Source: a virus
DNA: 44,568 bases
Strand: one strand, 5' to 3'
IMG/VR virus record: IMGVR_UViG_3300050821_004743
Span: 1-44,568 of that record
The stretch's first letter is position 1. Each line of letters opens with the position of its first letter. Shown piece by piece: positions 1-44,568 of this stretch. The notes beneath the pieces were generated by a model. It was not told the origin of the DNA, searched no databases, and worked only from the letters and a program-made list of their open reading frames with translations. Made by a program: the position numbers and the translations under genes.

Positions 1-42
1 AGCCCCAATCAAAGTTCCCCGGCCGCCACCATCAATGCGGGA
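1..42. repeat. Terminal direct repeat (circular-closure overlap), left copy
   Basis: Positions 1-42 are identical to 44527-44568. The reading frame at the right end (ATG at 44428) continues in frame into position 1 and on to the stop at 384, so the repeat is an assembly overlap of a circular or circularly permuted genome. A true 42-bp terminal repeat of the virion DNA cannot be excluded from sequence alone. Confidence 0.93.
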
Positions 43-384
43 TCGTTCGTCAAGATCGACACCACGATCACCTCGGGCTATGTGGTGAACTTCCTGCAGG
101 CAGCCCAGACCGACCTTGCTTTCGGCGTTGTGAAACGCCTCTTGAAGCAGGGAACGTTCGGAAGTCCGTATCCGATCGAAGTCTCGCTTCCCGCGCTTCC
201 CGTCATGTGGTTATTGGCCAACGCCACGATCACCCCGGGAGCCACGGTGTACAGCGATTCAACGGGCCAATTTGTGAATGTCACGGCGTCCAGCAACAAG
301 GCGCGCGGCATCGCTCTTGACTACGCGACCAATGGCAACGTTCTGCGTGTCCTCATCACGCCGCCCGTCGCCATCGCATCCTAA
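1..384 (+). CDS. Capsid decoration / structural cement-like protein (C-terminal part; gene spans the circular join)
   Basis: This is the 3' part of a gene that starts at ATG 44428; joined, it encodes about 160 residues. The sequence is Thr/Ala/Val-rich with no membrane segment. Phrases such as VTASSNKARGIALDYATN, in which an added component is kept or removed to give a uniform value, resemble small capsid cement proteins. It lies between the protease/scaffold gene and the major capsid gene, the usual place for a head decoration protein. The function is inferred mainly from position. An AAAGGAGA ribosome site for the capsid gene directly follows the stop. Confidence 0.7.
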   Translation, partial: SPNQSSPAATINAGSFVKIDTTITSGYVVNFLQAAQTDLAFGVVKRLLKQGTFGSPYPIEVSLPALPVMWLLANATITPGATVYSDSTGQFVNVTASSNKARGIALDYATNGNVLRVLITPPVAIAS

Positions 385-399
385 AGGAGACCGACGACC

Positions 400-1464
400 A
401 TGCTTAAACTCCCTGTGAAAAGCTACAAAGAGCAGTTAGAGGAAATGAAGAACTCGGGTCGCGGCCTTGCCTGGCAACGCGGATTGACCCTCTTCAATTC
501 CAACGGCGCCATCGACTCCAACACCATGGGTTACGAGTACACCACCCAGACGACCACGCTCATCCGGGCGCGCGTGCGGGAACAGAAGTTCTATGAAATC
601 CCGTTTGCGGAGTACATCCCGGTCATCGTCGGAGAAGGCGCGTACCTGGAAAACATCAAGACGAACATCGAATACCAGTCCGCTGGGGATTTCGAGTCCG
701 GCTTGCAGTCGACCTCGGAAGACGCCCGCATTGCGACGGTGAGCGTCGGTATCGCTCCGATCACCACGGTCATCAATACGTGGGTGAAGGGCTATCAGTA
801 TTCCGACATGGAAGTCGAGAAAGCGCTGGCGGCTGACAACTGGAACCCCATCGAAGCCAAGATGCGCGCCCTCAAGAAGAACTGGGACTTGGGCGTCCAG
901 AAGATCGCGTTCCTGGGAAGCTACCGCGACCCGACCGGCACCCCGGGCCTCTTGTCCAACGGACAAGTCACGGTCAACACCGCCGTGATCCCGACGAACA
1001 TCAGCTCCATGTCCTACACGCAGTTCGGCACATTCGTGGCCACCGTCATGAATGCGTACTTCCAGAACTCGAACGACACGGTGATGCCGAACACGTTTGA
1101 GATCCCGATGTCGGATTACCTGGGCTTGATCACGCCGATCAATCCGCAGTTCCCGAACGTCTCGATGCTGACGTACCTGGAAGACGCTTTCCGGCGCGTC
1201 ACGCAGAACCCGAACTTCCGCATCTACCCGTGCGCTTATGGCGACGCGGCGCGGAATGCCGGCGTCTGGACGTCTAACGGCACGTACCGCTACTGCCTGT
1301 ATCGGAATGACGAGGAGACCATGACCATGGACATCCCGCTTCCGTTCGTGCTGCGCGGGCCGATGTCTCCGAACAACTTCAACTGGAACGGCGTGGCGCA
1401 AGGCCAGTACAGCGGATTGATCATCTTCCGCGTGCCCGAAGTCATTTACTTCGACCACACCTAA
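400..1464 (+). CDS. Major capsid protein (DUF2184-like, HK97-fold expected)
   Basis: A 354-residue protein that should form the icosahedral shell. The start ATG has an AAAGGAGA site 9 bases upstream. The sequence resembles the DUF2184 capsid family: an N-terminal arm, then IRARVREQKFYEIPFAEYIPV (an N-arm/E-loop type segment), then WVKGYQYSDMEVEKA and repeated PNTFEIPMSDY-type beta segments. Its length is typical for an unprocessed HK97-fold subunit, and its place after the protease/scaffold and decoration genes fits. The family name is from memory of the pattern. The capsid role is well supported by context and size. Confidence 0.85.
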   Translation: MLKLPVKSYKEQLEEMKNSGRGLAWQRGLTLFNSNGAIDSNTMGYEYTTQTTTLIRARVREQKFYEIPFAEYIPVIVGEGAYLENIKTNIEYQSAGDFESGLQSTSEDARIATVSVGIAPITTVINTWVKGYQYSDMEVEKALAADNWNPIEAKMRALKKNWDLGVQKIAFLGSYRDPTGTPGLLSNGQVTVNTAVIPTNISSMSYTQFGTFVATVMNAYFQNSNDTVMPNTFEIPMSDYLGLITPINPQFPNVSMLTYLEDAFRRVTQNPNFRIYPCAYGDAARNAGVWTSNGTYRYCLYRNDEETMTMDIPLPFVLRGPMSPNNFNWNGVAQGQYSGLIIFRVPEVIYFDHT

Positions 1465-1479
1465 CAAGGGGGATTCACC

Positions 1480-1827
1480 ATGGCAGAGAAAAACGATCCG
1501 AAGAAGGAAGAGTTCAAGGGCAAAGTCGTCTTCAATAAAGGCCCGAGGTTTTACCACCTCAAGGCCAAGGAGACGGGCGAGAAGGACGCCAGCGGAAAGC
1601 CGGTCATGCTTGCACGGGTGCTCGGTCCGCAGTCGTCCATCGAAGTGCTGGACGAGTCGGAATATAACCACCTCTGTGGCTACAAAGACGTGGTGGACGC
1701 CGACAAGTTCGTCCCGCACACCGGCGCTCATGAGCGCATCACTTCTCTTGAGAAAGAGAAAGCCGAACTTCTCGCCCGCATCGCCGAGCTAGAGGGCGAC
1801 AAAAAGAGCGAGAAGAAAGGTAAGTGA
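1480..1827 (+). CDS. Hypothetical head-region protein with C-terminal coiled coil
   Basis: 115 residues, very rich in Lys and Glu. The first 85 residues look like a small beta domain; residues about 88-115 form a likely coiled coil (ERITSLEKEKAELLARIAEL) ending in a Lys-rich tail. There is an AAGGGGGATT ribosome site. It sits between the capsid gene and the head-completion gene, where many myoviruses carry a small uncharacterised head protein. No catalytic motif is visible. Confidence 0.75.
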   Translation: MAEKNDPKKEEFKGKVVFNKGPRFYHLKAKETGEKDASGKPVMLARVLGPQSSIEVLDESEYNHLCGYKDVVDADKFVPHTGAHERITSLEKEKAELLARIAELEGDKKSEKKGK

Positions 1828-1828
1828 T

Positions 1829-2317
1829 ATGCCCTATCCGCCAACTGTGGCGGACTTTCAGGGTTACTTTACGATCGAGTTCGTCTACGGTGACGGCAAG
1901 AATACCGTGCAAGACGCGCAGATCCAAAGGGCCCTGAACGAGTCGCAGATCACCTTTAACCCTGGCCTCTGGGACGGCGTGACCGTCCTGGGGGCGGCGA
2001 CGGATGGGCCGACAGAACAGGAAGTCGCTTTCTTGTATTTGGCGGCCCATTTTCTTGCAAGGAACATTCAGGCAGCCGGAGGATTGGCGGCCGTGAAAAC
2101 TGGGCGAGGGATCAATCAGGCGGGTGGTGGGACTCTTCAAAGCGTGTCGGCCGGGAACGTGTCGGAAGCATTCGCCATCCCCGAGTTCGTGCGCGAAGAC
2201 CCCAACCTCTCCCCTTATATGCAGACCCCGTTCGGCCAGAAGTATTTGACGCTATTGACGCCGCGGCTCACCGGGAACATGGGCATCGCTCCCGGGAACC
2301 CCTGGGGGACGTGCTAG
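1829..2317 (+). CDS. Head-tail connector / head completion protein (DUF4054-like)
   Basis: 162 residues. The N-terminus TVADFQGYFTIEF, the helix with IQRALNESQITFNPGLWDG, and EQEVAFLYLAAHFLARNIQ match the DUF4054 head-completion pattern (an all-helical adaptor that docks under the portal). The start is 1 base after the previous stop. It is the first of a run of neck genes (1829-3716) separating the capsid gene from the tail sheath. Confidence 0.75.
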   Translation: MPYPPTVADFQGYFTIEFVYGDGKNTVQDAQIQRALNESQITFNPGLWDGVTVLGAATDGPTEQEVAFLYLAAHFLARNIQAAGGLAAVKTGRGINQAGGGTLQSVSAGNVSEAFAIPEFVREDPNLSPYMQTPFGQKYLTLLTPRLTGNMGIAPGNPWGTC

Positions 2318-2323
2318 GACGAT

Positions 2324-2860
2324 ATGGAAGCCTCGGTACAGTACAACAGCGCGGACTTGCACCGCTTGGCCAAGATGCTCGATTTTGGGCGCGGCCATGT
2401 CATTCGCGTTGGGATCTTTGGATCAAAGAACACGGCGCACCGGCCAGCCGTCGGCAAGTCTCGCAACTCCAAGGGAGAGCGTAAGACCAAGGGCATTCAG
2501 ACGTCCGCCCTGACCAATGCCGAGGTGGGCGCCAAGCACGAGTATGGGGACTTGAGCGGTAAGCCGCCCATACCCGCCCGTTCGTTTTTGCGGATGCCCA
2601 TTTGGATGAAGCAGAAGGAAATCATGGGTAGGGTCGGCAAGGTGACGTGGCGCTTCTTGGAACATGGCGACATCATGGGCCTACTTAAACGGTTTGGTTT
2701 GGAATGCGAGAACGTCGTTCAGGACGCCTTCTCCACCGGCGGCTTCGGCCAATGGTCGCCGCTTTCGGATGTCACGAAGAAGCGTAAAGGCTCGGATGCC
2801 ATCCTGATCGACACGGGCCAGCTTCGCCGCTCGATCGCGTCGGATGTGGTGAAGGACTGA
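2324..2860 (+). CDS. Tail completion / virion morphogenesis protein (gpS / HK97 gp10-like)
   Basis: 178 residues. Diagnostic pieces are VRVGIFG near the N-terminus, TNAEVGAKHEYGD followed by IPARSFLRMP, and a C-terminal FGQWSPLSDVTKKRKGS plus LIDTGQLRRSI. This is the order seen in phage virion-morphogenesis/tail-completion proteins of the neck. It overlaps the next gene by one base (TGATG), which suggests coupled translation. Confidence 0.8.
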   Translation: MEASVQYNSADLHRLAKMLDFGRGHVIRVGIFGSKNTAHRPAVGKSRNSKGERKTKGIQTSALTNAEVGAKHEYGDLSGKPPIPARSFLRMPIWMKQKEIMGRVGKVTWRFLEHGDIMGLLKRFGLECENVVQDAFSTGGFGQWSPLSDVTKKRKGSDAILIDTGQLRRSIASDVVKD

Positions 2861-3198
2861 TGCCGCTCCCGGATCTAAGCGGAGCGTTTTCGTCCTTCGC
2901 GGAAGACACGCAGTTCAAGGTCATCAAGAAAGAAGTCGTCGACTTCGAGGTTCAGGAGACGCCGGGCCCAGCGCTGTACGTGTTCGGGCACATGCAGCCG
3001 CTTCATGAGCGGCAACTCCTGGTGAAGGTTGAAGGCGAACGCGGCTGGAAGTATTGGCGGCTTTTCACGACGGACGAACTCAAGCTGGACTGGGAACTCG
3101 TGGACGAGCAACTACGGCGTTACCGGGTGATGGCGTCGGAAGATTGGCGGGAAGCGAACTATTTTGTCTATCAAGTCGTCGAGGGAGACGCGCCATAA
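2860..3198 (+). CDS. Hypothetical neck protein
   Basis: 112 residues with no confident family assignment. It is predicted soluble and mixed alpha/beta, with a patch RGWKYWRLFTTDELKLDWELVD rich in Trp. It is translationally coupled on both sides (ATG inside the upstream TGA; its TAA overlaps the next ATG). Its position between tail completion and tail terminator genes suggests head closure or neck assembly. Confidence 0.75.
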   Translation: MPLPDLSGAFSSFAEDTQFKVIKKEVVDFEVQETPGPALYVFGHMQPLHERQLLVKVEGERGWKYWRLFTTDELKLDWELVDEQLRRYRVMASEDWREANYFVYQVVEGDAP

Positions 3199-3716
3199 TG
3201 TACCTGGAACCGGCCAAAGTCATCGGCACCATTTTGAAAGCCAAGCTCGCCCCGCTCATCCCCGAGGGAGCGCCGTTCAATGTGATGATGTCCTACCAGA
3301 AATTCAAGATCCCGACCAAAGGCGTTTTGATCGTGATGTCCTATCTGGGCGGCCGTTCCATGACCAATGACGAATTTATCGGCATCGGGATCGGCGGCAT
3401 GACCGAAGTGCAGTCATCCGTCAATCACGATCTCATTCAGGTGGACATGATGGGCTTCGGAAGCGAACCGCGCCTCTTGCGGTCGCCGCTTGTGATGGCC
3501 CTCAATTCCTTGGCTTCCGAGCAGGCCCAGGAACTTTACGGCATCATGATCGGCCGGATGCCCAGCGATATGAAAGATGTGTCGGCGCTCGAGAGCACGG
3601 AGTATTTAACGCGGTACACAATCACCGTTCAAACCACGTCGCTATTTGTCCAGTCGTCGGACGTGGGGAACGATTATTACGACCAGTTCAAAACCCAGGA
3701 GGTCTTCAATGGCTAA
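3198..3716 (+). CDS. Tail terminator-like neck protein
   Basis: 172 residues from the ATG at 3198, which overlaps the preceding stop. A longer reading frame extends upstream to 3054, but that part lies wholly inside the previous gene. The protein resembles tail-terminator proteins: a strand-rich core with VLIVMSYLGGR and a central SVNHDLIQVDMMGFG, plus LLRSPLVMALNSLASEQAQELYG. Terminator proteins cap the tail tube and usually precede the sheath gene in myoviruses, as here. The last 8 bases overlap the sheath gene. Confidence 0.68.
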   Translation: MYLEPAKVIGTILKAKLAPLIPEGAPFNVMMSYQKFKIPTKGVLIVMSYLGGRSMTNDEFIGIGIGGMTEVQSSVNHDLIQVDMMGFGSEPRLLRSPLVMALNSLASEQAQELYGIMIGRMPSDMKDVSALESTEYLTRYTITVQTTSLFVQSSDVGNDYYDQFKTQEVFNG

Positions 3717-5163
3717 TAACGCCGTCATCCCAGTTTCCAGCGTCGTCGCCGTCACCGTGGCCGGAACCCCGGTCAATCTGCAGGTGCTGAACATCAACAC
3801 CTGCGCCCTCATCTCTACCGAGACACCTCTCTGGGCTTCGAGCCTCGATTATCAGGTCTATCAGGGAGCCACCCAGGTCGGCGTCGACTTCGGCACGAAC
3901 TCCAAGGCCTTCGCCATTGCGACCGCTTTCTTCGCGCAGAACCCCAACCCCATCGGCACGCAAGGGTATCTCGTCATCGTTCCTTGCAAGACGGGCGTAC
4001 CGGCCACCTTGGTCGTCCAGGACTTGACCTATACGGCCAAAGCCACGGGCACGGGCGGGAACTCCATCTCCATCACCTATGCCGCGGGCGGCATCGCGGG
4101 CCAAGAAACGGTCGCCGTTTCGGGCTCGGCCATCACCGTGACGCTGGCGTCGGGATCTTCCACGGCGCAGCAAGTCTTGAACGCCATCAACTCGTCCCAG
4201 GCGGCCTTGAACCTCATCACGGCGTACCTCTCGGGAACAGGCACGAATGCCCAGACGTCGGCATCCGTCACAAGTTTGTCGGGCGGCTCGGCATCCGGCA
4301 CGGAACCGTACCTGAACGCCATCATCCGCACCCAGAACGAGATCTACTATTTCGGAATCATGATCGACTCCGACTTGAACGGATCGACCGCCACCCTGAA
4401 CGCCTTGTGCGGGTACATCCAGACACAGGACAAGATGTTCTTCTATGCCGAGTCCGAATCGGCGGCGGTCTCGACTGGCGGCGCTCTGGCCAACATCGTG
4501 GCGGCGGGCTACACGAACACGCGCCCCTTGTACTACCACGACGGCGTGACGAACGATACGCTTGTCATGGCGGCCGCCTATGCCTCGGTGCTTTTGTCGA
4601 CCAACTTCTTGGCACCGAACAGCACGAAGACGATGAACTTGAAAACGCTCACGGGTGTCACGCCCGACCAGACGGTCACGCCGACGCTCTTACAGACGGC
4701 GCAGGCCAACGGGATCGACGTCTATCCTGCCGTCGGGAACCCGCTGAACGGGGTTCTTTTGACCTCGGGCATCAATCAGTTCGCCGATCAGGTTTACAAT
4801 CAGTTCTGGTTCAAGTTCCAGCTTCAAACGAGCATCTTTAATTTCCTGGCGCAAACGCAGTCCAAGATCCCGCAGACCGAACTCGGCATGACGGCGCTCA
4901 AGAACGTGTGCCTAGCGGTATGCCAGCAGGCCGTGACGAACGGATTTGTAGCGGCCGGGGCATGGACGTCGGCGGTGCCATTCGGGAATCCTCAAGACTT
5001 TGTGCGGTGCATCGGGGATGTGGGCTATTACGTCTATTCGCAGCCGGTCGCTTTACAGAGCCCGACAGCGCGGGCCGCGCGTCAAGCGCCGCCCGTTTCG
5101 ATCGCGCTCAAGATGGCGGGGGCGATTCACACGGTCACGGTCAACGTGCAGATCAACCTCTAA
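3709..5163 (+). CDS. Contractile tail sheath protein (DUF3383-like)
   Basis: 484 residues from ATG 3709, preceded by AGGAGG at 3697-3702. It has the DUF3383 sheath pattern: a polar N-terminus MANNAVIPVSSVVAVTV, a strand-rich middle, and the C-terminal contractile core with QFWFKFQLQTSIFNFLAQTQSKIPQ and DVGYYVYSQPV. Residues about 103-200 hold an inserted Gly/Thr/Ser-rich module (TAKATGTGGNSISITY ... TSLSGGSASG), similar in style to the repeats of the protein at 14089. The sheath shows that this is a contractile-tail phage. Confidence 0.88.
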   Translation: MANNAVIPVSSVVAVTVAGTPVNLQVLNINTCALISTETPLWASSLDYQVYQGATQVGVDFGTNSKAFAIATAFFAQNPNPIGTQGYLVIVPCKTGVPATLVVQDLTYTAKATGTGGNSISITYAAGGIAGQETVAVSGSAITVTLASGSSTAQQVLNAINSSQAALNLITAYLSGTGTNAQTSASVTSLSGGSASGTEPYLNAIIRTQNEIYYFGIMIDSDLNGSTATLNALCGYIQTQDKMFFYAESESAAVSTGGALANIVAAGYTNTRPLYYHDGVTNDTLVMAAAYASVLLSTNFLAPNSTKTMNLKTLTGVTPDQTVTPTLLQTAQANGIDVYPAVGNPLNGVLLTSGINQFADQVYNQFWFKFQLQTSIFNFLAQTQSKIPQTELGMTALKNVCLAVCQQAVTNGFVAAGAWTSAVPFGNPQDFVRCIGDVGYYVYSQPVALQSPTARAARQAPPVSIALKMAGAIHTVTVNVQINL

Positions 5164-5175
5164 GGAGAATAAACC

Positions 5176-5631
5176 ATGTCTGCCTTCGCACTCACAGGAC
5201 AAGATGTCATACAAATCAACAGCCGGTCCATCGTCAACCTTGCCGATGCCGACTCGATTCTCGAGGAATACCAGAACGATATCAGCAAGGTAAAGACCGC
5301 CAAAAACGGAAACGTCATCGCGGCCCTGGACAATCAAGGCCTCATGGCGACGGTCACGCTCCGTCTTTTGATCGGGTCTTCCGACGACAAGTTCTTGAAC
5401 AGCATCTGGCAGACGTTCATCGCCGATGCCGGAACCTTCGTCGTCATGACGGGCTATTTCGCCAAGCGCGTGGGTGACGGCGGCGGAAATCTCGCCAACG
5501 TCATTTACCAATGCTCGGCCGGCTTTCCGAAGAAGCTCCCGGGAGCCAAGAGCAATGCCGACGGCGACCTGGAACAGAGCGTGTCCGTGTGGTCCATCAA
5601 CTTTGGGACGGCTATTCGCACGGTGCAATAA
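5176..5631 (+). CDS. Tail tube protein (DUF3277-like)
   Basis: 151 residues with an AAGGAGA ribosome site. The sequence has QDVIQINSRSIVNLADADSI at the N-terminus, KTAKNGNVIAALDNQGLMATVTLRLL in the middle and YQCSAGFPKKLPGAKSNADGD near the end. These match the DUF3277 family of myovirus tube subunits that lie directly after DUF3383 sheaths. A tube protein of about 150 residues is the normal size. Confidence 0.85.
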   Translation: MSAFALTGQDVIQINSRSIVNLADADSILEEYQNDISKVKTAKNGNVIAALDNQGLMATVTLRLLIGSSDDKFLNSIWQTFIADAGTFVVMTGYFAKRVGDGGGNLANVIYQCSAGFPKKLPGAKSNADGDLEQSVSVWSINFGTAIRTVQ

Positions 5632-5656
5632 GGTCTAAAAACAAGGGGGATAGCGT

Positions 5657-6118
5657 ATGCCGGAGTCACAGAAATTTATGTTGCCGTCGGGCGAAACGTT
5701 GGAAGTCACGCCGTCGGATTTCTCGGCGGCCTTTGGTCTTTTCAAAGCCATTTGTGGATCGCTCAAAGGGATGAAGATGCCCGAGGAAGTCTTGAATGCC
5801 AACCTCGGACAGAACCCCCTCGAATCCATCCGCAAGAACGTGGCGCTGTTTTCGGTGCTCATGGAAAAATTCACGGAGATCGTCGGAAACAAGGCGGTCG
5901 AAGATGCGGTTTTCCAATGTGGGCGCCGCGCGGTGTATGCCGGGAAGTTCACTTTCTCGGCGGGGCTGATGGATGACCCAGCCGTCGGCCAGCGTGTGCG
6001 AGAGGACTTTCTCTTTATCGCGCTTCGGATCGCCGAGGTCAACTGCAAGCCTTTTTTAGCACCGATCTTTTCCAAGTTAAAAACCCTGCGCCCGAGCGCG
6101 GCCGACTCCCAGAAATAG
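5657..6118 (+). CDS. Tail assembly chaperone, short form
   Basis: 153 residues between the tube and tape measure genes, the standard position of the tail assembly chaperone pair. It is helical with no catalytic motif. Near the 3' end it carries a perfect T TTT TTA slippery heptamer (6052-6058) in the zero frame. Ribosomes that do not slip terminate at TAG 6116-6118 and give this form; a -1 slip gives the 219-residue extended form described separately. Confidence 0.85.
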   Translation: MPESQKFMLPSGETLEVTPSDFSAAFGLFKAICGSLKGMKMPEEVLNANLGQNPLESIRKNVALFSVLMEKFTEIVGNKAVEDAVFQCGRRAVYAGKFTFSAGLMDDPAVGQRVREDFLFIALRIAEVNCKPFLAPIFSKLKTLRPSAADSQK

Positions 6119-6315
6119 CCGTTAAGGCCGAGGAAAAGATTCTCATAGCCCTCAAACTTTCCAAGCAGGGATTTTGGGGGGGCGACCCGGGGCGTGTTCT
6201 CCGGGCCCCGGTGAATCGGGTGATGGAAGCGCTCCAATTCGTGGATTTCACGAGCACGTATGAGCGGACGTATTTTGAACTGAACAAGGAGAAGCCGGAA
6301 AATGACGGTCGCTGA
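5657..6315 (+). CDS. Tail assembly chaperone, -1 frameshift product (gpGT-type)
   Basis: The -1 frame is open from before 6043 through the zero-frame TAG to TGA 6313-6315, although no separate start is present. After a slip at TTTTTTA (6052-6058), reading resumes at AGC 6058 and adds 85 residues, including KAEEKILIALKLSKQGFWGGD and VNRVMEALQFVDFTSTYER. The product is 134 + 85 = 219 residues. The extension fills an otherwise geneless 180-bp gap and ends 14 bases inside the tape measure gene. This is the arrangement of lambda gpG/gpGT and its myovirus equivalents: the extended form is expected to bridge the chaperone to the tape measure protein. Confidence 0.82.
6052..6058 (+). promoter_or_regulatory. 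Programmed -1 ribosomal frameshift site TTTTTTA
   Basis: The heptamer fits X XXY YYZ (T TTT TTA) in register with the upstream frame (codons CCT TTT TTA). The downstream -1 frame stays open for 85 codons. No stable stimulatory hairpin is obvious to me within 10 bases downstream. Confidence 0.82.
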
Positions 6316-7516
6316 ACTGATTTTAAAGATCGGCACGCAAGTGGTGGGCGGCGACAGCCTAGGGAATTTCATCAAGACCCTGGAAAGCGCGAGCCTCGCC
6401 ACCCTGGCCGAAGTGGCCGGCATTGAAGAACTTTCCCGCCGCCTTGTCGCCTTGGCCAATGACGTCATGCAGGCCGCTAATGCCTTCGAGATGTTCGAGT
6501 CGACGACGGGCCTTTCCGCTCTAGACTTGCAGCGCTGGCAGGGCGTGGCGCGGCAAGCGAACGTCTCGGCCGAAACCGTTTCCAATACCATCCAGACCCT
6601 CGGCCAACGCTTGGCCCAAATCCGCCTGACGGGTGAAGGCATTAAGCCATTCCAGATCATGGGCATCGCCCCGGGATCCGATCCGCTGGCGGTCCTGGCA
6701 CAAATGCGGGCGTGGGCGCGCGGACAGAAGGACACCTTCTTCGCAGGGAACATGCTGGAAGAGGCGGGGGTAAGCCGCCAGTTCCTACAGATCTTCCGGC
6801 TCTCGGACAAAGAGTTCCAGAACTTCGTGCAGCACAGCGCCATCATGACCACCCAGCAGGAGAACTCGTTCAACCGCTGGACTTTGGCCATCAAGCAGAT
6901 GCACGAGGCGTTCACAAAGATGGGGTATTCCCTCATCGAAATCATCGCGCCCGCCGCGACGCATTCCCTCAATATTTTCAACGCTTTCCTGGACATCATC
7001 ATCAGGTTCAAGGGCGAAATCGCAGCCTTTGGCGTGGCTGCCGCCGTGGGATTCCTGGCGCTTAACCCCGCCATCGCGGGACTCGTGGCAGCCTTCGGGC
7101 TTCTCTTCGTGGTTCTGGACGACTTCGCGGTCTATTTCGAGGGCGGAGATTCCATCATCGGCCGCGCCATCAAAGGGCTCGAGCGGATGCCCCGGGTGCT
7201 GGCCCCGCTCAAAGCCGTCTTTGAGCTCATGAAGGACATCTTGGTCGGGATGGTCTCTCCGATCCTCTTGCTCCAAAACCTCTTTGAGAAGGCCGAAAGC
7301 ATCATGCGTTTGCACATGACCTCGACGGCCGCCGGTGGCTTCTCGCCGGCTGTGGCGGGAGCCTTGAGCAACGTCAACAATCAGCGGAGCATCCAGCAAG
7401 AGAACAATTTCCACATCTCGTCCAGCGGCGGCGCGTTGGATGCCCCTGGCTATGGCGACGTGGCCTATTTCATCAAGAAGGCCGTCAATGACGCCAACAT
7501 CCAACTGGTGAAATAA
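6302..7516 (+). CDS. Tape measure protein (short)
   Basis: 404 residues, mostly helical. Residues about 1-60 and 130-230 are amphipathic; a hydrophobic stretch at about 240-280 (IAAFGVAAAVGFLALNPAIAGLVAAFGLLFVVL) is typical of tape measure proteins. The C-terminus has a Gly/Ser/Asn-rich linker ending in DVAYFIKKAVNDANIQ. At roughly 1.5 angstrom per residue the tail would be only about 60 nm, short for a myovirus. Position after the chaperones and before the baseplate genes supports the call. The ATG overlaps the chaperone extension. Confidence 0.85.
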   Translation: MTVAELILKIGTQVVGGDSLGNFIKTLESASLATLAEVAGIEELSRRLVALANDVMQAANAFEMFESTTGLSALDLQRWQGVARQANVSAETVSNTIQTLGQRLAQIRLTGEGIKPFQIMGIAPGSDPLAVLAQMRAWARGQKDTFFAGNMLEEAGVSRQFLQIFRLSDKEFQNFVQHSAIMTTQQENSFNRWTLAIKQMHEAFTKMGYSLIEIIAPAATHSLNIFNAFLDIIIRFKGEIAAFGVAAAVGFLALNPAIAGLVAAFGLLFVVLDDFAVYFEGGDSIIGRAIKGLERMPRVLAPLKAVFELMKDILVGMVSPILLLQNLFEKAESIMRLHMTSTAAGGFSPAVAGALSNVNNQRSIQQENNFHISSSGGALDAPGYGDVAYFIKKAVNDANIQLVK

Positions 7517-8328
7517 TGGCGATCACCCCAGCCCTTCCATCGAGTTTCTTCAACGCCATCCCGACCGGTCAGAGCTATGTCGATGGCGTCATTAATCAAT
7601 ACGTCCTGCATACCAAAGCCGTCAACGGTATCGGTGGGTTTGTCTTCGATTACCTGGGTGAAGAGAGCCTCGCCATGGAGTCGGACATCACCGACCATTT
7701 TGTCGAGAACAACACGACGGTGCAAGATCACGTCGCGCGAAAGCCCATCCGGGTCACTATGCGGGGATTCGTGAGCGAATTGGCCGTCCCGGCACCGCAG
7801 GGCGTGGTCGGGCTCTTGGCGTCCCTTCAAAGCGGACTGACCCAGATTGACGCCTACCTCGGAAGCTACACCCCGGGCATGGTGCAGATCATCTCTAAAG
7901 CCATCACCCAGGCCCAAAACGTGGTCAATAACGTCGAAACCACCCTGGCCAAGGTGCAGAACGTCGTGATGCTTTTCCCTGGTGCGCCGCCGCCTGTGAC
8001 CATCCAGGAGCGCGTGTACCTGCAGCTCTTGAGTCTGTGGCTGAACAACGTGCCCGTGGCCGTCGAAACGCCCTATAGCACGATCCCGAACATGATGATT
8101 GAGCGGGTGTCCATGATCCAGCCGGATGACACGAAGGGATGGAGCGACATCAGCGTCACCCTAAAACAGCTTCGGTTCGTGGAAATTGAATCCGTGGCCG
8201 ACACCGGCCAGTTCGCCGCCAGACGTGCCCAGCAAGCCCAGAGCGCGACGAATAAGGGCGTGACGCCTGGAAGTCCAGTCCCGCAGAGTTTAGCGGTCAC
8301 AGCGGCCAAGGCGGCGGGGTTCCTATGA
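7516..8328 (+). CDS. Baseplate / tube-proximal protein (Dit- or LysM-position protein)
   Basis: 270 residues, start overlapping the tape measure stop. It contains GFVFDYLGEESLAMESDITDHFVENN followed by ARKPIRVTMRGFVSEL, a common signature of myovirus proteins encoded just after the tape measure, and ends in an Ala/Gln-rich tail. By synteny it should join the tail tube to the baseplate hub. I do not see a LysM repeat. The exact baseplate role is inference. Confidence 0.7.
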   Translation: MAITPALPSSFFNAIPTGQSYVDGVINQYVLHTKAVNGIGGFVFDYLGEESLAMESDITDHFVENNTTVQDHVARKPIRVTMRGFVSELAVPAPQGVVGLLASLQSGLTQIDAYLGSYTPGMVQIISKAITQAQNVVNNVETTLAKVQNVVMLFPGAPPPVTIQERVYLQLLSLWLNNVPVAVETPYSTIPNMMIERVSMIQPDDTKGWSDISVTLKQLRFVEIESVADTGQFAARRAQQAQSATNKGVTPGSPVPQSLAVTAAKAAGFL

Positions 8329-8678
8329 CCTTAATCTCGAACCTCTCGGATCAAGCCGACATGATCGTCTATGTGCCCTTGGCGGATGGAACGACCGTTC
8401 AGTACGAGTTCCTTTACCTCCCCACGATTCAGCGCTGGGCCATCAACGTGATCCATCCGACCATCACCATCAACGGGTTCATGCTCGTGGTGGCGCCGAA
8501 CTGTTTGCGCCAATGGAAAGACGTTATTCCCTTTGGCCTGATGTGTACCTCGACCGACGGAGCCGATCCGTTCAACATCGAGGATTTCGTCAACGGCCGG
8601 ATTCAGGTCTATTCTTTGGAAGCGGCGGACGTGCAATACGTCGAGGACAACATCATCGAAGCGCAGGCGGCCGCATGA
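8325..8678 (+). CDS. Baseplate plug-like protein (Pam3 gp18-type)
   Basis: 117 residues, overlapping both neighbours by 4 bases. It contains YEFLYLPTIQRWAINVIHP and the segment FMLVVAPNCLRQWKDVIPFGLMCTS. This small beta-rich family sits between the Dit-position gene and the hub gene in many compact myoviruses and has been described as a baseplate plug. The assignment rests on pattern and synteny. Confidence 0.65.
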   Translation: MTLISNLSDQADMIVYVPLADGTTVQYEFLYLPTIQRWAINVIHPTITINGFMLVVAPNCLRQWKDVIPFGLMCTSTDGADPFNIEDFVNGRIQVYSLEAADVQYVEDNIIEAQAAA

Positions 8679-9568
8679 AGTTTGGGCGAACCTACATCAT
8701 GACGGTGCAGCCGAACCCCGTGACGAACCCGGGCGGGAAACTCTTGACGATCCCCTTCCCGATAACGATGGAATTTGACGTCGTGCGGAACACCTTCGCC
8801 AGCGCAAACACGGCCACGTTCCGCATCATGAACCTCGGGCCGGATCTCCGTAAACAGATTTTCCATGACCGCTATTCGACGGGTGTGGATCAACAGCAGC
8901 AGATCCTTGTCCAGGCGGGATACAACAGCAACGTGAACACGCCCTTGGCCACTATCTTTTCGGGGGACATCCTGTGGGCCTATTCGGTCCGCCAGAAAGA
9001 GAATTGGATCACCCAGATCGAATGTTTTGACGGCGGCGTGGGGATGCTGAACGGGCAAGTACAGCAGACCATCCCGGCACCCTATGACGTGAACTTCGCT
9101 TTACAGCAACTGGCCAAGACGCTCCCTGGCGTGGCCACGGGCACTATCGCCATCCCGCCTTCCCAGAACTCCCGCGGCATCGTTTTAAAAGGGAACTCCT
9201 GGGATCTCTTCCGCAAAATCGCGGGGACGAACGAAGCCTTTATCGACAACGGGAAGGTCAACTGCGTGGCTCCCGACAATTACATCATCGACCCGAACGG
9301 TATCCCGCTCATCTCGAGCGACACGGGTCTTTTGAACACGCCCCGCAAACTCGGAGCATTGATCGAAGTCGACATGGTTTTTGAGCCGCGCATCGTGGTC
9401 AATCAGCTCGTGCAGCTTGAGAGTTTAGAGGCCTACTATAACGGGCAGTACATCGTGAAAGGCATCGCGCACCGCGGGACGATCTCGGGCGCGGTGTGCG
9501 GTCAAGCCATTACCCGCGTTTCGCTCTGGGCGGGAATCGGGGCATTGACCATGGCGGCCGCCGCATGA
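8675..9568 (+). CDS. Baseplate hub protein (gp27/gpD-like)
   Basis: 297 residues from ATG 8675 (inside the upstream TGA); the open frame further upstream lies within the previous gene. Typical hub features are IPFPITMEFDVVRNTFASANTATFRIMNL, FSGDILWAYSVRQKENWITQIECFDG and the C-terminal NGQYIVKGIAHRGTISG. The hub trimer anchors the spike and continues the tube. The next gene is the spike, in agreement. Confidence 0.8.
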   Translation: MKFGRTYIMTVQPNPVTNPGGKLLTIPFPITMEFDVVRNTFASANTATFRIMNLGPDLRKQIFHDRYSTGVDQQQQILVQAGYNSNVNTPLATIFSGDILWAYSVRQKENWITQIECFDGGVGMLNGQVQQTIPAPYDVNFALQQLAKTLPGVATGTIAIPPSQNSRGIVLKGNSWDLFRKIAGTNEAFIDNGKVNCVAPDNYIIDPNGIPLISSDTGLLNTPRKLGALIEVDMVFEPRIVVNQLVQLESLEAYYNGQYIVKGIAHRGTISGAVCGQAITRVSLWAGIGALTMAAAA

Positions 9569-10272
9569 CCTCTCAAGCGCCAGCCAAACCGATCATCGAG
9601 CCCACGCTGATTGAGACCCTCAAGCAGCTTGAACTCGAAATCTTTGCCACCCTGAATTGCATGGTGCCCGGGACCGTGCAGAGTTTCAATTCGGCCAAAG
9701 GCACCGTTGTCGTCAAGGCGGCCTTCAAGAGCCAAGGGCCCGACGGCTCGATCATTGACTCCCCGCTTCTTTTGGATTGCCCAGTCTTCACGCTGCAGGG
9801 CGGCGGCGGGTGCATCCTTCCGCCGATTGCCGCCGGTGACCAATGCGTCGTTATGTTCGCGGATCGCCATATCGACGCATGGTTCAAGAACGGCCAAGTG
9901 AATTTGCCTTCGCCAGATGACAACCGCACACATGACCTTTCGGATGGGTTCGCGTTCATCGGTGTGAACTCGCTTCAAAACGTGCTGGCCTATGTGGCCA
10001 ATACCTTCCGGCTGAAATATGGCGGGAGCACCATCGACTTGAAAAGCGGCCAAGTCTTGATCTCGAACACAAGCGGCGCCCAGATCAACGCCATCGCGGG
10101 CGGCCTCGTCCAGATTAAGAACGCCACCACGAGTTTGGCCAAAGCCCTCCAAGACCTTTGCACGGCGCTGGAAGGCGCACAGCTTGACGTCACGCATTCG
10201 GTATTCCAGCCCGCGACCATCGCGGCCATTACGGCGGCGTCCGTCGAAATCGCGGCTATCCTTTCGACATGA
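9565..10272 (+). CDS. Baseplate spike / membrane-puncturing protein (Gp138 N-terminal OB-fold type)
   Basis: 235 residues from ATG 9565. The OB-fold region MVPGTVQSFNSAKGTVVVKAAF ... GGGGCILPPIAAGDQCVVMFADRHIDAW matches the Gp138/gp45-type spike head. It is followed by HDLSDGFAFIGVNSLQN, then short beta-helix-like repeats (IDLKSGQVLISNTSGAQINAIAGGLVQIKN). The C-terminus is helical (ALCTALEGAQLDV region). No lysozyme domain is present, so this spike is purely mechanical. Confidence 0.83.
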   Translation: MTSQAPAKPIIEPTLIETLKQLELEIFATLNCMVPGTVQSFNSAKGTVVVKAAFKSQGPDGSIIDSPLLLDCPVFTLQGGGGCILPPIAAGDQCVVMFADRHIDAWFKNGQVNLPSPDDNRTHDLSDGFAFIGVNSLQNVLAYVANTFRLKYGGSTIDLKSGQVLISNTSGAQINAIAGGLVQIKNATTSLAKALQDLCTALEGAQLDVTHSVFQPATIAAITAASVEIAAILST

Positions 10273-10643
10273 TTATGCGCGCCCTCACATCGGCCGGCGA
10301 CTGGACATTCGGGAAAGGGCTCTCGAACTACAATACCGACGAGAACGCCATCAATGAAGACATTCAAACGTGGCTGCAATCGTGGGTCTCCAACTGTTTT
10401 TTTGCGCTGAAAGACGGTATCGACTGGACGAACCTTCTGGGCGTCGGCCAGCAGACCAATTTAAAAAACGCGCTTCGCCAAGGGATCTTGCAGCGCACGG
10501 GCGTCATCGGGATCAATTCCATGGACTTCGAGTTCAATCCCCAGACGCGCGCCGTCACCATCAATTTTGACGTCACGACCATCTATAGTCAGTCGTTCCA
10601 GAACACGATCACGGTGACGGCGGGGGTTCCTCTTGGCAACTAG
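10269..10643 (+). CDS. Baseplate wedge protein, gp25-like
   Basis: 124 residues coupled to the spike gene by ATGA. DENAINEDIQTWLQSWVSNCFFALKDGIDWTNLLG and the strand pair FEFNPQTRAVTINFDVTTIY fit the gp25/gpW-like or DUF2634-like wedge proteins that start the baseplate wedge. Its place directly before a baseplate-J gene is the conserved order. Confidence 0.75.
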   Translation: MIMRALTSAGDWTFGKGLSNYNTDENAINEDIQTWLQSWVSNCFFALKDGIDWTNLLGVGQQTNLKNALRQGILQRTGVIGINSMDFEFNPQTRAVTINFDVTTIYSQSFQNTITVTAGVPLGN

Positions 10644-11814
10644 TACGCTCGATCAAACAGGCCTGACCATTGAATCGCTGAACGATATCATCGCGGATCT
10701 CGTCGCGGGGTATCAGTCCATCTATGGCGCGGACATTAACGTCAATTCCAATTCGCCAGACGGCCAGCTCATCAACATTTACGCCCAGAGCATCAGCGAC
10801 CTACTTCAATTCTTGCAGGCCATCTATGCGTCGTTCGATCCCGATACTGCCTATGGCGTTCAGCTTGACCAACGGGTCGCCATCAATGGCCTCACGCGCA
10901 AGCAAGGCACCTACACGCTGGCCTATGTGGCCATTACGACGTCGCAGGCCTTGACGCTGTACGGCCAAGACCAGTCGACGCAAACGATCTTTACCGTGGC
11001 GGACGCCCAAGGAAATCAGTTTCAGCTCATGACCACGACCGTCTTTGGCGGCGCTGGCACGCAGACGCTGGCGTTTCAAGCGGTGGCCATCGGGCAAGTG
11101 GAGACGACCGCTAACACGATCACAAATCAAGTGACCTCCACCCTGGGCGTCACGACGGTCAATAACCCGTCGACATCCAATGACGTCATCGGTGTCAACG
11201 AAGAGACCGACGCCCAGCTTCGGGTGCGCCATCAGCAAATGTTTGCGCTGGCGGCCACGAGCCCGGCCGATTCAGTCGAAGCGGCCATCCTTGAAATCCC
11301 CGACGTAATTGATGCGCTCGTGTGGGAGAACTACACGGGGTCAACGGATGCCACGGGAACGCTGGCTCATTCCATTTGGTGCATCGTGCGTGGCGGCCAA
11401 GCCTCGGAAATCGGCCAAGCCATCTATGCGAAGAAAGGCCCGGGGTGCGGAATGCGCGGAGCCGTTTCCACGAACATTGCGCGGCCAAACGGGACCGTCT
11501 TTACAGCGGCGTGGGATACGGCCATCGCCCAGACGCTTTATATCCGCTTTACGATCAACCCCATCAATTCGTCGGTCAACTTCTCGGGCCCAACGCTGGC
11601 GGCGGCGCTGGCGGCGGCGCTTTCTTATCGGCTCAATCAAGTGGCCACCATCGGTCAAGTGATTACGGCCATGCTGGCGATCGCGCCAAACGGATACCTG
11701 ACAGTCCCAGGCGTTTCGGTGGATAACATTTCATTTTTGGGATCGGTTCCAGCGACGAGCCCGGCATACTATTTCACGGTAGCGGCGGCGAACATTAACA
11801 TTACGGTTGCCTAA
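10633..11814 (+). CDS. Baseplate J-like wedge protein
   Basis: 393 residues starting at TTG 10633, with CGGGGGTT just upstream; the start overlaps the gp25-like gene by 11 bases. The gpJ pattern is clear: an N-terminal helix LNDIIADLVAGYQSIYG, NSPDGQLINIYAQSISDLLQFLQAIYASFDPDTAYG, and ETDAQLRVRHQQMFAL followed by SVEAAILEIPDVIDALVWEN. It forms the main wedge that links hub and fibres. Confidence 0.85.
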   Translation: MATSTLDQTGLTIESLNDIIADLVAGYQSIYGADINVNSNSPDGQLINIYAQSISDLLQFLQAIYASFDPDTAYGVQLDQRVAINGLTRKQGTYTLAYVAITTSQALTLYGQDQSTQTIFTVADAQGNQFQLMTTTVFGGAGTQTLAFQAVAIGQVETTANTITNQVTSTLGVTTVNNPSTSNDVIGVNEETDAQLRVRHQQMFALAATSPADSVEAAILEIPDVIDALVWENYTGSTDATGTLAHSIWCIVRGGQASEIGQAIYAKKGPGCGMRGAVSTNIARPNGTVFTAAWDTAIAQTLYIRFTINPINSSVNFSGPTLAAALAAALSYRLNQVATIGQVITAMLAIAPNGYLTVPGVSVDNISFLGSVPATSPAYYFTVAAANINITVA

Positions 11815-12542
11815 TGACTACAGCTCAACTCATCGCGTATTACGTTGACCTTCTGATCCTGCAATACGGCACCCAGCCGAACGCGCAGGCGACGGTCTCT
11901 CTGATCGTTGGCGAATTGATCCAGAACCAAATCGCCACCGAAGTGCAGGACGCCTTCGATATCGCCACGGCGGTCGGCGTACAGCTCGACGTCTTGGCAT
12001 CCTATCGCGGACTCACCCGGTACGTGTACGGCTTCAATGCCAATCAGAAATTTTTCTCGATGCCCTCGTATGTCGCTCCGACGGTGGCGGGCGTTGGCTT
12101 CCAAAACTATGCGAGCCCTCCGAACGGCGGCTTCTTCCTGACCTATGGAAGTTCCAGCGTCGTGGTCTATACGATGACGGACGATGAATTGCGCCAGGTC
12201 TTGGCGTTCAAATGTGTGGCCGACTCGATGTTTCTTTCGGAAGAAACACTCGACAATCTCATGTTTCAGTTCTTCGGAAGCCAGGAAGGCTACTACGATC
12301 AGTTCAATATGTCGGTCATCTTCATCGAGCCCGTGATCGACACGTCAACCATTTTCCCGTTGGCTTGGGCGTTGGGGATTATCCCGCGCGCGGCCGGCGT
12401 TCAGTACAATCTCGTGCGCGCACCGACGAGCGACTTATTCAGTCTCCCATCGTATACGAACCCGCACGCCGCTAACGAGTTCGGCTTTACGAACTATTCT
12501 GGGACCGTCACAGGCGGTTCCTTTGTGAGGTATCCATCATGA
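11814..12542 (+). CDS. Baseplate wedge/fibre-attachment protein (DUF2612-like)
   Basis: 242 residues, start overlapping the previous stop by one base. IATAVGVQLDVLASYRGLTR and LRQVLAFKCVADSMFLSEETLDNLMFQFFG are the recognisable parts of DUF2612 proteins, which follow gpJ and connect tail fibres to the baseplate, the role of gpI. The C-terminus is Phe/Tyr-rich. Confidence 0.75.
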   Translation: MTTAQLIAYYVDLLILQYGTQPNAQATVSLIVGELIQNQIATEVQDAFDIATAVGVQLDVLASYRGLTRYVYGFNANQKFFSMPSYVAPTVAGVGFQNYASPPNGGFFLTYGSSSVVVYTMTDDELRQVLAFKCVADSMFLSEETLDNLMFQFFGSQEGYYDQFNMSVIFIEPVIDTSTIFPLAWALGIIPRAAGVQYNLVRAPTSDLFSLPSYTNPHAANEFGFTNYSGTVTGGSFVRYPS

Positions 12543-13804
12543 GCCAGACATACCCTTTAAAGACCCTGATTCAATTCGCCGGATCCGCTTCGGCGGCCGC
12601 TGGCGGCATCGCCAAGTTCGGATCTTTGGCGGCGTCATCCATCGCCTATTCGACCGATCCCGCCGTTATCCAAGCGCTGACCGCATGGGTGCAAGGGTGG
12701 TCGAATGCCGTCATCTCGGGGAACAATGCCCCGGCGCTCGAGGATATGAACGCCGTTCTCTTCGTGCTTTCCTACATGATGAGCTATCAGTATCAAGAAG
12801 GCATCCGAGAATGGGATGCGGGGACCACGTACAACAAAGGCTCGATCGTGAAGCTGCCCTATGCCTCGACCACCGGCGCACGGCTCTGGGTTTCGTTGGT
12901 CGACTCCAACTTGAACAACGCGCTCCCGGCCGCGCCTGCCTCTAACGGGAACTGGAAATATTGCGGCGACCTCACGTTCAATCCGAACCTCGGCGGTTAT
13001 CGGCGGCCGAATCTGACCTATGTCTCTGGAACAACGGCCAGCCTTGAAACGGGACTTGATGGAACATCCGGGGAAGCGGCGGTTCTTTTCCCGGATCTCT
13101 CGCTCATTAAAGATTCAACCTCGGGCCATATCGTTCTGAACTTGGCGCAGGTCGCCTCACTCGGCGCATCCCCACAATCGGGGCTCGACACGGGAAGCGT
13201 GGTCAACAATACGTGGTATGCGGTCTATGCGGTTAAGGCCAACAGCGCCGCGAACTTCGTTCTTGTGGCATCGACCAACATGCCCGTGCAGGCGAACTAT
13301 GCCACGTTGAACAGCAATTTCGGCACGAACGGATGGGTCTACCTCGGAATGATTCGCTATGGCGATCAGTCGGGCGTGGCCAATGCCATCGTGAAGTTCA
13401 CGCAGACCAACGGTGTCACGATCACGCGAAACGTAAACAGCCCGTCGGGCCTCGGAATCTTCAATGGAATCCTCTTAGCATCCAGCGCCAGCGCTTCGTC
13501 GTTGGCTTGGGCGTATGCGTCTGGGACGACGGGTGCGACCATTCCCGTCCATCTTCTGGAAGGGTTCGCGGCTTCCGGGTTCAGCCCTGGCGCCGTGGCA
13601 GGTCTTTCGTATTTCTCGAGCAACGCGCGAACGTTCGATATGAACATCGTGTATGCGGCGGCGTCTGCCGGCGTCTTCGGACAGCGTGCGCCGGTGCAGT
13701 TCTTGGACGGGATGCAAGTCTCGATGCCCGCAGCGGGTCCGTGCGGAATCTTCTTGGTCGGGTGGATTGATTCGCTCCTGGCCAGCCCTATGGGTCTACT
13801 CTAA
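12539..13804 (+). CDS. Tail fibre protein
   Basis: 421 residues, coupled by ATGA to the wedge gene. The N-terminal 100 residues look like the attachment part (STDPAVIQALTAWVQGWSNAVI). YQYQEGIREWDAGTTYNKGSIVKL ... WVSLVDSNLNNALP is a carbohydrate-binding-like module common in phage fibres. The distal half is Gly/Ser/Ala-rich and beta-structured, and probably contacts the host. No depolymerase or chaperone domain is visible. Confidence 0.8.
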   Translation: MSQTYPLKTLIQFAGSASAAAGGIAKFGSLAASSIAYSTDPAVIQALTAWVQGWSNAVISGNNAPALEDMNAVLFVLSYMMSYQYQEGIREWDAGTTYNKGSIVKLPYASTTGARLWVSLVDSNLNNALPAAPASNGNWKYCGDLTFNPNLGGYRRPNLTYVSGTTASLETGLDGTSGEAAVLFPDLSLIKDSTSGHIVLNLAQVASLGASPQSGLDTGSVVNNTWYAVYAVKANSAANFVLVASTNMPVQANYATLNSNFGTNGWVYLGMIRYGDQSGVANAIVKFTQTNGVTITRNVNSPSGLGIFNGILLASSASASSLAWAYASGTTGATIPVHLLEGFAASGFSPGAVAGLSYFSSNARTFDMNIVYAAASAGVFGQRAPVQFLDGMQVSMPAAGPCGIFLVGWIDSLLASPMGLL

Positions 13805-13818
13805 TGGAGGGTACAGAT

Positions 13819-14076
13819 ATGCAAAAAGGCGTTCTGATTAAAGACGCAAAAGGAAATGTGATCGAGAAACGGGTTTGTGCTGGCGACACCTCGAACCTCG
13901 ATGAACAGCTCAAAGCCGAAGGCGTTATCTATGAGATCTACGATGACACCGATGACGCTTTCGTTAGCGCCGTAGTTGTGCCACAATTAACCCCGGCGCA
14001 AGTGGCTTGGCAAAAAGTTCGGACAGATCCGACGCAAGCCGTCATCTTCCTAGCGAAACAGCTAGGGCTCGAATAA
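13819..14076 (+). CDS. Small acidic fibre-associated protein (possible fibre assembly factor)
   Basis: 85 residues from ATG 13819, which has GGAGGG at 13806-13811 with a 7-base gap. An in-frame ATG at 13804 lies within that ribosome site and is less likely. The sequence is acidic (VIYEIYDDTDDAF) and ends with PAQVAWQKVRTDPTQAVIFLAKQLGL. Short proteins after fibre genes are often assembly chaperones; that role is inference. Confidence 0.72.
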   Translation: MQKGVLIKDAKGNVIEKRVCAGDTSNLDEQLKAEGVIYEIYDDTDDAFVSAVVVPQLTPAQVAWQKVRTDPTQAVIFLAKQLGLE

Positions 14077-14088
14077 GGAGACATGACC

Positions 14089-15738
14089 ATGAAAAGAATT
14101 CTTCATATCGCTTCGATCATCGGGCTCATCGCTGGGCTTGGTAAGGCGGCACAGGCCGGCGTGGTCTACACGACTCCCATTGTGACGGGCGTTCAAACGT
14201 CATCGACATCCTTCCCGCTGAACTTGAACACGGCGGCGGGGCCCCAGACGAGCATCGACCGCATGGCCGTGCAAGTGAATTGGTCGAACCAATCGGCCAC
14301 GAACAAGACTTTTACCGACGGTGGCGAATCCACGGGCACCTTCATCGTCAATTCGGTGAACGGTCTTGTGCTCTCGAGCGCGACCGATTCGGTAACCGTT
14401 GCGGCCAATTCCGTCATTCAATCTTCGGCCTCTTACGATAGCCTGACCGTCATTTCGACCAACGGACTCACGGGCGCCATCATCACCGTGAACGGAAACA
14501 CGGTCAAAAATAACGGCTGGCGCATCGACGTTTCGAGTGATACTGCCGCCGATATTGCGACCCAGATCAGCGCCCAAATTTATCAGGTGCTGGCGACCGC
14601 TTCGGGATCAAACGTATCCCTTGTCGCGCGCACAAAAGGAACGGCCGGCAATGCGTATACGCTGGCTTCTTCCACCCCGAGCGCCATCAGCGTGAGTTCT
14701 CCCACTTTCATCGGTGGAAAGAACCCGGCATTCCAAAATCAGTCCATCACAATCAACGGAGTCGTTTACCCGCGGGCATCTTATTGGAATCAGCCCAATA
14801 CGGGGGACGACACCTCGACTGGGACCGCCATCTCATTGGCGGCCTTGTTTAACACGGTCAAAGGCATCACGGCGACGTCGGCCGGGAGTGTGGTTTATGC
14901 CACGGCCACCGTGGCGGGAAGCGCCGGGAACTTATTCACCATCTCGGCTTCCACCACAGCCTTGACGATTGGGACTCCGAACTTCACTGGCGGCGTTGAC
15001 AATGCTAAGGTGTGCATCAACGGAACGTGCTTGACGCAGGGCACCGATTGGACGAAAGGGGCGACCACCGCCTTGACGGCCGCCAGCATCACCTCGGCTA
15101 TCAATGGAAATTCCGTCTTGGCTCCGCTTGTGACCGCCACGACCGTGGCGTCATCCTCAACTATCACATCCGACACCGTTGGAACGGCGACGAATTACAC
15201 ATTGACGTCTTCGACGCAGAGCCAGATCTCGGCATCCAATCCGACGATGACCGGCGGAACGAACTCGGCGTATACCATCAATACCACGCCGATTGCCATT
15301 CCGACGCACGGCTTCGCGCAAGGCCAGGCGGTTCTCTATACCTCGGGAACCATCACCATCGCGCCGCTCGTGAATCAGACGACCTACTACGTGGGCTATG
15401 TGGATGCCAACGATGTCAAACTGGCGAGCTCCACCGTGCAGGCGGCGGCGGGCAATTACCTCGTCTATACGAGTTCGTCCGTGGCTGGACCGCACACGTT
15501 CACCTTGGCGCCCTTGTCGACCACGGGGACGGCCAGCTTCAAGTGGCAGTATTCCAACGACTGCGTGACTTATAACGACATCCCAAGCATCTCGAGCACG
15601 ACCATCGCGTCACCATATACGACCAGTTCCCAGAACTGGGATTTCGGGAACACGAATTATAAGTGCATCCAAATGAACTACATCGCACCGACGACGGGCG
15701 GCATCAACTTACAGGCCATCCCGAACGGGAAAAACTAG
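14089..15738 (+). CDS. Signal-peptide protein with three internal repeats (adhesin-like virion or secreted protein)
   Basis: 549 residues from ATG 14089, 8 bases after AAGGAG; an ATG at 14083 sits too close to that site. Residues 1-23 form a clear Sec signal peptide: a basic n-region (KR), a hydrophobic core, and AQA before Gly24. Three repeats follow at about 130-210, 218-302 and 306-390. Each has an NG-V/I strand, a helix with A-I/A repeats, a G(T/S)AGN-like turn and a final P-x-F/M-x-GG. Residues about 395-470 form another beta domain (PTHGFAQGQAVLYTSG). The C-terminus has two Cys near the end. An exported protein among fibre genes is unusual. Its role is unknown; it could be an exported or cell-surface factor, or a structural protein with a mis-predicted leader. 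Confidence 0.78.
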   Translation: MKRILHIASIIGLIAGLGKAAQAGVVYTTPIVTGVQTSSTSFPLNLNTAAGPQTSIDRMAVQVNWSNQSATNKTFTDGGESTGTFIVNSVNGLVLSSATDSVTVAANSVIQSSASYDSLTVISTNGLTGAIITVNGNTVKNNGWRIDVSSDTAADIATQISAQIYQVLATASGSNVSLVARTKGTAGNAYTLASSTPSAISVSSPTFIGGKNPAFQNQSITINGVVYPRASYWNQPNTGDDTSTGTAISLAALFNTVKGITATSAGSVVYATATVAGSAGNLFTISASTTALTIGTPNFTGGVDNAKVCINGTCLTQGTDWTKGATTALTAASITSAINGNSVLAPLVTATTVASSSTITSDTVGTATNYTLTSSTQSQISASNPTMTGGTNSAYTINTTPIAIPTHGFAQGQAVLYTSGTITIAPLVNQTTYYVGYVDANDVKLASSTVQAAAGNYLVYTSSSVAGPHTFTLAPLSTTGTASFKWQYSNDCVTYNDIPSISSTTIASPYTTSSQNWDFGNTNYKCIQMNYIAPTTGGINLQAIPNGKN

Positions 15739-15750
15739 GGAGAAACCATC

Positions 15751-16335
15751 ATGAGCCAAATCGAGTTTGGAAGCGCCGTCTCGGGAACGTACTATGCCGT
15801 GCGGCGTAATCGCTTCAACGGCCAAGTGTGGAACACCAACACCGTGGCCTATGAGAACTTCAACGCCAGCAACTGGGCCAATTACGCCATCGCCCTCACC
15901 CAGCAAGGCGTCACGGGTTACTACGTGGCGGCCGCCCCCTCTGACCCGGTGGGCACGATCAGCTCGGATGTCATTTATAAGCAAGCGGGCGGCTCTCCCG
16001 CGACATCCGACACGTTCCAGACCATCACCCATAATGCGGGGGAGAACGTGCAACAGATCGCAGGTTCGGGCGGTGCGCCGGTGCTCCTGGCGGCCAGCGT
16101 GAATACCGAAGTCCAAGGCACCGTTCAAACGGGGTCCATCTCGACGTCGAGTTTCACCTCGAGTTTGTCCGCCGCCTTGGCCAGCGCCTATGTGGGTCGG
16201 ACGTGCGTCTTCATGACCGGGGTCTTGGCGGGCGTGGCCACGCCGATCCTGGGCTATACGCCGACCAATGGCGTCTTGAGCGTCTCCACGCTTCCGAGCG
16301 CTCCATCCAACGGCGACACGTTCGTCATCATCTAG
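15751..16335 (+). CDS. Virion fibre-associated protein
   Basis: 194 residues with a GGGAGAAACC ribosome site. The first 60 residues (YYAVRRNRFNGQVWNTNTVAYENFN ... YAIALTQQGVTGYYVAAAP) match a small beta module found in many phage tail-tip and fibre accessory proteins. The second half is Thr/Ser/Ala-rich, with VGRTCVFMTGVLAGVATPILGYTPTNGVL near the end. It is probably structural. No enzyme motif. Confidence 0.7.
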   Translation: MSQIEFGSAVSGTYYAVRRNRFNGQVWNTNTVAYENFNASNWANYAIALTQQGVTGYYVAAAPSDPVGTISSDVIYKQAGGSPATSDTFQTITHNAGENVQQIAGSGGAPVLLAASVNTEVQGTVQTGSISTSSFTSSLSAALASAYVGRTCVFMTGVLAGVATPILGYTPTNGVLSVSTLPSAPSNGDTFVII

Positions 16336-16338
16336 GCC

Positions 16339-16803
16339 ATGGCCGCGCTTCCCTACACGGCGCTAAAGCCATTCGGTGGGCCGGGATCGTCCTATCGCTT
16401 CCCGGCGCCGCCGCTTTATCTCACCCTGGCGCTGACGCTCCCCGTTCAAAGCGCGGGGCTTCAATCCCCGGGAGATCCCTTGACCGCGCCATCCCTTCAA
16501 ATGGCATCGGTCGGAATCAAAATGAACCTGACGGTGGTCGATGCCAACGGGAACCCCGTCAACTTGGCGGGAGCCACGGGCCTCTTCATTCGCTTGGGCT
16601 ATCCTGATGGCGTGACGACGCGAACGCTTCCCGCGCGTCTCTTGACCAATGGCCAAGACGGCATCGTCACCTACACCACGCTTCCTAACGACATCACCGA
16701 GGATGGCTTCTATGGCGTCCAGGTTCAAGCGCAGGCGCAAAGCGCTCTCATTTTGACGGCCCCGGGATTCTTCTGGGCTTACCAAAACATCAATGGAAAC
16801 TGA
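16339..16803 (+). CDS. BppU N-terminal-like baseplate/fibre protein
   Basis: 154 residues. Residues about 60-150 have the BppU N-terminal pattern: VGIKMNLTVVDANGNPVNLAGATGLFIRLGYPDG, then an A-L-x-T-x-G-x-DGIVTY turn and DITEDGFYGVQVQ. This small beta-sandwich attaches receptor-binding proteins in some phages. The N-terminus is Pro-rich. It closes the structural gene run. Confidence 0.7.
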   Translation: MAALPYTALKPFGGPGSSYRFPAPPLYLTLALTLPVQSAGLQSPGDPLTAPSLQMASVGIKMNLTVVDANGNPVNLAGATGLFIRLGYPDGVTTRTLPARLLTNGQDGIVTYTTLPNDITEDGFYGVQVQAQAQSALILTAPGFFWAYQNINGN

Positions 16804-16822
16804 CCGCGGGGAGGACACACGA

Positions 16823-17194
16823 ATGGGAGTTCATCGGAGAGACCACGAGTCAGGGGTCAGTTTACACCGTCGGTCTCAAGACAACGTGATCGGGTTTGTC
16901 GAAAAGCACCCGCTCATTTTCACCGCCATTTTATCGGGAGCGCTTTCGGTGGGCGGCTGGGTGACGGCCCTCGCCTATCAGAGCAGCCAGATCAGCGCGA
17001 ACCATACGGAAATCGTGGCGCTCCAAGCGGAGAATGCCAATAACAAAGTGGAGATGCAATCCGTGAAAGATGCCGTCGCTGTCATCCCTGACATCCAGAA
17101 GGATGTCAAAGCCCTCTTGGTATCGGCCGGCATCGGGGACGAGGATTACGATATCTCGATCCGCAAAAAGCGCCAGCGTCGGCATGGCGGATGA
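16823..17194 (+). CDS. Membrane protein with coiled coil, holin candidate
   Basis: 123 residues from ATG 16823, preceded by GGGGAGG; an in-frame ATG at 16793 lies in the previous gene. Residues about 30-52 are one membrane segment (HPLIFTAILSGALSVGGWVTALAY). A coiled coil follows (IVALQAENANNKVEMQSVKDAV), and the C-terminus is very basic (KKRQRRHGG). A single membrane span with a charged tail next to an endolysin fits a class III-like holin or a tail-associated membrane protein. Overlap with the endolysin start (ATGA) supports joint translation. Confidence 0.7.
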   Translation: MGVHRRDHESGVSLHRRSQDNVIGFVEKHPLIFTAILSGALSVGGWVTALAYQSSQISANHTEIVALQAENANNKVEMQSVKDAVAVIPDIQKDVKALLVSAGIGDEDYDISIRKKRQRRHGG

Positions 17195-17799
17195 CGCAAT
17201 GCCCGGCATGTCGCGGGCAAACAGAAGAGTGGCCGGGCGGAATACCCGGGGACAGATGGTGCGCCAAGTGCGGTCCGATTATGCCGCCAAAGGATAAAAC
17301 CATGAGCGCTGACCTTTTAAACGCGGTCCAGGATAAAGTGTGGGCGGATCCCCGATGGCAGCCGACGACTGATGCCAAGGGCATTGAGACCACGCATTGT
17401 AATCAAGCGGCGCTGGCCGTGGCCGACGGTCTTGGATGCCACGCCTTTGATCCGGGTCCCGGAGCCGAACCCTATACCGCCGATCAGCTCTATGACTTTT
17501 TCCAGCGGGAAGATTCTGGCTTCGTTGAAAAACTGATGGCGGATGTCCAAGCGCTGGCCAATGAGGGATCTCTTGTGTATGCGGTCTTGAACGCGCACAT
17601 GCTGGCCGAACTCCATGGCCACATCGTTTCGATCACGACGGGTAGGATGGTTTTTTCGGGTGAACTTTCGCGGAGCGTTCCTGTGTGCCTGAACATCGCA
17701 GGAAAGAAGTACGACTCGCGGCGCACGTCCTTGACTATGGCGTTTCCGATGATGCGCGTGACGCCCCGCTTCTTTGCATGGAAGGCCTCTTTGGTATGA
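17191..17799 (+). CDS. Peptidase-type endolysin (NlpC/P60-CHAP-like) with N-terminal zinc ribbon
   Basis: 202 residues. From about residue 66, the pattern TTHCNQAALAVADGLG, PYTADQLYDFF, LANEGSLVYAV and LHGHIVSI fits cysteine-peptidase endolysins, with probable Cys70 and His144 catalysis; VPVCLNIAGKKY and FFAW near the end also fit. It should cut cell-wall peptides at lysis. The first 33 residues carry CPAC and CAKC pairs, a zinc-ribbon-like addition in the same open frame. ATG 17302 with AAAGGA 7 bases upstream would give a 165-residue enzyme without it, so two products are possible. Start uncertain; enzyme class moderately sure. Confidence 0.72.
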   Translation: MTQCPACRGQTEEWPGGIPGDRWCAKCGPIMPPKDKTMSADLLNAVQDKVWADPRWQPTTDAKGIETTHCNQAALAVADGLGCHAFDPGPGAEPYTADQLYDFFQREDSGFVEKLMADVQALANEGSLVYAVLNAHMLAELHGHIVSITTGRMVFSGELSRSVPVCLNIAGKKYDSRRTSLTMAFPMMRVTPRFFAWKASLV

Positions 17800-18086
17800 A
17801 CTTGAATCTTCGGAAAGGGGACGGGTATACAGCCGAAGGCGGCAAGAAACCCGGGGAACCGCTCTGGCTTCCGACCGACCGATACGGTATCATTCGTCCG
17901 CTCATTCGGTGCGTGTGCGGGGAATTGGTCGGAATCCCGAAGCACCACGTCCATGCGGATGGGCGAGTCACCGCCAGCTTTTTGCACGACGGCCCCGGCC
18001 CGTTTGGGGAACCTTCGTATTGCGGATGGCATATTTATGCCACGCTGATCGGATGGGATCACGGCGATAGTCCGGCTCTCGAATAA
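17796..18086 (+). CDS. Hypothetical Cys/His-rich protein in the lysis region
   Basis: 96 residues from ATG 17796, overlapping the endolysin stop (ATGA). The central CVCGEL ... HHVHADG ... FLHDG ... CGWHIYATLIGWD has paired Cys and clustered His that could bind a metal. No family assigned. Its coupling to the endolysin gene suggests a related role, which is inference. Confidence 0.72.
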   Translation: MNLNLRKGDGYTAEGGKKPGEPLWLPTDRYGIIRPLIRCVCGELVGIPKHHVHADGRVTASFLHDGPGPFGEPSYCGWHIYATLIGWDHGDSPALE

Positions 18087-18144
18087 AAAATCGAACAAGG
18101 GGACGCTGTAGGCGTTTCCGATTAAAACAAAGGAGACCCAAACC

Positions 18145-18369
18145 ATGAGCATTCCAGGCCTGTCAGTCCTAGAGAAGTTCGCGCACATCATCCTGTCACT
18201 CTTCGAGAGTGAAGCCCCAGCCGTAGGTCAAGCGGCCGCCGCCGCAGCCGTTGGCGCGGTGGAGTCCGACCCGAAGGTCGCGGCCGTAACGACCGCCGCT
18301 TCCGCCTTCGTGGGAGCCGCCAAAGACCTAAAGACGGCGATCGACGCCGCGAAAGAGCCACAGTCATGA
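18145..18369 (+). CDS. Small Ala-rich helical protein
   Basis: 74 residues with AAAGGAGACCC upstream. The N-terminus (SVLEKFAHIILSLFESEAP) is amphipathic. The rest is an Ala-rich helix with regular charged residues (AAKDLKTAIDAAKE). It is not a clear membrane span. It is coupled (ATGA) to the 41-residue membrane gene downstream, so it may belong to the lysis set. Confidence 0.7.
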   Translation: MSIPGLSVLEKFAHIILSLFESEAPAVGQAAAAAAVGAVESDPKVAAVTTAASAFVGAAKDLKTAIDAAKEPQS

Positions 18370-18491
18370 GCCCGCTCGTGATCGTCAAAGTCGTCGGCGT
18401 CGCGTTGGCCACGTTCGTCTTCGTCCACTTCCAGGGGATGCCATGGGGCATCATCTCGGGCGCGGCCCTGGCGATGATCGTCCTTCCGTAA
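18366..18491 (+). CDS. 41-residue membrane protein (small holin/antiholin candidate)
   Basis: The frame from ATG 18366 to TAA 18489-18491 encodes 41 residues that are almost all hydrophobic: SPLVIVKVVGVALATFVFV, a short HFQGMPWG turn, then IISGAALAMIVLP. That gives two short membrane segments with a hairpin turn. It overlaps the upstream stop by 4 bases and is followed 1 base later by the DUF1353 gene, so no other gene can fill this space. Position beside the endolysin makes a holin or antiholin role plausible. Confidence 0.68.
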   Translation: MSPLVIVKVVGVALATFVFVHFQGMPWGIISGAALAMIVLP

Positions 18492-18492
18492 A

Positions 18493-18912
18493 ATGTCCAA
18501 GTTCCTCGATTCGCTTTGCGTAACGGAGATCGACGATTCGGTCTTTGAAGTTTGCGACCATCCGTTCCGTTACCAAAGCGATGTCGCGGGAATGCTCTTT
18601 ACCGCGCCAGTCGGCTTCTATACGGACTTTGCCAGCGTTCCGCGCATCGGCATCATCTATGCCATGCTGGGCGACACCGCGCACGAACCAGCCGTCATCC
18701 ATGACTGGCTCTATTACTCGGCGCTCGTGCCGCGCGCCACGGCCGACAAGGTGCTCTTTGAGGCCATGAACGTGATCGGTCTCCCGTGGTGGCGCCGCTA
18801 TCCGATCTATTGGGGCGTGCGCTTGGGCGGATGGTATGCCTGGGATCAGCACCGCAAGGCTGGGCACCCGGAAGAGGGCAAGTTCGCGTCCAGCCCGGAC
18901 ATCGAGCAATAG
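18493..18912 (+). CDS. DUF1353 family phage protein
   Basis: 139 residues. The DUF1353 pattern is clear: PVGFYTDFASVPR, a HEPAVIHDWLYY motif, RATADKVLFEAMNVIG and a C-terminal YWGVRLGGWYAW. The function of the family is not established; it occurs in tail-end and lysis regions of many phages. Conserved Asp/His residues suggest a metal site. Confidence 0.85.
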   Translation: MSKFLDSLCVTEIDDSVFEVCDHPFRYQSDVAGMLFTAPVGFYTDFASVPRIGIIYAMLGDTAHEPAVIHDWLYYSALVPRATADKVLFEAMNVIGLPWWRRYPIYWGVRLGGWYAWDQHRKAGHPEEGKFASSPDIEQ

Positions 18913-18914
18913 CC

Positions 18915-19124
18915 ATGTACTGGAACAAGGGACAAGGATGGTGGCCGTGCGACCCGCCCAAGACCGAGACCAAGCGGCCCACCCCCGAGGAAGACGAAAT
19001 CAAAGCACTACAGAAGGCCTACGGCATCCTGGACGGATTACGCCCCGGACGCGAAACCCGCCGATATGCCGCGCGTCACAGAATCGCCAGCTCGCCGAAA
19101 ACGCCCGTTTCCTCATCCATTTAA
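18915..19124 (+). CDS. Hypothetical small protein
   Basis: 69 residues from ATG 18915, 2 bases after the DUF1353 stop. The N-terminus MYWNKGQGWWPCDPPK is Trp-rich, the middle is charged (TPEEDEIKALQKAYGILDGL), and the tail is basic. No recognised family. It is the last gene before the promoter at 19165. Confidence 0.6.
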   Translation: MYWNKGQGWWPCDPPKTETKRPTPEEDEIKALQKAYGILDGLRPGRETRRYAARHRIASSPKTPVSSSI

Positions 19125-19160
19125 CGCGCTGTTTTTGAGCACCCCCTACCCGCAAAGAAA

Positions 19161-19186
19161 ACCCTTGATTTTTTCTTTTTTTCTTT
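19161..19186 (+). repeat. 26-bp promoter-core direct repeat, copy 1
   Basis: Exact match to 26884-26909. It covers ACCC, the -35 box TTGATT and 16 of the 17 spacer bases. The -10 boxes differ (TATACT here, TACAAT in copy 2). Confidence 0.85.
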
Positions 19187-19193
19187 TTATACT
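19165..19193 (+). promoter_or_regulatory. Sigma70-type promoter with T/C spacer (P1)
   Basis: TTGATT at 19165-19170, a 17-base spacer made only of T and C, and TATACT at 19188-19193. The interval 19125-19233 holds no gene. The start of transcription would be near 19200, and AAAGGAG before ATG 19234 serves the first gene. The bases from 19161 on share a 26-bp exact repeat with 26884-26909. Confidence 0.75.
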
Positions 19194-19233
19194 TAAAGTG
19201 AAGAGGAAGAGAGACAACAAAGGAGCCTATCCC

Positions 19234-19557
19234 ATGAGCCTGAAATTCTTCTACAACGGAATCAAAGCGTCTGACGGAAAACTGCAAAAGGCCAGCTATT
19301 CGACGGCGAACTGGATTAACAAGCCCGCCGAGATGATCCGCATTTATGGAAAGCACTACAACAACTTCTCGGAAGAAATCCGGGCGGCGTTCAAGGTCGA
19401 GGATGGAACCGACTTCCAATCTGATTATTTTGAGAACGAGCACATCGACGTTCTTCCCACCCATCCTTTATACGCCCAGGTGAAAGCGGCGCTCGAAAAA
19501 CAACTGGCGCATCGCGCGCATGTTCGCGTCCGCCGCCAACCCGTGGCAACGATCTAG
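19234..19557 (+). CDS. Hypothetical early protein
   Basis: 107 residues from ATG 19234 with AAAGGAG 10 bases upstream; the longer upstream frame contains the promoter and is rejected. The sequence KFFYNGIKASDGKLQKASYS, ITIYGK-like IRIYGKHYNNFSEEI, DYFENEHIDVLPTHPLYAQV resembles a family of small phage and plasmid proteins of unknown function. It is the first gene behind a strong promoter, as expected of an early host-takeover gene. Confidence 0.75.
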   Translation: MSLKFFYNGIKASDGKLQKASYSTANWINKPAEMIRIYGKHYNNFSEEIRAAFKVEDGTDFQSDYFENEHIDVLPTHPLYAQVKAALEKQLAHRAHVRVRRQPVATI

Positions 19558-19576
19558 GCTTAGGCTCCTAGATCTT

Positions 19577-19598
19577 GGGGCCCCTTCGGGGGCCTCGA
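19577..19598 (+). terminator. UUCG-capped stem-loop
   Basis: GGGGCCCC, TTCG loop, GGGGGCCTC: an 8-bp stem including one G-T pair between genes at 19557 and 19638. It has no following T-tract, so it is more likely a partial terminator or an mRNA-stabilising hairpin than a full intrinsic terminator. Confidence 0.55.
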
Positions 19599-19637
19599 GA
19601 CTGTGGGAGTCAAAGTCATAAAACAGGGGGCCTAACC

Positions 19638-19877
19638 ATGAACACGAACAAGGTGGAAAGCAAAGCGACGGTGAGCGACATGGATGGATGTGAGCGGTGC
19701 CCGGAATGCCACATCCTCCCGATTGTGAAAATTGATCAGCCGTATTTCGGGGCGGTCGCCATGGTGCTGGAATGCGAGCAACACGGACATATGGCGATGG
19801 GCGACTCGCTCGCTCAAGCGGTGAAGCATTGGAACACCTATGTGCGGTTCTTCACCGAAATGATTCAGGCGGCCTAA
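19638..19877 (+). CDS. Zinc-finger protein, Lar-like (restriction-alleviation family pattern)
   Basis: 79 residues from ATG 19638, preceded by an AGGGGG site. CERCPECHILPIVK ... VLECEQHGHMAMGDSLAQAVKHWN has the Lar-like layout: a CPxC pair, a second C/H pair about 30 residues later, then an Ala-x-x-x-Trp-Asn helix. Lar proteins of phages and prophages modulate type I restriction. The fold is likely; that function is inference. Confidence 0.65.
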   Translation: MNTNKVESKATVSDMDGCERCPECHILPIVKIDQPYFGAVAMVLECEQHGHMAMGDSLAQAVKHWNTYVRFFTEMIQAA

Positions 19878-19878
19878 G

Positions 19879-20193
19879 ATGGTTGAGACGCCAGCATCGC
19901 CCACCGAAAGCGCGATTGCGCCGGTGTATGTCTCGAAGGTGGGCTATCAGCCCGTGTGTGCTGGCGTCGATCCACAAGGGGAATTGCTCTGGGATCTGCA
20001 GATGAAGGCTCCCTGGCATTCCAAGATGTTCCCGGTACGATACCAGGGCGATTTCGGCGAACAATGGATGTGGTTATCATTGATGGAGAAGGGACTCGAG
20101 TGGGACCGGGCCGAAGGCGTGGATGAAGGGTTCGCGCGCAGCTCCCGGAAATTATTACGAAAGCTGACCAACAAAGGAAAGGTGACCTTATGA
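19879..20193 (+). CDS. Hypothetical protein
   Basis: 104 residues, 1 base after the previous stop. Trp-rich centre (LLWDLQMKAPWHSKMFPVRY, EQWMWLSLMEKGLEWDRAEG) and basic C-terminus. No family recognised. It overlaps the membrane gene at 20190 by 4 bases. Confidence 0.68.
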   Translation: MVETPASPTESAIAPVYVSKVGYQPVCAGVDPQGELLWDLQMKAPWHSKMFPVRYQGDFGEQWMWLSLMEKGLEWDRAEGVDEGFARSSRKLLRKLTNKGKVTL

Positions 20194-20399
20194 TGCTGGA
20201 AGTCGTGACGTGCTTTATAGCCAACGCGCTCATGTGGGCGGTAACGTGGTATTTCTGGACGCACAAGTCCGTCTATCTGATCCTCATGGCCGCCATCACC
20301 ATCGGCGCGTTCTTCGTGTCGGTGACGTCGTTCCTGGCTTTGATTGAAACCTATCGGTGGCGCAAATCTGGGCGCTCCGAAAACTACGTCGAGAAATAG
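20190..20399 (+). CDS. Two-span membrane protein
   Basis: 69 residues; ATG at 20190 or 20193. Two hydrophobic helices: residues about 4-23 (EVVTCFIANALMWAVTWYFW) and 28-52 (VYLILMAAITIGAFFVSVTSFLAL), then a basic tail RWRKSG. Small early membrane proteins of phages often act in superinfection control; no direct evidence here. Confidence 0.7.
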   Translation: MMLEVVTCFIANALMWAVTWYFWTHKSVYLILMAAITIGAFFVSVTSFLALIETYRWRKSGRSENYVEK

Positions 20400-20408
20400 G
20401 GGGATGCG

Positions 20409-20873
20409 ATGAAAAAATTACTCGTAGCGGCATTGTTGTTGGGTGTGGCGGGGACCGGGTTCGCCCAGGAATATTTCGCCACCTGGACTATCCACAAGAC
20501 TATTCGTTTCAACTGCCCGGATGAATCGTCCGGGATCGACCCGGCCGGCACGCCGGTGATCGTGACCAATACCGCCAAGCATTGCGCGGGCGCTGATTGC
20601 ACCCAGACGAGCGTGTCCACCTTGAGCGTCGCCTATCCCGCCAATAAGGTATGCGAACAGCATCCGACCTATAAGCTCTACGCGCTATTGCCGAGCGTGG
20701 AACTTGGAGAGGAAGCGGCCGCCATCTGTAAGCGGGACGACTATTGTGCGGACTGGAAGGGCGGCGCCGTGGATGCCACCGAAGCCCACAACGACGTCTT
20801 GGCCGCCCGCGGCGAAGGGCGCATCATCGGCATTCCCTATGATGCGAATGTCGCCAAGGTGAACGGTCAATGA
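20409..20873 (+). CDS. Exported Cys-rich protein (signal peptide)
   Basis: 154 residues with AGGGGGAT upstream. Residues 1-19 (MKKLLVAALLLGVAGTGFA) are a textbook Sec signal peptide, with cleavage after GFA. The mature part has six Cys, likely disulfide-bonded in the periplasm, and the segment HCAGADCTQTSVSTLSVAYP. Unknown family. An early periplasmic protein could block entry of other phages or alter the envelope; this is inference. Confidence 0.72.
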   Translation: MKKLLVAALLLGVAGTGFAQEYFATWTIHKTIRFNCPDESSGIDPAGTPVIVTNTAKHCAGADCTQTSVSTLSVAYPANKVCEQHPTYKLYALLPSVELGEEAAAICKRDDYCADWKGGAVDATEAHNDVLAARGEGRIIGIPYDANVAKVNGQ

Positions 20874-21181
20874 GCCGGTCGGCCAGTCTGATCGGGTTCC
20901 GTAGCGGGGCGCTTTTCCTGAACGCGCTGGCCACAGAGCGCAAACGCTGGCGCAAGGAAATGCAGACGGACTTCGTGAAGGGCATTATCCAAGGTCTCTT
21001 GATCGCCTCGCAGCACATCGAGGCTTACGGTGCCCAGGAGAATTCCGTCCGCGATGCGTACCTCCAACGGGTCGCACGCTGGAAGCCATGCCAGTACGAG
21101 CGCATCATCCGCCGCGCCGCGCGTTTCCTGGGCTCGGGCATGTCGACCCGCGCCTTCAATCTCTTAAAGGAAACGCTCTGA
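20870..21181 (+). CDS. Hypothetical basic protein
   Basis: 103 residues, ATGA overlap with the exported-protein gene. Helical and Arg-rich (ATERKRWRKEMQTDFVKGIIQGLLIASQHI; YERIIRRAARFLG). No known motif. Coupled by one base to the next small membrane gene. Confidence 0.68.
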   Translation: MSRSASLIGFRSGALFLNALATERKRWRKEMQTDFVKGIIQGLLIASQHIEAYGAQENSVRDAYLQRVARWKPCQYERIIRRAARFLGSGMSTRAFNLLKETL

Positions 21182-21315
21182 TGCTGGAACTGGCGGTGAC
21201 GTTCCTTTCGTTTCTCTTGCTTGTGATCGTCATGGACTCCCAAAAATTTTGTCCATATTGTCCGCATTGCGAAGAGAAACGCACCCGAAAACGCAGACGC
21301 CATCGTCGGGCTTGA
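21181..21315 (+). CDS. 44-residue membrane-anchored Cys-rich protein
   Basis: From ATG 21181: residues 2-18 form one membrane span (LELAVTFLSFLLLVIVM), then CPYCPHC and a tail with many Arg and Lys. A membrane anchor, a metal-knuckle-like Cys cluster and a basic tail suggest a small regulator at the membrane. Its TGA stop lies inside the -35 box of the promoter at 21312. Confidence 0.65.
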   Translation: MLELAVTFLSFLLLVIVMDSQKFCPYCPHCEEKRTRKRRRHRRA

Positions 21316-21340
21316 CATTTTTTTTATTTTTTTCTTTAAT
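21312..21340 (+). promoter_or_regulatory. Sigma70-type promoter with T-rich spacer (P2)
   Basis: TTGACA (consensus -35) at 21312-21317, a 17-base spacer that is T/C except for one A, and TTTAAT at 21335-21340. Transcription would start near 21347, leaving a leader with AAGGAGA before ATG 21364. The upstream gene's stop TGA (21313-21315) is inside the -35 hexamer. Confidence 0.75.
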
Positions 21341-21363
21341 TGGGCTCACAAGGAGACCGACAT

Positions 21364-21522
21364 ATGAAAAAGGCACAAACCAAAAAGGCCGCACACGTTG
21401 AACCGATCCGCTGCGAGAACTGCCGCAGTACGCAGGTCAACACGCGCATCAAGACCAACGAGCGCATCTGCTACAAGTGCGGCCACGTTCAGGCGCTGGC
21501 TAAACAGGCGGCCGCTGCGTAA
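21364..21522 (+). CDS. Small zinc-ribbon protein
   Basis: 52 residues. CENC, a 17-residue arm, and CYKCGH form a classic zinc ribbon flanked by Lys- and Ala-rich tails. First gene after promoter P2, with a strong AAGGAGA site. Likely nucleic-acid or protein binding; target unknown. Confidence 0.72.
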   Translation: MKKAQTKKAAHVEPIRCENCRSTQVNTRIKTNERICYKCGHVQALAKQAAAA

Positions 21523-21624
21523 ATGATCGGCGTGGTTTTCTGGGCACTCTGGGTTATGGTTCTGGACATCATCAATAGAGGGGGATCTCATGCCTCACCG
21601 AAACATTCAAAGCGTTCTGATTAA
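21523..21624 (+). CDS. 33-residue hydrophobic small ORF
   Basis: ATG 21523 follows the previous TAA directly. Residues 1-17 are hydrophobic (MIGVVFWALWVMVLDII), followed by a polar basic tail. It overlaps the next small gene out of frame. No ribosome site beyond the upstream coding end is obvious, so this rests on tiling only. Confidence 0.42.
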   Translation: MIGVVFWALWVMVLDIINRGGSHASPKHSKRSD

Positions 21625-21715
21625 AGGTCTCTGGGATCGGCTGGCCCGCGCGGCCGACAAGCCCGAGGCGTACCGCCTTCGCATCATTTCCTACCTGACC
21701 GAAGAACTGGCCTGA
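21590..21715 (+). CDS. 41-residue hypothetical protein
   Basis: ATG 21590 with AGAGGGGGAT 6 bases upstream. The product is a helical basic protein (IKGLWDRLARAADKPEAYRLRIISYLTEELA). Its TGA overlaps the next ATG (TGATG). Good ribosome site and spacing make it credible despite its size. Confidence 0.58.
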   Translation: MPHRNIQSVLIKGLWDRLARAADKPEAYRLRIISYLTEELA

Positions 21716-22017
21716 TGCCGCATCAAGCGTACCGCACCATCGCGCACATGCCCGCATGTCGAGAAACAAGGGGAACGCTCTGCAAAGAGCACGAAGTTAT
21801 TTATTGCCAATGCCACGGCCAATGCCCGCATTGCACGTCTACTAAACCACAGGGAGAACATCATGGAGACCGAACAAGGCATACCGAAGTCCACCGTCGA
21901 ATTGATCGAGCAGGGATTGACCGTCATGCGGATGGAGAACGAGACCCAGCAGGCAATGGCGATTCAGAAGCCGCGCGACATCGAGGCCCTTACGACCAAG
22001 GCCATAGCGGAACTTAG
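21715..22017 (+). CDS. Cys-rich small protein, overlapping the annealase gene (uncertain)
   Basis: The frame opens at ATG 21715, coupled to the previous stop. Its first 49 codons cover a stretch used by no other gene and encode CKEHEVIYCQCHGQCPHCTS, a plausible metal-binding cluster. It then runs 155 bases into the next gene out of frame, where its sequence is Arg/His-rich and shadow-like. Possibly a small gene that lost its original stop. Confidence 0.42.
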   Translation: MPHQAYRTIAHMPACRETRGTLCKEHEVIYCQCHGQCPHCTSTKPQGEHHGDRTRHTEVHRRIDRAGIDRHADGERDPAGNGDSEAARHRGPYDQGHSGT

Positions 22018-22903
22018 GCAGTTCCCGGAGTTCGCCAAGAAAGCCTATTACTCGATCCCCTATAAAGACCGATCTGATGGCACGGAAAAGACTGTGTACG
22101 TCGAAGGCCCCAGCATCAAGGCGGCCAACGCGCTCGTGCGGCATTGGGGCAATAACGCCTCGGGTTTCCGGGTCGTGGGCACGGATGCCGACCGTATCCT
22201 GATCCAAGGCGTCTTCCTGGATTACGAGACGAACATGCGGCGCACGGCCGAGATCTCGGTCTCGCGCATGGCCAAGACGAAGAAGGGAGACACCTACTCC
22301 CTGGATGTGACCCGGCTCAATATGGCCATTCAGGCGGGCGGTTCCAAGGCGGTGCGTAACGCCATCTTGAACAGTATGCCCGTCGGTTTGGTCGATATGT
22401 ACTTCACCGAAGCCAAGAAGCTGGCTGCCCGCGGAGCGCATTACAAAGACGACGAGGTGCCCAGCGATACCATCGCCCAGAACACCGAGAAGATCTACCA
22501 GAAGTTCTTGAAGCTCGGCGTCTCCAAAGAGCACGTCCAGGCGCTCGTGGGACGCAATCCCGACATCGACAGCGAAGAAGGGGCCCTGGCATTCCTCGTG
22601 GGCATACTGAACGCGATCGAGGATGGCCAAACGACCATCCAAGAACTCTTTGCGGTGCCCGAAGGCCAAGCGCCCTTGGCCACGCCGCAGCGTGCGAGTG
22701 CGCCCCAGCCCACCGCGCCAGCCCCAGCGGCACCCCCTCAAGAGGTCTCGTCCGCCGCTGGCAAAGAGATCCCAGCCCATTACAAGCCGATGAAGTCCGT
22801 TATCGCGGGTCAATGCGCCTCGTGCCGTAAACCCATCGCCAAGGGCGGCGATATCTACTACGACCAGAAGAAGCGCACCGCCTACCATAAAGCCTGCGTA
22901 TGA
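21863..22903 (+). CDS. Probable ssDNA-annealing recombination protein with C-terminal zinc finger
   Basis: 346 residues with a CAGGGAGAAC site. The core (YYSIPYKDRSDGTEKTVYVEGPSIKAANALVRHWGN; GVFLDYETNMRRTAEISVSRM; NMAIQAGGSKAVRNAILNSMP) matches a phage family usually found beside an exonuclease. A Pro/Ala linker (about 275-300) leads to CASCRKPIAKGGDIYYD ... AYHKAC, a zinc-finger-like end. The next gene, overlapping by 4 bases, is a PD-(D/E)XK nuclease, so together they look like a Red-type pair. Annealing activity is inferred from context, not from a proven motif. Confidence 0.65.
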   Translation: METEQGIPKSTVELIEQGLTVMRMENETQQAMAIQKPRDIEALTTKAIAELRQFPEFAKKAYYSIPYKDRSDGTEKTVYVEGPSIKAANALVRHWGNNASGFRVVGTDADRILIQGVFLDYETNMRRTAEISVSRMAKTKKGDTYSLDVTRLNMAIQAGGSKAVRNAILNSMPVGLVDMYFTEAKKLAARGAHYKDDEVPSDTIAQNTEKIYQKFLKLGVSKEHVQALVGRNPDIDSEEGALAFLVGILNAIEDGQTTIQELFAVPEGQAPLATPQRASAPQPTAPAPAAPPQEVSSAAGKEIPAHYKPMKSVIAGQCASCRKPIAKGGDIYYDQKKRTAYHKACV

Positions 22904-23547
22904 CCCAGCTTCTTGCTCTGGACGAAATCGTCTTTGACGAGGAACCGCACACCTATACGGTAGGCGGCAAACGCTTCGTCTCGGTGACGCAGGCCATCCG
23001 TACCGCAGGGTTCGGGCCTGACTTTAGCGCGGTGCCGCTCGAACTGATGGAATATGCCCAAGATAGGGGACGCCTCGTTCATATGGCGTGCCAGTATTAC
23101 AACGATGGCGACCTGGATCTAGGCACCGTGGACGAGAAGATCCGGGGCTACGTCGAGGCCTATATCGACTTCCGGCTTCATTGCTCCATGAAGGTGTCCT
23201 ACGTCGAAAAGCGGCTGGCCTGGGTGGCGCTCGGGCTGGCCGGGACGCCGGACATGGTGTGCTTCATCAACGGGCGCCGCGCGGTGGTCGACTTGAAGAC
23301 CTCCCAGAACCTGGGGAAAGACGCTGGGCTTCAAACGGCTGGGTATCAGATCTTGCACGAACTGAATTTCCCTAACCAAATGATCTACGGCCGCTATGGA
23401 CTTCGGCTCGGAAAAGATGGAAAATTTAAACTTATTCCGCATGAGCGGGAGACGGACTTGATGGCTTTCAGGGATTGCCTCGACTATGCCAAGGCAAAAG
23501 CCGCCAAGGACCGATGGAACGAAACTTACGGCCGCATGGCCGCATAA
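22900..23547 (+). CDS. PD-(D/E)XK exonuclease (RecB/Cas4-like)
   Basis: 215 residues. Motifs in order: RGRLVH (56-61), a Glu near 103, GTPDM with Asp118, VVDLKTS with Asp131 and Lys133, then QTAGYQI (145-151). This is the RecB-type nuclease core, with a likely two-metal active site. It probably resects double-stranded ends for the annealing protein encoded just upstream. Confidence 0.82.
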   Translation: MTQLLALDEIVFDEEPHTYTVGGKRFVSVTQAIRTAGFGPDFSAVPLELMEYAQDRGRLVHMACQYYNDGDLDLGTVDEKIRGYVEAYIDFRLHCSMKVSYVEKRLAWVALGLAGTPDMVCFINGRRAVVDLKTSQNLGKDAGLQTAGYQILHELNFPNQMIYGRYGLRLGKDGKFKLIPHERETDLMAFRDCLDYAKAKAAKDRWNETYGRMAA

Positions 23548-23563
23548 ACCACAGGGGGAACCA

Positions 23564-24241
23564 ATGAGCAACGCAATCACCGCCACAGAGCCGCCAGAAC
23601 GCCCAGAGTTTGAGAAACAGGGGGGTAAAATCATCCAACAGGCCAACGACCTCCAAATCGTTGATCCCTCGTCATTTGAAGAGGCTGGGGCCTTCCTGCT
23701 TGAAATTAAACGGGTCGGCAAGGTCGTAGAAGAGAAATTCGAGGAGCCCTGCAGTAAAGCGCACGGGGCATGGAAATCCTTGGTCGCGCTGCGCGATGGC
23801 GTCTTGCGTCCGTTCAGATCGGCCGAGACCATCGTCAAACAGAAGATGGGCGACTACAACTTCCAGATTCAGGAACAGCGCCGCAAGGAAGCCGAGAAGG
23901 CCAACGCCGCCGCCAGGAAAGCCGCCGAAGAAGCCCGGGCCAAGGAAATTGCCGAACTCAAAGCCCAAGGCGATAAAGAGGCGGCCGCCCAGCTTAAAGC
24001 CCAACCCATCATCCCGCAGGTGGATCCCGGGAAGATCAAGACGCCCGAGCCGCCGAAGGTCAAAGGCGTCACCTTCCGCCAGGAGTACGACTTCATGATC
24101 AACGATGCCCGCAAAGTGCCGCTGGAATACCAGACGCCGGATCTCGTGAAGATCGGGAAATTGGTCAAGGCGCTGGGTAAAGATACGGTCATCGCCGGCG
24201 TGACGGTGTATCCCAAGCAGGTCGTCACAGGGCGGGGATGA
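23564..24241 (+). CDS. Coiled-coil recombination-module protein (DUF1351-like)
   Basis: 225 residues from ATG 23564, with ACAGGGGGAA upstream. Residues about 100-160 form a long charged coiled coil (EQRRKEAEKANAAARKAAEEA). The C-terminal domain has VKGVTFRQEYDFMINDARKVP and a final GVTVYPKQVVTGRG. Proteins of this layout regularly accompany phage exonuclease/annealase pairs. Their biochemical role is not settled. Confidence 0.72.
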   Translation: MSNAITATEPPERPEFEKQGGKIIQQANDLQIVDPSSFEEAGAFLLEIKRVGKVVEEKFEEPCSKAHGAWKSLVALRDGVLRPFRSAETIVKQKMGDYNFQIQEQRRKEAEKANAAARKAAEEARAKEIAELKAQGDKEAAAQLKAQPIIPQVDPGKIKTPEPPKVKGVTFRQEYDFMINDARKVPLEYQTPDLVKIGKLVKALGKDTVIAGVTVYPKQVVTGRG

Positions 24242-24381
24242 CCGTGAGTACCGAAGAACTTATCAACGCCATACTCGAATCAGATGTGACCACGCACGAC
24301 GAAATGTGTGGTCCCGATTATGGGAAGTGCGAATGTCGAGGCATCCTTCTGGATCTTCTCCGTCGAGGCGGTCTTAAATGA
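24238..24381 (+). CDS. 47-residue Cys-containing protein
   Basis: ATG 24238 overlaps the previous stop, and its TGA overlaps the helicase ATG 24378. The product STEELINAILESDVTTHDEM, then a C-x8-C-x-C cluster, then a basic end. Perfect tiling between two genes and a GGGG site directly upstream support it. Function unknown. Confidence 0.62.
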   Translation: MTVSTEELINAILESDVTTHDEMCGPDYGKCECRGILLDLLRRGGLK

Positions 24382-25544
24382 TCGAACTTTCGCCCGACCA
24401 AAAGATCATCCACGATGCGGCCGTCACCTTCGTCAAAGAAAAGAAGGGCGGTCCGCATCTTCGGATTGGGGGCTATGCGGGGACCGGGAAAAGCACGGTC
24501 ACCGCTCAAATCGCCTTGACACTTAAGGCCGAAGAGAAAAATCCGCGCATCGCCTTTTGTTGCTACACCGGCAAAGCCGCTTATGTGCTACGCGAAAAGC
24601 TGACCGCCGCCAAGGTGGTAAGCGAAGAAGACGAATACGTCGGTACCATCCATGGCCTGATGTATCGGCCCATCGTGAAGGATGACGTCATCGTAGGATG
24701 GCGCCGCGCCGACAAAATCGAGGCGGATCTGATCGTCGTGGATGAAGCCTCGATGGTAGACGAAATCATCTGGAAGGATCTTCTCTCCTACAAAATCCCC
24801 ATCATCGCGGTAGGCGACCATGGCCAGCTTCCGCCGGTCGGCCGCCGCTTCGGGCTCATGGAGAAGCCGGACTATGCGCTCGAGAAGATCCACCGCCAAG
24901 CCGAAGGCAATCCCATCATCAAGGCATCCATCGCCGCGCGCATGGAAGGGAAAGTCCCGGTCGGCCAAGAGACCACCCAAGACATGGGCGGCATTGGCGT
25001 TTACAAGATCGTGAGTCCTATCGGGCCAGCGCTCGATCTGATCAAGAATCTCCCCGGCACGCTTTTCCTTTGCGGCTACAACCGCACGCGCGTGGCGCTG
25101 AATAATGCCATCCGAAAGCGGCTTGGTCATGAAGGTAAGCCGCGGGAAGGGGAGCGGGTGATCTGTCTCAAGAATAACCGCGAGCTCGGCATCTTTAACG
25201 GGATGGGCGGAACGCTCAAGAGCATCAAGGAACAGAAAGGCCATTGGTATGGCCTGAACGTTCTGATGGATGACGGGGCCACCTTCGCGGGAGACGTGAT
25301 CAAAAAACAGTTCGGTGCCGAACAGACCATCCGCGAGATGCAGGGGCTTGAACAGAACGAGATCCGGGAACTTTTCGATTTCGGCTACTGCCTGACGGTT
25401 CATAAGGCGCAGGGATCGGAAGCCGACGCCGTGGTCGTCTTCGAGGAGCGCTTCCCGATGATGACCGAGGACGACTGGAAACGGTGGCTTTACACGGCCG
25501 TGACCCGGGCGCGCAAGAAACTCTTAATCGTGGGCCGGTCATGA
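24378..25544 (+). CDS. SF1 DNA helicase, RecD/Dda-like
   Basis: 388 residues. Walker A GYAGTGKST (32-40), motif Ia with FCCYTGKAA (60-68), Walker B LIVVDEAS (118-125), motif III GDHGQLPPVG (146-155), motif V TVHKAQGSEAD, motif VI YTAVTRARK (372-380). This is the full SF1B set in a compact Dda-sized enzyme, expected to move 5' to 3' on DNA for replication or recombination. Confidence 0.88.
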   Translation: MIELSPDQKIIHDAAVTFVKEKKGGPHLRIGGYAGTGKSTVTAQIALTLKAEEKNPRIAFCCYTGKAAYVLREKLTAAKVVSEEDEYVGTIHGLMYRPIVKDDVIVGWRRADKIEADLIVVDEASMVDEIIWKDLLSYKIPIIAVGDHGQLPPVGRRFGLMEKPDYALEKIHRQAEGNPIIKASIAARMEGKVPVGQETTQDMGGIGVYKIVSPIGPALDLIKNLPGTLFLCGYNRTRVALNNAIRKRLGHEGKPREGERVICLKNNRELGIFNGMGGTLKSIKEQKGHWYGLNVLMDDGATFAGDVIKKQFGAEQTIREMQGLEQNEIRELFDFGYCLTVHKAQGSEADAVVVFEERFPMMTEDDWKRWLYTAVTRARKKLLIVGRS

Positions 25545-25834
25545 GCACCGACTACCAAGTGTGGTGTACCAACTGCAAGGAGTCTCGGCATCTCGGGCAA
25601 GCCATGGGTGGCGGATATAGCTTCGGGTTCGGTCCAAACGACACGGCCGCGCAATCCAAAATTATGAAATTTATCGCGGATCACGTTTCGCACGAAGTCC
25701 TTGACAACACGGGGTATATCGTCGACACAGACATGACGCCCTATCTCCGCATTGGATATGACGAACCAGAAGGCCAAGGCTATGTATGGCTCGATGGAGT
25801 GGAAGAGGAGGAACGAAATCATGCGACCGATTAA
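25541..25834 (+). CDS. Hypothetical protein with N-terminal Cys pair
   Basis: 97 residues from ATG 25541 (ATGA overlap with the helicase). VWCTNCKESRHLGQ gives one CxxC near the N-terminus. The centre and acidic C-terminus (GYDEPEGQGYVWLDGVEEEER) show no known motif. It overlaps the YopX-like gene by 14 bases. Confidence 0.65.
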   Translation: MSTDYQVWCTNCKESRHLGQAMGGGYSFGFGPNDTAAQSKIMKFIADHVSHEVLDNTGYIVDTDMTPYLRIGYDEPEGQGYVWLDGVEEEERNHATD

Positions 25835-26237
25835 ATTCAGAGGCAGACGCATCGACACGGGGAAGTGGGTCTATGGCGATTATTTCAGGACGCCTTTGAC
25901 GGACGAGAACTCGGGCGCGCCATCCGAGGCGGGATGGTTTTTTCTGACGGGCGAACCTCGGCATTGCATCGGACAGAACGGCGTCGCATTCGTCATCGAC
26001 GAAAAGACGTTGGGCCAAATCACGCAGATTGTCGACACAAAAGGGATCGAGATTTACGAAGGGGATCTCGTCCGCAACATTCACATGACGATGAAGCGCT
26101 ACGATCAGATCGTCTATTCCGCCGATGGCTATTGCGCCTTCATGAAGAAGTGGCCAACCGGGCAACTGGATTGGATCGACGGGAGCATTCTTGAAGTTGT
26201 GGGGAATGTTCATGAGAATCCCGAGATGGCGAAATAA
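25821..26237 (+). CDS. YopX family protein
   Basis: 138 residues from ATG 25821 with GAGGAGGAAC upstream. The YopX pattern is clear: IKFRGRRIDTGKWVYGDYF, VDEKTLGQ-like VIDEKTLGQITQIVDTKGIEIYEGDLV, and the final EVVGNVHENPEM. The family is common in phages and prophages; its function is unknown. Confidence 0.88.
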   Translation: MRPIKFRGRRIDTGKWVYGDYFRTPLTDENSGAPSEAGWFFLTGEPRHCIGQNGVAFVIDEKTLGQITQIVDTKGIEIYEGDLVRNIHMTMKRYDQIVYSADGYCAFMKKWPTGQLDWIDGSILEVVGNVHENPEMAK

Positions 26238-26631
26238 CGTGGGCTGGGATATTGGGTTTGATCAGACGTGGAATCGAGATGTTGGTTATGGCGTTCCAGC
26301 CATTTGTGATCATCCGAAGTGTGATCGTAAAATTGACAGAGGTCTTTCCTATGTTTGCGGGGGAGAACCTTTCGGAGGCGATAAGGGATGCGGTCTATAT
26401 TTTTGCCCTCGGCATTCTCTTGGACCGCATCAACGATGTCCGAAATGCACTCGTTACGATCGTCAGCCCTATAAGCCAAAGCCAGACACGAAAGAATGGC
26501 TCAAGTTCAAAATGACCGATCCTAGCTGGGCGGCTTGGCGAAAGGCCAATCCCAAAGATCCCGTGCTATCTGCTTTTGAAAGAGACGGAATTGTTGCCGC
26601 CGCTCCACGCCCGAGGAAGAAGGGATCATGA
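26212..26631 (+). CDS. RING/zinc-finger-like protein
   Basis: 139 residues from ATG 26212, 6 bases after GGGGA. CDHPKCDRKIDRGLSYVCGG, then CGLYFCPRHSLGPHQRCPKC gives spaced Cys/His pairs that could hold two zinc ions. The C-terminus is basic and Pro-rich. It overlaps the YopX-like gene by 26 bases. Role unknown. Confidence 0.7.
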   Translation: MRIPRWRNNVGWDIGFDQTWNRDVGYGVPAICDHPKCDRKIDRGLSYVCGGEPFGGDKGCGLYFCPRHSLGPHQRCPKCTRYDRQPYKPKPDTKEWLKFKMTDPSWAAWRKANPKDPVLSAFERDGIVAAAPRPRKKGS

Positions 26632-26891
26632 GCGCCCTTCCCTGCGCCGATGGTATCCACGTTCAAGGATGTTCCCACCTTCCGAAAGAACCGTGCAGCC
26701 ACATCAATGCTTGCTGTAAATTCTACGCTACGCTAATGGCGACCAAATGCGCCAACGAACACGCCGACGCCGCGAGGCTCTCGGCCTGGATTTTGGACAC
26801 GAGACGAAAGCCGGCCGTCACCGCTTTTACGGAAGGCCCAGAGCGTCAAATCGCCTACGCCATCGAAACGATGCTGGACTGGCACCCTTGA
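26628..26891 (+). CDS. Cys-rich hypothetical protein
   Basis: 87 residues, ATGA overlap with the previous gene. Six Cys in the first 41 residues (C6, C15, C23, C29, C30, C41), then a helical end. Its TGA stop (26889-26891) lies inside the -35 box of promoter P3. Confidence 0.65.
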   Translation: MSALPCADGIHVQGCSHLPKEPCSHINACCKFYATLMATKCANEHADAARLSAWILDTRRKPAVTAFTEGPERQIAYAIETMLDWHP

Positions 26892-26909
26892 TTTTTTCTT
26901 TTTTTCTTT
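26884..26909 (+). repeat. 26-bp promoter-core direct repeat, copy 2
   Basis: Exact match to 19161-19186, spanning the -35 region and most of the T/C spacer. Located 7.7 kb from copy 1. Confidence 0.85.
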
Positions 26910-26916
26910 CTACAAT
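26888..26916 (+). promoter_or_regulatory. Sigma70-type promoter with T/C spacer (P3)
   Basis: TTGATT at 26888-26893, a 17-base T/C spacer, and TACAAT at 26911-26916. The expected transcription start (26922-26924) falls on or next to ATG 26924, so the first mRNA would be leaderless or nearly so. Confidence 0.75.
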
Positions 26917-26923
26917 CTCGCAC

Positions 26924-27046
26924 ATGAATCCCTGGATTATCTGTCTCGCATGGGTCGTCTTGATCGGGGTCTTGATTGCCCTCGTTGAAATCGCTAGAGC
27001 CATCGCATCCGATGATGACGACCCGTGGAAGGACTCCCCGCCATGA
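26924..27046 (+). CDS. 40-residue membrane protein (possibly leaderless mRNA)
   Basis: Residues 3-28 form one hydrophobic span (PWIICLAWVVLIGVLIALVEIARAI) followed by an acidic tail DDDDPWKD. No Shine-Dalgarno lies before ATG 26924, and the -10 box of P3 ends 7 bases upstream. Overlaps the next gene by 4 bases. Confidence 0.62.
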   Translation: MNPWIICLAWVVLIGVLIALVEIARAIASDDDDPWKDSPP

Positions 27047-27492
27047 GCAAATCCCTATTTATGGAGTCGACCGAGATCCCCACCGAACGCACCGTCTCCC
27101 AGATCCAAGAAGTGCTGATGCGTCACAAGGCCAGCGCCATCCTCACGGAGATGAAGAACGGGGAAATCGACTCTATATCCTTCAAGCATGACGTTGGTGG
27201 CGTGGCCGTTCCGTTTCGCCTACCGTGCCGGGCGGCCGCCATCGAACAAATTCTCGTGAGCCGTAATCGCAAGACGTTCACGACGGACAGGGAAAAAGAG
27301 AATCGGCGACTCCGCGCCCGGCGCATTGCGTGGCGCCAGATCCTTCGCTGGGTCGAAGCCCAGATGGCGCTCGTGGAAACCAATATGGTCAAGATCGAGG
27401 AAGTCTTCTTTCCGTACATTCAGACGAAGAATGGACAAACGATTTATGAATTGCACAGCGGCAACCTCTTACAGCTTGGCGTTGGCAAATAG
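27043..27492 (+). CDS. Conserved phage hypothetical protein
   Basis: 149 residues from ATG 27043. The sequence TVSQIQEVLMRHKASAILTEM, VPFRLPC, and RRIAWRQILRWVEAQMALVETNMVKIEEVFFPYI with NGQTIYE belongs to a family very common in phage early regions; no function is established. The C-terminal helix pair with Trp and Arg may bind DNA. The structured intergenic region follows directly. Confidence 0.75.
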   Translation: MSKSLFMESTEIPTERTVSQIQEVLMRHKASAILTEMKNGEIDSISFKHDVGGVAVPFRLPCRAAAIEQILVSRNRKTFTTDREKENRRLRARRIAWRQILRWVEAQMALVETNMVKIEEVFFPYIQTKNGQTIYELHSGNLLQLGVGK

Positions 27493-27495
27493 ATT
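27468..27495 (+). promoter_or_regulatory. Weak promoter candidate before the structured RNA
   Basis: CTTACA at 27468-27473, 16 bases, TAGATT at 27490-27495, overlapping the end of the upstream gene. Only moderate agreement with consensus, so read-through from P3 may equally supply the RNA. Confidence 0.3.
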
Positions 27496-27861
27496 TCGCC
27501 CTGATGGTTTAGGACCATACCCTAAAAAGCCTTCGTAAGTCGTAATGAGAAAAATGGTCACCGACGGTAAAGCTGGGAAGTCGCGCTCCCAGAACGCCTA
27601 AGAATATCGGTCAAAGGGATCAGGGCTTAATCCTTGGGCATTCGCCGGGGCGCAGACCCCGGACTTCTGCGAGATAAACGGCGGCCAGTCCGTGCGTGAA
27701 TGGAATGCCCTTCAATTTCAGCGCCGGGGAACACAAAGCGGCGGAACAATCCGCCCACTTCAAAATACACGGCGCTGAAAGAGCCCGGGGATGGGCTTCT
27801 GAAAACTCTCTGACTTTGGCGGTTTCAAAGTAAACCGCCCGAATTTTAACAAGGGGATATC
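27493..27861 (+). ncRNA. Putative large structured RNA of unknown class
   Basis: No gene fits these 369 bases. Helices in order: 27508-27513/27521-27526; 27573-27578/27587-27592 enclosed by 27560-27564/27607-27611; 27614-27618/27631-27635; 27636-27643/27703-27710; inside it 27645-27650/27657-27662, whose 6-base loop is complementary to 27666-27671; 27716-27726/27770-27780 (11 perfect pairs) enclosing 27740-27745/27750-27755 with an ACAA loop; 27782-27786/27793-27797; 27818-27825/27832-27839, whose loop is complementary to 27813-27818. Strand of action is presumed + because all genes are +. It is not tRNA, tmRNA, RNase P or 6S by any signature I can see. A weak likeness to group I intron P7-P8-P9 is noted elsewhere. 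Confidence 0.6.
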
Positions 27862-28581
27862 GTGACCTGCATTAACCGCAACTGTATTGGCAAGAACGAA
27901 GAACGCGCCGATGGCGTGATCCATAAAATTTGCCAACGGTGCGGACGTCTGATGGCCACGATCAAGCCGATCAAAGAACGTCCGCTTCTTCTCCGAGGGG
28001 ATCTCGTGCAAGACATCTATGCCGGGAGAAAAACCCAGACGCGCCGACCTGTAAAGCGCGCTCTCTTCCATCGCATGACCGATGAAGCCAACGTCTTCGG
28101 TGAAGGGTTTATCAGCACGAACGATTGCCCTTACGGCATTCCAGGGGATCGGCTTTGGGTGCGGGAGACGTGGTGTAAGGCCTATGATGACGTGTTCTAT
28201 CGGGCCGATGGAGATCCTAAATTTACGGATGGAACACCGTATTCAGGATTGATTGGTAAGTGGCTCCCCTCCATCCACATGCCACGCTGGGCCAGCCGCT
28301 TAACATTGGAAATCGTTAGTGTAAAGATTCAGCGTTTGCTTGACATAAGCGAAGCCGACGCGCGGGCCGAGGGCAAAGACCCGATTCACAAGGGCGTTGT
28401 GGCCACCATCGAGACGACGAACCTTGCCACGAAAGAAACCCAGCGCATCGTGCATGAGAACAAAGAAGGGCGTACCGCGCGACAGCGCTTCCTCGATTCA
28501 TGGGACAAGATCTATGCGGCCAAGGGGTTTGGACGAAACGAAAATCCATGGGTGTGGGTGATAGAATTCAAGCGCATATGA
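27862..28581 (+). CDS. ASCH-like phage protein with N-terminal Cys motif
   Basis: 239 residues from GTG 27862, 6 bases after AAGGGGA. Residues 3-29 hold CINRNC ... CQRCG, a zinc-knuckle-like addition. From residue 31, KPIKERPLLLRGDLVQDIYAGRKTQTRRPVK, then PYGIPGDRLWVRETW and WASRLTLEIVSVKIQRL, match a widespread phage family related to ASCH domains (possible RNA binding). ATG 27952 would remove the Cys motif but has no good ribosome site. Confidence 0.78.
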   Translation: MTCINRNCIGKNEERADGVIHKICQRCGRLMATIKPIKERPLLLRGDLVQDIYAGRKTQTRRPVKRALFHRMTDEANVFGEGFISTNDCPYGIPGDRLWVRETWCKAYDDVFYRADGDPKFTDGTPYSGLIGKWLPSIHMPRWASRLTLEIVSVKIQRLLDISEADARAEGKDPIHKGVVATIETTNLATKETQRIVHENKEGRTARQRFLDSWDKIYAAKGFGRNENPWVWVIEFKRI

Positions 28582-28841
28582 AAGCTCTCTTTCTTGCGTG
28601 CGCTCTGGCGCTCCCCGTTCCTTCCATCCATGGCTATGATGACGGCGGATCCACGATTGACCGCGACAGCTTTTTCCGGGAATACGACTGGCTAAAAGAA
28701 CTACTCGAACACGAATGGCCGGGAAACGATTTTATGATCATGCCCGTGAAATGGGACAGAACGCCGCCTGGCTGGATCTGGGTTCCGTTCTCCTGGCGAG
28801 GTCACCTGATTTATCGGCGTCCACTCAAAGAGGCAGCATAG
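28578..28841 (+). CDS. Small exported protein (signal peptide)
   Basis: 87 residues from ATG 28578 (ATGA). Residues 1-19 (MKALFLACALALPVPSIHG) look like a signal peptide. A Cys at position 8 is not in a proper lipobox. The mature part is acidic and Trp-rich (YDWLKELLEHEWPG; PPGWIWVPFSWRG). Unknown family; second predicted exported protein of the early region. Confidence 0.65.
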   Translation: MKALFLACALALPVPSIHGYDDGGSTIDRDSFFREYDWLKELLEHEWPGNDFMIMPVKWDRTPPGWIWVPFSWRGHLIYRRPLKEAA

Positions 28842-28854
28842 GAGGTTCGTTCCC

Positions 28855-29187
28855 ATGAGCACCTTCGGCCCCGCATATGACCGCAACATTGACGAACCCG
28901 CGCTGAACGATCAGCGGGAAGCCATCAAGCGATGGATGTTAAGCGTGCCACGGCTTTGGATGACGCTTCAAGAATTGTCGGGAGACTTGGGCTTCCCGGA
29001 AGCCAGCATCTCGGCGCAACTCCGGCATCTCCGCAAAGAGGCATTCGGCGGCTACAACGTTCAGAAGCGGCGCCGCCGCGGACAGCGGGTTTGGGAATAC
29101 AACATCCAACCGCCGGTGGCCAAGGATGCCCCGGCCCAGATGCTTTTAGTGCCCGAGCCTCGCCATGATCCCATGGGGACGCATTGA
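28855..29187 (+). CDS. Winged-helix DNA-binding protein
   Basis: 110 residues with AGGAGG upstream. WMTLQELSGDLGFPEASISAQLRHLRKEAFGGYNVQKRRR reads as helix-turn-helix with a recognition helix (SISAQLRHLRK) and a wing, followed by an extended tail. A likely transcription regulator or DNA-replication accessory factor. It immediately precedes the methyltransferase gene and overlaps it by one base. Confidence 0.72.
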   Translation: MSTFGPAYDRNIDEPALNDQREAIKRWMLSVPRLWMTLQELSGDLGFPEASISAQLRHLRKEAFGGYNVQKRRRRGQRVWEYNIQPPVAKDAPAQMLLVPEPRHDPMGTH

Positions 29188-30716
29188 TGCGCTACGGAAG
29201 CGTTTGTAGCGGCATAGAGGCGGCATCCGTGGCCTGGCACGCCTTGGGGTGGAAGCCAGCCTTTTACAGCGAAATTGAGCCGTTCCCGTGCGCGGTGCTC
29301 GATCACAGATGGCCCAGCGTTCCGAACCTGGGAGACATGACCAAATTCAAAGGATGGAAACATGAACCAATCGACCTTCTTGTGGGAGGAACCCCCTGTC
29401 AATCGTTCTCGGTCGCAGGCCTTAGAAAAGGTTTGGCTGACCCGCGTGGTAACTTGGCCCTCACGTTTTTGGCAATTCTTGACCGCACACGGCCCCGCTG
29501 GGTGGTTTGGGAGAACGTCCCCGGCGTCTTATCAAGCTGGACGGATGAGGCGGGTAGTTTCGTACTTGATGATTCAGGGAGTTCGGACGAAGGATGCCAA
29601 ACCAACGATTTTGATACCTTCACCGCAGGACTTCGGGAACTCGGGTATGGTTTCGCCTACCGAATGTTGGACGCTCAATATTTCGGAGTTCCCCAGCGGC
29701 GGCGCCGCATCTTCCTTGTCGGATATCTTGGAGACTGGCGTCGTGCCGCAGCGGTACTTTTTGAGCGCCAAAGCATGTCGGGGGATTCTGCGCCGGGCCG
29801 AGCGCCGGGGCAAAGCGTTGCCCCCACCATTGCAAGCCGCCCTACAGGTGGTGGCGGACTCGGAACCGACTTCGACCTCGATGGCGGACTGATCTCTCAT
29901 TCGCTGATGGCCAAAGGCAATTCGAGCCACGACCCTACCATGGAAACATTTGTCACGCATACCCTCACCGAACGGCACGACTCATCCCCTGATGGAAGTG
30001 GGAGAGGTACGCCTATCATCCCTATTCAAGGCGCATCGGGCGGCGAGAAGGCCCAGAACGGAATCGGCATTGGCGACCAAGACGACCCGATGTTCACCAT
30101 CACAGGCCGGGATCAACATGCCATTTACGATATGCGCGGCAATGGCGAAGGGAATGTTTCGCCCACCCTGCGAAGCCACACGGGAGTCAACGATTTCGCA
30201 CCCATGATCTTCGAGAAACGTTTCGCACGGAACGGTCGGGGTGCCCCTTCGGATGTCGCGCCACCGCTAAAGGCTGACGCCGGCCGTACTGGAAAGGGAG
30301 ATGCCGCCCCAATCATCTTTTCATCCAAACAGCACGGCCAAGATGCCAGCGAAATATCGCCAGCCCTTCGTGCGGGAAGTCATGACAAGAGCCATGCCAA
30401 CGGCGGGGCACCCCCAGCCGTGGCGATAGGATGGTCAGAGGAATTGTCTGCCTCTTGCGAGCTCGCCGGAACGATTCAGCGCGGCGGTCAAGGTGGGAGA
30501 CATGAAGGCGTCATGACGCCTATGGCGCAAGTCCGGCGCTTGACTCCGCGCGAATGCGAACGCCTTCAAGGGTTCCCGGACGATTACACGCTCGTTCCAT
30601 ACCGAGGCCGCGCCGCGGCCGATGGGCCGCGATACAAAGCAATAGGGAACAGCATGGCCATCCCCGTGATGCGCTGGATCGGAAAACGAATTGCCATGGT
30701 CGAAGCGCTTAAATGA
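29187..30716 (+). CDS. C5-cytosine DNA methyltransferase
   Basis: 509 residues from ATG 29187. Motif I YGSVCSGIEAASVAW (3-17), motif IV GGTPCQSFSVAG with catalytic Cys71, motif VI ENVPG (109-113), motif VIII QRRRRIFLVG, and C-terminal motifs IX-X with RLTPRECERLQGFPDDY and YKAIGNSM. A roughly 230-residue variable region lies between VIII and IX and holds several short repeats of the P-T/A-L type (VAPTI, VSPTLRS, VAPPLKA, ISPALRA), as in other phage Dcm-like enzymes. Probably protects phage DNA from host restriction. Confidence 0.92.
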   Translation: MRYGSVCSGIEAASVAWHALGWKPAFYSEIEPFPCAVLDHRWPSVPNLGDMTKFKGWKHEPIDLLVGGTPCQSFSVAGLRKGLADPRGNLALTFLAILDRTRPRWVVWENVPGVLSSWTDEAGSFVLDDSGSSDEGCQTNDFDTFTAGLRELGYGFAYRMLDAQYFGVPQRRRRIFLVGYLGDWRRAAAVLFERQSMSGDSAPGRAPGQSVAPTIASRPTGGGGLGTDFDLDGGLISHSLMAKGNSSHDPTMETFVTHTLTERHDSSPDGSGRGTPIIPIQGASGGEKAQNGIGIGDQDDPMFTITGRDQHAIYDMRGNGEGNVSPTLRSHTGVNDFAPMIFEKRFARNGRGAPSDVAPPLKADAGRTGKGDAAPIIFSSKQHGQDASEISPALRAGSHDKSHANGGAPPAVAIGWSEELSASCELAGTIQRGGQGGRHEGVMTPMAQVRRLTPRECERLQGFPDDYTLVPYRGRAAADGPRYKAIGNSMAIPVMRWIGKRIAMVEALK

Positions 30717-30817
30717 ATTTCCTCGTCGAGAATCTAATTAAAAAAGGATCGGATGAAATACTCCGTATAGGGTTCTCTGTAAAGCACCGACTAGCTCGGC
30801 GAGGTCTCTCTTCGTGA
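30713..30817 (+). CDS. 34-residue small ORF coupling two methyltransferase genes
   Basis: ATG 30713 overlaps the upstream TGA (ATGA), and its TGA (30815-30817) overlaps the GTG start of the next methyltransferase. The product NFLVENLIKKGSDEILRIGFSVKHRL is a basic helical peptide. It fills an otherwise empty 97-bp gap exactly. It may be a real micro-protein or a coupling leader for translation of the downstream gene. Confidence 0.5.
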   Translation: MNFLVENLIKKGSDEILRIGFSVKHRLARRGLSS

Positions 30818-31872
30818 TTCAGGAATGGGATCACATTTACCCAGGCGATTGCCTGACCGTCATGCGTTCATTCCCGGATGAATGCGTTCAAACGGTCGTG
30901 ACGTCGCCGCCCTATTGGAACCTTCGGGACTACGGCGTCGCGGGACAGATGGGCCTCGAGAAATCACCCGACGCCTTCATCTCAAGAATGATTCAGGTTT
31001 TCCGGGAAGTGCGCCGCATCCTTCGCAAAGATGGCACCCTCTGGCTGAACATGGGCGATTCATATAACAACGACCGCACCGGCGGCCATGGTGCCACGGG
31101 CGGCTTGGAGTCATCGACGCTCGTGTCGCCCGGACATATTGGCCAATGCCTGACAAAAAAATCCATTGATAAAAAATTGAAACCCAAAGATCTGATCGGG
31201 ATGCCTTGGCGCATTGCCTTCGCGCTCCAAGCCTCTGGATGGTATCTCCGCTCCGACATCATATGGTCCAAGCCGAACCCGATGCCCGAGAGCGTCATGG
31301 ATCGGCCGACCAAGGCGCACGAATATCTTTTCCTTATGGCCAAGTCCGAGCGGTACTTTTACGATGCGGCCGCGATCAAGGAAGTCGCCACCTATGGCCA
31401 AGCGAACAGCCCGGACTCGATCAAGAGCCCTTACGGTCAAGGCTTCACCCGCTCCGCCGCCAAGAAGCGCGTTCCCGCTGGATGGGATACCTCGCATGAA
31501 TCCAACGGGAAAGTCGGGCGATATAAGAAACAGCGCGGCCACGCACGGCCCCAGACAGGTCTCGATGACGAACCTAAAGAGATCCAATGCTCTGGAATGC
31601 GGAACAAACGTTCCGTATGGACCGTGGCCACCTCTCCATTTTCAGAAGCGCACTTCGCCACCTTCCCGCTCGATCTCATCAAGCCGTGCATTTTGGCGGG
31701 GTGCCCCCCGGGCGGGGTTGTCTTTGATCCGTTCATGGGCGCTGGCACCACAGCGCTGGCGGCGCTCCAACTCGGCCGGCATTTCCTCGGAGTTGAATTG
31801 AACCCGGCCTATGTCGCCATGGCCGAGAAGCGCATCGCGCATGAGCGGGCGCAGATCAAAATGAATTTCTAA
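30814..31872 (+). CDS. DNA methyltransferase, TSPPY type (N4-cytosine or N6-adenine)
   Basis: 352 residues from GTG 30814 with GAGG 9 bases upstream. Motif IV TSPPYWNLRDYG starts at residue 30; motif I FDPFMGAGTT (304-313) lies near the C-terminus, so the order is the beta/gamma class. LPKDLIGMPWRIAFALQ-like KPKDLIGMPWRIAFALQASGWYLR fits the same family. TSPPY is typical of N4-cytosine and also of some N6-adenine enzymes. No cognate restriction gene is present, so it is likely a solitary protective enzyme. Confidence 0.9.
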   Translation: MIQEWDHIYPGDCLTVMRSFPDECVQTVVTSPPYWNLRDYGVAGQMGLEKSPDAFISRMIQVFREVRRILRKDGTLWLNMGDSYNNDRTGGHGATGGLESSTLVSPGHIGQCLTKKSIDKKLKPKDLIGMPWRIAFALQASGWYLRSDIIWSKPNPMPESVMDRPTKAHEYLFLMAKSERYFYDAAAIKEVATYGQANSPDSIKSPYGQGFTRSAAKKRVPAGWDTSHESNGKVGRYKKQRGHARPQTGLDDEPKEIQCSGMRNKRSVWTVATSPFSEAHFATFPLDLIKPCILAGCPPGGVVFDPFMGAGTTALAALQLGRHFLGVELNPAYVAMAEKRIAHERAQIKMNF

Positions 31873-31978
31873 ATCCTTCCAAAAAAAGTATCCTGTCATC
31901 ATGTGTATTGCCAGCTTGATCCGGGACTGGCTGCTTCGGCCGGTCATCTGTAGACTAACTAAAATGGAGGAACGCATC

Positions 31979-32227
31979 ATGGCCGCAACCCAGCAAGACC
32001 TCGATAATGCCGTAACCGCCCTCGGAACCGTGCTGACCAACGAAGATTCTCTCGTGAGCCAGCTCATCGCGCAAGTGACCGCTCTGATCGCAAAAGTCCA
32101 GGCGAACCCATCCGCCGATTTTTCCGCCGAAGTGGCCCAACTGAATGCGGCCGCGACCGACATTCAAACGCAATCCGAAAGCCTGCAAGCCTCTCTCACC
32201 GCCGCCAAAGGCGTGACGGGTTCCTAA
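31979..32227 (+). CDS. Small helical protein
   Basis: 82 residues from ATG 31979, 8 bases after GGAGGA. Ala/Gln-rich with coiled-coil spacing (LSQLIAQ-like LVSQLIAQVTALIAKVQ; AEVAQLNAAATDIQTQSESLQASL). The frame is open upstream to ATG 31901 (26 more residues, IRDWLLRPVICRL), but that start has no ribosome site. Followed by a strong terminator. Role unknown. Confidence 0.68.
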   Translation: MAATQQDLDNAVTALGTVLTNEDSLVSQLIAQVTALIAKVQANPSADFSAEVAQLNAAATDIQTQSESLQASLTAAKGVTGS

Positions 32228-32256
32228 AAAGTATTTCCCCGCAGAAGGATATCCGC

Positions 32257-32292
32257 AGCCGTGGGCTAGAATTTTTGGCCCACGGCTTTTTT
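32257..32292 (+). terminator. Intrinsic terminator
   Basis: AGCCGTGGGC (32257-32266) pairs perfectly with GCCCACGGCT (32278-32287), 11-base loop, followed by TTTTTT to 32292. Ends the transcription unit of the 82-residue helical protein. Confidence 0.9.
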
Positions 32293-32316
32293 ATTTATCG
32301 ACGATAAAATAGGGGG

Positions 32317-32346
32317 TTGACATTCGCTCTTAAATGTCGATAATGT
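32317..32346 (+). promoter_or_regulatory. Sigma70-type promoter of the replication unit (P4)
   Basis: Consensus TTGACA at 32317-32322, 18 bases, TAATGT at 32341-32346. Lies directly downstream of a strong terminator, so it must start a new transcript. Expected start near 32353, one base before the GGGAGACGG stem of the leader. Confidence 0.78.
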
Positions 32347-32353
32347 GCGGCAT

Positions 32354-32466
32354 GGGAGACGGGATCAGACATCATCAAATTTGCTGGCCCACCTGGGTCG
32401 GCTATTTTTTTGCCCCGACCGCGAACCGTCTCCCAAGATTAGTAGCGGCCGGGGCTCTATTTTTTT
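32354..32466 (+). ncRNA. Structured leader with two terminator hairpins (attenuator or small RNA)
   Basis: A 9-bp closing stem joins 32354-32362 with 32426-32434. Terminator 1: 32383-32390/32395-32402 with an ACCT loop, then TATTTTTTT. Terminator 2: 32412-32422/32445-32455 (10 of 11 pairs), then TCTATTTTTTT ending at 32466. Competing pairing: GGTCGG (32396-32401) with CCGACC (32415-32420), which uses one arm of each terminator. The closing stem and terminator 2 also exclude each other. This is the logic of an attenuator in front of the replication initiator, 10 bases before its start codon. Confidence 0.68.
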
Positions 32467-32476
32467 AGGGGGTTAG

Positions 32477-33271
32477 GTGGTTAAACGGTTTCATGATACG
32501 GAGATCTGGAAGCAGGATTGGTTTATTGGTCTTCCGTCTGTGTATCGCACACTCTGGCTCTTTATGAAAGATACGTGCGACCATGCCGGGATATGGAAAC
32601 CCGAGACCAAATTCTTCGAGTTCATCGCTGGGTGTCCCGTGGAATTGGAAGTAGCGCTCGAACATTTCAATGCCCAAAAAGAACGTGTCACCGTTCTTAA
32701 AAATGGAAGGTGGTTTCTGACGGACTTTATCGGCTTCCAATATGGCGGGAAACTGAACGTGAACAACCATTTACACAAGTCGGTCTTAGGGCTTCTAGCG
32801 GTCAATGGGGTCAAGTTGACCTCAAAGTCGGGGGAACTTGACCCTAAACTGACCTCTAGGTCAGGTGATGTTGGGGGCAACGGTACCCCCAAGGACAAGG
32901 ATAAGGATAAAGACAAGGACATGGGGGTGCTCATGAACGACACATCCGAACTGCTCGGGTTTTTCCAAGCGGGGTTGAACTGGCGGCACGCTGAAAAGGC
33001 CCGCATGAATTACGGCGCTGCCGGGAAACTCTTTAAGTCGCTCTTGAAGGATTACCCAAAGGATGAGATCAAAAAGCGGATCGAGTTTTGGCTCCAAAGC
33101 ACCGACCCGTTTGTGGTGAAGCGCGGCTGGCGCGTGGAAGATTTTGGAACGAACTTCAACAATTTGAAGACTGGGCCGATGGTGCCCAAAGGTGGAACCG
33201 ATGCAAAAGATCAACGCCGAAAGCCTCTTGGCCAACATACAGCCCCTGCAGCAAAATACGCCGGAATCTGA
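32477..33271 (+). CDS. Replication initiation protein, lambda O-like
   Basis: 264 residues from GTG 32477 with AGGGGGTT upstream. Residues 1-110 look like a winged-helix DNA-binding domain (WFIGLPSVYRTLWLFMKDTCDHAGIW; TVLKNGRWFLTDFIGFQYG). A disordered linker with a (Lys-Asp)n run, KDKDKDKDKD, follows. The C-terminal part (TSELLGFFQAGLNWRHAEKARMNYG) resembles the loader-contact domain of O-like initiators. The next gene is a DnaC-like loader, as expected. Candidate origin repeats lie within this gene at 32800-32870. Confidence 0.78.
   Translation: MVKRFHDTEIWKQDWFIGLPSVYRTLWLFMKDTCDHAGIWKPETKFFEFIAGCPVELEVALEHFNAQKERVTVLKNGRWFLTDFIGFQYGGKLNVNNHLHKSVLGLLAVNGVKLTSKSGELDPKLTSRSGDVGGNGTPKDKDKDKDKDMGVLMNDTSELLGFFQAGLNWRHAEKARMNYGAAGKLFKSLLKDYPKDEIKKRIEFWLQSTDPFVVKRGWRVEDFGTNFNNLKTGPMVPKGGTDAKDQRRKPLGQHTAPAAKYAGI
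32800..32870 (+). other. Candidate replication origin repeats inside the initiator gene
   Basis: GGTCAAGTTGACC (32809-32821) and CTGACCTCTAGGTCAG (32849-32864) are near-perfect inverted repeats, with another TTGACC at 32838-32843. The TGACC/GGTCA element therefore occurs five times in about 55 bp. Lambda-type phages keep their origin iterons inside gene O at the domain linker, which is where these lie. No AT-rich unwinding region is obvious next to them. Confidence 0.45.
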
Positions 33272-33872
33272 ACGGCGCGACCCGTGGGAGATCCGGCAAG
33301 CCGCCGAGCAGCGGCGCCGACTCATCGCATCCGCTGGGCTGACCGAGCGGGAATGCTCTATCGGTTTCGATGGCTATAGGGCGGTCAACGATTCACAGGC
33401 GAACGCCAAGAAAGCGGTCCAAGACATCGTGACCACAGGCAACGGCAATTTATACCTTCACGGCGAATCCGGCGTAGGTAAGACGCATCTAGGGCTTTCG
33501 CTCGTGAATTGCCATCTCGGGAAAACGTCGGTGCGCTTTGCGCCCATCTCTCGGTTCCTGATGGAGGTTCGCCGCGCTTCGATGGAGACTTCCGAGATCG
33601 AGCAAATCGAGAAGGCGGCATCCGTCCGCTTTTTTGTGCTGGACGATTTCGGAACGCAGAAGGTGACGGATTGGTCGCTCATGTTCATGGATTGCCTCGT
33701 CGATGAATGGTATCGCATCGGAAAACAGGGGCTTGTGATCACGAGTAATTTTCCGCTCGGGCGCATCGCGGAACAGATTTCGGATCGCATCGCCTCGCGC
33801 ATCGCGGGTATGTGCCAGATCATGCAAATCGAGGGAGTCGACCATCGGATCGGGGAGCGGCGCCGACCATGA
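33201..33872 (+). CDS. DnaC-like helicase loader (AAA+ ATPase)
   Basis: 223 residues from ATG 33201 with AAAGGTGG upstream (a GTG at 33192 is an alternative). Walker A GESGVGKT (88-95), Walker B FFVLDDFG (144-151), sensor 1 TSN (181-183), and a basic SRIAGM segment with a likely Arg finger (200). It should load the host replicative helicase at the phage origin; no phage helicase of the DnaB type is encoded. Overlaps the initiator gene by 71 bases in another frame. Confidence 0.88.
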   Translation: MQKINAESLLANIQPLQQNTPESERRDPWEIRQAAEQRRRLIASAGLTERECSIGFDGYRAVNDSQANAKKAVQDIVTTGNGNLYLHGESGVGKTHLGLSLVNCHLGKTSVRFAPISRFLMEVRRASMETSEIEQIEKAASVRFFVLDDFGTQKVTDWSLMFMDCLVDEWYRIGKQGLVITSNFPLGRIAEQISDRIASRIAGMCQIMQIEGVDHRIGERRRP

Positions 33873-33979
33873 AAGGTGTCTGTAATCGCTGTAAACGATT
33901 CGTGAAGGTCGGAGTCAACGGGCTTTGTAGTCTATGTCAACGAAAAAACCACAGGGGGAAACCATGTCAGTTAAAGTGA
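33869..33979 (+). CDS. 36-residue zinc-ribbon micro-protein
   Basis: ATG 33869 (ATGA overlap with the loader gene). CNRC, an 11-residue arm, and CSLC form a minimal zinc ribbon with many Lys and Arg. It ends at TGA 33977-33979, 16 bases inside the next gene. Confidence 0.6.
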   Translation: MKGVCNRCKRFVKVGVNGLCSLCQRKNHRGKPCQLK

Positions 33980-34131
33980 AATTCAAAGATGGGAGCATCG
34001 TCGAGTATCCGACGGCGATTAGCACAGATGCGGGAACAGTCGAAGAAAAGGCCGCGCTTGTGTTGTTCGATAAAAGCGGCGATGAGGTGGCGGCTGTAGC
34101 CGCTGCCGATATTGATGAGGTCTCCCGATGA
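33964..34131 (+). CDS. 55-residue hypothetical protein
   Basis: ATG 33964 with ACAGGGGGAAACC upstream. Small beta-rich start (SVKVKFKDGSIVEYPTA) and acidic Ala-rich end. No family recognised. It overlaps the nuclease gene by 4 bases. Confidence 0.65.
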   Translation: MSVKVKFKDGSIVEYPTAISTDAGTVEEKAALVLFDKSGDEVAAVAAADIDEVSR

Positions 34132-34835
34132 GCCTTCGATTCTCGCCGTCCACGCTTAAAATATTCATCGAATGTCCACGGTGTTTTTGGAACCACATGG
34201 TCCGCAAGATCGAGCGGCCGCGCGGGATCTTCCCGTCGCTTCCGGGCGGCATGGATCGCGTGGCCAAAAGCTATGTCGATGCCTGCATCGCGGGTGGCCA
34301 TCCCGTGCATTGGCTGAACGATCTACCGGGCGCCGCCGCGCATTCGGATCGGAAACTCATCAGCAAGATTCAGAACTGGAAGACGGGCCTTCGGTGTGAA
34401 GTGCAGACGCCGCAAGGGCCGGTCGCTGTCTCTGGGGCGCTCGATGAAGTGATCGTCTGGGAAAACGGCACGTTCTCGCCTTGGGATTACAAGACGAAAG
34501 GTTCCGAGCCGGAAAGCCTAGCCAAGGCGGAAGCGGACTCCCGGAAGTATTACGGCCATCAACTGGACGTCTACTCGCTCATGATGCAGGACGGCATCGG
34601 GTGGAAACTGAACCCCGACGGGATCTTTACGTACCTCTGGCCGGCGGCGACGGATCTGCAGGCGGACGACGCATGGTTCGTTCAGTTCGCCCACATGAAC
34701 GTGGCCATCGACATCGACCCCGCCCGCGGTGTGGATCTCGTGAAACGCGCGACGGCGTGCGTCTCTTCGGCCACCGAGCCCGCATCATCCGAGGATTGCG
34801 ATATGTGCAACTGGCTCGTGAAGCGTAAATCATGA
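34128..34835 (+). CDS. PD-(D/E)XK nuclease, Cas4/RecB-like
   Basis: 235 residues. SPSTLKIFIECPRCFWNHMV at the N-terminus (first Cys), SGALDEVIVWENGTFSPWDYKTKGSE with the Asp and Asp-x-Lys core, GHQLDVYSLMM (motif IV), and a C-terminal EDCDMCNW. The Cys at both ends could bind an Fe-S cluster as in Cas4-type nucleases. It is the second RecB-like nuclease of this genome, here in the replication block. Confidence 0.82.
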   Translation: MSLRFSPSTLKIFIECPRCFWNHMVRKIERPRGIFPSLPGGMDRVAKSYVDACIAGGHPVHWLNDLPGAAAHSDRKLISKIQNWKTGLRCEVQTPQGPVAVSGALDEVIVWENGTFSPWDYKTKGSEPESLAKAEADSRKYYGHQLDVYSLMMQDGIGWKLNPDGIFTYLWPAATDLQADDAWFVQFAHMNVAIDIDPARGVDLVKRATACVSSATEPASSEDCDMCNWLVKRKS

Positions 34836-35050
34836 GAAAGCGCCATCCGCTCAAAGAGCACCGGGAAGCGGTCATCCTTTGGCTTCTGGCGCATAAGAGG
34901 CTATGGATCGACCCAGGGCTCCCGCTCCGAAAAGAGTGCGTTAAAGCCCTGAAAGCGGACGGCCTATTCAGCTTGAAGACAGCCGCCTGCGACATCAAGA
35001 TCGAGAAGTACATCACGGATCCGCGATGCGCGCGGCACATCCGACTATAA
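34832..35050 (+). CDS. Hypothetical basic protein
   Basis: 72 residues, ATGA overlap with the nuclease. MRKRHPLKEHREAVILWLLA and LRKECVKALKADGLFSLKTAACDI suggest a small helical, possibly winged, DNA-binding unit. No family assigned. Confidence 0.65.
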   Translation: MRKRHPLKEHREAVILWLLAHKRLWIDPGLPLRKECVKALKADGLFSLKTAACDIKIEKYITDPRCARHIRL

Positions 35051-35070
35051 AACCACAGGGAGAATAAACC

Positions 35071-35442
35071 ATGAAAGCCAAACCCGACGTTGCCGTGACC
35101 GAAGCCACCTTGACCGTCGAAGTGCGTCTGACGGATGCCGAACTCAAAAGCTACTCGAAGGAACTGGCCGATGCCATCGAGAAGCGCAGCGCCGAGGAAG
35201 CGCAGCTTGAAACCTTCAAGGCCCAACGCAAAGCCGAGATCGCGCGTTACGACGCCATCATCGGAAAGAACACATCGCTCGTCTCGTCCGAGAAGGAATT
35301 CCGTTCCGTGCGCTGCCGCGTGGAGTGGGATTTCGATAAAGGCACGAAGGTCTTTTATCGCAAGGACACCGGCGAATCGGTGCGCGAAATGAAGATCACC
35401 GACGAAGAAAGACAGCTCATGCTCCAAACGACCGAGATCTGA
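35071..35442 (+). CDS. Conserved phage hypothetical protein with coiled coil
   Basis: 123 residues with ACAGGGAGAATA upstream. Residues about 20-65 are a charged helix (AELKSYSKELADAIEKRSAEEAQLETFKAQRKAEI). The C-terminal part (FRSVRCRVEWDFDKGTKVFYRKDTGE ... ITDEERQ) is a small beta domain of a known but uncharacterised phage family. Confidence 0.72.
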   Translation: MKAKPDVAVTEATLTVEVRLTDAELKSYSKELADAIEKRSAEEAQLETFKAQRKAEIARYDAIIGKNTSLVSSEKEFRSVRCRVEWDFDKGTKVFYRKDTGESVREMKITDEERQLMLQTTEI

Positions 35443-35510
35443 TGACGCGAATAAATCTACTGCCGAACCCGCGCACGGTGATGCAAGGGGCGGCGAAAGG
35501 GGAAATCGAC

Positions 35511-35699
35511 ATGATAAAAGTAGTCGTCGGAATGACGCTGATGGTGCTGGGGATCATCGGCTCGATCTGTAGTTTCTTCGTGACCTGGAAGCTCTGGCAC
35601 TCGATGGGCCTGAACCCGTTGGAATGGTGGGCGCTCAATATCACGCCTATCGTCTCCATTATCGGCGGTTCTCTGATCAACCTGATCTTGCGCCAATGA
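35511..35699 (+). CDS. Two-span membrane protein
   Basis: 62 residues from ATG 35511, 7 bases after AAAGGGGA. The frame opens earlier at 35442 (85 residues), overlapping the previous stop, but that start has a weak site. Spans at about 2-24 (IKVVVGMTLMVLGIIGSICSFFV) and 40-60. Function unknown; possible superinfection or lysis-timing factor. Confidence 0.65.
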   Translation: MIKVVVGMTLMVLGIIGSICSFFVTWKLWHSMGLNPLEWWALNITPIVSIIGGSLINLILRQ

Positions 35700-36088
35700 T
35701 CAAACTGACGGCCGCCCAAGCCAAGAAACTCGGCATCGTAGGTCACGCTCCGCGCGTGAAGATGCCGAAGGCTTCGACGCCAACCATCTGGTGGATTGAG
35801 CACGGCGTCCCGGTCCCGCCGGTCAAAGAGCACCGCTTCCATCCCAAACGGATGTGGCGCTTTGACTTCGCGTGGCCCGGGGCCAAGATTGCGTGCGAGT
35901 GTGAAGGCGGCGTATTTGCGGGCGGCCGCCACGCGCGGGGGGCCGGATATCGAAACGATATCGAAAAGTACAACGAGGCCACGCGCATGGGCTGGCGCGT
36001 GTTTCGGTTCTTGCCCGAGCAGTTCACCTCGGGGCAAGCGCAGAACTTCATGAAGGGTATTCTCTTGGCGGCGATCGAGCATGGCTGA
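35696..36088 (+). CDS. Vsr/DUF559-like endonuclease
   Basis: 130 residues from ATG 35696. RMWRFDFAWPGAKIACECEGG gives the Asp and Glu-x-Glu core; GRHARGAGYRNDIEKYNEATRMGWRVFRFLPEQF is the following helix and strand. These match the very-short-patch/DUF559 type of the PD-(D/E)XK fold found in phage replication modules. It may act as a junction- or mismatch-processing nuclease; no classical RuvC or RusA gene is present, so a resolvase role is possible. Confidence 0.72.
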   Translation: MIKLTAAQAKKLGIVGHAPRVKMPKASTPTIWWIEHGVPVPPVKEHRFHPKRMWRFDFAWPGAKIACECEGGVFAGGRHARGAGYRNDIEKYNEATRMGWRVFRFLPEQFTSGQAQNFMKGILLAAIEHG

Positions 36089-36320
36089 TCTTCGCAAGCA
36101 TCCGCTGTACGTGCGGGATTGCCGCCTATGTGAAGCGCCGCTGGCCTTTGGCGTGGATGTCCAGCGCCGCCGCATCCCGCTTGATCTGCGTTCAGCGGTG
36201 TGGGCGTTGGTCGGGACAAGGCCCTTAGAAGTGGTTCCGACGGAACTGGCGATGGTGGATCATCGGAGCGTGTGTCCGCTATTGCCGGCCGAGGAATCGA
36301 AGAAACTGGATATCGTCTAA
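36081..36320 (+). CDS. Hypothetical protein with Cys pair
   Basis: 79 residues. CRLCEAPLAFGVDVQRRRIPLD and VDHRSVCPLLP give one CxxC and a C-terminal His/Cys that could form a zinc site. Overlaps the nuclease gene by 8 bases. No family assigned. Confidence 0.62.
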   Translation: MADLRKHPLYVRDCRLCEAPLAFGVDVQRRRIPLDLRSAVWALVGTRPLEVVPTELAMVDHRSVCPLLPAEESKKLDIV

Positions 36321-36345
36321 CCTTTGGGGATGGAGGAAAATTGAG

Positions 36346-36741
36346 ATGAAATTGGAAAAGCAAATCGACCTTTTACGCGAAGCCTTGTCCGAATCTTTGG
36401 CGCATTGGAACCTGACCCGGGATCGTGGCTATGCCGTTCCGCTGCCGCGGCGTATTGAGATGATGGCCGAGAACGCACTCGTGCAGACGTCCCCGGAATC
36501 CTTGGGTGCGCCGCCGGTGCCGCCAGCCCCGGACCGCTTCCCGATCTTTTGGAAGTGCATGGCCTTGGCGGTCTTTCTCGTGATCCTGAACGTGGTGGGA
36601 TGGAGCAAGATCATTTCGCGCAACATTGACGACGACACCTTCCACGCCGAACAAGTCCTGTGGTGGTCCAGGCGCAATACCTCGCAGGCCAACGCCGCCC
36701 TGGCCCGCGCCATCCCGGATGCCGAGGAAGGCCGCCCATGA
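36346..36741 (+). CDS. Single-span membrane protein
   Basis: 131 residues with GGATGGAGG upstream. The N-terminal 50 residues are a cytosolic helical region (EKQIDLLREALSESLAHWN); a Pro-rich linker follows; FWKCMALAVFLVILNVVGW (about 64-82) is a membrane span. Unknown function. Confidence 0.68.
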   Translation: MKLEKQIDLLREALSESLAHWNLTRDRGYAVPLPRRIEMMAENALVQTSPESLGAPPVPPAPDRFPIFWKCMALAVFLVILNVVGWSKIISRNIDDDTFHAEQVLWWSRRNTSQANAALARAIPDAEEGRP

Positions 36742-36884
36742 ACGACTTGATGCGCGTTCTAAGTATTTTTATGATGTGTGGGATGCTGTATGCCATCCTG
36801 CGATATTTTCCGCCGGTGCCAGACTACAAGGGGGATTCATGTTCAGCGCCATCGTCGCGGCCATGCCGCGTCATATCGAAGTAG
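36738..36884 (+). CDS. 48-residue membrane protein
   Basis: ATG 36738 (ATGA). Residues 4-22 are hydrophobic (LMRVLSIFMMCGMLYAILR). The C-terminal third overlaps the next gene out of frame. Tiling and hydrophobicity support it, but length and overlap make it uncertain. Confidence 0.52.
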   Translation: MNDLMRVLSIFMMCGMLYAILRYFPPVPDYKGDSCSAPSSRPCRVISK

Positions 36885-37141
36885 ACGCCAAAGGGAAAGT
36901 CCAGAAACGCGGTCGTCTTTACGCCATCCTTTCATGCGGACATCGCCGGGTATATCGGCGTCGCTGGATGGGCCGCAAAACGCCGGTCGCATGTCCGCTT
37001 TGCGCGGGCGGTACGCTCCCGCTCCAAAACTGGAAACCGCAGATGCCGCATGTCCATCCCCGCCACAAGGGCCAAAGCTCCATGATGGTGGGCACCGCGC
37101 CGATGAAACTCTATTCGCAAAAAGACGACGCCCATGCCTGA
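36839..37141 (+). CDS. Hypothetical zinc-binding-like protein
   Basis: 100 residues from ATG 36839 with AAGGGGGATT upstream. LYAILSCGHRRVYRRRWMGRKTPVACPLCAGG has a CGH and CPLC arrangement, probably one zinc site, with strong positive charge. The C-terminus is His/Pro-rich. Possibly nucleic-acid binding. Confidence 0.68.
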   Translation: MFSAIVAAMPRHIEVDAKGKVQKRGRLYAILSCGHRRVYRRRWMGRKTPVACPLCAGGTLPLQNWKPQMPHVHPRHKGQSSMMVGTAPMKLYSQKDDAHA

Positions 37142-37352
37142 ACTTCCCGCCACGTTCGTGGGGCCGCCAAACTTCCCGACCTATTGCATCGGGTGTCGGT
37201 CGCCTCTCATCAATACGGTGGATCTTCTCCCCGTCCAACTTCGCATGGGACAAATGCCGCAGCTCTTTTGTGACCATCCCATGTGCAACCGGCGGGGCCT
37301 AGCGACCATCCAATTCCTCACCACGCCGGTCGTCACGCCTAAAGCGCCCTGA
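37134..37352 (+). CDS. Hypothetical protein with two Cys pairs
   Basis: 72 residues. CIGC near position 18 and CDHPMC near 46 form a likely zinc site within a mostly beta sequence ([15 protein letters not shown]). It overlaps the upstream gene by 8 bases and the J-domain gene by 1 base. Confidence 0.65.
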
Positions 37353-37720
37353 TGAATCCATACGCCATTCTGGGGGTCAAGCCAAACGCCACGCGCGAAG
37401 AAGTGAAAGCCGCCTATCTCCGCGCCGCCACGCAAACCCATCCCGACAAAAACCCGAATGATCCAAAAGCGGAAGAACGCTTCAAGGCCATCAATGCCGC
37501 CTACGAGATCCTTTCGGACAAAGGTAAGCGTGAGCAATGGGATCGTATCCATGGGTTCCCGTCCGCGCCCGTGGCGCGGGCTCCGCGCCCCCAGCAACCC
37601 TACAATCCGTTCGTGGACTCCATTTGGCAGAATGTCTCTTCGTCATATAACACGACCGAAGAAGCGCATTTCGATATCGACTACGTGTTCCACACCTTCA
37701 TGGAAAACCTCGACCTCTGA
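37352..37720 (+). CDS. J-domain (DnaJ-like) protein
   Basis: 122 residues. Residues 1-65 are a complete J-domain: [23 protein letters not shown], the HPD motif at 30-32, then [21 protein letters not shown]. No Gly/Phe, zinc or C-terminal client domains; residues 66-122 are Pro-rich then acidic. It should stimulate host DnaK. Being the last gene before the packaging promoter, it may aid replication-complex disassembly or capsid folding; this is inference. Confidence 0.88.
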
Positions 37721-37791
37721 TCATCGTTTACAGTTCCAGCGTCACTATAAACCATCCGAAAAATTCTCCGACGGTAAATCAGCTTCACCTC

Positions 37792-37820
37792 TTGTAATTC
37801 CGTTCCAAATAGCCTAATCT
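37792..37820 (+). promoter_or_regulatory. Sigma70-type promoter of the packaging unit (P5)
   Basis: TTGTAA at 37792-37797, 17 bases, TAATCT at 37815-37820. Four of six matches in each box with ideal spacing; it is the only good candidate between the J-domain gene and terS. Confidence 0.6.
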
Positions 37821-37827
37821 CATAACG

Positions 37828-37946
37828 CACAGGGATCGCATGGCCAATTTCCGAAATCACTTTTTTGCCGCTCCGCTAGACTTGGATCGCATCCCTGTGG
37901 TCCTAGCCCCGGTCCCATCCCCTTGTGGCCGGGGTCAATTTCTTTT
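37828..37946 (+). promoter_or_regulatory. Structured leader of terS with hairpin and T-tract abutting the start codon
   Basis: CACAGGGAT (37828-37836) pairs perfectly with ATCCCTGTG (37891-37899), enclosing a T6 run. Then CCCCGG (37907-37912) pairs with CCGGGG (37929-37934), followed by AATTTCTTTT up to ATG 37947. The order of elements and the GGCCGGGG arm match the leader at 32354-32466. No normal ribosome site is present apart from the GGGG of the hairpin. Confidence 0.6.
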
Positions 37947-38591
37947 ATGAGCCTTAATCCAAAACAGCAACGCTTCGTCGAGGAATACGTCAAGGACTTC
38001 AACGCGACGCAGGCCGCCATCCGCTCGGGATATTCGCAAAAGACCGCCGGACAAATCGGCGAAGAGAACTTGAGAAAACCTGAAATTAAAGAGGCGGTCG
38101 AAGCCTTGAAGAAGAAGGCGTCGGATGCCAACGAGGTCACAGTCGCCCGGGTGCTCCAAGGAATCCTACGTGTGGCCGAACTGGATCCGCGCAAAGCCTA
38201 TGACTCCAAAGGCGACTTGCTTCCCATCCACAAATTGCCGGACGAGGTGGCCTTCGCCATCTCGGGCATTGACACCGAAGAAATTTACGAGTACGAAAGA
38301 GGGACGAGAAAAAATATCGGGAAGGTGCGGAAGCTGAAATTCTCGAGCCGCGATCGAGCCCTGGAACTCCTGGGGCGATACCTCGCCATGTTCCTGGATC
38401 GGGCGGAACTGACCGGGAAGAATGGGAAGCCGCTTATCCCATCGGCTTCCAGCGAGCATGTGAAGATACTGGGCCAGCTCACGGATGAACAGCTCGACGC
38501 CTTGGGCGACAAGATCAAAACCATTTTGCGGAAACCGCGCGAGGATGTTCCCGCGCCAAAGGCGAAGAGTGGCAAAACAAAAACTTCCTGA
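37947..38591 (+). CDS. terS: Terminase small subunit
   Basis: 214 residues from ATG 37947; a TTG at 37923 would add 8 residues lying in the hairpin. LNPKQQRFVEEYVKDFNATQAAIRSGYSQKTAGQIGEENLRKPEI is the typical terminase_2 helix-turn-helix that recognises the packaging site. The rest is helical with a basic C-terminus. It starts the packaging operon and overlaps terL by 23 bases. Confidence 0.92.
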   Translation: MSLNPKQQRFVEEYVKDFNATQAAIRSGYSQKTAGQIGEENLRKPEIKEAVEALKKKASDANEVTVARVLQGILRVAELDPRKAYDSKGDLLPIHKLPDEVAFAISGIDTEEIYEYERGTRKNIGKVRKLKFSSRDRALELLGRYLAMFLDRAELTGKNGKPLIPSASSEHVKILGQLTDEQLDALGDKIKTILRKPREDVPAPKAKSGKTKTS

Positions 38592-40086
38592 CCTCTCATA
38601 CGACGAAGCGGTCGCCCTCGATAAGCCGCAGCGCATCGTTAAAGCCATTCGGTGCGCCAAGAATAAAGACATCCTCGGCTGGGGCGCCGCCGTCATGCCG
38701 GAAAAATTCTCGATCCCCTTTTGTCGTCCGCTCCACGACTATTTCGTGGATACCCGGCTCGAGACGTTGACCTGCGAAGAAGCCCCGCGCGATTCATCCA
38801 AGACCACCATCCGCTGTATGCTCGTGCCGCTTTTCCAAGCGCTGAACGAAGCCGATCTCTTCCGCTTCTATTTCAACATCCAAGGCACCGAAGACAAAGC
38901 CTTGACGATCAATCGGAACATCAAACAGGAGATCGAGCGCAACGAGGTCTTGGCCGAGATCTACGGCGACATGAAAGGCAATCGCTGGACGGATGCCGAG
39001 TTCGTGCTCTCCAATGGAATCGTCTTCGGGTGCGCGTCCACGGGACAGGCCATCCGCGGCAAGAACTATTTGAACATGCGGCCCGATTACATCATGGCCG
39101 ACGACCTGTATACCGAGGAGCACATCCATAATCCGCAAGCGACGCTCAAGGTCAACGAATGGTTTTGGAGCTCGCTCTACTCCTGCCGCGCGAGTCATCG
39201 CCGGTGGTCGATCCATTTAACGGGCACGGCCATCAACCAGGTCGACTTGCTCGTGCAGTTCAAGGGCTTTGCCGATCACCCCGAGAATCTTCCCAAGGAC
39301 ATCCCGCCGATCAAATTCAAATCGTTCAAGCAGGTATTGGATTGGGATAAAGGCACCGTCATCTGGCCGGAGAAGTGCAGCTTCGAGCAGGCGAAGATGG
39401 ACAAGATGATCATGGGCGACACCATCTTCAACCGGGAACGCCAGAACGAGCGCCACGACGATAAAGAGTCCTACATCAAACGGTCGTGGCTGTATAAGCC
39501 CGACGGCCGCAACTGGGAGTTTGACCCGCATGATTTATTCCAGATGCTGGAAAAAGAGGGCGCGATTTATTCGGTGTCGGCCGTGCGCCTCGGGAACGAT
39601 CCATCCATCGGAAAGAACATGGATTCGGACGAGAACGCCACCGCGCTTGTGATCGAGACGATCTTTGATGAAGACGGCGGCCACGACTATTGGATCATGA
39701 ATCTGACGGCCGGCCGTCTCTCGCTTCAAGAGCGCGTTGATAATGTGAAGGACATTTGCGCGGATCAGCCAGGTAATTACAACGTGACCGAAGTAGCCAT
39801 CGAATCGGTGGGCGGGTTTGACGATTACGCCCAGACGGTAATCAGCCAGACGGACTTGCCCGTCACGCGCGTTCCACACGTCCCCGACAAAATAACAAAC
39901 CTTGAAAATCACTCTAAATTTTTCCAAAATGGCAAGGTCCATTTGAACAGAAACATACCGATAGAGCTAAAAGAGAAGCTCGTGAGCCAGCTCACGACCA
40001 ACAGCCCGCAGCATGACGACGTGCGGGATGCGGTGTTTTTGACGATGCAGACAGGGGAAGCCGGATGGGGGAAAGCCTATGACTAG
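38569..40086 (+). CDS. terL: Terminase large subunit
   Basis: 505 residues from GTG 38569 with AAAGG upstream. ATPase: P-loop EAPRDSSKTT (71-80, a variant with Asp-Ser-Ser before Lys), Walker B DYIMADDLY (173-181), coupling motif LTGTAIN. Nuclease: Asp residues in GNDPSIGKNMDSDENATALVI and VAIESVGGFDDYA, and the final HDDVRDAVFL. It pumps DNA into the prohead and cuts concatemers. The long open frame starting at 38485 lies inside terS and is not used. Confidence 0.92.
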   Translation: MAKQKLPDLSYDEAVALDKPQRIVKAIRCAKNKDILGWGAAVMPEKFSIPFCRPLHDYFVDTRLETLTCEEAPRDSSKTTIRCMLVPLFQALNEADLFRFYFNIQGTEDKALTINRNIKQEIERNEVLAEIYGDMKGNRWTDAEFVLSNGIVFGCASTGQAIRGKNYLNMRPDYIMADDLYTEEHIHNPQATLKVNEWFWSSLYSCRASHRRWSIHLTGTAINQVDLLVQFKGFADHPENLPKDIPPIKFKSFKQVLDWDKGTVIWPEKCSFEQAKMDKMIMGDTIFNRERQNERHDDKESYIKRSWLYKPDGRNWEFDPHDLFQMLEKEGAIYSVSAVRLGNDPSIGKNMDSDENATALVIETIFDEDGGHDYWIMNLTAGRLSLQERVDNVKDICADQPGNYNVTEVAIESVGGFDDYAQTVISQTDLPVTRVPHVPDKITNLENHSKFFQNGKVHLNRNIPIELKEKLVSQLTTNSPQHDDVRDAVFLTMQTGEAGWGKAYD

Positions 40087-41533
40087 CAAACGTCTCACCG
40101 TCAAAGCACAGAACCTTGAAACCACCGTCGCCTATCTTCGCGGACGATTGGAACAAATCCACAACGCGCAGGGAGCCGAAGGCGAAACCCTGACCAATTC
40201 CTTCGCCAGCCTCGTGGGCGGAATGGGCGGCGGCTTTGGCGGCCAGAGTCCGCTCACCTCGATCGAGCCGATCATCTCGAACAATCGCTATAGTCCGCTC
40301 TCGCTTAACCCGCAAGTCCTGACCTTCTTCTATTTCTCCGACGGCATCGGTGCGGCGTTGGTCGATGGGCCCGTAGAGGATGCGGTGCGCGGCGGTCTCA
40401 AGTTTGAGTCCAACGAACTCGATCCCGACGATCTGAAAGAATGGGACGATTTTCTCGAGCGCTTGGAATTTTACCCGCTCTTAAAATCGGTCGAGAAGTG
40501 GGCGCGGCTATATGGCGGCGCCGGGATCATCATTCAGGATGGAACCGATCCGCGCAAACCTCTCGACATGAAGAAGATTTTCGGAAAGAAACTGACCTTC
40601 TATTCGGCTAACCGCTGGGAACTGATTTCGCCGTCGCGGGAAGCGCCGCATTACAATTTCTGGGGCGAGACCATCGACGCTTCGCGCGTCATCACCTTGG
40701 CCGGGAAGGAACCGCCCTGGACCGTGAAATGGATGCTTCAAGGCTGGGGCATGTCCTTCATGGAAAGCCTGATCCCGCCGATCAACATTTACAAGCGCAA
40801 CGAGAACGCCGTCTATGACCTCCTGCGCGAAGCCAAGATCGACGTCTATAAATTCATCCGCTTCAATTCGACCTTGGCCACCCAGAAGGGTTTGGCCCAA
40901 ATCTTGCAGCGCGTCCAGCTCCTGAACATGGCCAAGTCAAACTCGAACGCCGTGTTGCTCGACAAGGACGACGACTTCGCGCAAAAGCAGATGACGTTTG
41001 CGGGGCTCTCATCCATCTGGCAGGAGAACCGCACGAACCTTTGCGCGGCGACGCGCACTCCCGAGATTAAACTTTTCGGGACGTCGCCATCGGGCTTTAA
41101 CGCCGGCGAAGAACAGATGAAGACCTACAACGGCATGGTCGAGTCCGACGTCCGCGACCACATGCGCCCGAACATCCGCCGACTGATCGACCTTCTCATG
41201 ATCAACAAATACGGTTCGGTCTTGGACATGAAGTTCATGTTTCACCCGCTGGCCGTCCTCACCGCCAAAGAAGAAGAGGAGATCAAGAAATCCAAGCATG
41301 ACCGCTTCCGCCAGGATTACATGGACGGGATGTTGACCGCAAAGGAATACGCCGGGCTTTGCCAGCGCGAAGGCATGATCCCGATGCAGACCGAAGTCTC
41401 GCTGGGGAAACGAGAACCCGAGCCGCCATTTTTAACCGAAGCAATGGGTGATGATGACCCAGATCAAAACAGGGGGAGCAAACCAAATGGAAGACAAAAA
41501 GCCGGACGCACCGCAGCCGACGCCGCCGAGTAA
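40079..41533 (+). CDS. Portal protein (DUF1073 type)
   Basis: 484 residues, overlapping terL by 8 bases. SLNPQVLTFFYFSDGIGAALVDGPVEDAVRGG, EKWARLYGGAGIIIQDG, VITLAGKEPPW and the later AATRTPEIKLFGTSPSGFNAGEEQMKTYNGMVES are characteristic of DUF1073 portals. The dodecameric portal occupies one vertex and is the docking site for the terminase. The C-terminal 60 residues are polar and disordered. Confidence 0.9.
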   Translation: MTSKRLTVKAQNLETTVAYLRGRLEQIHNAQGAEGETLTNSFASLVGGMGGGFGGQSPLTSIEPIISNNRYSPLSLNPQVLTFFYFSDGIGAALVDGPVEDAVRGGLKFESNELDPDDLKEWDDFLERLEFYPLLKSVEKWARLYGGAGIIIQDGTDPRKPLDMKKIFGKKLTFYSANRWELISPSREAPHYNFWGETIDASRVITLAGKEPPWTVKWMLQGWGMSFMESLIPPINIYKRNENAVYDLLREAKIDVYKFIRFNSTLATQKGLAQILQRVQLLNMAKSNSNAVLLDKDDDFAQKQMTFAGLSSIWQENRTNLCAATRTPEIKLFGTSPSGFNAGEEQMKTYNGMVESDVRDHMRPNIRRLIDLLMINKYGSVLDMKFMFHPLAVLTAKEEEEIKKSKHDRFRQDYMDGMLTAKEYAGLCQREGMIPMQTEVSLGKREPEPPFLTEAMGDDDPDQNRGSKPNGRQKAGRTAADAAE

Positions 41534-41747
41534 CGCGCCGAAGATCCTTCCCGCGTCTCTTCAAATCACCGTCGCCTACAACACGACCAACGGCCAGATC
41601 CTGGTACATTGGCCGACCACGTTCAAAGACGAATGCGTCGAGATTCTTCTCGAGGCCGTCAAAGTGGTCTACCACGCCAAACCGAATGCCCTGACCAAAG
41701 CCGGGGCCAATGTTTTGGCTGGCCTCACCATTCCAGGTAAGGCGTAA
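41487..41747 (+). CDS. Hypothetical head-region protein
   Basis: 86 residues from ATG 41487 with AGGGGGA 9 bases upstream; an in-frame ATG at 41448 lacks such a site. Pro-rich start (DKKPDAPQPTPPSNAPKILP), then a small beta/alpha domain. It overlaps the portal gene end in another frame. Unknown role in head assembly. Confidence 0.68.
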   Translation: MEDKKPDAPQPTPPSNAPKILPASLQITVAYNTTNGQILVHWPTTFKDECVEILLEAVKVVYHAKPNALTKAGANVLAGLTIPGKA

Positions 41748-42749
41748 ATGCCCGAAACCGTTCCCGTTCATCGCCTGCGTCCCGACATCTACGAAGGCAT
41801 GGAAGACCAGATCGTGGAGATGTTCCGCGAGATCCTCTTCCAGCCTTTGGTGGATGTCCTGAAACAGGAGACCTCGGGAACGGTCATGGTGCTGGAAAAC
41901 GCGCCTGTGGATCTTGTGCTAAAAGCCATCCGGGAAGGCAAACTCCAATATGCCCAGGGCGTCTTCTCTGGCACCTATACGGCGCGGCTGGCCGTGGCGC
42001 TTCGTGCGCTGGGCGCGGAGTTCGACGCGCGGAGCAAAGTTTATCGGGTATCGCAGGGAAAAGTCCCCGGGGCCATCGTGGCGGAAGCCTCGGCCTACCA
42101 GGACAAAGCCAAGCGCATCCATCAGGCCATTGACCGTACGCTGAACGATATCGTGACGGGGCTTGAAACCAAAGTCGCCGGGAAGTCGTTGGATGCAAGC
42201 AACGTGTTCGTGGACATCGAGGATGGGTTCGCACCGGCCGCCAAGGCTCTCGAGGTCAACCCGAAATTGAACCCCGACAAAAAGACCGAACTTGAGCGGC
42301 GCTATACCGACAACGTGAAATTGGCGGTGAACGATTTCACGAAGAAGCAGGTGTTGATGCTTCACAAAGAGGTCGAGAAAAACGCGACCGAGGGATACCG
42401 CTTCGACAAACTCACCGAGGCCATCCGCAATCGTTATGGCATCGCGCAGCGCCACGCGAAGTTCTTGGCGCGGAACGAAACCTCCATCTTCATGAGCACG
42501 TACCGGGAACAGCGGTTCCAGCAGGCGGGCGTCCGGCGCTATATCTGGGTGACCTCTCACGATTCGCGCGTGCGTCCCGCCATTGGCCTAACGGCGCGCG
42601 AGAAGCAACTGGCCGGAAACCACCGCGAATTGGATGGCCACGCTTTCTTTTTCAACGATCCGCCGATTGTGGATAAGAACACGGGGCGCCGCGCCAACCC
42701 CGGCATGGACTACAACTGCAGGTGCATCGCCAAGCCGATCTTGGAGTAG
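41748..42749 (+). CDS. Head morphogenesis protein (Mu gpF / SPP1 gp7-like)
   Basis: 333 residues, immediately after the previous stop. The C-terminal domain has RHAKFLARNETSIFMSTYREQRFQQAGVRRYIWVTSHDSRVRP and ends with NPGMDYNCRCIAKPIL, the conserved PG-x-D-x-NCRC motif. Minor head proteins of this family bind the portal and may enter the cell with the DNA. The N-terminal two thirds are helical. Confidence 0.88.
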   Translation: MPETVPVHRLRPDIYEGMEDQIVEMFREILFQPLVDVLKQETSGTVMVLENAPVDLVLKAIREGKLQYAQGVFSGTYTARLAVALRALGAEFDARSKVYRVSQGKVPGAIVAEASAYQDKAKRIHQAIDRTLNDIVTGLETKVAGKSLDASNVFVDIEDGFAPAAKALEVNPKLNPDKKTELERRYTDNVKLAVNDFTKKQVLMLHKEVEKNATEGYRFDKLTEAIRNRYGIAQRHAKFLARNETSIFMSTYREQRFQQAGVRRYIWVTSHDSRVRPAIGLTAREKQLAGNHRELDGHAFFFNDPPIVDKNTGRRANPGMDYNCRCIAKPILE

Positions 42750-42810
42750 GGCGGGGCTTGCAATTGCGAACAAGACACCGTAGGCTTTGAGAGGGTTACA
42801 AAAAAAGTTA

Positions 42811-42839
42811 GTGACAAGGTTTTAAAAAAACGGTAACAT
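42811..42839 (+). promoter_or_regulatory. Sigma70-type promoter of the head unit (P6)
   Basis: GTGACA at 42811-42816, 17 bases, TAACAT at 42834-42839, in the only gene-free interval (42750-42930) of the structural block. Expected transcription start near 42846. Confidence 0.6.
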
Positions 42840-42845
42840 TCGCGC

Positions 42846-42930
42846 AATCAGGTCGCGTTCTTTCACAGTCTAATCGTCGTAAGCGAAGCGGGCATTCTGG
42901 TGCCAGAACATCAGGACGCCCGCTTTTTTT
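42846..42930 (+). ncRNA. Short terminated leader transcript (attenuator or small RNA)
   Basis: About 85 nt between promoter P6 and a strong terminator. The terminator stem GCGGGC (42888-42893) and GCCCGC (42918-42923) encloses an inner TTCTG/CAGAA hairpin and is followed by T7 ending at 42930. The next base is the A of ATG 42931. RNA polymerase must read through for the protease/capsid genes to be made from P6, so either read-through is regulated or this is a separate small RNA. Confidence 0.6.
42888..42930 (+). terminator. Intrinsic terminator directly before the protease gene
   Basis: A 6-bp GC stem with an internal 5-bp hairpin and seven T. It separates the head morphogenesis gene from the protease/scaffold gene and ends exactly at the latter's start codon. 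Confidence 0.85.
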
Positions 42931-44412
42931 ATGCCGATCCTTACCCCGGAGAAGGGCGAACAAGAAAAGGCTTTCGTATCTCGCTTCCTGGCGAATGCGG
43001 TGGCCTCGAAAGCGTTCCCCGAAGAAAAACAGCGCGCGGCCATCGGCTATGCGGTCTACCGCAATTCCCTCGTGAACGATGCACCCGCCGCCGGCCCGAA
43101 GTTCCTCAAGCCCTCCGAAGACGACGACATGAATAAATTTATAGAGAAGTTCATGCTCGATCCCTACACGATGGGCGAGTTCCCGAACTCCAACGAACGC
43201 CGCGCGATCGCCACGTTCTTGTGGAAGGACAAGGAAAATTCTGACGATGTTTTTAAAGAGGGCCTTCTGCGTTCGATGTCGGAGCCCGCGCGTCCGAAGC
43301 CCGTGCAGAACGCCGCCGATGATGACGAATGGCCGCGGCCTGTCACCGCTCGTTTTATTTTACCTGGCCTCGTTCACTATGAAGATCTAAGCGACGGACA
43401 GGGCTCCACGATTTTGGTTCAAAAACCGATGCTGGACAAGATGCTCAATTCCTTCATCGGCAAGCCGGTCGTTAATGAAAACCATCGTCCCGTTCATAAC
43501 CGCGACTTCAATATGGGCAATGCCGACGGCATCGTCTCGAAGGCCTGGTACAACGCCGACGACGGCTATTATTACTGCGACATGCTCGTCTGGGATCCAG
43601 AGACGCGCAAGAACATGGAAAGCGGCTACTCGGTTTCGTGCGCCTACGTTGTCAAGGAATGGAACAACGAAGGCGGGACGTTCAGCAACATTCCGTATCA
43701 ACGCGAGGCGGTCGATGGCGAATACACTCACATGGCCATCGTTTCAAACCCGCGTTACGAACAGGCGCACATCTTCAATGCAATCAAAGGAGGCTGTATG
43801 TCGATCCTCAAAATGATCTTCAAAGGCAAAGACGAAAAGGAACAGTCCATCGACCTCGATACCAAGACATCCTTGGAACTCGGGAACGGGAAATCGGCCA
43901 CCATCGAAGAGATGGCCAATTCTTACCTGGCGGCTGAAAAGCTCCGGGAAGAAGAAGCCAAAAAGCCGAAGGACGACACCTTGATCGACCTCGGCAACGG
44001 CAAAAAGATTTCGCTCGGCGATCTGAAAAAGCAGCACGCCGAGACTCTTGCCAACGCGGAATCCTCGGAAATGAAGAAGGAACACGAGGACGGCGACCAC
44101 AAGGACTATAAAGAAAATTGTGGGATGTGCTCGAAGGAGCGCAAAAACGCCGAAGACAAAGAAGCGAAGGAAAAAGAGGAAAAAGATCGCCAAGAAGCCG
44201 AACGCAAAAATGCGGTCGAGCGAGCTCGCAAGGAAACGGAAGACGCCGAAGGGCGCCGAGCCGCCGAGCGCCTCGACAACGCCGCACGGCTTCGCCGCGG
44301 AGAACTTGGTACCCCCAGCGTCTCCACCTTGGATGATGGCATCCAGCGCGGTAAAGCGATGTTCGGGTTCCACGATGACTTGAAGCAGCCGGCCGCGCCG
44401 GTTGCCAAATAA
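42931..44412 (+). CDS. Prohead protease fused to scaffold (DUF2213-type)
   Basis: 493 residues. Residues about 10-48 form a helical N-terminal domain. Residues 140-285 match DUF2213 proteases: NENHRPV with His185, SGYSVSCAYV with Ser236, and DGEYTHMAIV with His267 as probable catalytic residues. After residue 290 the protein turns into a Glu/Lys-rich coiled coil (EAKEKEEKDRQEAERKNAVERARKE), a typical scaffold. No ribosome site precedes ATG 42931; the T-tract of a terminator abuts it. Confidence 0.85.
   Translation: MPILTPEKGEQEKAFVSRFLANAVASKAFPEEKQRAAIGYAVYRNSLVNDAPAAGPKFLKPSEDDDMNKFIEKFMLDPYTMGEFPNSNERRAIATFLWKDKENSDDVFKEGLLRSMSEPARPKPVQNAADDDEWPRPVTARFILPGLVHYEDLSDGQGSTILVQKPMLDKMLNSFIGKPVVNENHRPVHNRDFNMGNADGIVSKAWYNADDGYYYCDMLVWDPETRKNMESGYSVSCAYVVKEWNNEGGTFSNIPYQREAVDGEYTHMAIVSNPRYEQAHIFNAIKGGCMSILKMIFKGKDEKEQSIDLDTKTSLELGNGKSATIEEMANSYLAAEKLREEEAKKPKDDTLIDLGNGKKISLGDLKKQHAETLANAESSEMKKEHEDGDHKDYKENCGMCSKERKNAEDKEAKEKEEKDRQEAERKNAVERARKETEDAEGRRAAERLDNAARLRRGELGTPSVSTLDDGIQRGKAMFGFHDDLKQPAAPVAK
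43798..44412 (+). CDS. Nested scaffold protein from internal start
   Basis: ATG 43798 is in frame with the protease gene (residue 290) and has a perfect AAAGGAGG 4 bases upstream (43786-43793), far better than the site of the full-length gene. The 204-residue product is the charged, coiled-coil part alone, with repeated LGNGK motifs (near full-length residues 314 and 353). This is the lambda C/Nu3 arrangement: more free scaffold than protease-fused scaffold. Confidence 0.75.
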   Translation: MSILKMIFKGKDEKEQSIDLDTKTSLELGNGKSATIEEMANSYLAAEKLREEEAKKPKDDTLIDLGNGKKISLGDLKKQHAETLANAESSEMKKEHEDGDHKDYKENCGMCSKERKNAEDKEAKEKEEKDRQEAERKNAVERARKETEDAEGRRAAERLDNAARLRRGELGTPSVSTLDDGIQRGKAMFGFHDDLKQPAAPVAK

Positions 44413-44427
44413 AAAGGAGATACGACC

Positions 44428-44568
44428 ATGGGCGTGACACTCTATACTAACCAGTTCGGCCAATCCGTCGCCGTCGGTGACCTTGACCTCGGACTTATGG
44501 CGTCGGGTTCCATCACCGGCATCGTGAGCCCCAATCAAAGTTCCCCGGCCGCCACCATCAATGCGGGA
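44428..44568 (+). CDS. Capsid decoration / structural cement-like protein (N-terminal part)
   Basis: ATG 44428 with AAAAGGAGA upstream. It reads to the window end and continues in frame at position 1 to the stop at 384, giving about 160 residues in the circular genome. See the entry at 1-384. Confidence 0.85.
   Translation, partial: MGVTLYTNQFGQSVAVGDLDLGLMASGSITGIVSPNQSSPAATINAG
44527..44568. repeat. Terminal direct repeat (circular-closure overlap), right copy
   Basis: Identical to 1-42; marks closure of the circular map. Confidence 0.93.

Follow-up and report, generated by a model that had tools for sequence, protein, structure and literature searches.

The RNase III sites of phage T7 are the type case of processing and stabilising hairpins placed between the cistrons of a phage operon, and gene 32 of phage T4 is an example of a phage mRNA with a pseudoknot in its leader. 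The locus described here is a gap of 369 bases inside the operon of a phage whose record (IMG/VR record IMGVR_UViG_3300050821_004743, 44,568 nt, analysed in full and here called the window) encodes contractile-tail, head and terminase proteins. Like the T7 sites, it lies between same-strand genes of what would be a single transcript, and has a long hairpin with an internal loop; it differs from them in being longer and in having additional alternative pairings, and cleavage is here only a proposal. Like the T4 gene 32 leader, it has short segments capable of forming pseudoknots, situated 5' of the gene for a presumed nucleic-acid-binding protein, whereas its several arrangements, its length of 369 nt and the lack of a known binding protein set it apart, and its pseudoknots are only possible ones.

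Larger structured RNAs of phages and bacteria include GOLLD, ROOL and OLE, the first of which is present in some phages (PMC12286853). The gap shares with them that it is non-coding and structured, but it is much smaller, shows no conservation and matches none of the 4227 Rfam families. tmRNA, which it recalls in its length and in having several pseudoknot-like elements, was rejected, as the gap has no tRNA-like domain; ARAGORN found neither tRNA nor tmRNA, and Rfam found no tmRNA. An earlier note on this DNA, made from the sequence alone, had proposed an Rfam search. No family of Rfam 15 (4227 families, among them tmRNA, group I and II introns, ribozymes, GOLLD, ROOL, OLE and riboswitches) matches at gathering score in the window, and at E up to 10 there is only a chance match (SOX2OT_exon2, E 6.3). 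A type III toxin-antitoxin RNA of the ToxIN kind, with tandem pseudoknot repeats before a toxin gene, was rejected because the gap has no direct repeats and the downstream protein has an ASCH fold. A retron or DGR non-coding RNA was also rejected: neither the neighbours nor any further window protein in the scan, which took in only part of the small ORFs, is a reverse transcriptase.

In each of the six frames of the gap the codon-usage score is below zero or close to it, compared with a median of 0.42 for real genes, which rules out a hidden gene or pseudogene on either strand. The size of the gap is not unique: naive ORF calling leaves gaps of 345 to 399 bases elsewhere in the window, some of them with small ORFs. 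Taking the analysis as a whole, we regard the gap as a credible, though unproven, structured RNA or DNA site without an assigned class. The features discussed below are collected in Table 1.

Table 1. Coordinates of the gap, its structural features and its neighbours, as positions in the window.
Feature	Position	Strand	Description
Predicted promoter	26888..26916	+	TTGATT-17-TACAAT; would transcribe the gap by read-through
Upstream gene	27043..27492	+	149 aa, phrog_17260, function unknown
Non-coding intergenic element (the gap)	27493..27861	+	Between two same-strand genes; credible ORF absent
Loop-flank arrangement 1	27504..27525	+	AUGGU-UUAGG-ACCAU-AC-CCUAA; alternative hairpins (-3.8 / -3.6 kcal/mol) or small H-type pseudoknot
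Outer imperfect helix, 5' arm	27609..27639	+	Pairs with 27783-27815; pair probabilities 0.8-1.0 in the isolated gap
8-bp stem of the earlier note, 27636-27643/27703-27710	27636..27710	+	Exact; alternative to the outer helix
Loop-flank arrangement 2	27645..27671	+	CCGGGG-CGCAGA-CCCCGG-ACU-UCUGCG; hairpins (-12.6 / -7.5 kcal/mol) or H-type pseudoknot
Central hairpin	27716..27780	+	Perfect stem of 11 bp, then a 9x9 internal loop, 3 bp and a stem of 6 bp capped by ACAA
Outer imperfect helix, 3' arm	27783..27815	+	From folding of the isolated gap
Loop-flank arrangement 3	27813..27839	+	ACUUUG / GGCGGUUU-CAAAGU-AAACCGCC; 8-bp hairpin (-11.8 kcal/mol) clearly wins
Downstream gene	27862..28581	+	239 aa, phrog_874, ASCH fold, GRKTQTRR signature, ribosome-binding site AAGGGG

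All of the stems named in the earlier note are exact and lie at the coordinates it gave (TTTCAGCGCCG/CGGCGCTGAAA, GGGCATTC/GAATGCCC and GGCGGTTT/AAACCGCC). They include the perfect 11-bp stem 27716-27726/27770-27780 and, inside it, the 6-bp hairpin GGCGGA-ACAA-TCCGCC. The 11-bp stem is the longest perfect inverted repeat of the window at spacers of up to 60 bases, and the central hairpin, taken as 73 nt, has a z of -6.64, none of 200 shuffles being equally stable. The last hairpin (27818-27839) has a z of -3.15, while the remainder of the gap outside these two hairpins gives only -0.06 to -1.4. The gap has three perfect inverted repeats of at least 8 bp, compared with 0.297 in dinucleotide shuffles (P 0.003, spacers of up to 60 bases), and its longest inverted-repeat arm also exceeds the shuffles (P 0.002); the criteria for this and the other measures of structure were set after the earlier note had pointed to the gap, and the measures are partly interdependent. 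Weighing all of the measures together, our judgement is that the gap region is very probably non-random. The interpretation in the earlier note is supported in part: single-sequence statistics and codon scores favour a non-random, structured and non-coding element over plain spacer, and they suit a regulatory, protein-binding, packaged or anti-host RNA alike.

Folded as a whole against shuffled controls, a comparison that the earlier note had named as able to refute its reading, the gap does better than the shuffles, though modestly (minimum free energy z: + strand -2.84, - strand -3.34). Four of 120 segments of 369 nt reach this z, one of which overlaps the gap (30 shuffles per segment), placing it in about the lowest 4%. 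The raw folding energy is ordinary, 26% of 369-nt segments being lower. Global folding is moderately unusual, and most of the signal comes from the central hairpin. Three segments with a stronger 369-nt folding z than the gap, 43912-44280 (-6.3), 41698-42066 (-5.2) and 1477-1845 (-5.1), at 30 shuffles each, are wholly or mostly coding sequence.

In the favoured fold of the isolated gap, the outer imperfect helix is wrapped around two hairpins, the CCGGGG one and the central one; small separate hairpins lie on either side. The 8-bp stem 27636-27643/27703-27710, exact as it is, has an ensemble probability of 0, being beaten by the helix 27630-27639/27783-27792; forcing it costs only 2.6 kcal/mol.

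The two strands fold equally well, and hence the fold gives no sign that the + strand RNA is the functional form; the readings as a site acting at the DNA level and as an insert without function both stay live. At the DNA level, the overlapping inverted repeats would be binding or recombination sites, for example for replication initiation, as a repressor operator, or as an end used in packaging or transposition; folding of the RNA would be a by-product. Perfect Watson-Crick helices of equal stability on both strands are consistent with this, as are the overlapping palindromes at 27813-27839 and 27645-27671. On the other hand, direct repeats or iterons are absent from 27450-27900, the GC-skew table has no skew switch at the gap, and no candidate binding protein was identified beside it. 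A DNA-level site appears unlikely.

Some of the hairpins in the gap have a loop that is complementary to the flank of the same hairpin. The two such cases described in the earlier note are present, namely CGCAGA/TCTGCG (27651-27656/27666-27671) and CAAAGT/ACTTTG (27826-27831/27813-27818, base 27818 being also part of the stem), and there is a third at 27504-27525. All three have the order A-B-A'-B', with little or no linker. Counting loops that pair over at least 5 bases with their own flank, the gap holds 3 clusters where 0.10 are expected (P 0.0002). When whole 44.6-kb genomes are shuffled (n=200), 9% hold some 369-base stretch with as many clusters, a scan-corrected P of 0.09, and after such a blind genome-wide search this measure alone is suggestive only. 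The earlier note judged the linkers too short for full pseudoknots, which holds for 27813-27839, where the linker is zero. The arrangements at 27645-27671 (3-nt linker) and 27504-27525 (2-nt linker) are borderline: geometry rules suggest that opening one pair would make a compact H-type pseudoknot sterically plausible in each, which is thus borderline possible.

That 369 nt contain several distinct helices together with three loop-flank pairings could suggest a stand-alone RNA of a new class, freed from the operon transcript to act in trans or in a ribonucleoprotein, as an anti-host, decoy or packaged RNA. The absence of an Rfam match would suit such an RNA, but would likewise be expected of an unstructured spacer. 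Given that it would have neither its own promoter nor a good 3' terminator, and shows no conservation, this seems very doubtful. We would also not expect, though it is conceivable, that the gap represents a new and narrowly distributed class of phage non-coding RNA, in which the stable central hairpin and the contiguous A-B-A'-B' segments (as bistable hairpin pairs or compact pseudoknots) steer host or phage expression from an early or middle operon, whether released or in place.

Searches for homologues of the element were uniformly negative. A blastn search of the gap against phages and plasmids gave no match, and exact 17- to 19-mer scans of IMG/VR with three parts of the element gave hits in which the resemblance breaks off a few bases beyond the k-mer. 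Those hits that were read in context belong to a coding region resembling that of an integrase (L040), to the end of a coding sequence (L042) and to the 3' end of a tRNA (L098). A covariance model built on 27630-27792 (R1) matched only itself, including its reverse-strand palindrome, in 48 related records and in the loci. It found no homologue in 395 and 297 whole bacterial genomes of two phyla, a null result that says little, since these phyla were chosen only for holding relatives of the upstream gene and may not be those of the host. The nearest records found have 63% (capsid) and 49% (terminase) protein identity, and neither these nor 47 other related records contain a match to the element in sequence or structure. 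The window itself contains the element only once.

Relatives of the upstream gene (15 loci, 29-53% identity) are followed by the next ORF immediately or within about 230 bases, with the exception of one locus (L094), which has a 332-base gap that is AT-rich and unrelated to the element. Among relatives of the downstream protein (17 loci in other phage contigs), the ASCH gene begins 0-134 bases past the previous ORF, with no long leader. Relatives of both genes thus manage without a comparable element, and so these genes do not need it. This absence, and that from the related records, indicates on present sequence evidence that the element is specific to this phage lineage. The collections searched may omit close relatives of the window, and the null result is therefore not equivalent to a lack of short-range conservation.

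The absence of the element from relatives on both sides would also be explained by an insert or decayed remnant, either a non-autonomous mobile element of small size or the remains of an old gene, whose hairpins have no present function in the phage. The GC content of the gap (52.8% by base counts, compared with 56.9% for the window) and the scan-corrected P of only 0.09 for the loop-flank clusters point the same way. However, there is no second copy in the window or in the searched collections and no coding remnant, and structure in such excess should be lost when selection is absent. We consider an insert or remnant rather unlikely, while giving it serious weight.

We tentatively favour a function in cis, which falls somewhat short of being probable: that in a polycistronic phage message the gap serves as a structured, non-coding element specific to the lineage, acting as RNA through processing or protection. 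This is proposed because the operon is on one strand, the only predicted promoter is upstream, there is no coding signal, and there is an excess of hairpin and loop-flank structure. No promoter was found within 26900-28400, which includes the gap, and a polycistronic message would start near 26923 and carry the gap. The central hairpin, together with the alternative hairpins or small pseudoknots on its flanks, would then form a structured barrier between the genes at 26924-27492 and the ASCH-fold gene. The message may be processed or protected at this barrier, in the manner of the RNase III sites or stabilising hairpins that other phages have between cistrons, giving different expression levels for the two halves of the operon. 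The central hairpin has the size and internal loop that we take to be typical of a substrate for a double-strand-specific RNase. We infer that the gap is transcribed, that RNA rather than DNA is the active form, and that its role lies in processing or stability. The failure to find a homologue, the relatives of the two neighbours that lack the element and the equally good folding of the two strands all count against a function in cis. It is worth adding that the hairpin at 27818-27839 is followed by CGAATTTTAAC and not by a U run, and is absent from the terminator scan list; it is weak at best as an intrinsic terminator.

The downstream protein was modelled with a mean pLDDT of 82. The best PDB matches to the model are YqfB (E 2.6e-4) and then other ASCH-domain proteins; the protein carries the GRKTQTRR motif and has no Pfam match. 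It also has an N-terminal Cys-rich extension, CxxxxC...CxxC (27862-27951), which is zinc-ribbon-like and absent from the aligned homologues. The Zymomonas ASCH protein ZmASCH has nucleic-acid-binding activity and cleaves single-stranded RNA (PMC5615036), and autoregulation is therefore conceivable, in which the ASCH-fold protein would bind the structured region as a leader and repress or degrade its own message. This is most improbable, in view of the 17 homologous ASCH genes in other phage contigs that have no such leader, and of a start site that is accessible in the isolated transcript. With an opening energy of 3.9 kcal/mol, this start is the eighth most accessible of 44, which argues for free downstream translation and not for simple occlusion. 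The predicted pairing partners of its SD sequence shift with the length of RNA folded. A translation-occluding leader with SD sequestration is ruled out by the accessible start and this context-dependent pairing; translational coupling was rejected too, as a modelled ribosome at the upstream stop codon gives no gain in accessibility of the ASCH start. The modelling thus does not support a simple ribosome-site switch for the ASCH gene.

The structure is real enough that testing for covariation and RNA-seq are warranted, and a new mechanism is so far not indicated. Compensatory changes in near relatives would make this a new phage RNA family, overlooked in a poorly sampled lineage, and would imply that mid-operon gaps of small phage genomes can hold elaborate RNA. 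If there is no compensation, the gap is a documented example of the reach and limits of single-sequence folding evidence.

Some other features of the window deserve mention. Bases 1-42 are identical to 44527-44568, consistent with a complete genome that has direct terminal repeats or is circular. The predicted promoter at 26888-26916 has a T-rich spacer in common with that at 19165-19193; these and a third at 21310-21338 all have an all-pyrimidine T-rich spacer (TTGATTTTTTCTTTTTTTCTTT...), two being near-identical over 29 bases, and they are probably a phage promoter family. The sequence AAACCACAGGGRGAA is repeated at 21836-21858, 23538-23560, 33938-33960 and 35042-35064, just 5' of genes, and may be a shared ribosome-binding or regulatory element. 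Finally, the region 32228-32476 contains a strong intrinsic terminator (32257-32287, a 14-pair stem with a T run). Next comes a promoter close to consensus (TTGACA-16-GATAAT, 32317-32344), and then, before the gene at 32477, some 130 nt of leader. The leader contains GGGAGACGG/CCGTCTCCC and also two segments rich in GC, both with a T7 run behind them; there is no Rfam match. This region resembles an attenuator or a riboswitch-like leader for the 32477 gene, and as a candidate RNA switch with a regulatory role it is better than the gap at 27493-27861.
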